From Lacticaseibacillus casei DSM 20011 = JCM 1134 = ATCC 393 (lineage in GTDB: Bacteria; Bacillota; Bacilli; Lactobacillales; Lactobacillaceae), in contig NZ_AP012544.1 of assembly GCF_000829055.1 (NCBI RefSeq), positions 868,001-932,000 on the forward strand: 64,000 nucleotides of DNA, written 5' to 3'. How positions within the stretch are numbered: the stretch's first letter is position 1; each line of letters starts with the position of its first letter. The notes below the pieces were generated by a model, which was not told the origin of the DNA, searched no databases, and worked only from the letters and a program-made list of their open reading frames with translations. Shown piece after piece: positions 1 to 64,000 of this stretch. The position numbers and the translations under genes were made by a program.

Positions 1-700
1 AACGCCTAGAGATTCGAAATATCGACCTGTTGGAGAAGACTAAGCGGAAGACCTCTCACCAGCACCACACCAAGGCTAAGCGCCTGGCTGGCCGCAGTAT
101 CGAGGAACGGCCTAAGGTCGTTGAACGACGCAGGCAGTTCGGTCACTGGGAGATGGATACCATTGTCGGTAAACGCAATGGCAAGGAGAGCGTCATCTTG
201 ACTCTGATTGAGCGCAAGACCCGTTGCCAACTTCTCCGCTTGATCGAAGGACGAGATGCAGACTCTGTGAGCTATGCATTGCGTGGAATCAAGCGCGAAT
301 GGGGAGCTTGCATCAAGACCATCACAGCCGACAACGGACCCGAGTTCACCGCCTTAAATACTGCTTTTGCTGGGACGGAAACTGAGATCTTCTACGCCCA
401 TCCTTACACGTCCTGCGACCGTGGCACCAACGAGGCACATAACCGGATGATCCGCCAGGACTTCCCTAAGGGCATGTCCTTAGATGACATTAGCCCTAGT
501 CAAGTGCAGGCCACGCAAGACCGCTTGAATCAGTTGCCTCGCAAACAACAGGGCTACTGCACACCCCAGCAAAACTTTGAGGCCGAAGCTCGGCGCGTTC
601 GCCGCATGGCCCAGTAGTCTCTCTAGCGCCACAACTTCTATTTGATAACGGCCTGTTCTGGGATTGTCCTCAACGACTGGCTAACTTGTTCTTGCAATTT
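1..700 (+). mobile_element. IS30-family insertion sequence, right part only (copy 1)
   Basis: The window opens inside an IS30-family element. It holds the C-terminal part of the transposase (3-617) and about 80 bp of right end. The end is set by comparison with the second IS30-type copy at 62255-63515. Both carry a GTTCTKGG-like block, then GGCTAACTTG and TTCTTGCAATTT (here 679-700), after which the two sequences diverge. The two elements encode clearly different transposases, roughly three quarters identical by eye, so they are separate arrivals rather than a recent duplication. The left half lies outside the window. Confidence 0.85.
3..617 (+). CDS. IS30-family transposase, C-terminal part (5' end outside window)
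   Basis: The frame is open from base 3 and starts RLEIRNIDLLEK, which matches the internal RLEIRNIDLVEK of the complete IS30 transposase at 62375-63436, so the gene is cut by the window edge. It contains the retroviral-integrase-like DDE core: first Asp in HWEMDTIVG, second Asp in TADNGPEF, and Glu in GTNEAHNRMIR, all in the usual order and spacing for IS30. An internal TTG at position 30 could be mistaken for a start, but homology continues upstream of it. Function: cut-and-paste or circle-forming transposition of its own element. Confidence 0.9.
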   Translation, partial: RLEIRNIDLLEKTKRKTSHQHHTKAKRLAGRSIEERPKVVERRRQFGHWEMDTIVGKRNGKESVILTLIERKTRCQLLRLIEGRDADSVSYALRGIKREWGACIKTITADNGPEFTALNTAFAGTETEIFYAHPYTSCDRGTNEAHNRMIRQDFPKGMSLDDISPSQVQATQDRLNQLPRKQQGYCTPQQNFEAEARRVRRMAQ

Positions 701-702
701 AC

Positions 703-777
703 GTTTTAGGTTCATCACTCAAAGGGGACAAAAAGGGGACAAAAAAGGTGCAAGCACTGATGCATAGGCAACTATAA
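703..777 (+). pseudogene. possible C-terminal tail of a phage-type integrase
   Basis: Directly after the IS30 end an open frame runs 24 codons to TAA at 775-777 and includes KGDKKGTKK, produced by the near-repeat of AAAGGGGACAAA. A lysine-rich GDKKGTK-like tail is seen at the C-terminus of many tyrosine recombinases of Gram-positive phages, and an attachment-site-like sequence lies about 270 bp further on (1055-1077). The reading is that IS30 landed in or near the end of an integrase gene. The match is short, so this is a weak inference. Confidence 0.25.
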
Positions 778-801
778 TGCCTGTTCGCTTCCTTTCTGAT
801 A

Positions 802-831
802 TTTAAATGGGTCGATTTCGACCCATTTAAA
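802..831. terminator. strong 13-bp inverted repeat
   Basis: TTTAAATGGGTCG (802-814) and CGACCCATTTAAA (819-831) are perfect reverse complements separated by a 4-base ATTT loop. It lies 24 bases after the stop of the putative integrase tail. There is no classical T tract, although the A/T-rich base of the stem could serve. It may be a terminator or an operator; terminator is the simpler guess from position. Confidence 0.5.
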
Positions 832-840
832 ATATGGAAA

Positions 841-1100
841 AATAAGTCGCCGAAACGCCAAACCTATTTTGCAAAATCGCCGTTTTTGGCAAATTAGCCT
901 CACTTGCTTCGGCGGGTGGGGCTATTTTTGTGCGGTCCAAATTGGCATATCGATATGATGTGCCAAAACGGCATTGCATGTCAATGTGCGTAATACTGGC
1001 AGAATTGTGCAATATGTGTGCAATGAAGCCTTGTGAGCCTACGCCAACCAAGCGGTTCGACTCCCGGGCTGCGCAGAATTCCAGTCATATGGAAAATACC
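841..1100. other. gene-free stretch with palindrome and tRNA-like core
   Basis: No convincing gene is seen. The stretch holds a perfect 12-bp palindrome CATATCGATATG (946-957) nested inside TTGGCA/TGCCAA arms, several TGTGCAAT-like words around 1000-1025, and a T-arm-like sequence GGTTCGACTCCCG near 1055-1067. The base composition is more A/T-rich and less codon-like than the glycolytic genes downstream. This fits the edge of a decayed integrated element, but that is inference. Confidence 0.4.
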
Positions 1101-1106
1101 GAAAAT

Positions 1107-1136
1107 AGAAAAGTCCGCTATGGCGGGCTTTTTGTT
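1107..1136 (+). terminator. rho-independent terminator
   Basis: AAAAGTCCGC, a short TATG loop, then GCGGGCTTTTT form a stem with a T run on the plus strand. No gene is recognised just upstream. It may once have ended a tRNA gene or prophage transcript whose last bases resemble the T-arm sequence at 1055-1067. Confidence 0.75.
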
Positions 1137-1139
1137 TGC

Positions 1140-1480
1140 CATAATGTGTTTGTAGGACGCAAATGTCGCTGATCAGCATGGTCCTTTTTAAGCTAAGAAA
1201 ACGCCAAATGAAATCGCTTCATCACCAAATGGCAATTTCGCTTGGAAAATGCTCAAAACAGAACAAGCAGTGATGAAAGAACCCATAACTGGCTGTGTGT
1301 AGGCTGTTGAAATAGACCGAAATACAGTGCATGAAAATTTCATTAGAAGCAAGCCGAAACCCCTGATATCAAAAAGCCGCAGCGAGGTTGCCAAAACTGG
1401 TAAATGCCGAACATTTGGACCATTCTTGAAGTAGATGTTCAAACTTAGCCGGTTTTGTGATTACTTTAAGACGATTTAGG
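1140..1480. other. gene-free stretch, nothing recognised
   Basis: About 340 bases with short open frames on both strands but no ribosome binding site, no recognisable protein motif and no strong hairpin. Several frames are open for 40 to 80 codons, so a decayed coding remnant cannot be excluded. Confidence 0.4.
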
Positions 1481-1488
1481 CAACAGAC

Positions 1489-1517
1489 TTGCGATAAAGC
1501 GGAACCCCTGCTACAAT
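1489..1517 (+). promoter_or_regulatory. sigma-A promoter of cggR-gap
   Basis: TTGCGA (1489-1494) and TACAAT (1512-1517) are separated by 17 bp, close to the consensus. The -10 box lies between GGAACCC (1501-1507) and GGGTTCC (1551-1557), which could pair in the leader. The CggR operator follows about 60 bp downstream, so bound CggR would block elongation as in Bacillus. Confidence 0.8.
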
Positions 1518-1576
1518 TGGTTTTGTTGGTAAGGGAAAACAGCAAACGTTGGGTTCCTACTTTTTTTCAGCTTGCT

Positions 1577-1613
1577 GGGTCGGCAAACGACTCGGAGGGA
1601 CGTGAAATGACCC
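1577..1613 (+). promoter_or_regulatory. tandem CggR operator
   Basis: Two 17-base half operators lie exactly 20 bp apart: GGGTCGGCAAACGACTC (1577-1593) and GGGACGTGAAATGACCC (1597-1613). They match at 12 of 17 positions. Bacillus subtilis CggR binds two direct repeats of the form CGGGAC-N6-TGTC with the same 20-bp period, between promoter and gene. The layout here is the same (promoter, operator, cggR), which supports autoregulation of cggR-gap and induction by fructose-1,6-bisphosphate. Binding itself is inferred. Confidence 0.8.
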
Positions 1614-1633
1614 ATTAAAGAAGGACGTGCCTT

Positions 1634-2671
1634 ATGCATACTGAACTTGCGTGGCTCAAAGCGATCGCGCCTGATCTGATGGGCGTCGTCACTAAACGCT
1701 ATCAGGTCCTTCAATTTATTAACTGGATGGCACCGGTTGGCCGGCGAACGTTAGCCGAACAAATGAAGATTTCAGAACGCGCATTACGTACAGAAACAGA
1801 TTTTTTGCGCGGGCAGGGGCTTTTAGAGAGCTCGAAATCTGGCATGGTGTTGACAGCTAAAGGGTTAGAAACTTTTCACGGCCTCGATCATTTGATGAAT
1901 CAGTTGCTGGGAATCAAAGATGATGAAAAGCGGCTGGCAACGCATCTTGGCATTGACCATTGTCTGGTCGTTTCCGGGGATGCGGATCAGAGTAGTCGGG
2001 TTCTTGATGAACTTGGCAAGACGTTGAATTCAACCTTACAGTTACTGTTGCCACCCGGGCATTTAACGATTGCCGTTATGGGTGGCACAACGATGGCACA
2101 TTTAGCCACGCAGTTAACTTTTCAGCTATCTGCGGGCCGTGAACTGTCGTTTGTCCCTGCACGGGGTGGCCTCGGTGAAGCCGTGACCATTCAGGCCAAC
2201 TCGATTGCGGCTGCAATGGCAGAAGCAACCGATAGCAAGTACCGGGCTTTATATGTTCCTGAGAATCTAAGCTCGGAGTCCTATGAATCCTTAATCAAAG
2301 AGCCATCGTTAAGAGATGTGTTAAACCTTATCGACAAAGCTCAGGTAGTGATTCATAGTGTGGGCGATGCGCTGGTCATGGCTAAGCGCCGTGGCATGTC
2401 GCCTGATACGATCAGCATGTTGAAAGCCAAGCATGCCGTTGCCGAGGCATTCGGTGTTTTCTACGATGCCAAGGGAAAGGTCGTTTACAAGATACCGCAA
2501 ATTGGATTACAGCTTGCGGATCTTGATCATATACCGTATGTCTTCGCAGTTGCGGCGGGTAAAAGTAAAGCCAAAGCAATTGCGGCGTACATGCAACACG
2601 CACCGAGTCGAACGTGGCTATTAACTGACATCGGTGCAACAAACTCGATTTTAACTGGGGCAACCCGTTAG
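1634..2671 (+). CDS. cggR: central glycolytic genes regulator CggR (SorC/DeoR-like)
   Basis: A 345-residue protein of the SorC-family sugar-sensing regulators. The N-terminal third has a helix-turn-helix that begins near GRRTLAEQMKISERALRTE. The remainder is the phosphosugar-binding domain with the typical TIAVMGGTTMAHLA and FVPARGGLGEAV segments. It represses lower-glycolysis genes, and fructose-1,6-bisphosphate is the known inducer in Bacillus. It sits 36 bp before gap in the usual Firmicute order and is preceded by a matching tandem operator, so autoregulation is likely. The ATG start is chosen for the GAAGGACG ribosome binding site at 1620-1627. Confidence 0.95.
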   Translation: MHTELAWLKAIAPDLMGVVTKRYQVLQFINWMAPVGRRTLAEQMKISERALRTETDFLRGQGLLESSKSGMVLTAKGLETFHGLDHLMNQLLGIKDDEKRLATHLGIDHCLVVSGDADQSSRVLDELGKTLNSTLQLLLPPGHLTIAVMGGTTMAHLATQLTFQLSAGRELSFVPARGGLGEAVTIQANSIAAAMAEATDSKYRALYVPENLSSESYESLIKEPSLRDVLNLIDKAQVVIHSVGDALVMAKRRGMSPDTISMLKAKHAVAEAFGVFYDAKGKVVYKIPQIGLQLADLDHIPYVFAVAAGKSKAKAIAAYMQHAPSRTWLLTDIGATNSILTGATR

Positions 2672-2707
2672 AATATAACCTTATTTCCTAAAGGAGGAAA
2701 TTTTAGC

Positions 2708-3730
2708 ATGACTGTTAAGATTGGTATTAATGGTTTTGGCCGTATCGGTCGTTTGGCATTCCGTCGTATTTACGAATTGGGTGCAAAGAGCAATGACATC
2801 CAGGTTGTTGCGATCAACGATCTGACCAGCCCAACCATGCTGGCTCACTTGCTTAAGTATGATTCAACTCACGGTACTTTCCCTGGTGAAGTTAGTGCAA
2901 CCGATAACGGTATTGTCGTTGACGGTAAAGAATACCGCGTCTACGCAGAACCGCAAGCCCAGAACATTCCTTGGGTTAAGAACGATGGCGTTGACTATGT
3001 TCTTGAATGCACAGGCTTCTATACCTCTGCTGAAAAGTCACAAGCTCATTTGGATGCAGGTGCAAAGCGTGTTCTGATTTCTGCCCCAGCTGGCAAGATG
3101 AAGACCATCGTTTACAACGTTAATGATGACACTTTGAATGCAGACGACAAGATTGTTTCTGCTGGTTCTTGCACGACCAACTGCTTGGCACCAATGGCTT
3201 ATTTCCTGAACAAGGAATTCGGCATTGAAGTTGGTACCATGACCACCGTTCACGCTTACACCTCAACTCAGATGTTGCTTGACGGCCCGGTTCGTGGTGG
3301 CAACCTGCGTGCTGCACGTTCTGCCGCTGCTAACACGATTCCTCACAGCACTGGTGCTGCTAAGGCTATCGGTTTGGTTATCCCAGAATTGAACGGCAAG
3401 TTGCAGGGTCACGCACAGCGTGTTTCTGTTGTTGACGGTTCCTTGACCGAATTGGTTTCCATCCTGAAGACCAAGAACGTTACAGCTGACCAAGTCAACG
3501 AAGCTATCAAGAAGCACACCGAAAACAACCCTAGCTTCGGCTGGAACGAAGACGAAATCGTATCTTCCGATGTAATCGGTACGACTTATGGTTCAATCTT
3601 CGATCCTACTCAGACTGAAGTTACAACTGCCGGTGACTATCAATTAGTTAAGACGGTTGCTTGGTACGATAACGAATATGGCTTTACTTGCCAGATGATC
3701 CGTACCTTGCTGAAATTTGCTACTCTCTAA
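2708..3730 (+). CDS. gap: glyceraldehyde-3-phosphate dehydrogenase, type I
   Basis: 340 residues, full family length. It oxidises and phosphorylates glyceraldehyde-3-phosphate to 1,3-bisphosphoglycerate with NAD. The Rossmann start [12 protein letters not shown] is intact, the catalytic Cys155 sits in [14 protein letters not shown], and the C-terminal WYDNEYGF is present. A near-perfect AAAGGAGGAAA ribosome binding site precedes the ATG and codon use is strongly optimised, as expected for one of the most abundant cytoplasmic proteins. It is probably co-transcribed with cggR, and a terminator follows directly. Confidence 0.98.
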
Positions 3731-3764
3731 TCCGGAGTAACGCTTTTCTAACCGCAACATCCGA

Positions 3765-3797
3765 AGCGGAGGGAGCTTTACTCTCTCCGCTTTTTTT
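3765..3797 (+). terminator. rho-independent terminator after gap
   Basis: AGCGGAGGGAG (3765-3775) pairs with CTCTCTCCGCT (3781-3791), with one G-T pair, and is followed by seven T. It separates cggR-gap from pgk-tpi-eno. Further on, CAAAAATCA (3808-3816) can pair with TGATTTTTG (3829-3837) in the pgk leader, and TTGCGA (3842) with TATGTT (3866) is a possible pgk promoter with an 18-bp spacer. Confidence 0.85.
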
Positions 3798-3910
3798 GGA
3801 AAGGTGACAAAAATCAACGCAAACACGATGATTTTTGCCCTTTGCGAGCACCATGGTGGAGGACCTATGTTCATCCATCATCTTTGGGAAAATGAAGGAG
3901 GTCAAATCTT

Positions 3911-5101
3911 TTGGCTAAATTAATCGTTTCAGATTTAGATGTTAAAGATAAAAAAGTTCTGATCCGCGTTGACTTCAACGTGCCGATCAAAGATGGCGTT
4001 ATCGGTGATGACAACCGGATCGTGGCAGCATTGCCAACCATCCAATATGTCATTGATCACGGCGGCAAGGCAATCTTGCTGTCACACCTTGGTCGGGTTA
4101 AGACCGAAGAAGATAAGGCTAAGCTGACGTTGAAGCCAGTTGCCCAACGCTTGAGTGAATTGCTGAAGAAGCCAGTTACTTTTGTACCGGCTACCCGCGG
4201 TAAGGAACTGGAAGATGCCATTGCCAAGATGAACGATGGCGATGTGCTTTTGATGGAAAATACCCGGTTTGAAGATCTTGACGGTAAGAAAGAATCCGGC
4301 AATGATCCTAAATTAGGCAAGTACTGGGCAAGCCTTGGCGACCTGTTCGTCAATGATGCCTTTGGTACGGCACATCGTAAGCATGCGTCCAACGTCGGCA
4401 TTGCTTCCAACATGAAGCAAACAGCTGCTGGATTCTTGATGGAAAAGGAAATCAAGTTCTTAGGCGACGCTGTTGATAATCCGAAGCACCCATTCATTGC
4501 TATCTTGGGTGGTGCCAAGGTTTCCGATAAAATCGGTGTCATCGAAAACTTAGTGCCTAAAGCTGATAAGATTCTTATTGGCGGTGGCATGACTTATACC
4601 TTCTATGCAGCCAAGGGTATGAGCATCGGTAACTCATTGGTTGAAAAAGACAAGATCGACTTAGCCAAGAAGATTATGGACCAAGCCGGCGATAAGTTGC
4701 TTTTGCCTGTTGATTCTGTTGTTGCCCCAGAATTTTCAAACGATGCTCCGCATAAGGTTGTTGAAGGCGATATTCCGGATGGCTACATGGCATTGGATAT
4801 CGGCCCTAAGACGATTCAAGAATTCAAAGATGCCTTGCAAGGTGCCAAGACGGTTGTTTGGAACGGCCCGATGGGTGTGTTCGAAATGAGCAACTATGCT
4901 GAAGGTACTTTGGAAGTCGGCCGTGCACTCGGTGATTTGAAGGATGCTACGACAGTCATTGGTGGTGGAGATTCAACCGCTGCTGCCAAGCAATTGGGTA
5001 TCGCGCCTAAGATTACCCACATTTCCACTGGTGGCGGTGCTAGCCTTGAATATCTTGAAGGCAAGACGTTACCAGGTATCGCAGCCATTTCTGACAAGTA
5101 G
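3911..5101 (+). CDS. pgk: phosphoglycerate kinase
   Basis: 396 residues. It transfers phosphate from 1,3-bisphosphoglycerate to ADP, the first ATP-forming step of lower glycolysis. The N-terminal substrate domain shows [11 protein letters not shown] and SHLGR. The C-terminal nucleotide domain shows WNGPMGVFE and the glycine-rich [11 protein letters not shown]. The start is TTG at 3911, because GAAGGAGG lies about 8 bases upstream and no ATG fits the conserved N-terminus [13 protein letters not shown]. It begins a pgk-tpi-eno run after the gap terminator. Confidence 0.97.
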
Positions 5102-5132
5102 TTTGTCAGTGATGCTGATCTAACAGTCAATG

Positions 5133-5155
5133 CCGACACGTGCTGAACGTGTCGG
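5133..5155 (+). other. intercistronic hairpin between pgk and tpi
   Basis: CCGACACGT (5133-5141) and ACGTGTCGG (5147-5155) form a perfect 9-bp stem with a 5-base loop and no T tract. Without a T run it is unlikely to stop transcription. A role in mRNA processing or in protecting the pgk 3' end is the natural inference. Confidence 0.65.
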
Positions 5156-5179
5156 TACATAATGAAAGGAAGCTAAGTC

Positions 5180-5935
5180 ATGCGGACACCATTCATTGCT
5201 GGTAACTGGAAAATGAACAAAAACCCTAAAGAGACTCAAGCCTTTTTGGATGCTGTGAAAGGCAAGTTACCTGATGCAAGTAAAGTTGAAACGGTCATTG
5301 GCGCACCTGCCATTGATCTGACGACTTTGGTTGCCGGAGCAGAAGGCACACCTTTAAAGACAGCGGCAGAAAACTGCTACTTTGAAGATGAAGGTGCTTA
5401 TACCGGCGAAACCAGCCCGAAAGCATTAAAGGAAATGGGCGTTGATTATGTCATCATCGGCCATAGCGAACGTCGTGGTTACTTCCACGAAACCGACGAA
5501 GATATCAATAAGAAAGCTAAGGCTATCTTTAGGAACAATCTTCTGCCGATTATCTGCTGTGGCGAAAGTTTGACCCAGCGTGAAGCTGGCCAAACCGAAG
5601 ACTGGGTTGCCTCGCAAATCGAAGCAGCTTTGGCTGGCTTAACCGCTGACCAAGTCAAAGTTTCTGTTTTGGCCTACGAACCAATCTGGGCTATCGGAAC
5701 CGGTAAAACTGCGACCGCCGATCAGGCACAAGAAGTTGTTGCCCACATTCGTGCGACCGTTGAGAAGTTGTATAATAAAGATACGGCAGACGCTGTTCGG
5801 ATTCTTTACGGCGGCTCCGTTAAACCAGCGAACGTTAAAGAACTGATGGCTAAGCCTGATATCGACGGCGGCTTAGTCGGTGGCGCTTCGATGGATCCTG
5901 AAAGTTTCATCGCCTTGGCTAACTACCAAGATTAA
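5180..5935 (+). CDS. tpiA: triosephosphate isomerase
   Basis: 251 residues, a TIM barrel that interconverts dihydroxyacetone phosphate and glyceraldehyde-3-phosphate. The catalytic Lys is in GNWKMN, the catalytic His in VIIGHSERR, the catalytic Glu in [14 protein letters not shown], and the phosphate-binding loop is [19 protein letters not shown] ribosome binding site precedes the ATG. It lies 78 bp after pgk, past a stem-loop, and 48 bp before eno. Confidence 0.98.
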
Positions 5936-5953
5936 TCTGGTTTCTAATATTAA

Positions 5954-7288
<1,335 letters not shown>

Positions 7289-7314
7289 TTAATCGCCGTT
7301 GCTGTCGTTACGAG

Positions 7315-7346
7315 CACGTCACTTATGACAAGTGGCGTGTTTTTTT
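7315..7346 (+). terminator. rho-independent terminator after eno
   Basis: CACGTCACTT (7315-7324) pairs with AAGTGGCGTG (7330-7339), with one G-T pair, and runs into T7. It closes the glycolytic operon. Confidence 0.9.
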
Positions 7347-7428
7347 CCTAATTTTTTGAAAGAATGGGATTTTTCTCGTTTCCTTTTAAGGTTTATACTG
7401 AATGAATGTTGGCATGGAGGGAAATGTT

Positions 7429-9009
7429 GTGGCACGAATCATTAAGGAAAAAGAAAAATTCGATATCACCCGATTACGATTTGTCTTGCTGGGATTATTG
7501 GTCGGCTTGATGACCGGTACGGTGGTCAGTGCTTTTCGCTACTGTATTGAAGTCGGGTTGCGCGCCAGTCATCAGGTATACGGATACTTACATATGGGGC
7601 CGTTTGTCTGGTGGCACTGGGCCTTATTGATTGCCTTTAATCTGGTGCTGGCGGCGTTTGTGGCCCTAATGTTAAAACAAGAACCCTATATTTCCGGGTC
7701 AGGCATCCCTCAAGTCGAAGGTCAGCTTGCCGGCGAACTGGAAATGCATTGGTGGACTATCCTTTGGCGTAAGTTCGTTGGTGGCGTTCTCTCGCTTGCT
7801 CCCGGTTTGTTTCTGGGTCGTGAAGGGCCTTCGATTCAGTTAGGCGCAGCCGTGGGTCAAGGCTTGGCTGGTGGATTCAAATTGCGCGGAACCGATCGGC
7901 GTCTCCTAATTGCATCCGGATCGGCAGCCGGACTCGCAGCTGCCTTCAATGCGCCGATTGCTGGGACCCTGTTCGTGTTGGAAGAGGTTTACCATAATTT
8001 CTCGCCGCTGGTTTGGCTGACTGCACTGGCTGGTGCCATTGGATCGGATTTCATCTCGCTGTATGTGTTTGGACTGGTTCCCGTGCTAAATTTGAGTTAT
8101 TCGCGAAGTTTGCCGGTTACCAGTTACTGGCATTTGATCCTGCTAGGCATTCTTCTAGGGCTGCTAGGCTATTTATACCAGCGGGTGCTTTTATCCATGC
8201 CGCGGTGGTATCAACGCTTGACCCACTTACCACGGGTCGTGCAAGGCGTCGTGCCGTTCATCTTGTTGATTGCGGTCGGTTACTTTACCCCTAATCTGCT
8301 TGGCGGCGGCAATAGCTTGATTGTCGGCTTTGGCCAGTATGTACCGCCACTTTTGACGTTAGTGGGTATTTTCGCCATTCGCTTTGTTTTTTCCATGATT
8401 TCTTATGGCTCAGGGTTGCCAGGCGGTATTTTCTTGCCGATTTTATCGTTAGGGGCGATTATCGGGGCCATTTATGGGGTGGTCATGTATCAGCTGGGCT
8501 TGTTGCCGCATGTCTACATCATGAATCTGATTATTTTCTCGATGGCCGGATATTTTGCCGGAATTGGGAAAGCGCCGTTTACAGCGATTTTATTGGTGAC
8601 CGAAATGGTGGGTAATCTGACCCATCTCATGCCACTGGCGGTGCTGTCGTTGACGGCTTATCTTGTGGTTGACCTGCTTGGCGGTGCGCCGATTTATGAA
8701 GCCTTGCTTGAACAAATGACATTCCCCAAGACCGTTGAGCAGCTGCACCAGCCTGATCGACTGGAAATCCCGGTTTTTGTGGGCAGTTCGCTCAATGGTA
8801 AGTTGGTGCGCGATATGCCATGGCCAAAAGAGTCGTTGCTGATTGGTATTCGCCGGGGTGAGCGGGAAGTGATTCCCCATGGTGATACATTGATTCGAGA
8901 AGGCGATACATTGGTATTGCTGACAGATGCGGCTGAGCGTGTGCGGGTGAAAAAGCGAATCGATGCCTTATCTGCTGCCCTAGCAACGGCGCACAAAACG
9001 CGAACGTGA
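7429..9009 (+). CDS. ClC-family chloride channel/exchanger with C-terminal TrkA-C domain
   Basis: About 526 residues. The selectivity elements of the family are visible: GSGIPQVEG, GREGPSIQLGAAVGQG and SGLPGGIFLPILSLGAI. The last 80 residues (VFVGSSLNGKLVRDMPWPKE to DTLVLLTD) form a TrkA-C ligand-binding domain, common in bacterial ClC proteins. The glutamate of GREGP corresponds to the gating Glu, so H+/Cl- exchange rather than a passive channel is likely. GTG 7429 is chosen because GGAGGG lies 7 bases upstream. The in-frame ATG at 7402 sits directly on a TATACT -10 box (7394-7399) and is unlikely to be used. It stands alone between terminators. Confidence 0.9.
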   Translation: MARIIKEKEKFDITRLRFVLLGLLVGLMTGTVVSAFRYCIEVGLRASHQVYGYLHMGPFVWWHWALLIAFNLVLAAFVALMLKQEPYISGSGIPQVEGQLAGELEMHWWTILWRKFVGGVLSLAPGLFLGREGPSIQLGAAVGQGLAGGFKLRGTDRRLLIASGSAAGLAAAFNAPIAGTLFVLEEVYHNFSPLVWLTALAGAIGSDFISLYVFGLVPVLNLSYSRSLPVTSYWHLILLGILLGLLGYLYQRVLLSMPRWYQRLTHLPRVVQGVVPFILLIAVGYFTPNLLGGGNSLIVGFGQYVPPLLTLVGIFAIRFVFSMISYGSGLPGGIFLPILSLGAIIGAIYGVVMYQLGLLPHVYIMNLIIFSMAGYFAGIGKAPFTAILLVTEMVGNLTHLMPLAVLSLTAYLVVDLLGGAPIYEALLEQMTFPKTVEQLHQPDRLEIPVFVGSSLNGKLVRDMPWPKESLLIGIRRGEREVIPHGDTLIREGDTLVLLTDAAERVRVKKRIDALSAALATAHKTRT

Positions 9010-9114
9010 TGCCATGTCTGTGAGTCGCATCTTTTAGGTGGCGCCTAATCGGTATGCATGTATAATGAACTTGTCAAAGTGATGGCTATCGTCAACAGAA
9101 GGGACTTGATCACC

Positions 9115-9483
9115 ATGAGAACATTTCGCATCGTGTACGCTGTTGCAAGCATCCTACCTGGGTTATTTTATTCGGTTGGTGGCGAACTGGGGTTACTCAC
9201 ATCTTCCGGTGGCGGTTTTGCCAGCTTTATTGTGCCGTTCTTACTGGGATTCGTAGCGAATTGGGGCATGGTTGCACTTGTCGTTGTTGGCGTTATTATC
9301 GATGAGCAGATGCGCTGGTGGTATTTAGGTTATCCGATCCTGATGGGTTTGAACATTGGTTTGAATCAAATGTTGCCATTTGGTGTGGCGGATCAGGTAA
9401 GCTATTTGATGCCTTTCCTGGTGGCCGTGATCGGTGGCTACATGCTGTACCAGACTTTCAGAAAACATCCCCATATTGCGTGA
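9115..9483 (+). CDS. small integral membrane protein of unknown function
   Basis: 122 residues with three or four hydrophobic segments (IVYAVASILPGLFY, IVPFLLGFVANWGMVALVVV, YLMPFLVAVIGGYMLY). I do not recognise a family. The start is ATG 9115 because AGAAGGGA lies 9 bases upstream. The longer frame from 9058 would begin on a TATAAT box (9061-9066) that is probably the promoter -10 element. It is a single gene between clcA-like and secG. Confidence 0.7.
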   Translation: MRTFRIVYAVASILPGLFYSVGGELGLLTSSGGGFASFIVPFLLGFVANWGMVALVVVGVIIDEQMRWWYLGYPILMGLNIGLNQMLPFGVADQVSYLMPFLVAVIGGYMLYQTFRKHPHIA

Positions 9484-9645
9484 TCGCTGAACGACCATGG
9501 ATTGCGCGAGTCGCCTACTGGTCTTTGAAATTGGCTGGTTTTAGTGGAATGATGAAAAAGATGACTGAAATTAGCAAAGATTCGCCTTTGCCTTGCTTTT
9601 ATGCTAAACTACTAGAGTGAGATTTTTCGCAAGGGAGGCAACAAC

Positions 9646-9882
9646 TTGCAAAGTTTATTGACCACATTACTTGTGATCGATTCGATTTTTATCGTGATCG
9701 CAACTTTAATGCAACCAAGCAAACAACAGGATGCGTTAAGCGCATTGTCCGGTGGGGCAACCGATTTATTCGGGAAGACCAAATCCCGCGGTTTTGAAGC
9801 TTTCATGGAGAAAGTCACCGTTGTATTGGGTGTCATTTTCTTCGGCCTCGCCATCGCGTTGGTCTATCTGGAAGCCCATTAA
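9646..9882 (+). CDS. secG: preprotein translocase subunit SecG
   Basis: 78 residues with two membrane helices (TTLLVIDSIFIVIATLMQ and VTVVLGVIFFGLAIALVYL) and the conserved loop between them (DALSALSGGATDLFGKTKSRG). It is an auxiliary subunit of the SecYEG channel. The TTG start follows a GGGAGGC ribosome binding site. The secG-esterase-rnr-smpB order is standard in Lactobacillales. An extended -10 box (TGCTAAACT, 9602-9610) lies upstream and a terminator follows. Confidence 0.95.
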   Translation: MQSLLTTLLVIDSIFIVIATLMQPSKQQDALSALSGGATDLFGKTKSRGFEAFMEKVTVVLGVIFFGLAIALVYLEAH

Positions 9883-9885
9883 CCA

Positions 9886-9918
9886 AAGTCTCCTGGAACA
9901 TTCAGGGGGCTTTTTTTG
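9886..9918 (+). terminator. rho-independent terminator after secG
   Basis: AAGTCTCCTG pairs with CAGGGGGCTT around an ACATT loop and is followed by T7. It separates secG from the esterase-rnr-smpB group. Confidence 0.85.
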
Positions 9919-10133
9919 CAGAAGCATGATCCAACCTGCTTAAACCTGACGTTTACGTGTCTTTGGGAAAGCACTTGGTGGTGTATCGGTGATCTGCAAT
10001 CATAGTCAGTGGATCAGTTTTGGCTGCATGCATCATTTCGTTTACAGACTAGCAGCTAAAACCAAACGCATTTTTTAAAAAGTCGGCATTCATTCGCCGC
10101 ATATCATTCATAGGCATAAAGGACGACTTCACC

Positions 10134-10869
10134 ATGATTTTTCGCAAACCGCAACCTTTTGAATACGAAGGCACCGACACAGGCGTTGTTTTACTCCATG
10201 CGTACACTGGCAGCCCCAATGACATGAATTTTATGGCCCGAGCTTTACAACGTGCCGGTTATGGGGTGTATGTGCCGCTTTTTGCTGGGCATGGAACGAT
10301 CGAGCCCATGGACATTTTGACGAAGGGCAATCCAGACATCTGGTGGGCAGAAGCCAGCGCTGCCGTTGCCCATATGACCGCAAAGTACCCCCGCGTGTTT
10401 GTGTTCGGCCTGTCGTTAGGTGGCATTTTTGCGGTAAAAGCTTTAGAGAAGTTACCTGGCATCACGGCTGGCGGCGTTTTTTCATCGCCGATTCTGCCAG
10501 GCAAGCATCATTTGATTCCGGGATTTTTAAAATATGCCCAGTATATGAATCGCTTGGCCAATAAACCGGATGAAAGTACCCAGATTCTGGCTTACCTACC
10601 GGGGCAACTGACTGCAATTGATCAGTTTGCCACCGGGGGTTGCGGCCGATTTGGATCTAGTCAAGCAACCGACTTTCATTGGTCAGGCCGGTGAGGACGA
10701 ATTAGTGGATGGTCGATTGGCGTACCAGTTACGCGATGCTTTGATCAACGCGGCCCGCGTGGATTTTCACTGGTACGACGGGGCCAAGCACGTGATTACC
10801 GTTAATTCGGCTCACCATGCACTAGAACAAGACGTTATTGAATTTATGCAACAAGAAAACGAGGGATAG
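10134..10869 (+). pseudogene. est: carboxylesterase (Est30-like), frameshifted
   Basis: Two overlapping frames together make one complete alpha/beta hydrolase of about 245 residues. Frame one (10134-10694) has oxyanion-region LLHAYTGSPNDM and nucleophile Ser94 in GLSLGG. Frame two (from about 10640) has the acid in GQAGEDELVD and the catalytic His in DGAKHVIT. The join is at a run of five G (10635-10639). With four G the frames fuse as DQFATGVAADLDL, so a one-base insertion is the cause. The family hydrolyses short acyl esters in the cytosol. The stop lies 1 base before rnr. It is either a real loss or a homopolymer sequencing error. Confidence 0.85.
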
Positions 10870-10870
10870 C

Positions 10871-13240
10871 ATGACCACAGTTGGCCATATTCGTAATGAA
10901 TTATTAGCAACATTTCGCAGGAATCCGAAGATTGATTATTCGGTTCAGACACTTAGCTGCGCGTTGAAATTAAATGAAGGCGCGGATTTTAAAGTGCTGG
11001 TACAGGCATTAAATGGTATGGAAAATGACAATCTGATCCACGCCAATCATGAAGGCCGTTATGCATTGGGTGGCACGCCTAAAGTTTTGACCGGTGTCTT
11101 CCATGGTAATGAAAAAGGTTTTGGTTTCGTTGCCGTTGAAGGTTTGGATGATGATGTTTATGTGCCATCTACTAATACGGATTTTGCCTTGGATGGCGAT
11201 ACGGTTGAGGTTCGCATTGTTCGTGAAGCGCGGCCAAACGATTCGCGCGGAGCAGAAGGCGAAATTACTAAGGTTGTTCGGCGCAGCCTGACGACCTTAG
11301 TTGGCGAGTTCAAACCTTTTTCCGATAAAGATCGGGCCAAGTCCGGTTTTATTGGCATGGTTGTCAGCCATGAAAAGAAGCTGAAGAATTATCCGGTTTA
11401 TGTCAAGGATACCGGGACGATCCCGCAACTCGGCGATATGACAGTGACGGAGATTACTGAATTTCCGACTGAATACCATCCAAAATTAATGTACGGCATG
11501 GTGGTGGAAACACTAGGGAATAAGAATGATCCCGGCGTGGACATCATGTCATTGGTCCTGCAAAATCACATTAAAACCGAATTCCCGGATGAAGTGATGG
11601 ATCAGACCAATGCCATTCCGGATCACGTGACGCCGGAAGAACGCGTTGGCCGCAAAGATATCACCGATCAGGCAGTTGTCACGATTGATGGTGATGACAG
11701 TAAAGACTTTGATGATGCGGTGGTCGTTTGGAAACTGCCAAATGGCAACTTCCATCTTGGCGTCCACATTGCCGATGTTTCGCATTATGTCACGGAAGGG
11801 TCCGCCTTGGATCAGGAAGCATTTGACCGCGGCACCAGTACGTATTTGGTCGATCGCGTGATTCCAATGTTGCCATTTCGGTTGTCCAATGGTATTTGTT
11901 CGTTGAATCCGGGTGTTGACCGCTTGGCGATGTCTTGTGACATGGAAATCGACCACGAAGGCCATGTGGTGAGTCACGAGATCTATCAAAGTGTCATCAA
12001 GAGCCATGCCCGCATGACGTACAACAATGTGAACAAAATTGTGACTGACCACGACCCGGAAGTGATGGCCGAATATCAGGAACTCGTGCCGATGTTTGAA
12101 GACATGGTCGAATTGCATCAGATTCTGTATAAAATGCGGCATGCCCGCGGCGCGATTGACTTTGAAGAAAATGAAGCCAAGATCATTGTGGATGATATGG
12201 GCCACCCGACCGATATCGTGTTGCGGGAGCGTGGCGTTTCTGAGCGCATGATTGAATCCTTCATGCTTGCAGCCAACGAAACCGTGGCAGAACACTACAA
12301 TAAAGAACATTTACCATTCCTCTACCGTGTCCACGAAACTCCGGATGCTGATCGGGTAAAGGAATTCATGGAGTTCATTGCCAGTTTTGGGATTACGGTA
12401 CCCATGAAAAAAGGTAAAGAGATCACACCAAAACAGCTACAAGACGTTGTTACCGATGTTACCGGAACACCAGAAGAAGCGATGGTCAACGTTAAACTGT
12501 TGCGGAGTCTCAAACAGGCGCGGTATTCACCAGATCCACTTGGACATTTTGGCTTGGCAGCGAAGTATTACTGTCACTTCACCAGTCCAATTCGGCGGTA
12601 TCCTGACCTCGTTGTGCATCGCTTGATTCGCGATTATGCAACGGAAGGCGCTGGCGATGACGTTCAAGCTTCGTGGAATAAGAAGCTGCCTGACATTGCG
12701 ACGCAAGCGTCTATGGCCGAACGGCGGAGTATTGACGCTGAACGTGCTGTTGACGACCTGAAGAAAGCCGAATACATGGCGGACAAGGTTGGCGAAGAGT
12801 TCGACGCTGTTGTCAGTGGGGTGACAAGCTTCGGTATGTTTGTGGCCTTGCCTAACACAGTCGAAGGCTTGGTTCATATCACACGGATGAGCGACGATTA
12901 TTATTCCTTTGTCGAAAGTCAGATGGCCTTGGTCGGTGAACGCACCAAGCGAACTTATCGTGTCGGCCAATCTTTGCGGGTCAAACTGGATAACGTCGAT
13001 ATTGATCAGCAGCAGGTGGACTTTTCACTTATCCCGGATGACAAGACGCCGACGAGTGATTTAGGCAAGCTGGTCAAAAAAGATGACCGGCGCGATCGCC
13101 GCTCGAACGGCAATCGGCCAAGTTTTGGCAATGGTAACCGGGGCGGCAATCGTAATCAGCGCAATAATCAACGCCCGCGTAAACCGGCTGGGGCACCGCA
13201 TCAAGGGAAGCATTATAATGCTAAGCGTGGCGCTAAGTAG
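10871..13240 (+). CDS. rnr: ribonuclease R
   Basis: 789 residues, an RNase II/RNB-family 3'-5' exoribonuclease. Order: N-terminal winged helix (LATFRRNPKIDYSVQTLSC), two cold-shock domains (GNEKGFGFVAVEG), the RNB catalytic domain with DGDDSKDFDDAV acidic cluster, an S1 domain (FDAVVSGVTSFGMFVAL), and a basic Arg/Asn/Gly-rich tail of about 50 residues. It degrades structured RNA and works with SmpB in trans-translation, which fits its position just before smpB. ATG 10871 follows CGAGGGA. A longer frame from 10838 would overlap the esterase end and lacks a ribosome binding site. Confidence 0.96.
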   Translation: MTTVGHIRNELLATFRRNPKIDYSVQTLSCALKLNEGADFKVLVQALNGMENDNLIHANHEGRYALGGTPKVLTGVFHGNEKGFGFVAVEGLDDDVYVPSTNTDFALDGDTVEVRIVREARPNDSRGAEGEITKVVRRSLTTLVGEFKPFSDKDRAKSGFIGMVVSHEKKLKNYPVYVKDTGTIPQLGDMTVTEITEFPTEYHPKLMYGMVVETLGNKNDPGVDIMSLVLQNHIKTEFPDEVMDQTNAIPDHVTPEERVGRKDITDQAVVTIDGDDSKDFDDAVVVWKLPNGNFHLGVHIADVSHYVTEGSALDQEAFDRGTSTYLVDRVIPMLPFRLSNGICSLNPGVDRLAMSCDMEIDHEGHVVSHEIYQSVIKSHARMTYNNVNKIVTDHDPEVMAEYQELVPMFEDMVELHQILYKMRHARGAIDFEENEAKIIVDDMGHPTDIVLRERGVSERMIESFMLAANETVAEHYNKEHLPFLYRVHETPDADRVKEFMEFIASFGITVPMKKGKEITPKQLQDVVTDVTGTPEEAMVNVKLLRSLKQARYSPDPLGHFGLAAKYYCHFTSPIRRYPDLVVHRLIRDYATEGAGDDVQASWNKKLPDIATQASMAERRSIDAERAVDDLKKAEYMADKVGEEFDAVVSGVTSFGMFVALPNTVEGLVHITRMSDDYYSFVESQMALVGERTKRTYRVGQSLRVKLDNVDIDQQQVDFSLIPDDKTPTSDLGKLVKKDDRRDRRSNGNRPSFGNGNRGGNRNQRNNQRPRKPAGAPHQGKHYNAKRGAK

Positions 13241-13254
13241 GGCTGGTATGCGAT

Positions 13255-13372
13255 AACGCGCTCCCCGGCGCAGAGATCTGCGTGTAAGGACCTTGGTCGC
13301 AATGGCCTAAGTTCGGGCCATCACGCCCAGGGCCGCTTACACTCCGACCCCTAAGCGCGCCAGCTCGCGCTC
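13255..13372. repeat. structured intergenic repeat, family 1, copy 1 (118 bp)
   Basis: This has the same length as, and by hand count matches 97 of 118 positions of, 49958-50075. It folds as one long imperfect hairpin. Outer arm GGCGC pairs with GCGCC, GTGTAAG with CTTACAC, CCTTGG with CCAGGG (one G-T pair), and inner TGGCC with GGCCA. Comparison with the other copy shows five two-sided compensatory changes. It lies between rnr and smpB, with the smpB ribosome binding site 9 bases after its end. A folded RNA in the rnr-smpB transcript or a small mobile palindromic element are both possible. Confidence 0.85.
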
Positions 13373-13393
13373 ACACAAAGGAAGGGTGGTTTA

Positions 13394-13867
13394 ATGGCTA
13401 AGAAACATCGACAAGAACCTGATAACCTGCTCGCCCAGAATAAAAAAGCCGGACATGATTACAACATTCTTGATACCTATGAAGCTGGTATTGCACTGAC
13501 GGGAACCGAAATTAAGTCTGTGCGGGATGGTAAGATCAATTTGCGGGATGGTTTTGCCCGTATTCGTAATAATGAAGCATGGCTTGAAAATGTGCATATT
13601 AGCCCTTACAAGGAAGGTAATTTGTTTAATGCTGATCCGATGCGCAATCGCAAGCTGCTGTTGCACAAGAAAGAGATTCGCAAGCTTGGCCAATTGACAG
13701 CGCGCCAAGGCGTGACGCTTGTGCCCTTGCGGATGTATCTGAAACATGGCTATGCAAAAGTACTGATAGGCGTCGCTGAAGGGAAACACAACTATGACAA
13801 ACGTGAAACCCTGAAGCGTAAAGATCAAGAACGTGAAGTCCAACGTGCCTTGAAAGCTCGTTATTAA
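13394..13867 (+). CDS. smpB: SsrA-binding protein SmpB
   Basis: 157 residues. It binds tmRNA and delivers it to stalled ribosomes. The N-terminal [22 protein letters not shown] barrel and [11 protein letters not shown] segment are typical, as is the C-terminal basic tail [13 protein letters not shown] that folds in the decoding centre. AAAGGAAGGG precedes the ATG. It follows rnr at 153 bp with a structured repeat between. No tmRNA gene is visible downstream, where it sits in some relatives. Confidence 0.97.
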
Positions 13868-13919
13868 TTGAATGCATGCACTAAAAAATAGGAGCTGGGT
13901 CATAATTCACAGCCACAAT

Positions 13920-13965
13920 AAAGAAGTGAACATACTCGGCAATGAGTTGTGTTCACTCTTTTTAT
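13920..13965 (+). terminator. rho-independent terminator after smpB
   Basis: AAAGAAGTGAACA (13920-13932) pairs with TGTTCACTCTTT (13950-13961), with one unpaired base, and runs into a T-rich stretch. Confidence 0.85.
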
Positions 13966-13981
13966 TTTCCTGAGTTATTCA

Positions 13982-14204
13982 AGATATGAGTGCCAAAGCG
14001 GAGCAATCGTAGGCCAGAGGGGCTCAGCTGTGAAATTGTACTAGCCGGGTGCTCTTCCCGGCGTAGTACAAGGCCGAGCTTTGAGACTCAGCGGGCTTTG
14101 CTGAGGCTCAAAGTCGTGCCCACAGCGTTCCAGCCCCCTCTGGCCGGAGATTGCGGAGATTGCGGAGTTTGGCACGACTCGGGACTCATTGCCTAAGCTT
14201 TTTG
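13982..14204 (+). repeat. structured intergenic repeat, family 2, copy A (about 223 bp)
   Basis: The element starts AAGATATGAGTGCCAAAGCG and ends near ATTGCCTAAGCTTTTTG. A diverged copy lies inverted at 32544-32759. The outer arms pair over about 45 bases (GTGCCAAA with TTTGGCAC, GCAATC with GATTGC, GGCCAGAGGGG with CCCCTCTGGCC). Inside are stem GCTGTG/CACAGC and two hairpins: TTGTACTA-CCGGG with CCCGG-TAGTACAA, and CTTTGAGACTCAGC with GCTGAGGCTCAAAG. This copy has a 9-bp tandem duplication (GATTGCGGA twice, 14149-14166) that copy B lacks. It fills most of the 490-base gap between smpB and the GH13 gene. Confidence 0.88.
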
Positions 14205-14247
14205 CGATGATCGGGGACAGCAAAAGGTAAAACAGCATGCGGATTGA

Positions 14248-14276
14248 TTGAGTGTGCTGCGTGAAGGCTGTATGAT
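14248..14276 (+). promoter_or_regulatory. likely promoter of the maltose enzyme operon
   Basis: TTGAGT (14248-14253) and TATGAT (14271-14276) are 17 bp apart, about 85 bp before the GH13 start and just after the family-2 repeat. No clear catabolite-responsive element was seen here. Confidence 0.6.
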
Positions 14277-14359
14277 CGCCGTATAGATATCAAATCGTAT
14301 GGCTCAAACCAATGCGGTGAATTTTTAACACAGGAGTCAGTTCAAGGAGGGGTTGCGGC

Positions 14360-16105
14360 ATGAATTTGGCGGCTTTAGCACATCGACCGGAAAGTGAAGA
14401 TAGCTTTTTATATACGGATAAGACACTTCATCTGCGTTTTCATACTGCCCGCGAGGATGTCGCAAAGGTGACGGTTCTGTATGGCGATCCGTATTGGCGC
14501 ATTCCCGATGCCCATGGCGATGATCAGCTCGTCTATCAGCGCGAAACAATGACGCTTTTAGGCACCGGGCAAGTGTTGGACCATTGGGGCGTGACGCTGG
14601 AGGCGCCTTATCGTCGACTGCAATACTTGTTTGAAGTGACTGGCCAAGATGACACGGTATGGCTGTACGGCGATCGTGGCCTGCGCAAAGATAGCGCGGA
14701 CGCACGGCATGAGGCTGAAAACTATTTTCGGATGCCTTATTTTCAGGCGATTGACCGCGTCAAAACGCCTGACTGGGTGAAGACGACTGTGTGGTATCAG
14801 ATTTTTCCTGAGCGGTTTGCCAATGGTGATCCTAATAACGATCCAGATGGTACCAAACCATGGCACCCGACGGATCATCCTGGACGAGAGGATTTTTATG
14901 GCGGTGATTTGCAAGGGGTGCTGGATCATCTTGATGATTTACAGGCTTTGGGTATCAACGGGTTATATTTTTGCCCGATTTTTACTGCTACTTCGAATCA
15001 CAAATATGACACGATCGACTACCTGAATGTGGATCCTGCATTTGGCGATAAGGCGTTGTTGGCTAAATTGATTCACGCGGCGCATCAACGCGGCATGCGG
15101 GTGATGTTGGATGCGGTGTTTAATCACATGGGTTATGGCAGCCTGCAGTGGCAAGACGTATTGCGCAGTGGCGAAAAGTCCCGCTTTGCGTCATGGTTTC
15201 ATTTGCATCAAACCCCGGTGACGCCTTTTCATAATCCGTTAAAGGGTGAAGGCCAACCACAATATGATACGTTTGCCTTTGAAGAAAAAATGCCCAAATT
15301 AAACACTGCCAACCCGGAAGTTCAGGACTATTTGTTGATGGTGACGACGTACTGGATCAAAACGTTTGATATTGATGCTTGGCGCTTGGATGTTGCCAAT
15401 GAAGTGGATCATCACTTTTGGAAAAAGTTCTATCAAGCCGTCACAGCAATCAAACCGGATTTTTATGTGCTAGGTGAGGTGTGGCATCGCAGTCAGCCTT
15501 GGTTAAACGGTGACGAATTTTCGGGGACGATGAATTATCCCTTCACGCAACAGATTGAAGATCACTTTTTCAAGCGGCGGCGAACGGCTGCAGAAATGGT
15601 TGCCTTGTTGACGGATCAATTGATGCTGTATCGCGATCAAACCAATCAGGTGATGCTGAACATGTTGGATTCCCATGACACGCCGCGGATTTTGACGTTG
15701 GCACACGGGGATGAAGACTTGGCGTTGCAGGCACTGGCATTCACGTTGATGCAAACCGGCAGCCCTTGCCTTTATTATGGAACCGAAATGGGCATGTCCG
15801 GTGGGGCCGATCCGGATAACCGGAAGCCGATGGACTGGACTAAACTGGGTCAGCCGATTTGGAAAAGGGTAGCCGCACTGGTTCATTTTCGCCGTCAGCA
15901 TGCAATAACGCTTGGGGCCGGTACGACAAGGCTAAGTGTGACTGATACCGGTTTGATTAAAGTGGTTCGGCAGGGGCGCGAGATGCTGACGGGCTATTTT
16001 AATACCACGGAGCAGCCAGTTGCCGTCAATAGGGAGGCTGTTTTCGCGCAAGGATTTGTGGATGGTCAGTTGGCGCCTAAAGGATTCATGGTTGTCGCGG
16101 GTTGA
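14360..16105 (+). CDS. GH13 neopullulanase / cyclomaltodextrinase-type alpha-amylase
   Basis: 581 residues with the two-part layout of the neopullulanase/maltogenic amylase group: an N-terminal beta domain of about 125 residues (CBM34-like) followed by the GH13 barrel. The four conserved regions are DAVFNH, RLDVANE (nucleophile Asp about 343), LGEVWH (acid/base Glu about 373) and LDSHDTPR (about 440). No signal peptide, so it acts in the cytosol on imported maltodextrins, releasing maltose or glucose. GGAGGGG lies 10 bases before the ATG. It is followed after 48 bp by maltose phosphorylase, forming an operon for maltodextrin breakdown. The exact substrate is not decidable by sequence. Confidence 0.92.
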   Translation: MNLAALAHRPESEDSFLYTDKTLHLRFHTAREDVAKVTVLYGDPYWRIPDAHGDDQLVYQRETMTLLGTGQVLDHWGVTLEAPYRRLQYLFEVTGQDDTVWLYGDRGLRKDSADARHEAENYFRMPYFQAIDRVKTPDWVKTTVWYQIFPERFANGDPNNDPDGTKPWHPTDHPGREDFYGGDLQGVLDHLDDLQALGINGLYFCPIFTATSNHKYDTIDYLNVDPAFGDKALLAKLIHAAHQRGMRVMLDAVFNHMGYGSLQWQDVLRSGEKSRFASWFHLHQTPVTPFHNPLKGEGQPQYDTFAFEEKMPKLNTANPEVQDYLLMVTTYWIKTFDIDAWRLDVANEVDHHFWKKFYQAVTAIKPDFYVLGEVWHRSQPWLNGDEFSGTMNYPFTQQIEDHFFKRRRTAAEMVALLTDQLMLYRDQTNQVMLNMLDSHDTPRILTLAHGDEDLALQALAFTLMQTGSPCLYYGTEMGMSGGADPDNRKPMDWTKLGQPIWKRVAALVHFRRQHAITLGAGTTRLSVTDTGLIKVVRQGREMLTGYFNTTEQPVAVNREAVFAQGFVDGQLAPKGFMVVAG

Positions 16106-16153
16106 TGACAAATTGACAGTTGCACGTTCAATTTGCATAGAGAGGGCAAAAAT

Positions 16154-18415
16154 TTGAAACGATTATTTGAAATTGATCCTTGGCTGGTTGCCACGCATCA
16201 TTTGGATAAGGTTGATCGGCGGTTGCAGGAAAGTATCACGGCGGTCGGCAATGGCTATATGGGCCTCCGTGGCAACTTTGAGGAAGGCTATAGTGGCGAT
16301 TCACTTCAAGGCACTTACTTAGGCGGTGTCTGGTTTCCGGATAAAACCCGGGTTGGCTGGTGGAAAATCGGCTATCCTGAATATTTTGGCAAGGTGATTA
16401 ATGCACCGAGTTTTCTGGGGATCGGAATTACGGTCAATGGCGAGCAGGTGGATTTGGCAACCAGTCAGTATCGAGATTTTTATCTTGCGCTGGATTTGCA
16501 TCAGGGCTTGCTGACACGGCGTTTTGTTTACATTGGCGATGGTGTTGAGGTGCGGTTTGAATTTGCCCGGTTTTTAAGCCAAACGATTAAAGAAGCGGCG
16601 TTTGTGAGCGTCAAGGCTACAGTGTTGCGTGGGCATGCTGCGATAACGTTTAATGCATCTTTGGATGGTCAGGTCACCAACGAAGACAGCAATTATGATG
16701 AGCGTTTTTGGGTGCCACTGCATGAAGATGCGGGTGCCAAAAGCATTCAGCTGCAAACAAAACCTAATCCTTACGGGGTGCCGCAGTTTACTGTTTTGCT
16801 CAAACAACAGTTGCGCGTGAATGATCAGCCGGTAAGCGGTCAGGTCGCCACAACAAGCGGTCAATTACATGAGCAGGTGACGGTGCAGTTAGCGGAAGGC
16901 CAGAGCTATCAACTGGAAAAAGACACGATTGTGGTCACCAGCCGTGATGTTGCACCAGCGGCCCAAGCAACGGCGGCGGCTCAGCTGATGAAGCAAGTAA
17001 GCGCCCAAAGCTTTGCAGCGCATTTGGCTGCGCACACTGCCCGCTGGGACCAGCGCTGGGCTAAAAGTGATGTCGTGATCGAAGGCGATCCGGCCGCCCA
17101 ACAAGGCATTCGGTTTAATATTGCCCAGCTGTTTATGACTTATTACGGCGAAGACAAGCGACTTAACATCGGGCCAAAAGGATTTACTGGCGAGAAATAC
17201 GGTGGGGCGACGTACTGGGACACGGAGGCATTTATCGTGCCAATGTATTTGGCTGTGACCCCGCCGGAAGTGACGCGGGCATTACTGCAATATCGGCATG
17301 ACCAGTTGCCAGGGGCGTTTCACAATGCTCGGCAACAAGGCTTAGCTGGCGCGCTCTATCCAATGGTGACGTTTAATGGCATTGAATGTCATAACGAATG
17401 GGAAATTACGTTTGAAGAGATTCACCGCAACGCTGCCATTGCATTTGCGATTTATCAATACACGGCTTATACCGGCGACGAAAGTTATGTGAAGCATGAT
17501 GGTCTGGAAGTGTTGGTGGGGATCGCGCGCTTTTGGGCGGATCGGGTTCACTTTAGTCAGCGCACCCAACAATACATGATCCATGGCGTGACCGGCCCCA
17601 ACGAGTATGAAAATAACGTGAATAACAACTGGTACACCAATACCATGGCCGTGTGGGAGTTGCAGTATACGTTAGAACGGCTGGCAAAAGGCGATGCCGA
17701 TGTCGTGACTGCCCTTGCCGTGACCGAGCAGGAAAAGCAGCATTGGCAGGCGATTATCGACCATATGTATTATCCGACCGATGATCAATTAGGTATTTTT
17801 GTGCAACAGGACAACTTCCTGGATAAGGATTTGCGGCCTGCCAGCACGATTCCGGCAGATCAGCGGCCGATTAACCAGCATTGGTCATGGGATCTCATTT
17901 TGCGCTCACCGTTCATCAAACAGGCCGATGTGTTACAAGGCTTGTATTTCCTGAATGATCGCTTTACCAAGGCGGAAAAAGAACGCAACTTTGACTTTTA
18001 CGAGCCGCTCACGGTTCACGAAAGTTCGCTGAGTCCTTCTATTCATGCAGTATTGGCAGCTGAACTCGGCAAAATCGATAAGGCAACTGAACTTTACGCC
18101 CGCACTGCCCGATTGGATCTGGATGATTACAATCACGATACGCAAGACGGCCTGCACATCACGTCCATGAGCGGTAGCTGGCTGGCAATCGTGCAAGGCT
18201 TCGCAGGCATGCGCTACGATCATGATCAGCTGCGGTTCCACCCCCAGTTGCCGAAAAATTGGCACCGATATCAGTTCAAACTCAATTATCGCGGGCGCTT
18301 ATTAGCCGTTGATGTCGGGCAAAAGGTCAATGTCTCACTAATGGCCGGGCCGGCGTTGGATATTATCATTGATGGCAAAACGGTGCACTTGGAAGTGGAG
18401 GATGCCCATGCTTAA
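16154..18415 (+). CDS. malP: maltose phosphorylase (GH65)
   Basis: About 753 residues, the length of lactobacillary maltose phosphorylases. It splits maltose with inorganic phosphate into glucose and beta-glucose-1-phosphate, saving ATP. The conserved GH65 region [16 protein letters not shown] and the TGPNEYENN motif with the expected general acid (Glu484) are present. TTG 16154 is chosen because AGAGAGGG lies 7 bases upstream and would be inside the reading frame if the ATG at 16133 were used. The beta-phosphoglucomutase needed for its product overlaps its 3' end. Confidence 0.93.
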
Positions 18416-19070
18416 AGGTTTTATTTTTGATTTGGACGGTGTTTTAACCGACACGGCAAAGTACCACTTAGCGGCGTGGCATGAGTTGGCTGAGCGGCTG
18501 GGCATTCACTTGCCGCCTGAAGCAGATGCGGCGTTACGCGGCCGCGCGCGCATGGACTCGCTTGAACTGATTTTGCGGTACGGCCATCAGGAACGGAATT
18601 ATGATGAGGCGCAAAAGGTGGCGCTGGCGGAAGAGAAAAACCGGCGCTACCGGGCATTAGTTGCGTCCATCACCTCCGCAGATATCTTACCGGGGGTCCC
18701 GTTGCTACTGGAAAAGGCCAAGCAACACCGTTTGAAAATGGCGATTGCTTCGGCATCTAAAAATGCCCCGATGATTTTGCAGCGACTGGGCTTAGCTTCA
18801 CAGTTCGATGCCATTGTTGACCCGAGAAGTCTTCATCATGGCAAACCCGATCCGGAAATTTATATCAAAGCCCAGCAGTTGTTGCGGTTGCAAGCCGCTG
18901 AGGTCATCAGTTTTGAAGATGCACCGATCGGCATTGCGGCGATCAAAGCGGCTGGCCAATTTGCGGTGGGCATTGGGGATGCGGACAAGTTAGCCGCGGC
19001 CGACTATCGCGTGTCAACGACGGATCAGCTGGATTACGATCGTATTGTGGCGGCGTTTGAACGGCGGTAA
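18408..19070 (+). CDS. pgmB: beta-phosphoglucomutase (HAD superfamily)
   Basis: 220 residues. It converts beta-glucose-1-phosphate from maltose phosphorylase to glucose-6-phosphate. The HAD motif [12 protein letters not shown] gives nucleophile Asp8 and acid/base Asp10. The SASKNAP threonine/serine motif, the KPDPEIY lysine motif and [14 protein letters not shown] complete the set. The ATG at 18408 overlaps the malP stop by 8 bases and is preceded by GTGGAGGA, showing translational coupling. An upstream in-frame ATG at 18369 has no ribosome binding site. Confidence 0.95.
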
Positions 19071-19093
19071 TGAGCGTAATAAGAGCTTTATTG

Positions 19094-19123
19094 AAAGGAT
19101 CGGTCAGTGACTGGTTCTTTTTT
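19094..19123 (+). terminator. rho-independent terminator after pgmB
   Basis: AAGGATCGGTCA pairs with TGACTGGTTCTT using several G-T pairs and runs into a T tract. It ends the GH13-malP-pgmB unit. Confidence 0.75.
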
Positions 19124-19198
19124 AATTTGGCATTAGTGGGTTACTGGTTTAAATGCTGCGGGGATCATTAAATGGTTTATGTTTGAAGTCAAAAACTT

Positions 19199-19226
19199 TT
19201 GACATCTATTTTGAGTGGTATATAAT
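19199..19226 (+). promoter_or_regulatory. consensus sigma-A promoter for the membrane protein/XRE pair
   Basis: TTGACA (19199-19204) and TATAAT (19221-19226) with a 16-bp spacer, both perfect hexamers, about 40 bp before the ribosome binding site of the following gene. Confidence 0.85.
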
Positions 19227-19266
19227 CGTGATGTAAAAAGAATTTGACATTAAGGGGGTGGCTTCC

Positions 19267-19569
19267 TTGAGAAAAATGGATGAAATGGAGCGTAAGTTTG
19301 CTGACCGCTCAATTAGAATTGCTTACCTGATGATGTTTTTAATGCTGTGGTCTAGTGGAATCTATGAACTAATTCGAACCGGACAGACTAACTTTGATTT
19401 CTTTGTGGTCAATGTTGTTATGGTTGTTCAAATTGCCAGTTATGAATGGTTCAAGCATCATGCTGATCAAACAGATAAAGGACCAGGCCGGGTTTTATAT
19501 CTAACAATTGCACTAGTGGTGATCATCCTCACGCTTGGATTGCTCTTTTTGGTGTTTCATGGAAAATAA
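19267..19569 (+). CDS. small membrane protein paired with an XRE regulator
   Basis: 100 residues with three hydrophobic segments (IAYLMMFLMLWSSGIYEL, FFVVNVVMVVQIASYEWF, LYLTIALVVIILTLGLLFLV) separated by charged loops. The TTG at 19267 is preferred over GTG 19258 because the AAGGGGG ribosome binding site (19251-19257) would touch the latter. It overlaps the following XRE gene. Small membrane protein plus tiny XRE regulator pairs are frequent in Firmicutes, but I cannot assign a function. Confidence 0.75.
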   Translation: MRKMDEMERKFADRSIRIAYLMMFLMLWSSGIYELIRTGQTNFDFFVVNVVMVVQIASYEWFKHHADQTDKGPGRVLYLTIALVVIILTLGLLFLVFHGK

Positions 19570-19747
19570 AATCCGCACCCTCCGAACCCGGCAAAATCTG
19601 ACTCAGCAGGAACTGGCCGATGCCGTTAACGTCACACGCCAAACCATTAACGCCATTGAAAACAATAAATATGACCCGACACTTTCCTTAGCCTTTGCTT
19701 TAGCCAAGCAGCTACAGACAACGGTAGATGATCTATTCCAGTATTAA
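19559..19747 (+). CDS. small XRE-family transcriptional regulator
   Basis: 62 residues consisting of essentially one helix-turn-helix (NLTQQELADAVNVTRQTINAIE), the YozG/Cro-like type without a sensing domain. The ATG at 19559 overlaps the end of the membrane protein gene by 11 bases, so the two are coupled. A terminator follows at once. It probably regulates its own operon, possibly with the membrane partner modulating it; this is inference. Confidence 0.88.
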   Translation: MENKIRTLRTRQNLTQQELADAVNVTRQTINAIENNKYDPTLSLAFALAKQLQTTVDDLFQY

Positions 19748-19748
19748 A

Positions 19749-19786
19749 AAAAACAGGTTGCAAAGTGTTCTTGCAGCCTGTTTTTT
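19749..19786. terminator. bidirectional terminator
   Basis: AAAACAGGTTGCAA pairs with TTGCAGCCTGTTTT, with A and T runs on both sides. It sits between the XRE gene (plus) and the metallo-hydrolase gene (minus), which converge. Confidence 0.9.
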
Positions 19787-19791
19787 GCTAA

Positions 19792-21033
19792 CTATTCTTC
19801 TTCAGTTAAAGGATCGAAATCGTAATACAAATCCTTTTCCGGCAATAGAACATCGGCATTTGTCTGGGCATCAATCGCGTCAGCCTCGCGTTCGGGATGG
19901 AAGCTATGCCACGGCACGACGACACGCGGGTTGACTTCTTTGACTAGTTCAATCAAATCTTCCCGAGCGGCGTGGCCTGAGGCGTTCATGAACACTAATG
20001 GAATCTGGTGGTCAGCTAGCCAATCTTTTAGCTGGGTAAACCGCGGATCATAGTCGCCCAGCGGTTCACCGTTGCTGTGAACGTACGCGCTGATCGGTAA
20101 GTTGGCTAGTGAGGCCAGATTTGCAAAGCTGTTTTGAAGAACGTAGCGTTGCGGTTGCTGGGCAATGTCAGTCAGCTGGATCGTTTGGCCGAGAATGGCA
20201 TCGGGTTGCGTGCCGGTCATGGTTGTTAAAATGGCAGCTTCATTTGGCTCCCAAACCATTTGCCGACCATTGACATGAGCCGAGGCTTGGAACGCCGCTA
20301 AGCGCTCGTAATTGCGATTGTAAGGGTTGATGACCACAAGTTGAGAGCTATCCGCCAATAATTGCTGAAACTTGGTCTGCAGGCTCATTTCCGTCAATGG
20401 CACACTGGGATGATTCTGATCCTCAACAGGAATGGGCGTGTCAAACGAAAAACTAGTGCCTTCCAGCATCAAAAGACTCACTTTTTCTTCCTTAAACCGT
20501 TTTGCCCATGCGTGAACCCGATCAGCATGCGGGCCGTTGAGCCGGACATCGCCTGAATGCGCAAAGCGGTGCGCACCGTCATCAATCAGCAACGCCATGA
20601 CGCCCGGCTCGTCGTGATCGCTGTGAAACCCAGTGACCGTCAGATCGCCAACCGCAAGCGGAGTTTCAAAGGCGAGCGGATGCAGGTTTGCAACCGGCTT
20701 TTCGATACCCAACTGAATGAGCAGTCGATAGAGGCGGTAGGACGGTTCCGAAAGATAAATCGGGATGTTTTTTTGCAAGTACTGCAAAGCGCCCATGTGA
20801 TCAATATGCAGATGGGAGATAAAAATTGCTTCGTCGGAAAAATGATCAGGTTGATTGAAAAAGAGTTTCGGCACATGCGGCAGTTTTCCCTGCTCGAGGG
20901 CCGAAGCTACAGTTTCCTGGCTTAAATCAGCCGCAACCCCAAAGTCCATGATGACCCGGCTGGTTTTAGTGGCAAACTCGACAATATTTCCGCCAATGGT
21001 ATTTAACCCATTTAAAAAGCGAATTGTAGTCAC
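19792..21033 (-). CDS. metallo-beta-lactamase fold hydrolase, RNase J-like
   Basis: 413 residues. The metal-binding motif HLHIDHMG is followed by HSDHDEPG, AHSGDVRLNG, and a late NASGHAAREDL segment. This layout matches the RNase J / beta-CASP-type hydrolases, but the protein is shorter than RNase J1/J2 (about 555) and lacks their C-terminal domain. Cytosolic, with no signal peptide. It could be a small nuclease or a phosphodiesterase. The start is GTG, with GGAGGAAA upstream on the minus strand. It is monocistronic between two terminators. Confidence 0.8.
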   Translation of the reverse strand: MTTIRFLNGLNTIGGNIVEFATKTSRVIMDFGVAADLSQETVASALEQGKLPHVPKLFFNQPDHFSDEAIFISHLHIDHMGALQYLQKNIPIYLSEPSYRLYRLLIQLGIEKPVANLHPLAFETPLAVGDLTVTGFHSDHDEPGVMALLIDDGAHRFAHSGDVRLNGPHADRVHAWAKRFKEEKVSLLMLEGTSFSFDTPIPVEDQNHPSVPLTEMSLQTKFQQLLADSSQLVVINPYNRNYERLAAFQASAHVNGRQMVWEPNEAAILTTMTGTQPDAILGQTIQLTDIAQQPQRYVLQNSFANLASLANLPISAYVHSNGEPLGDYDPRFTQLKDWLADHQIPLVFMNASGHAAREDLIELVKEVNPRVVVPWHSFHPEREADAIDAQTNADVLLPEKDLYYDFDPLTEEE

Positions 21034-21156
21034 GTGATTTCCTCCAATGTCTCGTCAATATTTTTGAGAACATTAAATCGTACTCCGCGGATGTTTGAAA
21101 AGCAAATAAAGAATTTCATTTGAGCAATCATAGCGGGCAGGTATCGCTTGAAACAA

Positions 21157-21193
21157 ATCGACCCCAGAGACGCGGTGCATCTCTGGGGTCGAT
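21157..21193 (-). terminator. terminator of the sugar ABC importer operon
   Basis: ATCGACCCCAGAGA (21157-21170) and TCTCTGGGGTCGAT (21180-21193) form a perfect 14-bp stem with a 9-base loop. On the minus strand the stem is followed by TTGTTT. It lies between the end of the binding-protein gene and the metallo-hydrolase start. Confidence 0.85.
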
Positions 21194-21256
21194 CATGTCT
21201 GGCGCTATTTAAAACAATGCTTAGCTTCAATCATCTACGCGAATGATTGAGCTGCT

Positions 21257-22570
21257 TTACTTATTTGTCTTGATAATGGTTTCAGCTTGGCCTTGCAAGG
21301 TCTTTAATGCCTGTTCCGGCTTTTCGTGTTTCGTTAGCATGGCATCAACCGCGTTCAGAAGATCGTTACGATATTCCGAGAAGCCGATGAATGCCGTGGA
21401 CTGGAAACCGAAGCCGAGGGAATCAACAGCAGCCTTGCTGGTTTCGTTTTCATTCAAATACTTCTTGAAGTCAGCTGATTGAACCGCGGACTTACGCAGC
21501 GGAACATAACCGGTCAACTGGGCCCACTTGGAAGTTTCCTTTTCAGATAGCAGGAACTTCATGAATGCCCAAGCACCTTTTTGCTGGTCGGTTGAAGCGG
21601 ACTTGAAGAGGACGATGTCATTACCGGCGAGTTCGGTCGCTTTCTTGCCTTTGTAGCTTGGCAGCGGCATGGTGCCCCACTTGAAGTCTTTAGGTGCATT
21701 TTGCTTCATGTTCGTGATTCCGGCACTTGAACCCGCATAGAAGAGAGTTTTACCGGAAGTGAAGTTCTTGTCGCCGTAAATATCTTCACCTGCAGTTTTG
21801 GCTTCACCATTGTTGACCATGTCCATGATGAAGTTGGCGGCGGTGATGGTCTTCTTGCTGTCCAAGTTGGCTTTCAATGGCTTGGCGGAAATGAGCGGAT
21901 TGCCGGCTTGACGGGCTAAACCTTCGAATTCCATATCGAAACTCTTGTCAAAACCAATCGCGGCAACGCCATCAGCCTTCAGCTTGTCGGCATCTTTCTT
22001 GATGTCTTCCCAACTCTTAGGCTTGTCGATGTTGTACTTCTTCATCAGTGCTTCATTATAGAAAAGGATTCGGGTTGATTTGGAGAAAGGTACACTGTAG
22101 TACTTGCCTTGATACTTCGAGCTTGACAGGAAGGCTGGATAAATATCCTTCAAGTCGCTGGCACTCATCTTGTTGTCACCCTTCAGCATGTACTGATCGA
22201 GTGGGGTGATAAAACCGTTTTTAACGTAATCAGGAACGGTCGTGTAAGTGGTCTGGGCAATGGTTGGCAGGTTGCGTGACTTGGCCGCAGCCATGATCTT
22301 TTGCTGCAGAGCCGTGTAGTTACCTTGCGCGGTTCCGACCACCTTGTATTGCTTTTGACTCTTGTTGAAATCGGTAATGATCTGGTTGATGGCTTTTTGG
22401 TAAGGACCGTTCATGCCATGCCAGAAGGTGATGGTGACACGTTTGCCTGAATCGCTCTTAGTCGTGGAACTGGATTTGCTGCTGTTGCTACCACACGCGG
22501 TCAAGACAGCAACCAGTGTGATCGTCAGCATTGCAAGTAAGACTCGTTTTACCCAATTTTGCTTTTTCAT
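21257..22570 (-). CDS. malE: sugar ABC transporter substrate-binding lipoprotein (probably maltose/maltodextrin)
   Basis: 437 residues, family 1 extracellular solute-binding protein. It begins with a lipoprotein signal peptide (KRVLLAMLTITLVAVLTAC) with the lipobox Cys near residue 26, then a Ser-rich linker. Mature motifs include TFWHGMNGPYQ and PFSKSTRILFYNEALM. It captures sugar outside the cell and feeds the two permeases encoded upstream. Maltodextrin as substrate is inferred from the nearby GH13 enzyme, maltose phosphorylase and phosphoglucomutase. Glycerol-3-phosphate or other sugars are possible for this family. Confidence 0.85.
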   Translation of the reverse strand: MKKQNWVKRVLLAMLTITLVAVLTACGSNSSKSSSTTKSDSGKRVTITFWHGMNGPYQKAINQIITDFNKSQKQYKVVGTAQGNYTALQQKIMAAAKSRNLPTIAQTTYTTVPDYVKNGFITPLDQYMLKGDNKMSASDLKDIYPAFLSSSKYQGKYYSVPFSKSTRILFYNEALMKKYNIDKPKSWEDIKKDADKLKADGVAAIGFDKSFDMEFEGLARQAGNPLISAKPLKANLDSKKTITAANFIMDMVNNGEAKTAGEDIYGDKNFTSGKTLFYAGSSAGITNMKQNAPKDFKWGTMPLPSYKGKKATELAGNDIVLFKSASTDQQKGAWAFMKFLLSEKETSKWAQLTGYVPLRKSAVQSADFKKYLNENETSKAAVDSLGFGFQSTAFIGFSEYRNDLLNAVDAMLTKHEKPEQALKTLQGQAETIIKTNK

Positions 22571-22579
22571 TTTGATAGA

Positions 22580-23401
22580 TTATCCTTTCAATCCAGCTTT
22601 AGAAATCCCAGCAATAATGTACTTCTGCAAGAAGATATACAAAATGACCATTGGAATGATGACGAAAGTAGAAGCCGCCATCAAAAGTTGATATTGTGTG
22701 CCGGCATCGGTCGTGAAGGCCTGCAAGCCGACTGGCAGGGTCCGCATCTTATCGGAGTTGGTGACGATCAACGGCCACATGAAGGCGTTCCATGAACCGA
22801 TGACTTGAAGGACGGTCACCGCCGTGATGGTGGACTTGCTCATCGGGACAAGCACCTGCCATAGATATTTCCAATCCGAGGCGCCATCGATTTTGGCAGC
22901 GTAATAAATCTGATCCGGTGTGGATTGGAATGTTTGACGCAACGTGAAAACTGTAAAGAAACTAGCCAACCATGGCAGAATCAACGCGCCGTAGTGGTCG
23001 ATTTGCCCTAAGTGTGACAGGGTCACAAAGTTAGGAATGATCAGCATTTCCCCAGGAATCATCATCGTTCCCAAAAAGATGATGAACAAAATATTTTTGC
23101 CGTAAAACTTCAGCCGTGCGAAGGCGAATGCGGCAAGAATACTGGTGAAAAGCTGGCCGACCGTGGTGACGACTGTGACGATAATACTGTTAATAAAGTA
23201 CTGACCAAACGGTGCTTCATTCCATGCCTTGACGTAATTGCCCCACTGGAGGGACTTGGGAATCCAGATCGGCGGTACCGCAATGGTTTCCGGTGCTGTT
23301 TTCAATGACGTCGAGATCATCCATAAGAAGGGGATCAGCATGGTGATGGCCCCTAAAATAACGATCAGATAAAGTAAAACCTTACTGAGCTTTTTAGCCA
23401 T
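22580..23401 (-). CDS. malG: sugar ABC transporter permease, MalG type
   Basis: 273 residues with about six membrane helices. The EAA cytoplasmic loop is recognisable (YYAAKIDGASDWKYLWQVLV), which contacts the ATPase. The N-terminus ITMLIPFLWMISTSLK is typical of MalG/UgpE. It lies 15 bp after the MalF-like gene and 10 bp before the binding-protein gene in one operon, and forms the channel with MalF. Confidence 0.92.
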   Translation of the reverse strand: MAKKLSKVLLYLIVILGAITMLIPFLWMISTSLKTAPETIAVPPIWIPKSLQWGNYVKAWNEAPFGQYFINSIIVTVVTTVGQLFTSILAAFAFARLKFYGKNILFIIFLGTMMIPGEMLIIPNFVTLSHLGQIDHYGALILPWLASFFTVFTLRQTFQSTPDQIYYAAKIDGASDWKYLWQVLVPMSKSTITAVTVLQVIGSWNAFMWPLIVTNSDKMRTLPVGLQAFTTDAGTQYQLLMAASTFVIIPMVILYIFLQKYIIAGISKAGLKG

Positions 23402-23416
23402 TTTTTGCTTCCCCCC

Positions 23417-24310
23417 TTAATAGTGAACGTGCTTGCGCGAATACCACAACTGCACGAGTGTCACGAGCAAGATGAGGAAGAAAAGCACAACGCCTGATGC
23501 CGCGGCGATCGGATACTTATACTCGGTGTAAAACTTCTGGTACAAGTAATACACAATCGTCAAATCGGCCTTACCCGGTCCCGGTGTTCCTTGGAACAAG
23601 GCAAAGATTTCATCGAAGACTTTAAAGCTACCGATAATCCCATTGACCGAAACCAGGAAGGTAATCGGCGAAAGCATCGGAATGGTGATGTTCCAGAATC
23701 GTTGACGAGCATTCGCACCGTCGATTTCCGCCGCTTCATAGTAGCCATGATCAATGTTGTTCAAGCCAACCAGGAAGAGAATGATGTTAAAACCAAGACT
23801 TTTCCAAATACTCATAATGATCAGCGCCAGCAAGGCATAGTGCGGGTCGGTCAGCCAGTTAATCGGATGAACACTAAACCAACTCAAGAAGTAATTGACC
23901 AGGCCGTAATTGCCATGAAACATCCAGTTCCAGACCATGGCAATGGCGACGGTACTGGTAACGAACGGCAAGAAGTAGACAGTTCGGAAAAAGCCGGAAA
24001 TGATCTTGACCTGATTCAGCAGCAACGCAATGATCAGCGACAGAATGACCGTTATCGGCACCACGCCAACTACAAAGACCAAGGTATTGCGGACGGCAAG
24101 GTGAAAATCCGGATCATTCCAAAGATAGACGAAATTGTCGAATCCCCAGCCGCTGACCTTATCCGTGTAAAAGTCATACTTGGTGTAAAGGCTCATTAAA
24201 AAAGAATTGATGATCGGCCAGATGTTAAAGGTAATGGTAATGACGAGCATCGGCAGCAAATACAACGCTGCCTTGGCTGTCGATTTTAAGCTGGCTTTTT
24301 CATTTAGCAT
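23417..24310 (-). CDS. malF: sugar ABC transporter permease, MalF type
   Basis: About 297 residues with six predicted membrane helices. The EAA loop (YYEAAEIDGANARQRFWNI) and a long periplasmic-side loop are seen. ATG at 24310 is preferred over the TTG at 24325: it overlaps the ATPase stop by 11 bases, as in coupled genes. It partners MalG and the ATPase. Confidence 0.92.
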   Translation of the reverse strand: MLNEKASLKSTAKAALYLLPMLVITITFNIWPIINSFLMSLYTKYDFYTDKVSGWGFDNFVYLWNDPDFHLAVRNTLVFVVGVVPITVILSLIIALLLNQVKIISGFFRTVYFLPFVTSTVAIAMVWNWMFHGNYGLVNYFLSWFSVHPINWLTDPHYALLALIIMSIWKSLGFNIILFLVGLNNIDHGYYEAAEIDGANARQRFWNITIPMLSPITFLVSVNGIIGSFKVFDEIFALFQGTPGPGKADLTIVYYLYQKFYTEYKYPIAAASGVVLFFLILLVTLVQLWYSRKHVHY

Positions 24311-25361
24311 GACTTTCACCACCAAAAATCAAGGCGCCAGACTGATCAAAGAGAAAAAATCCTGATTTGGTGAGATAAAAATCCAACTCCGGTTGACTAC
24401 CGGAAACACCGGCCATTTCGGTCGACAAGAGATGTTCACCGTTGTAAGTAATATTGGCGGTGGCTTCCCGGCCATATTTAGAACTTTGGGTAATCTTGCC
24501 ATGGAGTTTGGCCAACACATTCTCACCGGCATCGTAAGGGATGAGTGCCTCACTGCGAATGCCGGCGGTTTCGGCCTGCTTCAAGATATCTTCCGGAACG
24601 GCTCCTGCAAGATCGGCAGCTAAGGCCTGTGCCGGAATGGTGTTAATGACAGGTTCGCCGATAAACTTAGCTACAAACAGGTTATTAGGCTGATCGTAGA
24701 GTGTCTGCGGTGAACTGAACTGCTGAATCGACCCATTGGCCAGAACCATGATATTGTCGGAAATATGCAAGGCTTCATCCTGGTCATGGGTGACGAAGAT
24801 GGTCGTAACGCCGGTTTCGCGCTGAATTCGGCGAATCTCTTCCCGCATCTCGATTCGCAGCCGCGCATCAAGATTGGAGAGCGGTTCATCCAGCAACAAT
24901 AGGCTTGGTGATTTGGCCAGCGCCCGCGCAATAGCGACACGCTGCTGTTGGCCGCCAGACAAGGCACCCGGTTTCTTGTCAAGCTGGTCTTCGACATGGA
25001 CCAACTTGGCAAGATCCTTAGCTTTAGCGTGGCGCTCGGCCTTGCTGACTTTAGCCATTTTCAGCGGAAAGGCGATATTGTCTAACACTGACAAGTGCGG
25101 ATACAGACTGTAGTTCTGAAATACCATGCCGACTTTACGGGCTAAGGCATCTTTTTTGGTCACATCGGTGTCACCAAAAAAGATTTGCCCAGCAGTAGGG
25201 GACAACAACCCTGAAATCAAATTCAACGTTGTGGTTTTACCGCCGCCGGAAGGACCCAGCAGGGAAACCAGCGTGCCGTCGGGAATGGTAAAATTCAGAT
25301 CCTTCAGGGTATCTGTCTTGCCATCGTAGGACATCGTGACGTCCTTGAAAGTAACTTTCAA
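24300..25361 (-). CDS. malK: sugar ABC transporter ATPase (MalK/MsmK/UgpC type)
   Basis: 353 residues. Walker A GPSGGGKTT, the Q loop, signature LSGGQQQR, Walker [14 protein letters not shown] and the H loop TIFVTHDQDEALH are all present, followed by a C-terminal regulatory (TOBE-like) domain of about 110 residues. It powers the importer encoded after it. Start: TTG 25361 is 9 bases from GAAGGAG, while the more upstream TTG 25379 lies before that site. First gene of the operon. A cre-like site lies about 230 bp upstream. Confidence 0.92.
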   Translation of the reverse strand: MKVTFKDVTMSYDGKTDTLKDLNFTIPDGTLVSLLGPSGGGKTTTLNLISGLLSPTAGQIFFGDTDVTKKDALARKVGMVFQNYSLYPHLSVLDNIAFPLKMAKVSKAERHAKAKDLAKLVHVEDQLDKKPGALSGGQQQRVAIARALAKSPSLLLLDEPLSNLDARLRIEMREEIRRIQRETGVTTIFVTHDQDEALHISDNIMVLANGSIQQFSSPQTLYDQPNNLFVAKFIGEPVINTIPAQALAADLAGAVPEDILKQAETAGIRSEALIPYDAGENVLAKLHGKITQSSKYGREATANITYNGEHLLSTEMAGVSGSQPELDFYLTKSGFFLFDQSGALIFGGESHAK

Positions 25362-25590
25362 CCCAGTACGCTCCTTCAAATAGTTTTCTGCTCCTCACCT
25401 CCGTTCGTCGGTCCCGCATGGTTTGCCAAACAGGGTCGCGCCAAAAAGAAAATTGGAACAAGATATTGCGTTGTAGCTATACCACTTGACTATATCTAGT
25501 AGGCAGCAAGCCAACACAACTCTTCACATATTTTAACCCAGAACGGCGGAAAATTGGACTTATTCGCTTAAAAACATTTGATTAATGATT

Positions 25591-25604
25591 CGGAAGCGGT
25601 AACA
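25591..25604. promoter_or_regulatory. candidate catabolite-responsive element (cre)
   Basis: CGGAAGCGGTAACA matches the CcpA consensus TGWAARCGYTWNCW at 11 of 14 positions. It lies in the divergent region between the sugar importer operon and the GNAT gene, where CcpA repression of the importer would make sense. No experimental support. Confidence 0.4.
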
Positions 25605-25605
25605 C

Positions 25606-25617
25606 GCGAACGTTCGC
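25606..25617. promoter_or_regulatory. 12-bp perfect palindrome over the GNAT promoter
   Basis: GCGAACGTTCGC is a perfect palindrome 9 bp before TATAAT (25627-25632), so it occupies the -35 region. It is followed by T7. It may be an operator, or part of a compact terminator. It is not a LexA box because the 4-base spacer of CGAAC-N4-GTTCG is missing. Confidence 0.5.
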
Positions 25618-25659
25618 TTTTTTTGCTATAATAAACAACATGAAAAAGGAGCGATTTTT

Positions 25660-26232
25660 GTGATCATACGTCCAAGTAAACCTGCGGATGCTGCTCAAGT
25701 AGCACCACTAATTGATATTGTTTTTACCGAAATGGAAATTCCACAACTGATGCGCGTGCCGAAGAAGACGCTTTATGCAGTATTGCAACAGGCATTTCTT
25801 CTGCCGACTTATCGCTACGGCTATCCCCAGATGCTCGTGGCCGATCAAAATGGCAAAATTGAAGGCATCGCAGTCGGATATCTGCACGAACAGGAGGCAC
25901 ACATTGATGACGCCTTGCAACCGTTATTGCCAAAGCTGGGCTTAACGCCACAATCCTCGCTGTTTACGGATACGGAAACTTACCCGGGAGAATGGTATCT
26001 GGACACGCTGGCAGTGGCGCCGAGCGCTCAGGGTCATGGTATTGGCACAAAATTGTTGCAAGCCGTTGATCCGGTTGCGCGCGCCCGCAAAGCGGATGTT
26101 GTCAGTTTGAATGTTGACCAGCAAAATCCGCGCGCCAAGAAACTATATGAACGCAATGGCTTTGTCAAAAAAGGTGAACTCATGATCGGCAGTCATCGTT
26201 ATGATCATATGGTTCGGCCGGTGGGTGAGTAG
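25660..26232 (+). CDS. GNAT-family N-acetyltransferase
   Basis: 190 residues. The acetyl-CoA binding motif is seen in LDTLAVAPSAQGHGIGTKLL (QGHGIG), followed by SLNVDQQNPRAKKLYERNGF, the typical C-terminal half of the fold. The substrate is unknown. The GTG start follows AAAAGGAGCG at 8 bases. A single gene with its own promoter, ended by a very strong hairpin. Confidence 0.88.
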   Translation: MIIRPSKPADAAQVAPLIDIVFTEMEIPQLMRVPKKTLYAVLQQAFLLPTYRYGYPQMLVADQNGKIEGIAVGYLHEQEAHIDDALQPLLPKLGLTPQSSLFTDTETYPGEWYLDTLAVAPSAQGHGIGTKLLQAVDPVARARKADVVSLNVDQQNPRAKKLYERNGFVKKGELMIGSHRYDHMVRPVGE

Positions 26233-26265
26233 CGGCTGAGATTTGCGGCAGAGACACAATGCACT

Positions 26266-26315
26266 AAACAAATAGACATCAGAGATGCGTTTCCTTCTCT
26301 GATGTCTATTTGTTT
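26266..26315. terminator. bidirectional terminator, perfect 20-bp stem
   Basis: 26266-26285 (AAACAAATAGACATCAGAGA) and 26296-26315 are perfect reverse complements around a 10-base loop. It lies between two converging genes, the GNAT gene (plus) and the LURP-one-related gene (minus). Confidence 0.92.
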
Positions 26316-26339
26316 GAGGAGCTTTTTTAAACCCAGACG

Positions 26340-26846
26340 CTAATCCGGAAAGTCCAGGCCGTACTCGTAACGTTTGAGCGGATCGGCCACGCCGACGTGG
26401 CGGAAGCGATCGAGGATGGCGGCTAGCAAAATGGCGGCTGGAATGTCACGATTGTTAGGAATGGTTAGCTTGACGATCGCCGGGGCAACTTCTTCAGCAC
26501 TGAAAATCGTTTTAACGCCGTGGAAGACCTGGTAATGGTTATTTAAGAGATTCCCCATAGCCACCCAGTTGAGTTTTGAAATAAAAATAAATTGATGCCA
26601 GACGCCGAACATTTTTTTGACGCTGGCAACATTCCGGTTGGCGATGTACAGATCATATCGCGGGAAAACACTAACCGTTTTCTGCCGGATCGAACCTAAC
26701 GGGTTGCCACTGAGCGTATTCAAATCGAAACCACCGTTAATGAGACCGTGACGGGCGGTCAGAATGTAGGCAGGCTTACCATTGTCGGTTTTGACCACAC
26801 TAAGACTGCCGGTACTCAATGCATTGATGTCAAGATATAACGCCAT
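26340..26846 (-). CDS. LURP-one-related / YxjI-like protein
   Basis: 168 residues resembling the tubby-like LURP-one-related family (formerly DUF567; Bacillus YxjI). Visible cues are GKPAYILTARHG, GNPLGSIRQK and FPRYDLYIANRNVASVKK. The family forms a 12-stranded barrel, possibly lipid-binding, and has no established bacterial function. On the minus strand 48 bp after a HAD phosphatase gene, so probably co-transcribed with it. Confidence 0.65.
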   Translation of the reverse strand: MALYLDINALSTGSLSVVKTDNGKPAYILTARHGLINGGFDLNTLSGNPLGSIRQKTVSVFPRYDLYIANRNVASVKKMFGVWHQFIFISKLNWVAMGNLLNNHYQVFHGVKTIFSAEEVAPAIVKLTIPNNRDIPAAILLAAILDRFRHVGVADPLKRYEYGLDFPD

Positions 26847-26894
26847 TTGCTAACCTCCCTTGAAGGCTTGCATGATGTGGTTCAGCTGTCAATC

Positions 26895-27788
26895 CTAGAA
26901 ACGCGCGTTAGTTGCTTCCGCTTTATTGATCCGAATGGCTTTGCGAATCGCCTCGGCAACGCCATTTTCGCCATTGGTGCCGGTTGTACCCCAGGCTAAG
27001 TCGGTGATTTCAGGGATCGCGTTGCCCATTGCGATGCCGTATTTGGCCATTTTGATCATGCTGGCATCATTCAGATTATCACCGATGGCCATGACCTCAT
27101 CCATTGTGATGCCTTTTTGTTTGGCATAAGCTTCAACCGCATAACCTTTCTGCGCCTTAATATTGTTGACTTCAATATTGTTAACGGAACTGGATGTGAC
27201 ACTTAATTTGCCGGTCGCTTTAAATACTTTAGCCGGGGCCTTTAAAATGTCAGGTGTTTCGCCGGTGTAAGCGATGATTTTCATAATCTGAATCGTCGGA
27301 TCGTCCAGTAATTTTTGATAGTCATCCACATAATTAATATTCATGATTTCAAACCGGGCAGCCGCCAAAGCAACGGCGAGCTTGTAAGTGGTATCAGGGT
27401 TGAGATCGACTAGCAAGTCTGCCACGTTCTGAATGCGCTTAACCCGACTGTCGGAAAAGACGCCTTTGTTAGTTGTGATTTCAAAGTAGATGTCGGCTGC
27501 TTGTAAAGTATCGATAACGTACTGGCTTAAATCATCGGCGATAGGGATGGTGACAACCGGTTTGCCGACCTCGTCAAAAACCATGGCGCCGTTTAACGTG
27601 ATGAACGCGGGCTTTAGCTGCTGTGCCGCCAATAATGGCTTGGCTTCGGTAACACCGCGCCCGGTGGCAACCATGAACTCGATACCAGCGGCTTGTGCTT
27701 CACGAATGGCCTTGGCATTTTCGTCTGAGACTTCCATTTTGTCATTCAAAAGCGTGCCATCCATGTCTGATGCAATAAGTTTGATCAT
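26895..27788 (-). CDS. Cof-type HAD-IIB sugar-phosphatase
   Basis: 297 residues. HAD motif I is ASDMDGTLLND, motif II is MVATGRG, and motif IV is MAIGDNLNDASMIKMA with a cap domain between, the IIB (Cof) layout. These enzymes dephosphorylate sugar phosphates or nucleotides in the cytosol, and the substrate cannot be read from sequence. A GGAGGG ribosome binding site lies upstream on the minus strand. Confidence 0.88.
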   Translation of the reverse strand: MIKLIASDMDGTLLNDKMEVSDENAKAIREAQAAGIEFMVATGRGVTEAKPLLAAQQLKPAFITLNGAMVFDEVGKPVVTIPIADDLSQYVIDTLQAADIYFEITTNKGVFSDSRVKRIQNVADLLVDLNPDTTYKLAVALAAARFEIMNINYVDDYQKLLDDPTIQIMKIIAYTGETPDILKAPAKVFKATGKLSVTSSSVNNIEVNNIKAQKGYAVEAYAKQKGITMDEVMAIGDNLNDASMIKMAKYGIAMGNAIPEITDLAWGTTGTNGENGVAEAIRKAIRINKAEATNARF

Positions 27789-27906
27789 ATTACTGTTCCC
27801 TCCGGTTTGTCATGGTGCGATTACGTCCTTAATTTTAGCATGAAAAGCGCTTGCCCGGTAGCAAACGCGCAGGGATTCTTGTACACTATTTGCGGAGGTG
27901 CAGCTT

Positions 27907-28596
27907 TTGAAAACATTAATACATAATGATTGGCAGACGGTGCTGGAACCGATTTTTGAAAGTCCCGAGTATGCCCGGCTGCATGAGTTCTTAAAGGAAG
28001 AATACACGACCAAAACGATTTATCCGGAAATGCATCACATTTTTCAGGCATTCGAATGGACGCCATTTCATGATGTCAAAGTGGTCATTTTGGGACAGGA
28101 TCCGTACCATAATCCGCATCAGGCGGTGGGGGCGAGTTTTGCCGTGGCGCCTGGTGTGGCATTGCCGCCGTCGTTGCAAAATATTTATAAAGAATTACAA
28201 AGCGATTTAGGCTATCCGCCGGTACATCACGGGTATCTGAAGGCATGGGCCGATCAAGGGGTCTTGTTGCTGAATGCGGTCTTGACCGTGCAGGCAGGCC
28301 GGGCTTATTCCCACCAGAATCATGGTTGGGAGGAGCTGACCGATGCAGCAATTGCGGCTTTATCTGCGCGTGGCGGGGTTGTGTTTATTTTGTGGGGCAA
28401 TGCTGCCAAGAAGAAAGCTGCGTTGATTGATACCAGCAAAAATGCGATCATTGCCTCTGCCCATCCCAGTCCGTTGTCGGCATCTCGCGGCTTTTTCGGC
28501 AGCCGACCATTTTCCCGTACCAATGAAGCATTGAAGAAAATGGGCGAAACGCCGATTAATTGGCAACTGCCAGAAACCGTGACTGCGGCGAGTTAA
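27907..28596 (+). CDS. ung: uracil-DNA glycosylase, family 1
   Basis: 229 residues. It removes uracil from DNA to start base-excision repair. The active site [12 protein letters not shown] with catalytic Asp, and the [16 protein letters not shown]-intercalation loop, are intact. TTG 27907 is preferred because GCGGAGGTG ends 8 bases upstream; a GTG at 27898 would be inside that site. It is followed by pta and tsaE in the same direction. Confidence 0.96.
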
Positions 28597-28697
28597 TCAA
28601 GTCACGCAAAGTGTTTTTCCATTGTCTTCCGCTGGTCACGACCCGATAAAAACGGTATGATGTTAAGGAATAAAGCGCTTTTATGGAGGGATAAGAT

Positions 28698-29675
28698 TTG
28701 GATTTATTTGAAAGCTTAAAAGACAAGATTAACGACAAGCATTTGCGCATTGTATTTCCGGAAGGCGAGGATCCGCGTGTTCTAGGAGCCGCGGTACGAC
28801 TGACCGCCGATGGATTGGTGCAGGCGATTGTACTGGGTAACCCTGAGAAAATTCATAACCTGGCAACCGAAAAAAGCTGGGATTTAAGCAAGTTGACGGT
28901 TCGCGATCCTGAGCATGATGATCTTCACACCAAGATGGTGACCGCGTTCGTTGAGCGGCGGAAAGGCAAGGCAACCCCTGAGCAGGCGGAAAAGATTGTT
29001 CAGGATGCCAATTATTTTGGCACCATGCTCGTTTACATGAAAGAAGCAGACGGCATGGTTTCCGGTGCGGTGCATTCAACGGCTGATACCGTGCGGCCGG
29101 CCTTGCAAATCATCAAGACTCGTCCTGGCGTTCATCTTGTTAGCGGTGCGTTTATCATGCAGCGTGGCCGGGATGAACGATACTTATTTGCGGACAATGC
29201 GATTAATATCGATCCGGATGCCGATCAACTGGCAGAAATCGCGGTTGAATCAGCGAAAACGGCGGCTTTATTCGACATCGATCCACCGCGGGTTGCTTTG
29301 CTGTCATTTTCGACTAAAGGAAGCGCTAAGGGACAACAAGTGGACAAAGTGGTGGCCGCAACCCAGAAAGCTCACGAGCTGGCACCGGATTTGGCATTGG
29401 ATGGTGAGTTGCAGTTTGACGCGGCGTTTGTCCCGACCGTTGCTAAGCAAAAGGCGCCGGAGTCCAAAGTTGCCGGTGAAGCCAATGTCTTTATTTTCCC
29501 GGAATTGCAATCCGGCAACATTGGCTACAAAATTGCCCAGCGGTTTGGCGGCTTTGAAGCCATCGGCCCGATTCTGCAAGGCTTGAATCAGCCGGTTTCC
29601 GACCTCAGTCGTGGCGCTAACGAAGAAGACGTCTACAAGTTGGCCATTATTACAGCGGCCCAGGCCTTGCTATGA
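28698..29675 (+). CDS. pta: phosphate acetyltransferase
   Basis: 325 residues, the short form. It interconverts acetyl-CoA and acetyl phosphate, feeding acetate kinase for ATP or supplying acetyl-CoA. Motifs RIVFPEGEDPRVLGAA, GMVSGAVHSTADTVRPALQI and the C-terminal DLSRGANEEDVYKLA are typical. The TTG start follows GGAGGG at 7 bases. Its last bases overlap tsaE (ATGA), so the two are translationally coupled. Confidence 0.96.
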   Translation: MDLFESLKDKINDKHLRIVFPEGEDPRVLGAAVRLTADGLVQAIVLGNPEKIHNLATEKSWDLSKLTVRDPEHDDLHTKMVTAFVERRKGKATPEQAEKIVQDANYFGTMLVYMKEADGMVSGAVHSTADTVRPALQIIKTRPGVHLVSGAFIMQRGRDERYLFADNAINIDPDADQLAEIAVESAKTAALFDIDPPRVALLSFSTKGSAKGQQVDKVVAATQKAHELAPDLALDGELQFDAAFVPTVAKQKAPESKVAGEANVFIFPELQSGNIGYKIAQRFGGFEAIGPILQGLNQPVSDLSRGANEEDVYKLAIITAAQALL

Positions 29676-30136
29676 CAAGCTTGAAAAAAGATTTTACCAG
29701 CGAAGCCGAACTACAGGCATTCGCCGCTTCGCTAGGTCCGCATTTACAGACAGGGGATGTCCTTCTCTTGGATGGCGATCTTGGTGCCGGCAAAACCAGT
29801 TTTACCAAGGGTCTGGCTAAGGGTCTAGGCATTACGGATTATGTCAAAAGTCCGACGTTTACGATTATTCGCGAATATCGTCACGGTCGGCTGCCACTGT
29901 ATCATATGGATCTTTATCGCTTGGAAGATGGTGGTGCCGAAGATCTTGGACTTGAAGAATACTTTGAAGGTGACGGCGTTTCAGTCGTTGAATGGCCGGA
30001 TTTTCTGGGTGCAAGCGAACCCGAAGCCGATTTGCTGGTGCACTTTCAAAAAGATGAGCAGTCGGATACAACCCGTCATCTTGAATTTGTTCCCCAGGGT
30101 AAGCGCTATGAAACATTGCTTCAAAGCTTAAAATAA
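29672..30136 (+). CDS. tsaE: tRNA threonylcarbamoyladenosine biosynthesis ATPase TsaE
   Basis: 154 residues, a small P-loop ATPase needed with TsaB/TsaD for the t6A37 modification of ANN-decoding tRNAs. Walker A is GDLGAGKTSFTKG, and YVKSPTFTIIREY and HMDLYRLED are conserved family segments. The ATG overlaps the pta stop by 4 bases. The pta-tsaE order is typical for lactobacilli. Confidence 0.95.
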   Translation: MTSLKKDFTSEAELQAFAASLGPHLQTGDVLLLDGDLGAGKTSFTKGLAKGLGITDYVKSPTFTIIREYRHGRLPLYHMDLYRLEDGGAEDLGLEEYFEGDGVSVVEWPDFLGASEPEADLLVHFQKDEQSDTTRHLEFVPQGKRYETLLQSLK

Positions 30137-30171
30137 CTTTGGCGGCACCGATTTTTATTTCAATTTCAACC

Positions 30172-30211
30172 AAAATAGCACTAAGACCAGTGGTGGCTCT
30201 AGTGCTATTTT
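30172..30211 (+). terminator. rho-independent terminator after tsaE
   Basis: AAAATAGCACTA (30172-30183) and TAGTGCTATTTT (30200-30211) form a perfect 12-bp stem with A and T flanks. It ends the ung-pta-tsaE unit. Confidence 0.9.
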
Positions 30212-30257
30212 TAGTGTAACAGGTTAATCATTGGCTATGATAGTTAAAGATTATATT

Positions 30258-30285
30258 TTGATAAGCAAAGTATACATGCTACACT
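30258..30285 (+). promoter_or_regulatory. promoter of the ABC exporter operon
   Basis: TTGATA (30258-30263), 16-bp spacer, then TGCTACACT with an extended -10 (TGC, 30277-30279) and TACACT (30280-30285). It lies about 45 bp before the ATPase start. Confidence 0.65.
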
Positions 30286-30330
30286 GTTAGCAATGTGGAG
30301 CATGACATGAATTAAGAAAGTAGGTGTGCA

Positions 30331-31227
30331 ATGTTAGCAGTTAAAGATCTCGTCAAGACTTTTGGCACCATGACGGCGGTTGATGATGTGAGTTTTACCG
30401 TCAAGCCTGGCGAAATTATGGGACTGATTGGCCAAAACGGGGCCGGTAAAACAACGACGTTCCGAATGATTTTGAATTTTTTGACCCCAGACTCCGGAAC
30501 GATTACCTGGAATGACCATCCGTTCACGGCCAAGGATTATGACATCATCGGCTATTTGCCTGAAGAACGCGGTTTATACCCGAAGATGCGCGTGCAGGAT
30601 CAGATTATTTATTTTGCCCGATTGCGCGGGATGAAGACGGCGGATGTGAAAGCCCGGATTCCCGAATGGTTGGAACGTTTTCAGGTTAAAGGCAAGGCAA
30701 CCGATAAAATCAAGGACCTGAGCAAAGGTAACCAGCAAAAAGTGCAAGTGATTGCGACCATGATTCATATGCCTAAACTGGTGATTCTAGATGAGCCTTT
30801 CTCAGGGTTGGATCCGGTTAATGCAAGCTTGCTAATGGCTGGTATTGAGATGCTAAAAGACAATGGCGCGGCGATTATTTATTCCAGCCACGATATGGCC
30901 AATGTCGAAGCCATCTCGGATCATTTGGTGATGCTGAAGCAAGGAAAAATGGTCTTAAATGGCGCTGTCGGTGACATCCGCGAAAGCTTTGGCCGGACGA
31001 AACTCTTCATTGAGTCAGGCTTATCCCGGGATGATTTGCAAGCCTTTGACGGTGTGACGAATATTCGTCAACATGGTCAGGAATTTGAATTGACGCTGGC
31101 AGATCCCGCAGTGGGCCGCCAAATTTTTGAAAAAGCAGTTGCCAATGGGTACATACCGGAATTTCGGCAACAGCCGCCAACGCTTGATGAGATTTTCCGC
31201 TTGAAAGTTGGTGAAACACATGCATAA
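30331..31227 (+). CDS. ABC exporter ATPase (NatA/YhaQ type)
   Basis: 298 residues. Walker A GQNGAGKTTTFRM, signature LSKGNQQKVQ, Walker B LVILDEPFSGLDPVN and switch His SSHDMANVEA are complete. The C-terminal extension of about 80 residues is typical for the NatA/YhaQ branch. It pairs with the downstream ABC-2 permease to export ions, drugs or peptides; the substrate is unknown. Its 3' end overlaps the permease ATG by 8 bases. Confidence 0.93.
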   Translation: MLAVKDLVKTFGTMTAVDDVSFTVKPGEIMGLIGQNGAGKTTTFRMILNFLTPDSGTITWNDHPFTAKDYDIIGYLPEERGLYPKMRVQDQIIYFARLRGMKTADVKARIPEWLERFQVKGKATDKIKDLSKGNQQKVQVIATMIHMPKLVILDEPFSGLDPVNASLLMAGIEMLKDNGAAIIYSSHDMANVEAISDHLVMLKQGKMVLNGAVGDIRESFGRTKLFIESGLSRDDLQAFDGVTNIRQHGQEFELTLADPAVGRQIFEKAVANGYIPEFRQQPPTLDEIFRLKVGETHA

Positions 31228-32451
31228 ATTCTGGGTCGTCATGAGTCAGGTTTACAAAAAGAATGCCAAAAGCGGTTCGTGGATCTTTTTGGTCTTATCG
31301 CCATTGCTTTTTACATTGCCAAAACGCAGGCACCCGCCCAAGTGGCAGTCGTCAGCGATGTCAGCGCAGTCAGTCAGGCATTAAGTAAGCAAAACAACGA
31401 TGATTTGCATTTCAAAGTGTACCCATCGAGTGAAAAGGCCGATGCGGCGCTGAACGATGAGAAAGTTGACGGCATTTTAACCGTCAGTGCCAAAGATCAA
31501 TTCCGTTCGCGCTATGTTTCGCGGGATAACGGCCAAGAGGTGGATAAAACCACTTTGGTCACGGCACTCAGCGGTTTGAAACTTAGCAGCACCGCAGCAA
31601 GTATGCATCTCACGGCAGCGCAAGTCAGTGCACTGACGCAACCGCCAATGGTCAGCACTAAAACGGTGGCCATCGAAAACGGCAAACAGGTGACCAAGTC
31701 AAACTCAACGCAATTGATGAATCACGGGGTTGCGGTTGTGGTCATGATTTTGATCTTGATGGTGACCATGGTTTATGGCTCGATTCTTGCTCAGGAAATT
31801 GCTACGGAAAAAGGCTCGCGCATCATGGAGATTCTTTTGTCTTCGGTGAGCGCAACCGCCCAATTCTTCGGTAAACTGGCCGGAATCTTCGCGTTGTTAC
31901 TGACACAGCTGGCAATTTATGTGGTTGCCGGGGTGATTAGTTGGCAATTCGTCAAAAATCAGTCGTTTGTGTCCGGTGTTTTGAAACAGTTTGACTTCTC
32001 GATTCTGGTGTCTGGCACCACAGCAATGATTGTCGTTTTCTTCATCATCGGCACCTTGACTTACTCAGTACTGGCTGCACTGACCGGTTCGCTGGTTTCC
32101 AATCAGGAACAGGTCCAACAGGCGGCCATGCCGATTAGTATGCTGGGGTTGATTGGGTATTTCATTACGATTGCGGCTCAATCAAGCGATTCGGCTTTGG
32201 CACAGATTACCAGCTATGTTCCATTCCTGAATGTCTTTGTGATGCCCACCCAGATGTCATTAGGTCGGGCCAGCATGGGCGAGGCGTGGATCAGCGTCGC
32301 CATCAGCCTCGTCTTCCTCGTGCTGTTTACCATGTTTACGGTAAAAGTCTACCGGAACAATGTGTTGGTTTACTCCGGTTCAGGCTTGTGGCAGTCGATG
32401 AAAACGTCCTTTAGCATCTGGAAGTCAGAGCGTAGCGTTGCTAAAAAGTGA
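31220..32451 (+). pseudogene. ABC-2 type exporter permease (NatB/YhaP-like), frameshifted near the N-terminus
   Basis: An ATG at 31220, overlapping the ATPase end, starts HKFWVVMSQVYKKNAKSGS and runs into the first membrane segment WIFLVLSPLL, then goes out of frame and stops about 60 codons in. The rest of the protein (IAKTQAPAQVAVVSDVSAV onward, five or six C-terminal membrane helices, TEKGSRIMEILLSSVSATAQ coupling segment) continues in another frame to 32451. The net change is a loss of one base modulo three around 31305-31325. Loss of more than one base is likely, because the first helix looks shorter than usual. This is real decay or an assembly error. Confidence 0.8.
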
Positions 32452-32543
32452 TATGACAGGACAGCACAGCACAGTTTCTAAATTAAATTGATACTGAGCC
32501 ATAATTTTGTCTGAGCGTTCACAGTTTAGCGAATTCCAAAGGT

Positions 32544-32759
32544 CAAAGAAGTTTAGGCAATAAGCTCCGAGCCGTGCCAAACTCCGCAATCTCCGGCCAG
32601 CTGGGGATGGAACGCTGTGGGCACGACTTTGAACCCGCAAAAACCGCGGTTTCAAAGCTCGTCCTTGTTGTAGGCGGGGCAAAGACCGCCCCACCAACAA
32701 CAATTCCACGGCTGATCCCCATCTGGCCTACGATTGCTACGCTTTGGCACTAATATCTT
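32544..32759 (-). repeat. structured intergenic repeat, family 2, copy B (about 216 bp, inverted)
   Basis: Read on the minus strand it aligns along its length with 13982-14204. The closing stem is conserved (GTGCCAAA with TTTGGCAC, GCAATC with GATTGC, GGCCAG with CTGGCC). One stem position changes as a pair: GGGGAT/ATCCCC here, GGGGCT/AGCCCC in copy A. The two side hairpins have different sequences but still pair: TTGTTGT-GGGGC with GCCCC-ACAACAA, and CTTTGAAACC with GGGTTCAAAG. The strand-specific segment GTCGTGCCCACAGCGTTCCA is identical in both. It lies between two converging genes. Confidence 0.88.
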
Positions 32760-32791
32760 AAAAACTCCAACCAAATTAACCTTGTGGAATA

Positions 32792-32830
32792 AAAAACGAA
32801 CGCATTCCGAAATTGGATACGTTCGTTTTT
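32792..32830. terminator. bidirectional terminator
   Basis: AAAAACGAACG (32792-32802) pairs with CGTTCGTTTTT (32820-32830) and the inner bases GCATTCC/GGAT extend it. It lies just before the end of the minus-strand exonuclease gene. Confidence 0.88.
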
Positions 32831-32877
32831 ATGTTCGGCTAAAAATTATGATCTTCATTCAGATTTTGGCCTATTCA

Positions 32878-33420
32878 TCAACCAGCCTTAGCCAGTTTCA
32901 TCATGGCTTTCGCTCGGGCTTCACCAAAATGTTTGTTCTCGGCAATGAGAATCCGCGCGCAGGCATAACTATCTGCCAACGCGTTGTGGTGATGTTCCAG
33001 CGGAATTTTTAACGCAGCACTGACCGTATCCAACCGATGATTCGGCAGCTTCGGTAAAAATTGCCGTGAAGTCCGAACAGTGTCGATCACCTGATACCGC
33101 GGCGCAGCGATGCCATACCGGTCAAGTGTCAGGCGCAACACCGACACATCAAACGGGGCATTGTGAGCCGTGACAATTCGGCCGGGAGTATAAAACATCT
33201 GGATATGCGGCCAAACCTGATCAAAAGTCGGCTGGTTCTGAACCATATCCGGTGTGATCCCGTGAATGCGAATATTTTGCGGGTCAAAGCGCATCTGCGG
33301 GTCGATGAGCGTGTAGAAACTATCAACAACCCGATTTTGCTGCACAACCACTAAGGCAAGCGAACAGGCCGAGGCCCGTTTGCGATTCGCAGTTTCAAAA
33401 TCCATGGCAATAAAGTCCAT
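32878..33420 (-). CDS. DnaQ-like 3'-5' exonuclease (DEDDh)
   Basis: 180 residues. DEDDh motifs: FIAMDFETANRKRASACSLA (Asp and Glu), HNAPFDVSVL, and HHHNALADSYACARI with the catalytic His and Asp. Single exonuclease domain, so it resembles the stand-alone epsilon-like proteins of lactobacilli rather than PolC. It probably trims single-stranded DNA ends in repair. It lies 11 bp after the exodeoxyribonuclease III gene, forming a small repair operon. Confidence 0.9.
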   Translation of the reverse strand: MDFIAMDFETANRKRASACSLALVVVQQNRVVDSFYTLIDPQMRFDPQNIRIHGITPDMVQNQPTFDQVWPHIQMFYTPGRIVTAHNAPFDVSVLRLTLDRYGIAAPRYQVIDTVRTSRQFLPKLPNHRLDTVSAALKIPLEHHHNALADSYACARILIAENKHFGEARAKAMMKLAKAG

Positions 33421-33431
33421 TATTGACGCTC

Positions 33432-34199
33432 CTATAGTAAATCTTGCGTAGTGAGTTCAACCGGGCAGTGGTCACTGCCCATGATATCGGTGAGAATTTT
33501 GGCATCTTTGACATATGGCTGAAAGTTTGAACTGGCGACAAAGTAGTCAATGCGCCACCCGGCATTATTGGCGCGCGCGTGAAACCGATAGCTCCACCAA
33601 GAATAAGTGACCGTATCGGGATACAGATAGCGGAAAGTGTCGATAAAGCCGCTCTTAAGCTGCTTGGTAAAATCGGCACGTTCCTCATCGGTGAACCCAG
33701 CGTTGTGGTGATTGGTCTTATCATTCTTAAGGTCGATCGGTTCATGGGCAACGTTTAAGTCACCGCAATAAACAAGGGGCTTTTTGGCCGCCAACTGGTT
33801 AGTGTAGTCGCGAAAATCCTTATCCCACTGTTGACGATAATCGAGTCGCTTGAGCTCGCCGCCAGAGTTGGGAGTGTAAACCGTCATCAAGTAAAATTTG
33901 GGATATTCAAGCGTAATGATGCGGCCTTCCTTATCGTGCTCGGGAATCCCCATGCCGTAAGTCACATTGAGCGGTTTGTGTTTCGTAAAAATCGCGGTGC
34001 CTGAATAACCTTTGCGTTCCGCGTAATTAAAATACTGATAGTAGCCAGGAAGATCAAGCGTCACTTGGCCTGCCTGCATTTTGGTTTCCTGAAGACAAAA
34101 CCAATCAGCATCCAGTTCATTAAAAATGGTCATAAAGTCTTTTTTTAAGACGGCTCGCAAGCCATTCACGTTCCATGAAATTAATTTCAAAACGTTCAC
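33432..34199 (-). CDS. exoA: exodeoxyribonuclease III / AP endonuclease
   Basis: 255 residues. EEP-fold motifs include LISWNVNGLRA, WFCLQETKMQAG (metal Glu), VYTPNSGG, YCGDLNVAHEPID and the terminal GSDHCPVEL catalytic His. It cleaves abasic sites and removes 3' blocks. It shares the minus-strand unit with a DnaQ-like exonuclease, and a base-excision glycosylase (ung) lies 5 kb away. Confidence 0.95.
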   Translation of the reverse strand: MNVLKLISWNVNGLRAVLKKDFMTIFNELDADWFCLQETKMQAGQVTLDLPGYYQYFNYAERKGYSGTAIFTKHKPLNVTYGMGIPEHDKEGRIITLEYPKFYLMTVYTPNSGGELKRLDYRQQWDKDFRDYTNQLAAKKPLVYCGDLNVAHEPIDLKNDKTNHHNAGFTDEERADFTKQLKSGFIDTFRYLYPDTVTYSWWSYRFHARANNAGWRIDYFVASSNFQPYVKDAKILTDIMGSDHCPVELTTQDLL

Positions 34200-34324
34200 T
34201 CCTATCGCTACATTACTCTTTTATTCTACTAGACTTTTCTAACAAACGCACGGAGAGGTAAGTGTTCACAAGCGTCAAATTCTGCTAAAATATATAAGTA
34301 GTCTTTTTGAAAGGACCTGATGTT

Positions 34325-35227
34325 GTGGTAGATGCACCACGGATGCTTGAAGGGATCACCATCATGCATGATGAACCGTTAAGCCATTATACGTTTACAA
34401 AAACCGGTGGGCCAGCCGATATACTGGCGTTTCCTAAAAACGTTGCCGAGGTTAGGACTTTAGTTGAATCGGCCCGGCAGCAGCATTTGCCTTTGACGGT
34501 CATCGGAAACGCAAGTAATTTAATTGTGCGCGATGGCGGTATCCGTGGACTGGTCTTGATTTTGACGGCCATGAACGAGATTACGGTGAACGATAACACC
34601 GTAACGGCTCAGGCTGGCGCACGCCTCATTGACACGACTGAAGCTGCGTATCGCGCCGGATTGACCGGTCTTGAGTTCGCGGCCGGAATTCCAGGTAGTG
34701 TCGGCGGCGCACTTTTCATGAATGCTGGGGCATACGGCGGTGAAGTCTGCAATGTCATCAGCAGCGCCCATGTGTTGACGCGCGCAGGTGAATTCAAAAC
34801 CTATAACCATCGCGAATTGAAGTTCTGGTATCGCCATAGTATTGTTCAGGATACCGGCGATGTTGTGTTAAGCGTTACTTTTTCCCTGAAACCCGGCGAT
34901 AAACCGGCAATTCGCGCCAAAATGGACGAACTGAATGCAAGACGGGCGGCTAAACAGCCATTGGAATATCCGTCTTGCGGTTCAGTCTTTAAGCGGCCGC
35001 CGCATCATTTTGTCGGTCCGATGATTCAAAAAGCCGGACTGCAAGGCCACATTATTGGTGGTGCGCAGGTTTCAATGAAGCATGCAGGCTTTATCATCAA
35101 TTTGGGTGACGCAACTGCCACTGATTATCTGGATATGATCCATCTGATCCAGAAAACGGTTAAGGCCAAATTTGGTGTCGATTTAGAAACTGAAGTCCGC
35201 ATCATTGGCGAACCCTTGCAGTCATAG
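34325..35227 (+). CDS. murB: UDP-N-acetylenolpyruvoylglucosamine reductase
   Basis: About 301 residues. It reduces the enolpyruvyl group with NADPH and FAD in peptidoglycan precursor synthesis. FAD-domain motifs [26 protein letters not shown] and [19 protein letters not shown] are present, and the type II catalytic loop SCGSVFKRP with active-site Ser. GTG 34325 is chosen because GAAAGGACC lies 8 bases upstream; the TTG at 34307 lies before it. An extended -10 TGCTAAAAT (34283-34291) lies upstream. Confidence 0.94.
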
Positions 35228-35260
35228 CCTACATTCAAAATAAAAGAAAGGGGCCCCACA

Positions 35261-37372
35261 ATGCATTTAGTCGAAGCCGTCTTGTTTTTGATGGCGCTGG
35301 TCATCGTGTCAAACGTGCTCAGCCACTACATTGTCGCTGTCCCGGTATCTTTGATTCAAGTCGCGCTGGGACTCGGCGCGGCTTTGTTTTTTCATTTAAC
35401 GATAAACTTAGCGACCGACTGGTTTATGCTCTTGTTCATTGCGCCGCTTTTGTATTACGATGGACGCCATTTTCCGCGGCGGGAGTTATGGGAACTGCGT
35501 GGACCGATCATCGGAAATGCGATTTTTCTGGTTTTTGCAACGATGCTGGTTGGTGGTTACCTGATTCACTTCCTAATCCCGCCATTGCCGCTGCCTGCAA
35601 GTTTTGCCTTGGCCGCGATTCTCAGCCCGACTGATCCGATTGCGGTTCAGAGCCTGGCCAAGCGGACCCATCTGCCGAGTGGGGTCTTGCACTTGGTCAG
35701 CGGTGAAAGTCTGATCAACGATGCCAGCGGCTTGATCGGCTTCAAATATGGCATTGCCGCAACGTTGACCGGGACATTTGCTTTTGGACACGCCGTTCAG
35801 GACTTCCTCTATGTGGCGTTAGTTGGCGCATTGGCCGGGCTTGTTTTAATCGGGATCATCAACCTAAATCGTAACTGGTTATTGCAACAAGGGATCAATG
35901 ATGTGATTCTGCATACGATTTTGCAGGTGTTAACGCCATTTTTTATTTATTTGATTGTTGACGAATTCATGCACGCTTCCGGCGTTATTGCCGTTGTCGT
36001 GGCAGGACTATTGAGTAATACGCAGCATAATCGATATGTGGCCGCTTTGCCGGAACTAAGAATCGTGTCAGAGCGGACTTGGGATTTAATTGTTTACACG
36101 CTTAACGGAATTATTTTCCTGATTCTGGGCATTGAGCTTCCGGTGGCGATGCGCGATACGATTGCTGATCATGAAGTCAGCACGTTACAGGCACTCGGCT
36201 TTGTCGTGTTGGTCTATCTAGGCATTCTGATTCTACGAACCTTATGGATTTATGGCTATATGTTGCTGACGGTGCGATCAAAAGGTAACCAGCCTTCATG
36301 GCGCGCGGCATTGTTGAGCGGCATTTCAGGAGTGCGCGGTGCTATTACGCTGGTCGGGGTATTCGCGGTACCAGCCGCACTGGCCAATGGTGATCCGTTC
36401 CCGGAACGCAGCCTGATGTTATTTATCGCGGCTGGTGTTGTGGTGCTGAGTCTGATTGTTGCGATCATAGCTCTGCCGATCGTAACCCGATCTGTCGCAC
36501 CTTTGCAAACGCGTGGTTCCACTATTGCAGCGACCGATGACGAGACTGAAGATGATGAGGATCACGCCAATGATGTCCGGATTATTTCGTTGAGTCAGGC
36601 ACAGATGTTTGTGTACCAAATGGCCGTGCGTCGTGTTGAATCCGAGCGACGGGAAAATAATCAAAAAGCGGCACTGGATCTCATCGCAGAATATCAGAAT
36701 CTGATTCGGCGACTGGAACTGGCTGAAGACACCGGGGCAGCGATTCCACCGCTGGTCCAAGATGAGCTCGACCTGCGCAAAGTCGGGGTTCAAGGCGAAT
36801 TATATGCGTTGGATGATTTGTGGCGCGAAAATAAAATTATGTCAAAAAGCTACGCCAAAGCGCGCAAGCAATTAAAGCACCGAATGGATGATTTGGACTC
36901 GATGGCTAAACGCTCGGGCCGGCCGACACTGCGGATGCTTTTTGACCGTTCTGCGTTGCGACTATCACACTTCTGGTACACGGTAGCCAGTGAGCAGAAC
37001 CGCTCGCATCGCTTCTTTAACGAGAAATTGTTCATTGAAAAAGAAACGGCAAAAGGCGGGTTGAAGTACTTGTCGAAATTTCTCCGGCAAAAAGAAAACA
37101 AGGCTCACCATTACAATCGCCAGGTGATTTATTCATTGATTGTCCAGTACCGCAATCGCCTCGCCTCGGTCAAGGCATTGAATACGCATAAATCCACCCA
37201 GTACGAACATGAGCTAAGTCGGTTGCGCGCCATCGCGTTTGCCACAGAACGAACAGCTATCCATGATTTGATGGAAAAAGGCTACATCACCATGACGATG
37301 GCCCAGCGGCTGAATCAAAATGTTAACTTTACCGAAAATGCGGCGACTCTGACGTCTTTGGAGGAAGTTTGA
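35261..37372 (+). CDS. CPA1-family Na+/H+ antiporter with long cytoplasmic tail
   Basis: 703 residues. About twelve membrane helices fill the first 410 residues, with the family signatures LSPTDPIAVQSLAKR, SGESLINDASGLIGFK (ND motif) and GISGVRGAITLVG. The remaining 290 residues are charged, largely helical and cytoplasmic, as in NhaP/YjcE-type exchangers, where they sense pH or ions. It lies 33 bp after murB behind a GAAAGGGG site, so partly co-transcribed. A hairpin terminator follows. Confidence 0.92.
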   Translation: MHLVEAVLFLMALVIVSNVLSHYIVAVPVSLIQVALGLGAALFFHLTINLATDWFMLLFIAPLLYYDGRHFPRRELWELRGPIIGNAIFLVFATMLVGGYLIHFLIPPLPLPASFALAAILSPTDPIAVQSLAKRTHLPSGVLHLVSGESLINDASGLIGFKYGIAATLTGTFAFGHAVQDFLYVALVGALAGLVLIGIINLNRNWLLQQGINDVILHTILQVLTPFFIYLIVDEFMHASGVIAVVVAGLLSNTQHNRYVAALPELRIVSERTWDLIVYTLNGIIFLILGIELPVAMRDTIADHEVSTLQALGFVVLVYLGILILRTLWIYGYMLLTVRSKGNQPSWRAALLSGISGVRGAITLVGVFAVPAALANGDPFPERSLMLFIAAGVVVLSLIVAIIALPIVTRSVAPLQTRGSTIAATDDETEDDEDHANDVRIISLSQAQMFVYQMAVRRVESERRENNQKAALDLIAEYQNLIRRLELAEDTGAAIPPLVQDELDLRKVGVQGELYALDDLWRENKIMSKSYAKARKQLKHRMDDLDSMAKRSGRPTLRMLFDRSALRLSHFWYTVASEQNRSHRFFNEKLFIEKETAKGGLKYLSKFLRQKENKAHHYNRQVIYSLIVQYRNRLASVKALNTHKSTQYEHELSRLRAIAFATERTAIHDLMEKGYITMTMAQRLNQNVNFTENAATLTSLEEV

Positions 37373-37423
37373 TCTTAGAAGTCTGGCTATAGAGCGGCAC
37401 TATTCTTAATAGATAAACGAACG

Positions 37424-37459
37424 GCGGCATCCTTTTCTTAAAAGAAAATGCGATGCCGC
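37424..37459 (+). terminator. hairpin terminator after the antiporter
   Basis: GCGGCATC (37424-37431) pairs with GATGCCGC (37452-37459), and TTTTCTT pairs with AAGAAAA inside. The downstream T run is weak (TGTTTCTG). Confidence 0.7.
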
Positions 37460-37556
37460 TGTTTCTGTGCTGCTAACGATTTAGGCGATATTCATTAAAT
37501 TTTCAGCCAGGCAATCCCGCTTGAAAAATATTTTTGCCCATCTCAGTTATAAAAGC

Positions 37557-37584
37557 TTGCGTTGATGCATGACATTTGTATAAT
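37557..37584 (+). promoter_or_regulatory. promoter of the polyamine transport operon
   Basis: TTGCGT (37557-37562) and TATAAT (37579-37584) with a 16-bp spacer, followed by a perfect operator-like inverted repeat (37598-37610). Confidence 0.75.
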
Positions 37585-37597
37585 AGGCAGAGTCAGT

Positions 37598-37610
37598 AAA
37601 CTTGAAGTTT
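37598..37610 (+). promoter_or_regulatory. operator-like inverted repeat before the XRE-cupin regulator
   Basis: AAACTTGAAGTTT is a perfect inverted repeat with a single central base, just downstream of the predicted transcription start. The position suits autorepression by the XRE-cupin regulator encoded next. Binding is inferred. Confidence 0.6.
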
Positions 37611-37641
37611 AGTTTAAAGAAACCTAAAAAGGCGGTGTGCC

Positions 37642-38181
37642 ATGGACATTGGTAGTAAAATTCGTGATCTGCGCATTCGAAAAAACCTGACACAGGAAGA
37701 ACTCGGGGAGCGGACCGACTTATCGAAAGGGTATATTTCGCAGGTTGAACATGACCAGAGTTCACCGTCACTCGAGACCTTCTTTGATATTCTGAGCGTT
37801 CTAGGCGAATCTCCAGCAGACTTTTTCCGGGAAGAGCCGGTTGATTCGCTGGTTTACCACGAAGAAGACCAGGTCACTTATCTGGATGAGGATAAAGGCT
37901 ACCAACTGAAGTGGCTGGTGCCGGAAAGTAATGAAAATGAGATGGAGCCGGTGATGATCGATTTTGCGCCGGATGGCATTTTTAAAACGTTTGAACCATC
38001 CCCGGCCGAGACCTTTGTTTACGTCGTCAGCGGCAAAGTGAAACTGCTGCTGGGCGATCAGGCTTATGTTGCCAAAAAAGGCGAAACCATTTATTTTCAC
38101 GCAACGAAACAACATCAACTTGTCAACGCAGCAACGGGTCGCAGCAAGTGCCTGCTGGTTGCGACAGCATCTTATTTATAA
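37642..38181 (+). CDS. XRE-cupin transcriptional regulator of the pot operon (PuuR-like)
   Basis: 179 residues. An N-terminal XRE helix-turn-helix ([20 protein letters not shown], about residues 15-34) is joined to a C-terminal cupin barrel (about residues 110-179; [19 protein letters not shown]). This domain pair is used by PuuR-type regulators that bind polyamines or related ligands. It sits directly before potABCD with a 13-base spacing, as in many lactobacilli, so it likely represses the operon when polyamines are plentiful. ATG after AAAAGGCGG. Confidence 0.9.
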
Positions 38182-38194
38182 GGAGTTGGGGTCA

Positions 38195-39283
38195 TTGAGC
38201 AACATTATTGTGGAACTGAAGCATGTCGGCAAGCGTTATGGCGACACGCAAGTATTAAAAAATGTCAATATCGAAATCGAACAAGGAAAGTTTTATACGC
38301 TGCTTGGCCCGTCTGGCTCCGGTAAAACAACGATTTTGCGCGCCATTGCAGGATTTTTGGATGTCTCGGAAGGCGAAGTTCTTTTTGATGGCAAAAAAAT
38401 AAATGATGTCCCGGCTAACCAACGTAAGGTCAACACAGTTTTCCAGGATTACGCGCTATTTCCGCACCTTAATGTCTTTGACAATGTTGCATTTGGGTTG
38501 CGGTTGCATTGTATGAGCAAGGACACGATTCAGGCTAAAGTGACGGATGCGCTTAAAATGGTTCGGCTGCAAGGGTATGCCGACCGGGAGATTTCTGAGC
38601 TATCGGGCGGCCAACAGCAACGCGTCGCCATTGCCCGGGCGATTGTCCTTGAGCCGCAAGTGTTGCTTTTGGACGAACCATTGTCAGCACTTGATGCCAA
38701 GCTGCGTAAGGATATGCAGTACGAACTGCGCGAATTGCAGGAACGGCTGGGGATCACCTTCTTATTTGTGACCCATGATCAAGAAGAAGCGCTGGCACTG
38801 TCGGATGAAATTTTTGTCATGAACGATGGCCAGGTCCAGCAAAGTGGCACGCCGGTCGATATTTACGATGAACCGGTCAATCACTTTGTTGCGGACTTTA
38901 TTGGCGAAAGTAATATCATCCCCGGCCATATGATTAAGGACTTCCTGGTTGAATTCAATGGTAAACAGTTTGAATGCGCCGACGCCGGCATGCGGCCAAA
39001 TGAACCGGTTGAAGTTGTCCTGCGTCCAGAAGATTTGGACATCACGGCAGCCGACGCCGGCAAAGTGAATGTCGAAGTTGACACCCAACTGTTCCGCGGC
39101 GATTATTACGAAATTGTCGCGTACGACCAACTGAAAAATGAATGGTTGATTCATTCGACAAATCCGGCAAAAGACGGGGAAACAGTCGGATTAACCTTTG
39201 ATCCCGAAGATATTCACGTCATGCGGTTGAACGAATCCGAAGAGGAATTCGACGCACGGCTGGAAACCTACGAAGGCGACTGA
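38195..39283 (+). CDS. potA: spermidine/putrescine ABC transporter ATPase PotA
   Basis: 362 residues. Walker [14 protein letters not shown], signature [14 protein letters not shown], Walker [17 protein letters not shown] and [16 protein letters not shown] are complete; the C-terminal TOBE domain follows ([14 protein letters not shown]). It drives polyamine import. TTG 38195 is chosen because AAGGAG overlaps the end of the regulator gene 9 bases upstream. The longer frame from 38066 lies within that gene. Confidence 0.95.
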
Positions 39284-39379
39284 TTCGTGGTAGGGGGATG
39301 GGTGTCTGTTGGTGTTTATAGGCTGGAAAGGCCAACACTTGGCAGGCACCATTAGATTTTGAATCTGAGGAGGGTCATC

Positions 39380-40204
39380 GTGAAAAAATCCACCACGAAT
39401 GTTGCATTTTACACGCCTTATGTGATGTGGCTCGCACTATTTGTCATTGCGCCAATGGTGTTGATCGTTTATCAAAGCTTTTTTGATATCAGCGGCCATT
39501 TTACCTTGGCGAATTACCAAACTTATTTTAAATCCGGCACTTATATTATGATGACGATAAATTCGGTTTGGTATGCTTTTTTGATCACCTTTGCCACGTT
39601 GCTGATCAGTTATCCGACTGCTTATCTGCTGCATTATGCCAAGCACAAGCAACTGTGGCTGTTACTGATCATTTTACCGACGTGGATCAACTTGTTGCTA
39701 AAAGCATATGCGTTCATCGGCATCTTCAGCCAGGACGGCGGGGTCAACAGTTTCTTAGGAATGTTTGGGATTGCGCCGCAACAATTTCTCTTTACTGATT
39801 TCAGCTTTATTTTTGTTGCTGCCTACATCGAAATTCCGTTCATGATTCTGCCGATTTTCAATGCGATTGAAGAGCTGCCGGAAAATCTGGTGAATGCCTC
39901 GCAAGATCTGGGGGCAAAAGGCTGGCAGACGTTTACCAAAGTGATTTGGCCGTTGACGATTTCAGGGGTCAAATCAGGGGTTCAGGCGGTTTTCATTCCC
40001 AGTTTAAGTCTGTTCATGTTAACCCGGTTAATTGGCGGGAATCGAGTCATCACCCTTGGCACCGCCATTGAAGAGCATTTTTTGACGACAATGAACTGGG
40101 GTATGGGCTCAACGATCGGCGTGGTCTTGATTGTTGCCATGTTTATCATCATGTTCCTGACCGGTGAACGAAAGAAGAAAGGGGTGCGCCGTCATGAAGC
40201 GTAA
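39380..40204 (+). CDS. potB: spermidine/putrescine ABC transporter permease PotB
   Basis: 274 residues, six membrane helices, with the EAA loop LVNASQDLGAKGWQTFTKVI. Start GTG 39380 after GAGGAGGG; a TTG at 39359 lies before that site. It forms the translocation channel with PotC and overlaps potC by 11 bases. Confidence 0.95.
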   Translation: MKKSTTNVAFYTPYVMWLALFVIAPMVLIVYQSFFDISGHFTLANYQTYFKSGTYIMMTINSVWYAFLITFATLLISYPTAYLLHYAKHKQLWLLLIILPTWINLLLKAYAFIGIFSQDGGVNSFLGMFGIAPQQFLFTDFSFIFVAAYIEIPFMILPIFNAIEELPENLVNASQDLGAKGWQTFTKVIWPLTISGVKSGVQAVFIPSLSLFMLTRLIGGNRVITLGTAIEEHFLTTMNWGMGSTIGVVLIVAMFIIMFLTGERKKKGVRRHEA

Positions 40205-41027
40205 GTTTAAGTGGTCCAACCTTTATCTGATTTTCGTGTTCATCTGTCTGTATGTGCCGATTTTTTATCTCGTGATCTATTCGTTTTCGACTGGTGACCG
40301 GATGAGCAACTTCTCCGGCTTCACCTGGAAACATTACGCTGAGCTATTTGCGGATACGCGAATGATTCAGATTGTTCTGGATACGTTGCTGGTGGCGTTG
40401 CTGTCGAGCTTAATTGCGACAATTATCGGTGCATTAGGCGCGCTGGCCATTGATCGAACCAGCCGTCCCGTGATGAAAAATACGGTCCTGTCACTCAACA
40501 ACATTTTGATGGTAAGCCCGGATGTTATTATCGGTGCCAGTTTTCTGATTTTTTACACGGCGTTAAAGGTTCCGCTGGGATTCTGGTCGGTGCTGATGAG
40601 CCACATTGCCTTTTCCATTCCGATTGTGGTGCTGATGATCCTGCCGCGTCTGCAGGAAATGAGTCACTCCTTGCTGGACGCCGCTCGTGACTTGGGTGCT
40701 TCCAACTATCAGGTGCTGACACGCGTGATCGTGCCGTACATCACGCCTGGTATTTTCTCGGGATTCTTTATGGCATTTACGTACTCGCTGGATGATTTTG
40801 CCGTGACCTTCTTCGTCACCGGCAATGGTTTTGAAACGTTGGCTGTCGAGATTTACGCTCGTGCCCGCCAAGGTATAAGCTTGGAAATCAATGCGTTATC
40901 CGGGGTCATGTTCGTCTTTGCCTTACTGCTGGTTGTCGGTTACTACTTCCTGCAACGGGCCGGTCAAAGTCGGCGGGCCAAGCACAAGCGAGAAAGCGAG
41001 GCGTTGATCAATGAAACGACTCATTAG
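40194..41027 (+). CDS. potC: spermidine/putrescine ABC transporter permease PotC
   Basis: 277 residues, six membrane helices, EAA loop LLDAARDLGASNYQVLTRVI. ATG 40194 follows AAAGGGG and overlaps the potB end. It overlaps the start of potD by 17 bases, so the operon is tightly coupled. Confidence 0.95.
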   Translation: MKRKFKWSNLYLIFVFICLYVPIFYLVIYSFSTGDRMSNFSGFTWKHYAELFADTRMIQIVLDTLLVALLSSLIATIIGALGALAIDRTSRPVMKNTVLSLNNILMVSPDVIIGASFLIFYTALKVPLGFWSVLMSHIAFSIPIVVLMILPRLQEMSHSLLDAARDLGASNYQVLTRVIVPYITPGIFSGFFMAFTYSLDDFAVTFFVTGNGFETLAVEIYARARQGISLEINALSGVMFVFALLLVVGYYFLQRAGQSRRAKHKRESEALINETTH

Positions 41028-41372
41028 TATTGCGGTCGCCATCCTGGCCGTCTGCCTGGGATTAGCCGTTTGGAGTCAGGACCTGCAAAAATCCCAAGGC
41101 AATACCGGCGACAACACGCTGAATCTTTTCAACTGGGGCGATTATATCGATCCTGCATTAATCAGTAAATTTGAAAAGCAAACCGGCTATCATGTGAATC
41201 AGGAAACATTCGATTCCAATGAGGCCATGTTTACCAAAATCCAGCAAGGCGGCACCAGCTACGATTTGACCGTCCCGTCGGATTATATGATTGAGAAAAT
41301 GAAAAGGGCACATCTGCTTGCGGTCGGCCCTGTCAAGTTGACAGATGAAATAATATAAAATTTTGGTAGCCT

Positions 41373-42266
41373 TTAGATGGCCTTATTCCAGTATTCTTCT
41401 GGGGTAAGGCCGTCTCTTTGTCCTGAACGGTTGTCGTGATTGAAATAGTGGATCCCGTCTTCAACGAGCTTGACGAATTCCTTGTAAGTCTTTGCCATTG
41501 GATGACGATCCATCCACCGCAGTTTAAACTCGTTCCACCAGCGCTCTATCGGTGCGTTGTCATAGGGCGTTCCCGGCCGTGACATACTTCGTGTGACTTC
41601 AAATTGGTTGAGGTAGCGGTTGAATGCCTTGGATGTATAGGCGGAACCACGATCAGTATGAATGAGCGGATGGACGTTGCCAGCGCGAGTGAAAGCGCGC
41701 TGGAAGACCTGAATCTCGGCAGCGGTTGTTTCGGTTGCACTCAGGTTGTAAGCCAACAGATTGCGGCCATAGAGGTCAAGAACGCCACTGAGGCGCATCT
41801 TGTACTCGCCGTTGATACCGTATTTCAACTCGGTTGAGTCGGCTAGCCAGACTTGATTAGGGCGTTCCACGTAGAAACATTGATTGAGCACATTGTCTTG
41901 CAGGTACTGTTCAGATTGCTTGACGCGACTATGCCGTTTTTGGCGGATCTGACATCGAATGTCAAGCTCGCGCATGACGCGACGAACTTGTTTGATCGTG
42001 ATCGGAAAGTCAATCAGCTCATCTTGTTGTAAGTTGATCAGAAGATTCCCAGCACCAATGCCTTGGCGATGAAAATCAAACCAATATTGAGTCCGCTCCT
42101 TAAGCCGCCGATCGTGGACCTCCCACACTGTTTCCTCCCGCCTTAAGCCTTTGTAATAAGCTTGACGGCTGATGCCAATAACGTCCAATAACTTTGTGAC
42201 AGCGCCATGTTGGCCTTGACTAACTTCTTCGATGGCACGGTAAGCTTGTCGGTGTTGTTTGATCAC
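41373..42266 (-). CDS. IS3-family transposase OrfB (DDE integrase domain)
   Basis: 297 residues. An N-terminal HTH_21-like region (RQAYYKGLRREE), then the rve core with the DDE triad: Asp in VWLADSTELKYG, Asp in LIHTDRGSAYTS, Glu in APIERWWNEFK. It starts with GTG overlapping the orfA stop, but the more likely active product is the OrfAB fusion made by -1 frameshifting at an A7 run (42290-42296, minus strand). The -1 frame from there is open into orfB. Confidence 0.93.
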   Translation of the reverse strand: MIKQHRQAYRAIEEVSQGQHGAVTKLLDVIGISRQAYYKGLRREETVWEVHDRRLKERTQYWFDFHRQGIGAGNLLINLQQDELIDFPITIKQVRRVMRELDIRCQIRQKRHSRVKQSEQYLQDNVLNQCFYVERPNQVWLADSTELKYGINGEYKMRLSGVLDLYGRNLLAYNLSATETTAAEIQVFQRAFTRAGNVHPLIHTDRGSAYTSKAFNRYLNQFEVTRSMSRPGTPYDNAPIERWWNEFKLRWMDRHPMAKTYKEFVKLVEDGIHYFNHDNRSGQRDGLTPEEYWNKAI

Positions 42267-42940
42267 TCCTTGTGCTGGATTTCCAGTAATTTTTTTACAA
42301 AGGCCTCCACTAGCTCTTTGTCCTTGAGCTCAGCTTCTAGTTGACGAATGCGCAGTTTGGCCTTGTCTAATTCGGTTAGATCACGCTTGTCTTTGTGGTG
42401 ACCACGGTTATCTACCAGCGTCTCATAACCGCCTTCGCGAGCCTTGATCACCCAAGACCGTGCCTGTTGATAAGACACATCAAAATGGGCTGCCGCTTCA
42501 GTATAGGAGTGCTTACCCTTAGTGACATATTCAACGACTTTAATGCGTTCTTCGAAGGTGGTTGTACGACTCATGGTGGGGACCTGCTTTCTAGACGGTG
42601 AAGCCGTCAAAGATTGATGATCCCTATTATACATGGCTATCCATCTTTGCAATTGTGTTGATGAGCGCAGACCAAATTGCATCGTGACTTCGGCTAATGA
42701 CCCTTCACCACTGAGATAAGCAAGTACTGCTTCAAGCTTTTGTTCCTTGGTATAATGTTGATTCTTTCGAGCTTCCTCTAATCCCTTAATCCCATCGCGT
42801 TCATAGCGCGCCTGCCAACGTTGTAATGTGCGATCACCAAGACCGTGTTGACGGGAGAAACTACTGATACTTATATTCGAATGTCTGAACTCCTCCAATA
42901 TGAGTAACTTTTCTTGAGCTGTATGCTTAGATCTGGGCAT
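42263..42940 (-). CDS. IS3-family transposase OrfA (DNA-binding)
   Basis: About 225 residues with two helix-turn-helix units (SISSFSRQHGLGDRTLQRWQ and SYTEAAAHFDVSYQQARSWV) and a C-terminal leucine-zipper-like coiled coil (LDKAKLRIRQLEAELKDKEL), the standard DNA-binding and multimerisation layout. The start MPRSKHT at 42940 follows GGAGGG at 8 bases; an upstream ATG at 42961 precedes that site. The 3' end contains the A7 run for frameshifting. Confidence 0.92.
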   Translation of the reverse strand: MPRSKHTAQEKLLILEEFRHSNISISSFSRQHGLGDRTLQRWQARYERDGIKGLEEARKNQHYTKEQKLEAVLAYLSGEGSLAEVTMQFGLRSSTQLQRWIAMYNRDHQSLTASPSRKQVPTMSRTTTFEERIKVVEYVTKGKHSYTEAAAHFDVSYQQARSWVIKAREGGYETLVDNRGHHKDKRDLTELDKAKLRIRQLEAELKDKELVEAFVKKLLEIQHKE

Positions 42941-43796
42941 AGAAAATCCCTCCATGATCATCAGATGAATTATGATATTTCATCTGACAACCATAAAGGG
43001 ATTATCGCAGCTATTGCCGCTTGATAAAAGTAAATTGAACGGGATGCAGAATATGGATCCACGTTTAATTAACAAAGAATTCGATCCTGGCAATAAATAC
43101 AGCATTCCTTATTTCTGGGGAACACTGGGGATCATTTATAATGACAAGTTTGTCAAAGCCAGCGAAGTTCAGCACTGGAATCAATTATGGAATCCTAAGT
43201 TCAAAGATTCGATCATGCTCATCGACTCAGCGCGCGATGTTTTTGCGCCAGCGTTGATTTCAATGGGAAAGTCTGTTAACGAAACCAATCCGCAGACGCT
43301 GGCAGTGGCCAAAGCCAAACTCGATCAATTGTCGCCCAACGTCAAGGCAGTTGTCGCCGATGAAATCAAAATGTATATGGCTGAAAACGAAGCTAAAATC
43401 GCTGTCGACTGGTCAGGTGAAGCCAGTGAAATGCTGGCCAACAATAAACACCTGCACTATGTCGTTCCGCGAGAAGGCAGCAATCTCTGGTTTGACAACC
43501 TAGTCATTCCAAAAACCGCCAAACATTTCAAAGCCATTTACGCCTTTCTCAACTTCATGATGGAACCCAAAAACGCCGCTCAAAATGCCGAATATGTCGG
43601 CTATGCGACGCCAAATGCCGCAGCCAAAAAATTGCTGCCAAAAAGCGTCCAGAATGATCGGCAGTTCTATCCAGATGACGAGACCATGAAGCATTTGGAG
43701 ATCTATTCAGACCTTCCGCCGGCGAAAGTTGGGCTGTACAATGACTTATTCTTAGAATTTAAGATGTACCGCCGGTGAGAACTCGTATCTAAAACT

Positions 43797-43842
43797 ATCC
43801 GCATCAGACGGGAAAAAGTCCCTGACCGGTGCGGATTTTTTG
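43797..43842 (+). terminator. rho-independent terminator after potD
   Basis: ATCCGCATC (43797-43805) pairs with GGTGCGGAT (43828-43836), with inner CGGG/CCTG pairing, followed by a T run. Confidence 0.85.
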
Positions 43843-44000
43843 TTTTGAATTTATGATGGTTTTTATAGTATCAAACAAGCCGCAACCATTAAGCCTCCAA
43901 AATGGTGTCAAGTCATCTTAACCAGACAGATTGAAAGAAAGCATACAGTAGTCCCAGGCAGCTCAATCAGATATGATAGGTTGTATATGAGGTGACCCAA

Positions 44001-44192
44001 ATGAGAAAACATAGTCGGCACAACGAAGGTTTGTGGCTCGATATCATTTGTTGTCTGAGTCTGTGGTTGGCAGTGGTTTGTCTGCTATTAGCAGCTTTGG
44101 CAATTAAAGTGAACCGACCTTATATCATCATCATGCTGGCCTTTGGGCTTTGCGCGCTAGGTGAGACGGTCACGGTTTTTAAAAAGTGGTGA
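44001..44192 (+). CDS. small two-helix membrane protein of unknown function
   Basis: 63 residues with two hydrophobic helices (IICCLSLWLAVVCLLLAALA and YIIIMLAFGLCALGETVTVF). ATG 44001 follows GAGGTGA at 6 bases; an earlier ATG at 43992 overlaps that site. I do not recognise a family. Its position before a terminator and opposite a P-type ATPase gives no functional clue. Confidence 0.65.
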   Translation: MRKHSRHNEGLWLDIICCLSLWLAVVCLLLAALAIKVNRPYIIIMLAFGLCALGETVTVFKKW

Positions 44193-44281
44193 TACTGCAG
44201 CTGGTCTGTTCCGTTAATCCGGTTGGTGAGGCAATGAGAACACATAGAGTCATTAAAGGCTTACAAACAATGACCAACTAG

Positions 44282-44327
44282 AAAAGGTCCAAAAGGCATA
44301 TGTAACACATGTCTTCTGGACCTTTTT
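44282..44327. terminator. bidirectional terminator
   Basis: AAAAGGTCC pairs with GGACCTTTT, and the inner ATGT/ACAT continues the stem. It lies between the small membrane protein gene and the convergent P-type ATPase gene. Confidence 0.88.
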
Positions 44328-44349
44328 TAATTGATTTACGGGTGTGTTG

Positions 44350-47163
44350 TTAACGAGTAGCGCTTGACGCACGCGCGGTAGCCGTGACTTTTTCACGCGA
44401 TAAACGCCGGCGATTAAGCCATTTGCGGCCTTCTTCGATTAGGAAGAGGGGAATTGGAATGATTGCCAGGAAAAGCCAGTCGGTCAGTGCTAGCGGTCCG
44501 GTGTGGAAGAGATTCTGTAAGAATGGCGTGTAGCTAAGCAATGCTAACAAAAAGATTTCAAAGCCAATACCGAACCAGACCAAATGATTAGTGAACAAAC
44601 CGACTTTGAAGACCGAAGCATTTTCGGTTCGGCAGTTCATGGCGGCGGCAATCTGGCAGAAGATGATTGCGGCAAGGGTCATGGTCGTGGCCATGACGTA
44701 GGTTGAGCCGCTGGTTGCCAGGCCGCGTAACGGCCAGCCGTTTAGATGGTTGACGAAGAAGTAAGCGCCGCTGGAAATGATGGATGCAATTAAGCCATAC
44801 CAGGCAAACGCCTTCCATAAAACAGTGCGGTTCATAAGGTGAGCATCACGTGCGCGTGGCGGTTTATCCATAATGCCAGGCTCGGCTTTTTCGGATCCTA
44901 ATCCCAGTGCCGGCATCATGTCTGTTCCAAGGTCGACTGTCAGGATTTGCATGACAGTCAACGGTAACGGGATGGCACCGCGCGAGAAGAGGAAGAGGGC
45001 AGATGGTACCGCTTCTGGCAGGTTGGAGTTCAAAATGTAAACCAAGAACTTTTGAATGTTGCTGTAAACGGTGCGGCCTTCTTCGATGGCGGCAACAATA
45101 GAGGCAAAGTTGTCGTCGGTAAGAATCATGTCGGCCGCGTCTTTGGCCACATCCGTTCCGGTGACGCCCATGGCAACGCCAATGTCTGCTTTTTTCAACG
45201 CAGGCGCATCGTTCACGCCGTCACCGGTGGATGCGACGATTTCACCCATGGCCTGTAAGGTAGAAACAATCTTATATTTTTGTTCAGGCGCCACCCGGGC
45301 AAAAATAATTTCGCCTGCCAGTGCCTGCTTGAGCTCGTCTTGGTTCATGGCATCGAGTTCACTGACGGTGACGACACGCGCTTTGTCGGACGTCAAACCA
45401 ATTTTAACGGCAATAGACTTCGCAGTTAACGAGGAGTCACCGGTCACCATGATGATTTTGATGCTGGCCCGATGGCATTTCTCGATGGCATCGTAAATTT
45501 CCGGACGCGGTGGATCGGACATGATGGCCAAGCCGACAAAGGTAAGCTTGGTTTCGGCCGTCTCAATCGTGAGGTTGTCGAGCTGACTTTGTTTATCGGC
45601 TTCTTGAGGAATTTCACGATAAGCAGTCGCAATTGAGCGAAGGCCTAGAGAAGCATACTTGCGGTTGGCAGCATCGATCGCTTCCTTGTCTGCTGCGGTT
45701 AAAGGCCGGACTTTGCCGTTTTCCTGAATGGTATCGCAGTGCGGCAGTAAATCGCTGAGAGAGCCTTTGGTACAGATGGACAGCGTGTGATCATCGTGCT
45801 GGTGGATGGTGGTCATCCGTTTACGATCGGAGTCGAAGGGAAGCTCTTTAAGCCGCGGGTATTTTTTGGTATAAGCATTCACGTCAATTCCGGATTTTTG
45901 CGCCAGGATTACAAGTGAAGCTTCCGTTGGCGTCCCCAGAATCTTCGGTCGCGCTTGGCCTTTTGCCGGTTCGACTTCGGTGTCGTTGTTGAATGCAACC
46001 AGACGAATGAGCAGATCCAAGTCAGGATCGCTGCCGTATTGAACCGGTTTGCCGTCTAACTCAATATGGCCATTATTGACATAGCCTTGGCCACTCACGG
46101 TATAAGTATGTGACCGGGTCCAAATATGATCGACTGTCATCTGGTTTTGGGTCAGCGTACCGGTTTTATCCGAGCAGATCACCGTTGTTTCACCCAACGT
46201 TTCAACACTGTTCAAGTCTTTGAGTAAGGCATGTTTCTTGGCCATGCGCTGCACGCCTTGGGCTAGCGAAAGCGTCACCGTTGGCAGTAGGCCCTCGGGG
46301 ATGAACGCGACAATCATGCCTAACGCGAAAATAAAGCTTTGGGCCACTGGGTAGTGGACAAAGAAGATGGCAGCTACAAAGAAAAGAACCCCTAAGCTGA
46401 TGGCAATGAGCGAAATCTGTTTCGTTAGACGATTAAGCTCTAATTGCAACGGGCTTAGACTCCGCTTTTGTTGTTGAGTCAACGCGGCGATTCGCCCGAA
46501 CTCGGTTTTCATGCCGGTTGCAAAAGCAATGGCCGTTGCCGTTCCGGCGCCAACCGTGGTGCCGGCATAGACAAGATTGGATTCAGCAAATTCGCCTTGG
46601 CCAGCGTTGTAGTCAACCTTTTTAGATTCGGGGACGGATTCACCGGTGAGGGCACTCTGGTCGACTTGGACGGAAGTGGCCTTGATCAGGCGGGCGTCAA
46701 CCGGTACTGCATTGCCGGCTTGCAGGTTGAAGACGTCGCCTGGCACGATTTGGGTAGCGTTGACTTGTTGCAGTTTGCCATCCCGGTAGACTTGCGTATA
46801 AGTCGGCAACATTTTCATGAGTGAGTCCGTTGCCTTTTGGGCTTCATGTTCCTGCCAGTAACTGAAAATACCATTAATAACATTGACCAGCCAGATGGCA
46901 ATACCTAGCTCAAGGGTGCCGGATAGGATTGCAACAAACCCGCTCACCCAGAGTAGAATCGCCATGACACTGGTAAAGTTCTTAAGAAAGACTAGTAACT
47001 GGGATTTTTGCTTTTCGCGGGTAATCGTGTTTTCACCATATTTGGCAAGACGCGCAGCCGCTTCTTTTTGACTTAATCCAGTTGACGTTGTGTGCAAGTC
47101 GTCCAGTAAGTCCGTAACCGATTCAGTTGCAAACTTGCGCCGCGTCTCCTTTTCACTTTTCAT
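44350..47163 (-). CDS. P-type cation-transporting ATPase (type II)
   Basis: 937 residues. All P-type landmarks are present: actuator DQSALTGESVPESKK, phosphorylation site CSDKTGTLTQNQM, hinge GDGVNDAPALKKADIGVAMG, and ten membrane helices. Helix 4 reads AFIPEGLLPTVTLSLAQG. The PEGLL sequence resembles Na+/K+-ATPase-like (IIC) pumps more than SERCA-type calcium pumps, which usually read PEGLP. Annotation pipelines often call these calcium pumps; the ion is undecided. Single gene. Confidence 0.93.
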   Translation of the reverse strand: MKSEKETRRKFATESVTDLLDDLHTTSTGLSQKEAAARLAKYGENTITREKQKSQLLVFLKNFTSVMAILLWVSGFVAILSGTLELGIAIWLVNVINGIFSYWQEHEAQKATDSLMKMLPTYTQVYRDGKLQQVNATQIVPGDVFNLQAGNAVPVDARLIKATSVQVDQSALTGESVPESKKVDYNAGQGEFAESNLVYAGTTVGAGTATAIAFATGMKTEFGRIAALTQQQKRSLSPLQLELNRLTKQISLIAISLGVLFFVAAIFFVHYPVAQSFIFALGMIVAFIPEGLLPTVTLSLAQGVQRMAKKHALLKDLNSVETLGETTVICSDKTGTLTQNQMTVDHIWTRSHTYTVSGQGYVNNGHIELDGKPVQYGSDPDLDLLIRLVAFNNDTEVEPAKGQARPKILGTPTEASLVILAQKSGIDVNAYTKKYPRLKELPFDSDRKRMTTIHQHDDHTLSICTKGSLSDLLPHCDTIQENGKVRPLTAADKEAIDAANRKYASLGLRSIATAYREIPQEADKQSQLDNLTIETAETKLTFVGLAIMSDPPRPEIYDAIEKCHRASIKIIMVTGDSSLTAKSIAVKIGLTSDKARVVTVSELDAMNQDELKQALAGEIIFARVAPEQKYKIVSTLQAMGEIVASTGDGVNDAPALKKADIGVAMGVTGTDVAKDAADMILTDDNFASIVAAIEEGRTVYSNIQKFLVYILNSNLPEAVPSALFLFSRGAIPLPLTVMQILTVDLGTDMMPALGLGSEKAEPGIMDKPPRARDAHLMNRTVLWKAFAWYGLIASIISSGAYFFVNHLNGWPLRGLATSGSTYVMATTMTLAAIIFCQIAAAMNCRTENASVFKVGLFTNHLVWFGIGFEIFLLALLSYTPFLQNLFHTGPLALTDWLFLAIIPIPLFLIEEGRKWLNRRRLSREKVTATARASSATR

Positions 47164-47293
47164 GACTCAGACATGGCTCCTTTTATTAAGACGTTTAACC
47201 TCATTCTAACGTTCTGCCGGATGTAAAAACACCCAAAACTGTCGAATTTAGGTGATTAAAATTAGCGATTTATAGCTGGTATATCTGGTCTTA

Positions 47294-47938
47294 TCATGTT
47301 TGTAACCCCCGCTCAAGAAACGCCACTGCCTCGGAAACCGCAGTCTCAAGATCAAAACTAGATTGCATCCCCAAGACAACTGGCAACAGGTAACTTAAAA
47401 TGGTACCAAAAATATAGCGAAGGATGCGCGTCAGTGGCCAGTCAACGAGCGCACCTTCCTGTTGATAGATGGCGAGTAAGTGGATGGCCTTGTCCATGAA
47501 TTGCTTTTGAAACTTTTCCGCCAGTGCATGGCTTAGCGCCGCATCTTGCAAAAGGGTGGCGGCCAGTATTCTTAGCTGTGCCTGATTGGCAATGGCAAAG
47601 GCCATCCGATTATGCACGATGAAGGTTAGAAACGTATGCAGGTCAGGTAGGTGTTGCTCACCGACTTCATGAATGAACTCGGTGAATGCGCTCGGGATAA
47701 CGTGTTGAATCATGGGCGCAAGTAACGCTTGGCGGATGCCTTCTTTGGTTTTGAATTGCTTATAAACGGTTCCTTCGCTAACGCCGGCAAGTTGCGCGAT
47801 ATCTTTTGTGCTCGTTCGGTCGAATCCTTGTTCCGAAAAGAGGTTCAGGCTTGCTTTCAAAACCGCTTGTTGCTTTGCCGAGAGCTGGCTTTCAGCAAGC
47901 GATGAGGAGAATAGATCCGTCAGATTATGCGGCTGCAC
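47294..47938 (-). CDS. TetR/AcrR-family transcriptional regulator
   Basis: 214 residues. The N-terminal helix-turn-helix is clear (SEQGFDRTSTKDIAQLAGVS, then EGTVYKQFKTKEG). The rest is the ligand-binding all-helical domain. The GTG start follows GGAAGTG on the minus strand. It is the last gene of an ABC exporter operon (ATPase, permease, regulator), and a perfect palindrome before the ATPase gene suits it as operator. It probably derepresses the exporter on binding a toxic compound. Confidence 0.92.
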   Translation of the reverse strand: MQPHNLTDLFSSSLAESQLSAKQQAVLKASLNLFSEQGFDRTSTKDIAQLAGVSEGTVYKQFKTKEGIRQALLAPMIQHVIPSAFTEFIHEVGEQHLPDLHTFLTFIVHNRMAFAIANQAQLRILAATLLQDAALSHALAEKFQKQFMDKAIHLLAIYQQEGALVDWPLTRILRYIFGTILSYLLPVVLGMQSSFDLETAVSEAVAFLERGLQT

Positions 47939-47970
47939 GATCGTTCACTTCCTTCTTTAGTCAGATTTGT

Positions 47971-49113
47971 TTAAACCTGTCGATAATGCCGCATGGTGAC
48001 AAGATTCAGGCTTAAAAATAGTAAGAAGAAGCCTAGAAGGGCAATGACGTCCGGATACAACACACTTAATGACTGGCCTTTTGCAATAATGCCGGTTAAC
48101 GCATCGGCACCGTAATAAAGCGGCATTAAGCGGGCAATCGGTTGCAACCAGCCGAGCATTTGATTCACAGGAATCAGCCCGGTAAAGAAAATTTGCGGGA
48201 CGACAACCAATGGGATGAACTGGAGCATTTGAAATTCCGTATTGGCAAACGTTGAAATCAGTAGGCCAAGCGAAAGCGCCGTGATTGCCAGTAATAAGTT
48301 GATTAGAAAAATTGCGGCAATACTTCCGAGAATTTGGATTTTAAAGACGAACAAGGCATAGCCGACAATCAAGATTGTTTGAATCACCGCAAAAATGCCA
48401 TAGCCCAATAAATAGCCACTAATAATTTCTCCTCGCCGCACAGGAGTTGCCAGTAATCGGTCAAGCGTTCCGGTTGTGCGTTCACGTAATAGCGCGATGC
48501 CGGAAATCAAGAAAACAAAGAAGAAAACGATGAAGCCAATCAGAATCGGCAGTAAGGTGTCAAAATAAGTCGAATTAGCCGATCCGTAACGATAATGAGT
48601 TGCGATTCTGTAGTGAGTGGCAGTTGATGCCGGTTGGGACCCTGCTACCTGTGCAGTTCCACGCGTGGAATGTTGTAACGCTGATGCCAGTTTTTGTAAA
48701 GCGGTTGCTTGATTTTTAATCGTAGTAGCTGCTGCCTGCATTTTAAGCTTGATGGTTGCTGCCTGTAAGCCCTGTTTCAAGAGGGCACTTTTTCCTTGAT
48801 CGGCATTGGCGAGTAATAGTGTCAGTTTGTTGCCTTTCTGAGTCAGGATGCCAGCATAATCGTGATCTTTGATAAGCATGGTCGGATCTTCATTGCCGAC
48901 ATGGTGGAGCCGGATTCGATCCGTATCCAGGGCCCGAACCACAGATGTATCCACACCGCGCACGCCTAAGTCAGCTTTTGTATTTGTGTTGGATTGGAAA
49001 AGAAAAAAGATTAACGTCATGATAAACAACGGCGCAATGAACATCAGTGCCAGTGTCCGTTTATCGCGAATCATTTCTTTGAAAATACGACTGATTAATG
49101 CATTAACGCGCAT
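47971..49113 (-). CDS. ABC-2 type exporter permease
   Basis: 380 residues. One N-terminal helix (LALMFIAPLFIMTLIFFLF), a large extracellular region of about 150 residues, then five helices with the typical RERTTGTLDRLLATPVRRGE coupling segment. It overlaps the ATPase gene by 11 bases. With that ATPase it forms a drug or antimicrobial exporter of the YhgE/DrrB-like type. The substrate is not evident. Confidence 0.9.
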   Translation of the reverse strand: MRVNALISRIFKEMIRDKRTLALMFIAPLFIMTLIFFLFQSNTNTKADLGVRGVDTSVVRALDTDRIRLHHVGNEDPTMLIKDHDYAGILTQKGNKLTLLLANADQGKSALLKQGLQAATIKLKMQAAATTIKNQATALQKLASALQHSTRGTAQVAGSQPASTATHYRIATHYRYGSANSTYFDTLLPILIGFIVFFFVFLISGIALLRERTTGTLDRLLATPVRRGEIISGYLLGYGIFAVIQTILIVGYALFVFKIQILGSIAAIFLINLLLAITALSLGLLISTFANTEFQMLQFIPLVVVPQIFFTGLIPVNQMLGWLQPIARLMPLYYGADALTGIIAKGQSLSVLYPDVIALLGFFLLFLSLNLVTMRHYRQV

Positions 49114-49840
49114 CTTGCTGCCTCCCTGCGGCCAAAAAGACCGCTTCGATCGAATCTGTATGATAGTTTGCTTTAAGCTGGTCAGGCGTGCCTTGGGCGA
49201 TGGCCTTTCCGTTGCGGATCATCATGAGCACATCGGCTTCTTCGGCGTCAGCCATGACATGGGTTGTTAAAATAATCGCGACACCCTGATCACTAGCTAA
49301 TCGGTGCAATTCCTGCCAGATTTTGCGGCGTAACTCAGGATCAATGCCGATAGTCGGTTCATCCAGAATCAGAAGCGGCGGTTTGCTGATCAACGCGATG
49401 GCAAGTGATAGTCGTCGTTTCATGCCGCCGGAGTAAGTTCTGACGCTTTGATCGAGGGCAGATTGCAAGTCAACAACATGCGCAGAGTAGCGCAATTGCT
49501 CGGTCATTTGTGTCTGCTTGACGCCTTGCATTTTGGCAAAGAAAGTTAAATTTTCAGCGCCGGTCAAGCTTTCGTAAAGGGCGTCAGTTTGGGCCATGAA
49601 CCCGATCCGCGCTAAAAGCAATCGATCAGGGACAGGTTGATTAAAAACCAGTACCTGACCGGATTGGGGGCGTATCATGCCCATAATGCTACGGATCAAG
49701 GTTGTTTTGCCCGCACCGCTTGGACCAATTAAAGCCAGGATCTGCCCACGATTTAAGGAGAGATCAATGTCGCTAAGGACGATTTTTTGACCGTAACCTT
49801 GCTGCAGGGCGGTCACTTTGACAACTGGTTGTATTGACAT
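49103..49840 (-). CDS. ABC exporter ATPase
   Basis: 245 residues. Walker A GPSGAGKTTLIRS, signature YSGGMKRRLSLA, Walker B LLILDEPTIGIDPELR and H loop LTTHVMADAEEA are present, as in DrrA/CcmA-type exporters. First gene of the three-gene TetR-controlled operon, with a palindromic operator 27 bp upstream. Confidence 0.92.
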   Translation of the reverse strand: MSIQPVVKVTALQQGYGQKIVLSDIDLSLNRGQILALIGPSGAGKTTLIRSIMGMIRPQSGQVLVFNQPVPDRLLLARIGFMAQTDALYESLTGAENLTFFAKMQGVKQTQMTEQLRYSAHVVDLQSALDQSVRTYSGGMKRRLSLAIALISKPPLLILDEPTIGIDPELRRKIWQELHRLASDQGVAIILTTHVMADAEEADVLMMIRNGKAIAQGTPDQLKANYHTDSIEAVFLAAGRQQDAR

Positions 49841-49866
49841 ATTTTAGCCGCTTTCTTTTAGAATAT

Positions 49867-49880
49867 AGTGAGTACTCACT
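49867..49880 (-). promoter_or_regulatory. likely TetR operator of the ABC exporter operon
   Basis: AGTGAGTACTCACT is a perfect 14-bp palindrome about 27 bp upstream of the ATPase start, next to a TATATT -10-like box on the minus strand. TGAGTGA-like palindromes are common targets of TetR regulators of this exporter type. Ownership by the regulator at 47294-47938 is inferred from the operon. Confidence 0.7.
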
Positions 49881-49957
49881 CACTTGCTATTATCACGACT
49901 TCTGTCGAAAAAGCAAGCTTATTTTTCTGCGGGAAGCCGCCTTGGCACCGTGACCTA

Positions 49958-50075
49958 AACGCGTTCTCTGGCCCAGAAGTCTGCGTGTAAGGACCTCAGT
50001 CGCAAAGGCCTAAGCCCGGGCCATCACGCCTGAGGCCGCTTACACTCTGACTTCTAACCGGGCCAGTTCACGCTC
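49958..50075. repeat. structured intergenic repeat, family 1, copy 2 (118 bp)
   Basis: Same length and direction as 13255-13372, 21 differences, no indels. Stem pairs stay intact through paired changes. For example TGGCCC/GGGCCA here corresponds to CGGCGC/GCGCCA in copy 1, and CCTCAG/CTGAGG here to CCTTGG/CCAGGG there. It fills most of the 320-base divergent gap between the TetR-controlled exporter operon and cdaA, ending about 40 bp before the cdaA -10 box. This copy pairs slightly better than copy 1 (three extra Watson-Crick pairs). Confidence 0.85.
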
Positions 50076-50112
50076 TGTCATCCGTTTCCGTGCCCGCCGT
50101 TTAGGCATCTCG

Positions 50113-50121
50113 TGGTATAAT
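50113..50121 (+). promoter_or_regulatory. extended -10 promoter of cdaA
   Basis: TGGTATAAT (50113-50121) has both the TGn extension and a perfect -10 hexamer, about 40 bp before the cdaA start. No clear -35 box. Confidence 0.7.
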
Positions 50122-50162
50122 TATTCAGAAGTTTGATTTCAAACCACAATGGAGGAACGCGG

Positions 50163-51020
50163 ATGCGCACCTATCTCGCAAATTTATTAACTTGGTCCAC
50201 CCTTATTAATCTGGTTGACATCCTCGTCGTCTGGTACGTCATTTATCGTTTGATCATGCTGGTTCGCGGTACCAAAGCCGTGCAGCTGCTTAAAGGTGTT
50301 TTTGTCATTGCGGCCATCAAGACTATTTCCTGGTTTTTGCAACTCAAAACGGTTGGCTACCTGACAGATTTGGTCATTACCTGGAGTGTGCCGGCGCTGG
50401 TCATTATTTTTCAACCGGAAATTCGCCGCGGCCTAGAGCATCTTGGACGTGGATCGTTGATTTTCCGCTCAAACAATAACCAACATGAAGCCGAAACGCG
50501 TATGGTCAAAGAGCTGGATAAGGCGATTCAGTACATGAGCAAACGCCGCATCGGTGCTCTGATTACCATTCAAAAAAATACCGGCCTTGAGGATTACATC
50601 GAGACTGGTATTCCACTGGATGCGGATATTAGTGGCGAGTTGTTGATCAACATTTTTATTCCTAACACGCCGTTGCATGACGGGGCGGTCATCATTCGCA
50701 ACAATCGAATTGCGGTGGCCGCGGCTTATTTGCCGTTGTCGGACAGTAACCTGATTCCCAAGGAACTGGGTACCCGTCATCGGGCAGCTGTCGGGATCAG
50801 TGAAGTGACCGATGCCTTGACGATTGTTGTGTCTGAGGAAACCGGTGAAGTCACGATTACGAACAATAATAATTTGATTCGCAACCTGACGCGTGAGGAT
50901 TACATGAAGTTCTTGACGGCTCAGTTGGTACCAAAAGAAGAGGCGCCCAATCCAAATCCGGTTGTCAGTTTCTTTTCGTGGCTTTTTAGTCAACGCAAAA
51001 AGAAGGAGGGCAAGCAATGA
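50163..51020 (+). CDS. cdaA: diadenylate cyclase CdaA
   Basis: 285 residues. Three N-terminal membrane helices (about residues 15-85) precede the DAC catalytic domain with its two signature motifs, LHDGAVIIRNN and GTRHRAAVGISE. It makes c-di-AMP from two ATP and controls potassium and osmolyte balance and cell wall homeostasis. ATG 50163 follows GGAGGAAC; an upstream in-frame start at 50133 precedes that site. First gene of the conserved cdaA-cdaR-glmM cluster. Confidence 0.97.
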   Translation: MRTYLANLLTWSTLINLVDILVVWYVIYRLIMLVRGTKAVQLLKGVFVIAAIKTISWFLQLKTVGYLTDLVITWSVPALVIIFQPEIRRGLEHLGRGSLIFRSNNNQHEAETRMVKELDKAIQYMSKRRIGALITIQKNTGLEDYIETGIPLDADISGELLINIFIPNTPLHDGAVIIRNNRIAVAAAYLPLSDSNLIPKELGTRHRAAVGISEVTDALTIVVSEETGEVTITNNNNLIRNLTREDYMKFLTAQLVPKEEAPNPNPVVSFFSWLFSQRKKKEGKQ

Positions 51021-52120
51021 ATCGCTTATGGGATAAACCATGGGTTAATCGGTTGTTAGCCTTGCTTCTCGCGATCGGGTTGTTCGCTTATGTCAACGTT
51101 GAGAGTATCAATAACACGCGGCAGAATGCCAATGATGATACAACCTTGGTAGCGAACAAGACTCAGACCGTGAAAGTGCCGTTGCAGGTTAACGCCAATA
51201 CCGACAAGTATTTCATCACCGGTTACCCGTCAAAAGTGTCGGTTGCACTGACAGGAACGGCCTCGTTAGTTACCATGACTGCCAATACCCAGAATTTTAG
51301 GGTGGTTGCTGATTTAACCAATTTAGGGGTTGGCAAGCATCGCGTTCATTTGAAGGCGGAAGGTTTGAACAAAGATTTGAGCTACTCGATTTCGCCTAAA
51401 TCAGTGACTGTCGACATCCAGGTGCGGGACAATAAGACCATGCCGATTCAGGTTCGCTATAATAAGGCCAGCATCGCTTCCGGTTATGCAGCAGGTGATC
51501 CTAAGCTTTCGGCGCGAACCGTTGAAGTGACGGGTGCACGCTCCGTGATTGACTCGATTGCCCAGGTCGTTGCCAATGTTTCGTTGGCGCACAATACCCG
51601 CAAGACCGTTGACCAGGAAGTGCTATTGCAAGCGTTGGATGATAATGGCAATACTATGAATGTGGTGCTGTCACCGCAAACCGTGCACGTGACATTGCCG
51701 ATTTCTCAACCCAGTAAAAAAGTAAATATTGAGTTGAAGCAAACCGGCAATGCGGCAAGCGGGCATACGTACGCCTTGTCGTCAGACACAAAACAGGTTA
51801 CCGTATATGGAGACCAGCAAAGTCTGGATAAGTTGAGTAAATTGACCGTTCCTGTTGATATCAGTGGCATCACTTCGACAACAACGCGGACGTTCAACGT
51901 AACAGATCTCAACGACAGTATTTCTGCGGCCGACCCGAAAACCATTAAGGTGACGGTGAGTGTTGGCAACACAGGGACTGGTAATGGTGGTGGTAATGAC
52001 GATGATGATGTGGGCACTAACGCTAACGCTGGCACGTCAACCGCTTCATCGAATTCATCCAGTGCCAGTAGTTCTCAATCAAGTTCGTCAAGCGAAAGCA
52101 CATCAGCAAGTGAAAAATAA
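51017..52120 (+). CDS. cdaR: CdaA regulatory protein CdaR (YbbR domains)
   Basis: 367 residues. One N-terminal membrane helix (RLLALLLAIGLFAYVNV), then three or four YbbR-type repeats outside the membrane (for example KVPLQVNANTDKYFITGYP and LPISQPSKKVNIELKQTGNA). It ends in a low-complexity Ser/Thr-rich tail of about 50 residues preceded by an acidic GNDDDD stretch. It modulates CdaA activity. Its start overlaps the cdaA stop by 4 bases. The Ser-rich tail may thread through or attach to the cell wall. Confidence 0.94.
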   Translation: MNRLWDKPWVNRLLALLLAIGLFAYVNVESINNTRQNANDDTTLVANKTQTVKVPLQVNANTDKYFITGYPSKVSVALTGTASLVTMTANTQNFRVVADLTNLGVGKHRVHLKAEGLNKDLSYSISPKSVTVDIQVRDNKTMPIQVRYNKASIASGYAAGDPKLSARTVEVTGARSVIDSIAQVVANVSLAHNTRKTVDQEVLLQALDDNGNTMNVVLSPQTVHVTLPISQPSKKVNIELKQTGNAASGHTYALSSDTKQVTVYGDQQSLDKLSKLTVPVDISGITSTTTRTFNVTDLNDSISAADPKTIKVTVSVGNTGTGNGGGNDDDDVGTNANAGTSTASSNSSSASSSQSSSSSESTSASEK

Positions 52121-52148
52121 CCACTGGAAGAAATGAGGAAAAAATAAG

Positions 52149-53513
52149 ATGACAAAGTATTTTGGTACCGATGGTGTTCGTGGCATTGCTAATAAGGAAC
52201 TGAGTCCGGAAATGGCGTTTCGACTCGGGCGTACGGGTGGCTATGTGCTGACTCAGCACAAAGAGGATGCCAGTCATCGGCCATTGGTTCTGGTAGCGCG
52301 CGATACCCGGATTTCCGGTCAGATGTTAGCAGATGCTTTGATTGCCGGATTACTGTCGGTTGGCATTGAAGTGCTGGATCTTGGCGTTATCACAACGCCG
52401 GCAGTTGCTTACCTAATTAAAATTCAAGGGGCCGATGCCGGGATTCAGATTTCGGCTTCACATAATCCGGTTGCCGACAATGGTATCAAGTTCTTTGGCG
52501 CAGACGGTTACAAGCTTTCTGACGAAACGGAAGAAGAAATTGAAGCTTTGTTAGATGCACCGGAAGATAACCTGCCGCGTCCGGCTGCAGAGGGACTGGG
52601 AACCGTTGACGATTATCCTGAAGGTGCGCTCAAGTATACGCAATTTTTGGAGCAGACACTCTCGGATGACTTAAGTGGCATTCATGTTTGTTTAGACGGT
52701 GCTAATGGTGCTACCAGTGGTTTGGTTAGCCGGATTTTTGCCGATCTTGACACGGACTTCGATACGATGGCAACCAGCCCGGACGGCTTAAATATCAACG
52801 CTGACGTAGGTTCAACGCATCCGCAAGCGTTGGCCAAGTTTGTCGTTGAAAAAGGTGCCGATGTCGGCCTGGCCTTTGACGGCGACGGTGATCGCTGCAT
52901 TGCCGTTGATGAAGAAGGTAACATTGTCGATGGCGATAAGATCATGTTCATTCTAGGCAGCTATATGAAGTCACAAGGCCGCCTGAAACAAGATACGGTT
53001 GTGACCACAGTGATGAGCAACCTCGGCTTGTATAAGGCGCTTGAAGCCAATGGTATGAAGTCTGTTCAGACCGCGGTTGGTGACCGCCATGTCGTGGAAG
53101 CCATGCGTAAAGACGGTTACAACATCGGTGGCGAACAATCCGGCCACATCATTTTGTTTGATTATCACAACACCGGCGATGGCATGTTGACCGGCATCCA
53201 CTTGCTAAACGTCATGAAGAAGACAGGCAAGAAACTATCCGAGCTGGCAGCCCCGGTTCAGGATTACCCACAGAAACTGGTTAACGTCAAAGTTGCCGAC
53301 AAGGATAATTGGCAAGCCTATCCGGAAATTCAAGAAGCTATCGATACCGTTGAAAAAGAAATGGCTGGCGATGGCCGCGTGCTCGTGCGTCCTTCCGGTA
53401 CGGAACCACTGCTGCGGGTGATGGCAGAAGCCAAAACCAAAGACTTGGTATCGCGTTATGTCGATCAGATTGTCGCAGTCGTTAAGCGCGAGATGGGCAG
53501 TCCAAAAGATTAA
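52149..53513 (+). CDS. glmM: phosphoglucosamine mutase
   Basis: 454 residues. It converts glucosamine-6-phosphate to glucosamine-1-phosphate for UDP-GlcNAc. N-terminal FGTDGVRG, phosphoserine loop [16 protein letters not shown], metal-binding AFDGDGDRC, and sugar-binding GGEQSGH and [12 protein letters not shown] are all intact. It follows cdaR and precedes glmS, linking c-di-AMP control with cell wall precursor supply. Confidence 0.97.
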
Positions 53514-53545
53514 GATTCATATAAACTACATGAGGGTTTAACCAA

Positions 53546-53580
53546 AAAAGCTACTGAGGAAAAATCTCGGTGGCTTTTTT
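53546..53580 (+). terminator. rho-independent terminator after glmM
   Basis: AAAAGCTACTGAG pairs with CTCGGTGGCTTTT, with G-T pairs, and runs into T6. It separates the cdaA-cdaR-glmM unit from glmS. Confidence 0.85.
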
Positions 53581-53608
53581 GTTGCGGTGTTTATGGTAAA
53601 TCTAAAGC

Positions 53609-53637
53609 GATCAAACCTTGAATTTTCAAGGTTGATC
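53609..53637 (+). other. hairpin upstream of the glmS promoter
   Basis: GATCAAACCTTGAA and TTCAAGGTTGATC pair with one bulged A. It lies upstream of the promoter at 53703, so it is not part of the glmS leader. It could be an operator or a backup terminator. Confidence 0.5.
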
Positions 53638-53702
53638 ACGTTTTCGGAGGAATGGATATAGACCAATAATCTTGCGAAAAGTATACCATTGAAAATTTAG
53701 TA

Positions 53703-53731
53703 TTGACATACTGCCGCTTAAAACATATAGT
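53703..53731 (+). promoter_or_regulatory. glmS promoter
   Basis: TTGACA (53703-53708), 17-bp spacer, TATAGT (53726-53731). The leader from there to the ATG at 53808 is only about 70 bases, which leaves no room for the usual glmS ribozyme. Confidence 0.85.
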
Positions 53732-53807
53732 TAGCTTTGTTTTTAGCGATACCAATAAAAAAATCTGTCTAAACCAATTTGTAGACATTAGGAAAAGGAT
53801 GTTGACT

Positions 53808-55619
53808 ATGTGTGGAATCGTTGGTGTTATCGGTAAGAAAAATGCAACCCAAATCTTACTTAAAGGGCTCGAGAAGCTGGAATATCGGGGGTATGATTCA
53901 GCTGGCATTTATGTAAACGATCAAGCCGGTCATGACCATCTGATCAAGCGGGTTGGCCATATTTCTAATTTGGAAAAAGCAGTGACACCGGATGTTCAGG
54001 GCGTCATGGGGATTGGTCATACACGCTGGGCAACAAACGGTGGGCCGACCGAAGCCAATGCACATCCGCAGGTTTCTAATGACGAACGCTTCTATCTGGT
54101 GCATAACGGGGTTGTGACCAACGCCAATGACCTGAAGCAGCAATACCTTCAAGACATCGAACTGCATAGTGATACAGATACTGAAGTTGTGGTACAGCTG
54201 ATTGCCTTGTTTGCCCGTCAAGGCCTGTCTGCCAAAGAGGCGTTGCGCAAGACGCTGAAGTTGATTCAAGGCTCATACGCTTTTTCAATGGTTGATCGAC
54301 TGGATCCAACCGTATTGTATGTGGCTAAGAACAAGAGCCCGCTTTTGATCGGTCGGGGCAAGGGCTTCAACGTTGTGGCTTCCGATGCGTTGGCTATGCT
54401 GAGCGAAACCGACCAATTTGTTGAACTCAAGGATCAGGAAATTGTGACGCTGACGGCCGATGCCATTCACATCGAAACACTTGATGGCAAAGTCGAAGAA
54501 CGTAAGCCGTTTACGGTTAAAGTCGATGACGGTGAAGTTTCTAAAGGCACGTACCCATTCTTCATGCTCAAGGAAATTGACGAGCAGCCAATTGTGATGC
54601 GCCGTTTGGTTGAAAAATATACCGATGATCAACATCATGTGGTGATTCCGGAAGACCTGATGAAGGCCTTACAGCAAGCCGATCGTTTGTATATTGTTGC
54701 AGCCGGCACAAGTTATCATGCCGGGTTGGTTGGTGCTCCGTTGTTCGAACAACTGGCAGGCATTCCATCTGAGGTTCATGTCGCTTCAGAGTTTGCATAT
54801 CATCAGCCGCTATTGTCCAAGCATCCGCTGTTTATTTTCCTAACGCAAAGCGGCGAGACAGCTGATATTCGTCAGGTGTTGGTTGAAGTTAAAAAGCAAG
54901 GTTATCAGACGCTCACCATTACCAATGTCGGCAGTTCAACGCTTGCTCGTGAAGCAACATTTACCTTGTTGCTGCATGGTGGTCCGGAAATTGCGGTTGC
55001 CTCGACCAAGGCTTACACCGCCCAAATTGCCGTTGAAGCATTGGTTGCCAAGGCCGTTGGGGAAGCTAAGGGTCTGCAAGCAGCTAAGGACTTTGACGTC
55101 ATTCACCAATTGGGTTTGGCAGCAACCGGCCAGCAAGCCTTGATTGATCAAAAAGATCGCATCCACGAACTGGCGACAGATATGTTCAAAACCACACGCA
55201 ACGCCTTTTATATCGGGCGAGGCGGCGACTATTACGCCAGCCTGGAAGCAGCGTTGAAGCTCAAGGAAATCAGCTACGTGCAGGCAGAAGGTTTTGCTGC
55301 TGGTGAGTTGAAACATGGCACCATTGCGTTGATCGAAAAGGATACGCCGGTTGTCGCCATCATTTCCGATCCGGTGACAGCTGCCCGCACACGCAGTAAT
55401 GCCGATGAAGTTCAGGCCCGAGGTGCTAAAGTCTTGCACATTGCGATGGCCAGTCAGGCACAAAAGGGTGACCAGATTATTGTGGACGACATCGATCCAC
55501 TGCTGGCACCACTTGTTACCATCATTCCGGCGCAATTGCTGGCATACTTCACAAGTGCCGATCGCGGCTATGACGTTGATCGTCCGCGTAACTTGGCAAA
55601 GTCTGTTACGGTCGAATAA
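53808..55619 (+). CDS. glmS: glutamine-fructose-6-phosphate aminotransferase
   Basis: 603 residues. It makes glucosamine-6-phosphate from fructose-6-phosphate and glutamine. The N-terminal nucleophile Cys follows the initiator Met (MCGIVGVIG), the glutaminase domain shows GHTRWATNGGPTEANAHP, and two SIS domains follow (AAGTSYHAGL; FYIGRGGDYYASLEAALKLKE). It ends DRPRNLAKSVTVE. ATG 53808 is fixed by the need for Cys at position 2 and by AAAAGGAT upstream; a longer frame back to 53703 starts in the promoter. Own promoter and terminator. Confidence 0.98.
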   Translation: MCGIVGVIGKKNATQILLKGLEKLEYRGYDSAGIYVNDQAGHDHLIKRVGHISNLEKAVTPDVQGVMGIGHTRWATNGGPTEANAHPQVSNDERFYLVHNGVVTNANDLKQQYLQDIELHSDTDTEVVVQLIALFARQGLSAKEALRKTLKLIQGSYAFSMVDRLDPTVLYVAKNKSPLLIGRGKGFNVVASDALAMLSETDQFVELKDQEIVTLTADAIHIETLDGKVEERKPFTVKVDDGEVSKGTYPFFMLKEIDEQPIVMRRLVEKYTDDQHHVVIPEDLMKALQQADRLYIVAAGTSYHAGLVGAPLFEQLAGIPSEVHVASEFAYHQPLLSKHPLFIFLTQSGETADIRQVLVEVKKQGYQTLTITNVGSSTLAREATFTLLLHGGPEIAVASTKAYTAQIAVEALVAKAVGEAKGLQAAKDFDVIHQLGLAATGQQALIDQKDRIHELATDMFKTTRNAFYIGRGGDYYASLEAALKLKEISYVQAEGFAAGELKHGTIALIEKDTPVVAIISDPVTAARTRSNADEVQARGAKVLHIAMASQAQKGDQIIVDDIDPLLAPLVTIIPAQLLAYFTSADRGYDVDRPRNLAKSVTVE

Positions 55620-55674
55620 GACGCGTATTGATGGAAAAGTAAATGTTAATCTTAAAACGGTGATATTGCCCACT

Positions 55675-55714
55675 AAAAAGCCTGTTTGCTAGCATTTTAG
55701 CAAACAGGCTTTTT
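55675..55714. terminator. bidirectional terminator between glmS and pepF
   Basis: AAAAAGCCTGTTTGCTA and TAGCAAACAGGCTTTTT form a near-perfect 17-bp stem. It serves the converging glmS (plus) and pepF (minus) genes. Confidence 0.92.
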
Positions 55715-55755
55715 GTCTCATCAGAATCTTTACGTTAAGAAGAAATGGGCAGCAA

Positions 55756-57561
55756 TTATTTTAAGTAATCCTCGCTCAACTGCATAAACTGTTGCGCATC
55801 CTTGGCGGCTAGGTCGATGCCTTGCTGCCAAAATGCCGGTTGCGTCAGATCAACACCGAGATGCTTTTTGGCCAGTTCCTCTGTCGGCATGTTGGCCGTG
55901 TCCCGCAGCAGTGCGATGTAATCATCTTCAAAGTTTGCGGTTTGTTGCGCCTTGGCGTAAATGCCGCTAGAGAACAGGTAGCCAAACGTATACGGGAAGT
56001 TGTAGAACGGCGGATTGTCAAAATAGAAGTGTAGTTTGTCCGCCCAGTACATTGGGTCAAATGAACTCAAACCGCCAGCATAGGCTTTTTGCTGGGCCTC
56101 GGTCATCAGTTCCTTTAGGCGCGGCACGCTGACAATGCCGTGTTCCCGTTCTTGATAGAAGCTGTCTTCAAACAGGAAGCGGGCGTGGATGTTCAACAGC
56201 ATGGCTATTGGATTGGTCATTTTGGCATCAAGTAGGTTAAGCTTTTCTGCGGGATCGCTGGCGGCTTTGACAGTCGCATCGGCCACGATTAATTCAGCAA
56301 ACGTCGAAGCAGTTTCGGCAACGTTCATGGCATAATCTTGACGCAGAACCGGCATGTCTTTCAAAATATCACTGTGGAAGGCGTGGCCTAGTTCGTGGGC
56401 GATGGTTGAAACGCCAGATGCCGAGCCGTCAAAAGTCATGAAAATTCGGCTTTCTTTAACATCCGGCACACTGGTCATATAGCCACCGGCGCGTTTGCCT
56501 GGCCGATCTTCGGCTTCAATCCAGCCGTTTTCGAAGGCGTGTTTGGCGAAAGCGGACATTTTTGGTGAGAACTTGGCAAAATTGCTGACAATGAATTCGG
56601 CTGCTTCGTCAAAGGTGTATGTTTTTGGCTTAAAATCGCCAACGATAACCGGCGCCCACTGATCATACCAAGTCATGGTTGGCTGGCCGGCTAGTTGGGC
56701 CTTGCGGGTGAGGTAGGCGGCAAATGGTGCCTTATTCGCGCTGATGGTGTGCCACATTTGATCCAATGTGGCCCGTTGCATGCGGTTGTATTGAAGCGGT
56801 TTGTAAAGATAATCCGGATAATGATGCAAGCGGTAATCAGTTAACCGAAATCCGGCAATATGATTGAGCGTTTCAGCAAATAAACTAGCATGATCATCCC
56901 AGACGTGTTCCCAAACGTTGAAAACATCCCGACGCACTTTAGAATCAGGCGCGCCTTCAAACTTGTTCTGCGTCTGGCCGGCACTCAGTTCGGTTGTTTT
57001 CCCGTTTTCAACAACCGGAAACTTAAGACTGCCGCTTAAAGTGGTGTAATGGTCACTCCAGCCGGTGTACCCATCAACTGCTAGGTCATTGATCATGGTT
57101 TCAGTTTGGTCATCAAGCAGGTCCTTGGCTTGGTCACGCATTTCAGCGAGCCCGAAGCGACTTTCCGCTAAAGTACCGGTTGCCGTCAGTTGATCGAACG
57201 CGGCTTGTGGCATGGCAGCTAGTTTTTTAGCCAGCGGATTATTAATGTTTTGAAAACGCGTCTCAAGCGTGGTGAGCCGACCTTGCAATGGGCCGGTTTT
57301 TAAATTGGCCGTATCGGCGCTGGCAATCATTTCAACAAAGCTACCAGTGGTGCCTAGGCCTTTGCTAATATCTTCAAACAGTTGCCAAAAAGTTTTGAAA
57401 TCGGTAAACTCAGGAGCGTCATCGCTAGGCGACCAAGCAGCCACCTGGGTTTCCAGTTGCGGCAGTTCGTCGGCTACCTGTTGGATTCGGGCGGCAAGTT
57501 GTAGTGAGTCGATGCCACCGGGGAAGATTGAATCGAGATTCCAGTTAATCGGGTAAGACAT
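55756..57561 (-). CDS. pepF: oligoendopeptidase F family (M3 zinc peptidase)
   Basis: 601 residues, the usual length for PepF. The zinc motif HELGH (in TIAHELGHAFHS) and the downstream Glu region NVAETASTFAELIVADA are intact. It is a cytosolic enzyme that cleaves peptides of about 7-17 residues, completing protein use from oligopeptide uptake. Single minus-strand gene with a GGAAGTG-type ribosome binding site. Confidence 0.95.
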   Translation of the reverse strand: MSYPINWNLDSIFPGGIDSLQLAARIQQVADELPQLETQVAAWSPSDDAPEFTDFKTFWQLFEDISKGLGTTGSFVEMIASADTANLKTGPLQGRLTTLETRFQNINNPLAKKLAAMPQAAFDQLTATGTLAESRFGLAEMRDQAKDLLDDQTETMINDLAVDGYTGWSDHYTTLSGSLKFPVVENGKTTELSAGQTQNKFEGAPDSKVRRDVFNVWEHVWDDHASLFAETLNHIAGFRLTDYRLHHYPDYLYKPLQYNRMQRATLDQMWHTISANKAPFAAYLTRKAQLAGQPTMTWYDQWAPVIVGDFKPKTYTFDEAAEFIVSNFAKFSPKMSAFAKHAFENGWIEAEDRPGKRAGGYMTSVPDVKESRIFMTFDGSASGVSTIAHELGHAFHSDILKDMPVLRQDYAMNVAETASTFAELIVADATVKAASDPAEKLNLLDAKMTNPIAMLLNIHARFLFEDSFYQEREHGIVSVPRLKELMTEAQQKAYAGGLSSFDPMYWADKLHFYFDNPPFYNFPYTFGYLFSSGIYAKAQQTANFEDDYIALLRDTANMPTEELAKKHLGVDLTQPAFWQQGIDLAAKDAQQFMQLSEDYLK

Positions 57562-57634
57562 ATCAGCACTTCCTTTCGAAATACGTTCATTATACAGTAG
57601 ATGAGAAAATTATGAGTGAAAGTGGGTCAAATTT

Positions 57635-58126
57635 GTGCATTCTTTTAAACGTCATTGGGGACTTTGGTTGACGGCTATTCTTTTATTTATTTTATTTGTG
57701 AGTTCTAGCATGACGTACAAAGAACAGACAACCGTGCCGCTCATGGAACGGCTGTTGCAAAGTGAACCGTTTAAACCATTTTTGAGCACGATTCATTTTG
57801 ATTATGCCGGTGAAACGCAATCGGTAGCAAAGGTAGGCTACTTTAAATTTGTCGAGTTCTTTATTCGCAAAGGCGCGCACGTCACGATCTTTTTCCTTTT
57901 GGGGCTAGGCTTAACCCAAGGAACATTTATGTATCAAAAGAATCGGTGGCTTCACTGGCCACTGGTAACGTTGAGCTGTACCGGGATTGCCGCGTTTGAT
58001 GAATTCCACCAGATGTTGACAGGCGGCCGGACGCCGTTATTTCAGGATGTGATGCTGGATACGGCTGCAGCAGCCATTGCCGTGACGGTGATGTGGGGAT
58101 GGCTGTGGTGGCGGAAGCGACGTTGA
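57635..58126 (+). CDS. VanZ-family membrane protein
   Basis: 163 residues. Four membrane helices with the VanZ layout: FFIRKGAHVTIFFLLGLGL (conserved K-x-x-H) and the acidic AAFDEFHQMLTGGRTPLFQD motif near the third helix. VanZ relatives affect teicoplanin or lipoglycopeptide sensitivity, and their biochemistry is unclear. The GTG start follows an AAAGTGGG site. It lies alone before yebC. Confidence 0.85.
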   Translation: MHSFKRHWGLWLTAILLFILFVSSSMTYKEQTTVPLMERLLQSEPFKPFLSTIHFDYAGETQSVAKVGYFKFVEFFIRKGAHVTIFFLLGLGLTQGTFMYQKNRWLHWPLVTLSCTGIAAFDEFHQMLTGGRTPLFQDVMLDTAAAAIAVTVMWGWLWWRKRR

Positions 58127-58151
58127 ATAACGGTTCATTCTTTGCTATAAT
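58123..58151 (+). promoter_or_regulatory. yebC promoter
   Basis: TTGAAT (58123-58128), 17-bp spacer, TATAAT (58146-58151) with a TGC extension just before the -10 box. Confidence 0.8.
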
Positions 58152-58196
58152 TTTAACGATCCGTATGCATCTATACTTATGAAAAGAGGGTTTATC

Positions 58197-58928
58197 ATGT
58201 CAGGACATTCCAAATGGCATAACATCCAAGGCCGTAAGAACGCTCAGGATGCTAAGCGTGGTAAGATTTTCCAGAAATTATCACGTGAATTATACATGGC
58301 AGCAAAGCAAGGTGGTCCTGACCCCAGTGGTAACCCATCCCTCCGTTTGGTCATGGACAAAGCCAAAGCTGCCAACATGCCTAAAGACAACATCAAACGG
58401 GCGTTAGATAAAGCGAGCGATCGCGATGCAGCTAATTATGATGAAGTGACTTATGAAGGCTATGGTCCGGGTGGCGTTGCGATTTTAGTTGAAGCGTTGA
58501 CCGATAACCGCAACCGGACGTCCAGTTCTGTGCGGGTTGCAATTACCCGTCATGGTGGCAATATGGCGGCAGCTGGTGCGGTTTCTTATATGTTCGATCG
58601 CAAAGGCTATCTGGTTATTTCCCGCGAAGATTTTGACGTTGACGAAGACCAGATGCTGGAAGATGCGCTTGAAGCCGGTGCTGAAGACATGCAGACGTCG
58701 GATGAAGCCTATGAAATTTATACCGACCCTAAAGAATTCGCCCAGGTTCGCGATGCGTTAGAAGAAAAAGGTTATAAATTCGTTCAAAATGAATTAACCA
58801 TGGTGCCGCAAAATCTGACACCGATTCCCAAGGACAAAGTTGAACAGTTCCAGGCGATGATTGACCAACTGGAAGACGATGACGATGTTCAGGAAGTTTA
58901 CACAGCCGGCGACTGGCCAGACGACTAA
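58197..58928 (+). CDS. yebC: YebC/TACO1-family protein
   Basis: 243 residues. N-terminal [20 protein letters not shown] is the family hallmark. Acidic C-terminus ([12 protein letters not shown]). YebC has been treated as a transcription regulator and more recently linked to translation of hard sequences such as polyproline. ATG 58197 follows AAAAGAGGG at 6 bases. An upstream in-frame ATG lies before that site. It is often next to the comG operon in lactobacilli, as here. Confidence 0.95.
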
Positions 58929-58950
58929 ATAATTTATTAGAACATGTTTG

Positions 58951-58980
58951 AAAAGGCAATGCAGATGCGTTGTCTTTTTT
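58951..58980 (+). terminator. rho-independent terminator after yebC
   Basis: AAAAGGCAATGC pairs with GCGTTGTCTTTT using two G-T pairs around an AGAT loop, then T run. Confidence 0.85.
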
Positions 58981-59005
58981 ATTTTGCCCAAAAATCGGCA
59001 GCAAA

Positions 59006-59031
59006 AGGAGTTTCCCTGTGAATTGCGAACT
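59006..59031 (+). promoter_or_regulatory. candidate competence (sigma-H/ComX-type) promoter of comG
   Basis: AGGAGTTT (59006-59013), an 11-bp spacer, and GCGAACT (59025-59031) lie 24 bp before comGA. They match the general form of Bacillus SigH promoters (AGGA-rich -35, GAAT-like -10). No ordinary TTGACA/TATAAT pair is seen here. Late competence genes in some lactobacilli are known to depend on SigH, which supports the reading. Inference. Confidence 0.55.
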
Positions 59032-59054
59032 CTTTTAGTGTAGGGGGGAAAGGC

Positions 59055-59924
59055 ATGCAATCAGTGAATGAATTGTTGACGGGTGCATTGGCAAAAGGCG
59101 CCAGTGATATCTATTATTTGCCGAGTGCAGAGGGGTATCTTGTTCGACTTCGACTACCTACAGGACTGATGACCCTGGCAAGGCGGGAGACGCGCATAGG
59201 GCAACAGGAGATTAATTATCTGAAGTTCATGGCGGGGATGAACGTGGCAGAACATCGGCGCGTTCAATTGGGTGCGTTCTATCAAGAAGCGCCGTCTGTC
59301 TTTCTGCGACTGAGTTCGGTAGCGGACTATCGCGGCCGTGAATCGTTGGTCGTGCGGTTAATCAACGGCATTCCAGATGCGGACGGCGCCCGACAACTTT
59401 TGGATCGGTTGATGAGCATTTTGTTGCAACGACGCGGGATGTTGACGCTGGCCGGGCCAACCGGATCAGGTAAAACAACGCTACTTTATCAATTAGCTAC
59501 GCGGTTGGCGGAGTCGCGAATGGTGTTGTCGATAGAAGATCCCGTTGAAATCAATCAACCTCAATTTCTTCAGCTTCAGGTGAATCCGGAAGCAGAAATG
59601 AGTTACCCACAGTTGCTGAAGGCAGCTTTGCGTCACCGTCCCGATGTCTTATTGATCGGAGAAATTCGTGATCGGCAAACCGCGCAAAGTGCCTGTGAAG
59701 CAGCCATTAGCGGTCATATTGTGTTGGCAACGGTTCATGCACGCTCGGCTGGGGACACGCCATTGCGCTTGACGAGTTTCGGCCTATCTGAAGAATTGGT
59801 TGCTGCCGCGTTGACTGCCAGTGCGGCAATTACGTTGCGCTATCGTCCGGTTATTCATCCGGTGGCAGAACTGGTTGTTTTTGAACGCTCGTCGCAAAGC
59901 CAAGCACAAGAGGTGGTTTCATGA
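59055..59924 (+). CDS. comGA: competence ATPase ComGA (type II/IV secretion-like)
   Basis: 289 residues, the short GspE/PilB-like form typical of lactobacilli. Walker A GPTGSGKTTLLYQLATRL, Asp box LSIEDPVEINQPQFLQLQVN, Walker B VLLIGEIRDRQTAQ and His box ISGHIVLATVHARSAGDTP are intact. It powers assembly of the competence pseudopilus at the membrane. ATG follows GGGGGGAAAGG. It overlaps comGB by 4 bases. Confidence 0.95.
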   Translation: MQSVNELLTGALAKGASDIYYLPSAEGYLVRLRLPTGLMTLARRETRIGQQEINYLKFMAGMNVAEHRRVQLGAFYQEAPSVFLRLSSVADYRGRESLVVRLINGIPDADGARQLLDRLMSILLQRRGMLTLAGPTGSGKTTLLYQLATRLAESRMVLSIEDPVEINQPQFLQLQVNPEAEMSYPQLLKAALRHRPDVLLIGEIRDRQTAQSACEAAISGHIVLATVHARSAGDTPLRLTSFGLSEELVAAALTASAAITLRYRPVIHPVAELVVFERSSQSQAQEVVS

Positions 59925-60877
59925 AGGTGCCGTTAATTGCCCAAGAGTATTTTTGTCGCCAGAGTGCTGCGTTAATCACAGCTGGGTTTAGTTTGCCAGA
60001 TGTTTTTGCTTACCTGCGCGTCAGTTCGCCAAAATACTGGATTGTTTGGGAACGGATTGAAGCGGAACTGGCTAACGGAATTGCCTTTTCAGAAGCGGTC
60101 GCGCACCAAGAGCTGGCACTTATCCTTTTTCAACAGTTACAGTTGGCACAGATTCACGGTGATTTGGCTAAGGCGCTAACAGTAGCAGGCGACTATCTTA
60201 GCTTACGCGTGCGCAATCGGCAGAAAATGACGCAATTACTTGTTTATCCATGTCTGTTATTGGCCATGTTGATGGTTTTACAGGTTGTCGTTGTGTTTGG
60301 CGTACTGCCGGCCTTGTCTTTGCCGAGATCAGAATTAGTCGCGGTTCAGTTAGGCGGTCTTGCTGTGCTGATCGGACTTGGTGTGGTGATTTATTTGGTC
60401 TGGCGCCGCTTAACGCCACTTAAGCGACTCTTGGTTCTACAAAAAGTGCCGGGGATGCGGCAGGTTCTGCGAATGTATTATCAGTTTCAATTTACTGCCG
60501 GAGCGGCTCAATTTTTGTTGGCGGGGGCTGATATTTCCGATTTTTGTCGGCATTTAGCAACTTTGGAAGGACCACTTGGAAAATTAGGTAGTCGGATTCA
60601 GGCGAAAGTTCAACGAGGGCAAGAATTAACCGAGGCACTTCAGGAACCTTTTGTCCCAGATGAAGTGGCGCGTTTATTAACGATGGGACAGTCACGGCAT
60701 CTGGTGGCGGAAGGCCTCAAGCTATTCGGAGAGCAACTATTTTTTAATTTGCAGCGCCAATTGGAGAAATTAGTTAATTTGATCCAACCGCTTTTGTTTT
60801 TGTTAATCGGCGGCGAGATTTTACTGGTTTATTTGCAGATCTTATTGCCACTCTACCAATCATTAGGAGGTGTTTGA
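59921..60877 (+). CDS. comGB: competence membrane platform protein ComGB
   Basis: 318 residues with two GspF/PilC-type domains. Each has a soluble helical part followed by membrane helices (LLVYPCLLLAMLMVLQVVVV near residue 110; LIQPLLFLLIGGEILLVYLQ near the end). It anchors the pseudopilus assembly. It overlaps comGA (ATGA) and ends 2 bases before comGC. Confidence 0.93.
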   Translation: MKVPLIAQEYFCRQSAALITAGFSLPDVFAYLRVSSPKYWIVWERIEAELANGIAFSEAVAHQELALILFQQLQLAQIHGDLAKALTVAGDYLSLRVRNRQKMTQLLVYPCLLLAMLMVLQVVVVFGVLPALSLPRSELVAVQLGGLAVLIGLGVVIYLVWRRLTPLKRLLVLQKVPGMRQVLRMYYQFQFTAGAAQFLLAGADISDFCRHLATLEGPLGKLGSRIQAKVQRGQELTEALQEPFVPDEVARLLTMGQSRHLVAEGLKLFGEQLFFNLQRQLEKLVNLIQPLLFLLIGGEILLVYLQILLPLYQSLGGV

Positions 60878-60879
60878 AC

Positions 60880-61200
60880 ATGCGACGGAAAAAGTTACGG
60901 GCGTTCACGCTCATCGAAGTCGTAGCAGCTTTAGGTGTGATTATTTTGTTAACGTTGGCCTTGGTTCTGACGATTCAAGGACAGATGAAACGCGTCGATA
61001 CGCAAAATTTGAAGGCCACGGTTGCGACCGTCAATACTCAGTTGGAAATGACTTACAACGAGCCTGATCAAGGTGGCGTTGATTTTAGCTCCCCTGATCA
61101 ATTGGTCAAAAAAGACGTGATTTCGCAGAGCCAGGCCGATGCACTTAAAAAAGGCGGTTATAAACTAACATCCGGTTCACCGCCAAAATTCGCTAAATGA
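60880..61200 (+). CDS. comGC: major pseudopilin ComGC
   Basis: 106 residues. N-terminal prepilin signal RRKKLRAFTLIEVVAALGVI. The residue before the cleavage site is Ala instead of the usual Gly, and the +5 Glu is present. The major subunit of the DNA-uptake pseudopilus, processed by ComC. ATG 60880 follows AGGAGG at 9 bases; the in-frame TTG 60874 is inside that spacing. Overlaps comGD by 4 bases. Confidence 0.92.
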   Translation: MRRKKLRAFTLIEVVAALGVIILLTLALVLTIQGQMKRVDTQNLKATVATVNTQLEMTYNEPDQGGVDFSSPDQLVKKDVISQSQADALKKGGYKLTSGSPPKFAK

Positions 61201-61622
61201 AACGTTTAAGTGGATTTACCATGATCGAGATCGTTGCGGTGATGTTTATTTTGACGGCATTAGCTTTGGTAGCGGTGCCGGTTGGACGAGGGGCCCTGAC
61301 GCATCGGCAGGAGCGGGAGTTCATGGAAAGGGTCGTTGAGGAGTGGGAAATGCTGAAGATGAAGGCAAGGAGTAATCACGTGGACGGTAATCTTCACGTT
61401 GAAGGCTCTGAAAGGCGAGTCAAGTTTACAACAATAAACGGTACAATTAAGATTCTTCAGTTTCCGCCTTCTTTGGAATTTGATGGCGCTGCGACGTTGG
61501 TTTGTAATCACAGAGGGAAAATTAAGCAAGGAGGTTCGTTAAATTTTAAGCACAAGGGCAAACTTAGCTGGTTAGTAAGTTTTCAACTGGGATGGGGGCG
61601 AGCCGTATTCACCAAAAAATGA
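61197..61622 (+). CDS. comGD: minor pseudopilin ComGD
   Basis: 141 residues with a prepilin motif KRLSGFTMIEIVAVMFIL (Gly/Phe cleavage, Glu at +5). The rest is short beta-rich sequence with basic residues. It overlaps comGC and comGE (ATGA at 61619-61622). Probable minor pilin that primes pseudopilus assembly. Confidence 0.88.
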   Translation: MKRLSGFTMIEIVAVMFILTALALVAVPVGRGALTHRQEREFMERVVEEWEMLKMKARSNHVDGNLHVEGSERRVKFTTINGTIKILQFPPSLEFDGAATLVCNHRGKIKQGGSLNFKHKGKLSWLVSFQLGWGRAVFTKK

Positions 61623-61852
61623 GCGGAGTTTTACTAGTCGAACATCTAGCTGCATTGGGAGTGGTTTTAATCGCGGTTAGCTGGCTAACGCTACTACTGC
61701 GGACGTATCAAAAGCTTGTCATTCCAACTCGTCAGGAAACAACGGCCTATTATGCGGCTCGGATTGCGTTGGTTCGACTGCCATCACCAGGCGGGAAAAC
61801 GGAAGTTAAGGTGGGTCCCGATGTTTGGCAAGTTGAGGTGCACGCCAAGTAG
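61619..61852 (+). CDS. comGE: minor pseudopilin ComGE
   Basis: 77 residues. N-terminus SGVLLVEHLAALGVVLIAV resembles a prepilin helix but without a clear Gly-Phe site; Glu is present in LLVEHL. ATG 61619 overlaps the comGD stop. Short and poorly conserved as usual for ComGE. The name rests on position in the operon. Confidence 0.75.
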   Translation: MSGVLLVEHLAALGVVLIAVSWLTLLLRTYQKLVIPTRQETTAYYAARIALVRLPSPGGKTEVKVGPDVWQVEVHAK

Positions 61853-62254
61853 GTCATTGTTCATGCTGACAATAAAAACAAGACTTTCTCATTTACGCCT
61901 TGAAGCTTTTAGTTTGATTGAGGTCGTTGTCGGATTGGGGTTGATGATGGTGATCCTGTTGCTTTGGCAACCACTCTTAACTGGCATTCAACGGTTTATT
62001 CATCAAGATCAATACTTGATTCACGCTTTACGAGCAGAACAGGATCTACAAGCGGACATACGCTCTCATAAAATGAAAGACGTAAAAGTGAAAGAAAGCA
62101 GCGTGTTACTCCAAGGACAAAGTGGTGCCGAAACCAAGACATATACCTTCGAATTTTATGCTAAACGTGGAAACGAAGGCATGATTCGTACTAGATCCAA
62201 TTTTGATGGTCACGTGCCCTTATTTATGCAGATTAAATCCGCAAAGTTTCAAGC

Positions 62255-63515
62255 GCGCGTTTTAAAATCAAGTTAGCCACTTTTATTACAAATTTGGGAC
62301 AATAAAAAACATCAAGAACAGATATCCTGTATCATTGAAGTTCCAACACAAACAATGAAAGAGGTATTGTCCTGATGCATGAACAGGATATCACACGTCG
62401 TCAACCAGGTCATCATTTGTCTCAAATGGAACGCGGTAGAATTGCAGAACTTTACGCCACCGGCACCTCCAAACGCGAAATTGCTGCCAAAATTGGCGTC
62501 TGCCATCAAACCATCAATAATGAGATTGACCGAGGGACTGTCAAGCAGGCTAAGCGCATTAATGGCAAACTAATCTATCATACGGAATATAGTCCTGAAG
62601 CTGCTCAGACGCGCTATGAGACCGCACGTCTGAATTGTCATAGGCCGGATAAATTCGCCGCTACAAGCCACTTCCTGGCCTGGTACGTTAATCAGGCCAA
62701 GACTGAACACTGGTCGCCTGATGCAGCCGTTGGCGCCGCACGGCGAGCCAAGCTATTCACCCCTGAGGAGATGGTGTGCACAACCACTTTATATCGCTAC
62801 ATCGATGATCAACGCTTAGAAATTCGGAACATCGATCTCGTGGAGAAGGCAAATCGGCGGACCAAGCAACACAAGAGCACTAAGCATAAGCGCCTAGCCG
62901 GCCGCAGTATTGAGGAGCGTCCTAAGGCTGTCGAACGCCGCAAGCAGTTCGGACATTGGGAGATGGATACCGTTGTCGGGAAACGCAATGGCCGTGAGAG
63001 CGTCATCCTTAGCCTGATTGAGCGGAAGACTCGTTGCCAACTTCTCCGACTGATCGACGGCCGAGACTCGGACTCTGTGGAGTTTGCGTTACGAGAAATC
63101 AAGCTTGAGTGGGGTGACTGTCTGCGCACGATTACCGCAGACAATGGCCCGGAGTTCTCGACTCTGGATAAGGCCTTTGAGGACACAGATACAGACATCT
63201 TCTACGCGCATTCATACACCTCATGCGATCGCGGCTCCAACGAGGCCCACAATCGCATGATTAGACGTGACTACCCAAAAGGCGAGTCGCTGGATGATGT
63301 TAGTCCCAGCCAGGTGCTGGCTACCCAAGACCGTCTTAACGGGCTTCCCCGGAGAAAGCTAGACTACCGTGGCCCCCAGGAGTGTTTTGAGACCGAAGTG
63401 CGCCGGACTCGGCGTTCAGCACAACACGTAAGCTAAACAATGAACAACTCATAAGATAACAGGCTGTTCTTGGGAGTGTCTCAAAACCCCGGCTAACTTG
63501 TTCTTGCAATTTGGG
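62255..63515 (+). mobile_element. IS30-family insertion sequence in comGF (copy 2, complete)
   Basis: About 1261 bp. Its ends share inverted segments: AAGTTAGCC, then TTGGGACA or TTGAGACA, then AAGAACAG (right end read on the other strand). It is flanked by the 14-bp direct repeat GCAAAGTTTCAAGC (62241-62254 and 63516-63529). It carries one transposase gene in the same direction as comG. IS30 elements usually duplicate 2-3 bp, so 14 bp is unusual; the exact ends are uncertain by 2-5 bases because the outermost inverted repeats are imperfect. Confidence 0.9.
62375..63436 (+). CDS. IS30-family transposase
   Basis: 353 residues, full length. N-terminal helix-turn-helix (LSQMERGRIAELYATGTSKR and IAAKIGVCHQTINNEIDRG), then the DDE core: Asp in HWEMDTVVG, Asp in TADNGPEF, Glu in GSNEAHNRMIR. 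No frameshift, so it may be active. The ATG follows GAAAGAGG. It is diverged from the copy at 3-617. Confidence 0.95.
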   Translation: MHEQDITRRQPGHHLSQMERGRIAELYATGTSKREIAAKIGVCHQTINNEIDRGTVKQAKRINGKLIYHTEYSPEAAQTRYETARLNCHRPDKFAATSHFLAWYVNQAKTEHWSPDAAVGAARRAKLFTPEEMVCTTTLYRYIDDQRLEIRNIDLVEKANRRTKQHKSTKHKRLAGRSIEERPKAVERRKQFGHWEMDTVVGKRNGRESVILSLIERKTRCQLLRLIDGRDSDSVEFALREIKLEWGDCLRTITADNGPEFSTLDKAFEDTDTDIFYAHSYTSCDRGSNEAHNRMIRRDYPKGESLDDVSPSQVLATQDRLNGLPRRKLDYRGPQECFETEVRRTRRSAQHVS

Positions 63516-63604
63516 GCAAAGTTTCAAGCTGCTCCACAGGGCTTTATATATAGCTTACGATTAAAGTCAGCTCAACCATTTGAAGGTGGGGTGTTTTTGG
63601 AGCC

Positions 63605-63919
63605 ATGAAGCTACGTGGAAGCGTGTTTGTCAATATGTTGATCTTATTTACTGTTTTTCTAACTCTGACTGTTGGCCTGTTCGAACAATTCAAACTATGG
63701 CAACAGCGGTATCAAGTAATCGCAAAAGTCGAAAAAGCTCAATTTGAAGCGGCGTATTCTCGTTGGAGGCAACAAGGCAAAATCACGAGTCAGGCGACGG
63801 AAGAAGCACCAGCCACTCAAACTATGCCATCGAGTGACACCACCGAATCAAATTCATCAACAAACGAAACAGCACAACCTTCAGAAATCAAGGCTTCCAA
63901 AGCAGAGATGCTTGAATAA
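63605..63919 (+). CDS. comGG: minor pseudopilin-like ComGG
   Basis: 104 residues. One N-terminal membrane helix (FVNMLILFTVFLTLTVGLF) without a recognisable prepilin cleavage site, then a short charged helix (EKAQFEAAYSRWRQQGKIT) and a Ser/Thr/Glu-rich tail of about 40 residues. The name rests on position at the end of comGA-GF, since this member is always poorly conserved. Start ATG 63605 overlaps the original comGF stop. It is now separated from its operon promoter by an IS and may be poorly expressed. Confidence 0.75.
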   Translation: MKLRGSVFVNMLILFTVFLTLTVGLFEQFKLWQQRYQVIAKVEKAQFEAAYSRWRQQGKITSQATEEAPATQTMPSSDTTESNSSTNETAQPSEIKASKAEMLE

Positions 63920-63952
63920 GTTTTTGCCAATCAGTACACTAAAAGACAAGGC

Positions 63953-63998
63953 GTCAACTAAGGGTCACGGGAAATTTCCTGTAGGGACACGCGTTGAC
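63953..63998. other. nested palindrome at the window end
   Basis: GTCAAC (63953-63958) and GTTGAC (63993-63998) enclose a 10-bp palindrome GGAAATTTCC (63970-63979) and partly matching GGGTCAC and GGGACAC words. It follows comGG by 34 bases. It may be a terminator, operator or the start of another structured repeat; the window ends here. Confidence 0.35.
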
Positions 63999-64000
63999 TG

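Follow-up and report, generated by a model that had tools for sequence, protein, structure and literature searches.

The branched repeat found in two inverted copies in the window (the whole stretch of 64,000 nucleotides analysed, from Lacticaseibacillus casei ATCC 393) is probably a non-autonomous, palindromic, non-coding mobile DNA of Lactobacillaceae, recognised as a folded single strand by an enzyme acting in trans. The folded strand, with its junction bases and an unpaired T, would be the recognition fold for this enzyme, and the enzyme would spread the element. A terminator carried by the element would make landing at gene ends cheap or tolerable for the host. According to PMC8266576, TnpA-REP and IS200/IS605 transposases recognise irregular hairpins.

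Anatomy of the element

Copy 1 lies at 13982-14204 (plus strand) and copy 2 at 32544-32759 (minus strand). A previous reading made from the sequence only (the sequence-only reading) had described two inverted copies with a common closing stem and two internal hairpins, together with paired rewriting of hairpin 1, of hairpin 2 and of the closing stem (GGGGCT to GGGGAT), and both descriptions are borne out in the sequence. Copy 1 is intergenic, with smpB (SmpB, PF01668) on one side and a gene of the alpha-amylase family on the other; copy 2 has convergent genes as its neighbours, one encoding an exonuclease-type protein (RNase_T) and the other an ABC-2 transporter. RNA folding gives z scores of -5.87 for copy 1 and -6.72 for copy 2, neither being reached by any of 200 shuffles, and DNA folding of copy 1 gives a z score of -9.14 against shuffles.

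The full unit exceeds the element as first described, adding a terminator-like hairpin upstream and, in some copies, imperfect terminal repeats GAGGCTGRGYCATAATT. On the plus strand, copy 1 has a left terminal repeat at 13891..13907 (GGAGCTGGGTCATAATT, two mismatches to GAGGCTGRGYCATAATT; genome 881891-881907), which recurs in several other copies. A terminator-like hairpin with a T-run (13923..13963) follows directly after smpB, 5' of the copy, and then comes the structured element (13990..14175), with the outer stem GTGCCAAA/TTTGGCAC, the internal loop CGGA/GGAG and a three-way-junction core. The core (locus L001, 14020..14136; genome 882020-882136) is matched by covariance model R1 at E 1.8e-27. 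Hairpin 1 (14036..14071) has a one-base bulge where most family members have a T.T mismatch, and hairpin 2 (14072..14120) has a basal GGC/GCC and CGA/TCG helix. The 3' arm of copy 1 carries a small GATTGCGGA duplication. On the minus strand, copy 2 has a degenerate left terminal repeat, identified by eye (32842..32860, ..GATCATAATT..), an upstream terminator-like hairpin (32791..32830), the structured element (32574..32750) with its core (32604..32719, or 1559-1674 of locus L013; R1, E 2.1e-28) and a right terminal repeat (32490..32506; genome 900490-900506).

Across the family, the core folds into a three-way junction about 110 nt long, or about 190 nt with the outer stem. A basal stem GGGCT/AGCCC leads through the internal loop CA/GTTCC into a second stem, GNNGTG/CACNNC, which bears hairpin 1 and an extended hairpin 2 starting with GGCCGA/TCG-T-GCC. 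The T.T mismatch within hairpin 1 is present in 120 of 141 distinct sequences, and conservation reaches 96-100% in unpaired columns such as CA and GTTCC; the column mean is 0.83 where bases are unpaired and 0.75 where they pair. In Lacticaseibacillus, an outer stem with the CGGA/GGAG internal loop closes the element, and a good part of the rewriting inside the genus is a wholesale swap among a few core types. In some cores CTCTAGCTTCGCGGTCGCC stands where others have GTTCC; this alternative 3' module is common to several copies. Loci L039, L040, L329, L332 and L335 lack both hairpins. Where cores are neighbours within 1500 bp, 36 of 39 distinct pairs are head-to-head, three point in the same direction and none is tail-to-tail. 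Head-to-head pairs are frequent in the other genera sampled, and the copies read in the source genome are solo.

The window has other repeats as well. A second, different hairpin-rich repeat, with closing arms GTGTAAG...CTTACAC, is found at 13241-13375 and 49950-50070 (82% identity over 118 nt), one copy being between rnr and smpB. A direct repeat near both window ends (1-300 and 62811-63110) is 78% identical.

Copy number and host range

In the source genome that holds the window (G000, 2.95 Mb), a DNA search returns 48 matching pieces, which reduce to 40 loci, or about 40 copies; 40 of 50 first-look candidates were scored, and further copies are possible. Three more degenerate copies, without the two hairpins, lie beyond these 40. 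Locus L025 is without outer arms and was dropped, so that several counts below use 39 of the 40 loci.

A covariance model from homologous loci, which had been proposed as a check, was built from 23 cores of several genera (R1). The model has a one-column slip in one bulge, and pair counts use the intended or corrected structure instead. R1 matches 89 of 301 Lactobacillaceae genomes and 14 of 40 genera, often with at least 12 copies per genome, the best 9-13 candidates per genome being scored in such multi-genome searches. The family, order and class scans had stricter filters, with which weak matches are lost. In the order sample 11 of 295 genomes match, all of them Lactobacillaceae, and in the class sample the single match among 398 genomes is G000 itself. 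A pattern search of genome contigs finds at least 119 matching stretches; the cores taken from it are those of named lactobacilli and others that pass a regular expression, among the matches listed. Closely similar cores are present in a contig of L. chiayiensis and in plasmids of L. paracasei.

Six of 72,556 plasmid records carry the element, and all six are typed as mobilizable; a copy from genome G176 used as query has no match in the plasmid records. The element was not found in the phage records searched. A pattern scan gave 14 viral matches, which were judged by eye to be chance because none shows the core. The statement of the sequence-only reading that no named family fits agrees with Rfam, which has no match in the window at the gathering threshold and, for five loci, none to the core at E<=5. 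No earlier description of the element was found in the open-access literature that was searched.

Slots compared across sister genomes

The comparison of empty and occupied sites suggested in the sequence-only reading was made mainly with the sister genome G009, whose 22 copies were set against 39 of G000. Twelve of the 22 are in slots that are also occupied in G000, and the other 10 are in no slot of a G000 copy (these include L055 and L325, whose G000 partners lie in other slots). Of the 12 shared slots, five have the same core, five a different core in the same orientation, and two are inverted, one of these (L322) being judged from a single flank. Thus seven of the 12 hold another core or an inverted one. 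In the slot of copy 1, G009 has near-identical flanks around a different core, G028 an inverted, shortened copy, and G027 none. The slot of copy 2 holds an inverted element in G009, a mere remnant in G028, and no element in G027 or G022. The elements move, and some slots are stable, five of 12 keeping the same core. At two shared slots, L320/L023 and L321/L012, flank identity between G009 and G000 is 99.9-100%, compared with about 93-97% at the remaining shared slots; this suggests that recent transfer between the two species may have occurred there.

At one slot of the window (26233..26339, between convergent genes, no strand assigned), a native terminator was replaced. Neither G000 nor the more distant G028 has an element there, and one native terminator is common to both; G009 lacks this terminator and has in its place the element together with its own hairpin. 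The left junction at the replaced slot lies at AGCT, which is also found in the tail of the element, and this could mean illegitimate recombination rather than transposition. At the slot of L055, occupied in G009, the unoccupied G000 site has a different terminator hairpin, as judged by eye with no outgroup.

The sequence-only reading preferred a functional RNA and gave a REP- or MITE-like mobile element as the alternative. The alternative fits better, given species-specific insertions, re-occupied or inverted slots, terminal repeats, the target duplications of a single genome and carriage on plasmids typed as mobilizable.

Terminators and gene ends

A terminator-like hairpin is present upstream of 27 of 39 copies, at a median distance of 41 nt; as controls, shuffles have one in 3 of 195 cases and the regions downstream in 3 of 39. 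The spacing between terminator and element is 32-47 nt in 24 of the 27; the other 12 copies failed the strict terminator test. With genes called as greedy ORFs, the flanking genes of the 39 G000 loci are oriented +- at 20, ++ at 11, -- at seven and -+ at one, the last being a spurious ORF over smpB and really ++. The element is usually at gene ends in Lacticaseibacillus, and its orientation relative to the genes is not fixed. Under a fixed rule applied to three slots, exactly one forward terminator was counted in 14 of 14 slot/genome regions, whether the element is present or absent; terminators in the reverse direction number 0, 1 or 2 in the same intergenic regions.

A bolder reading joins the fold to this choice of site. 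It proposes a new system of folded-single-strand transposition, in which a non-Y1 enzyme would read the junction with its flipped T and deliver the element preferentially into terminator hairpins, so exchanging the native terminator. We consider this unlikely.

Terminal repeats and candidate enzymes

The terminal repeats GAGGCTGRGYCATAATT are kept in some G000 copies, where six units of 364-390 bp are bounded by GGCTGRRTCATAATT repeats. Matches to the terminus in G000 at two mismatches or fewer number 16, and all are at element copies. In G241, the terminal repeats CTAAAGGTTGAAAG have 76 matches at one mismatch or fewer, against one for a reversed-pattern control. Exact, AT-rich target duplications of 7-8 bp (for example TTCATAAA and GAATTGAA) flank seven of 13 units in G241, against one of 240 mismatched flank pairings. 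They were not found at the other six G241 units, and none was seen by eye at six two-terminus copies of G000, so that G241 is the only genome in which they were found. Collapsed derivatives of 159-184 bp also exist. The terminal repeats differ between the genera and genomes looked at, while the fold of the core is kept in 14 genera.

Several of these features are those of a conventional MITE, mobilised by a DDE transposase that acts on its terminal repeats. The core would then be a passenger or relic, and its pairing would be kept by template correction from arm to arm rather than by selection. The G000 terminal repeats, the duplications at seven of 13 G241 units and the collapsed derivatives speak for this reading, which we regard as possible but doubtful, since the core is conserved while the termini differ among the genomes looked at. 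Moreover, arm-to-arm correction does not lead one to expect a conserved T.T mismatch (120/141) or near-invariant unpaired CA and GTTCC.

The sequence-only reading had also considered that the element might match a known MITE with transposase ends, but neither an adjoining transposase nor an autonomous relative was found. Clustering of neighbour proteins at 151 loci revealed no transposase or recombinase that recurs beside copies; the largest group covers 12 loci and presumably consists of ABC transporters, judging by motif. No autonomous relative with the same termini came out of the terminus search of G000 or of inspection of G241 by eye. In locus L020 (G000:C1:2907577-2910811), a two-frame transposase gene with termini AGAACCTGTCTAGTATC lies at about 616-1475, inside the right arm of an element copy. 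We take this transposase to be IS5-like, and the insertion was rejected as an autonomous copy because it has its own termini.

A Y1 transposase of the RAYT or IS200 type, acting in trans on a REP/REPIN-type element, would account for the mismatched hairpin, the inverted pairs, the gene-end location and the high copy number. Y1_Tnp is found in 83 of 301 genomes and in 35 of the 89 that bear the element (it was not found in the other 54), a co-occurrence that is weak (odds ratio 2.2, p 0.0045 with no phylogenetic correction) and agrees with such an enzyme to that extent. However, at E 1e-10 no Y1_Tnp was found in G000, G022, G027, G176 or G241, all of which carry many copies, with near-identical ones in G176 and G241, and the unit is far above REP size. 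An origin of this kind therefore appears very unlikely.

DNA or RNA pairing

In a cross-genus alignment of 23 sequences, chosen and trimmed by hand, 95.3% of the paired cells do pair, against 76.4% in shuffles, and sliding the partner by 1-3 columns lowers pairing to 34.5-50.0%. Both sides have changed in 30 of 40 pairs. The covariation score is 0.504 against 0.150 in shuffles, and none of 500 shuffles reaches it. All four Watson-Crick pairs replace one another in the stems, and wobble is scarce. Among 150 cores, G-T makes up 1.98% and A-C 1.29% of paired cells (112 and 73, sense strand); in a set of 85 cores made at 80% identity the values are 2.28% (bootstrap 1.8-2.9%) and 1.08%.

RNase P RNA of the same genus, placed on its Rfam structure, has 25 G-T (8.7%) and eight A-C in 286 pairs, the comparison being made with three of 30 sequences. 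Wobble in the element is thus about four times rarer (2.0% against 8.7%). The ratio of G-T to A-C (1.5-2.1; bootstrap 1.4-3.7) is not clearly distinct from the 25:8 of RNase P, and alone it does not separate selection on DNA from selection on RNA. A stronger claim about wobble, from an RNase P control based on RNAalifold (ratio 14:1), was dropped: the control is biased by the folding program, as its antisense fold also has many G-T pairs. Wobble this low favours selection on the DNA pairing itself or else on both strands. The argument for DNA is indirect, with RNase P RNA as its sole control, and low wobble could also arise if both strands must fold as RNA.

These results bear on the functional RNA that the sequence-only reading had seen in the conserved loops and covarying stems. 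The covarying fold and the conserved unpaired segments stand; the conclusion that they mark a functional RNA is weakened by the wobble. Each copy would, on that interpretation, be a structured sRNA or part of a 3' UTR, in sense or antisense, with the fold under selection. The strength of the covariation, the conserved unpaired bases, the position at gene ends beside a terminator and the excess, though slight, of sense-strand G-T over A-C (112 vs 73) would all suit it. Against it, in addition to wobble about four-fold below that of RNase P RNA, the upstream terminator would separate the core from the transcript of the upstream gene, the orientation to genes varies and is flipped between species at some slots, and Rfam holds no relative. 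On balance, we judge a functional RNA quite unlikely.

Relation to known systems

The mobile DNA that we favor is nearest in behavior to REP and MITE families. With REP, BIME and REPIN elements and their TnpA-REP (RAYT) enzymes it shares many intergenic copies, hairpins whose stem irregularity is conserved and inverted pairs, and the model of single-strand recognition in trans resembles the mode proposed here, as far as the excerpts of PMC8266576 and PMC3733652 describe these systems. A REP, which bears a GTAG or CGTC tag, is a hairpin of 20-40 nt; the core here is by contrast a three-way junction about 110 nt long. RAYT is a Y1 enzyme, and none was found in G000. Like bacterial MITEs, the element is short, non-coding and multi-copy, with terminal inverted repeats, internally deleted derivatives and, in one genome, target duplications. 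Unlike them, it has a core fold conserved over 14 genera, with termini that vary among the genomes read and no matching autonomous element found, and it carries a terminator and has displaced a native one at one slot.

Integron attC sites and other folded single-strand recombination sites are conserved in structure beyond sequence and have extrahelical bases. The element is similar in that its fold is kept more than its sequence and in its extrahelical bases, but no cassette arrangement was noticed. Families of stem-loop repeats in intergenic regions are also known, and the excerpt of PMC2267715, in which L. johnsonii is the only lactobacillus covered, describes repeated stem-loops in a like position; the likeness is one of description only. 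The element works like a MITE or a REPIN, yet it fails the defining tests of each, because no autonomous element and no Y1 enzyme were found here and the core is too large for a REP.

If this reading is true, 14 genera of lactobacilli carry a conserved branched DNA fold, without an Rfam entry, which spreads by capturing the ends of genes. The family would show that covariation, even when strong, does not have to indicate a functional RNA. It would also offer a testable instance of transcription terminators that move, and a handle by which to seek a new mobilising enzyme.
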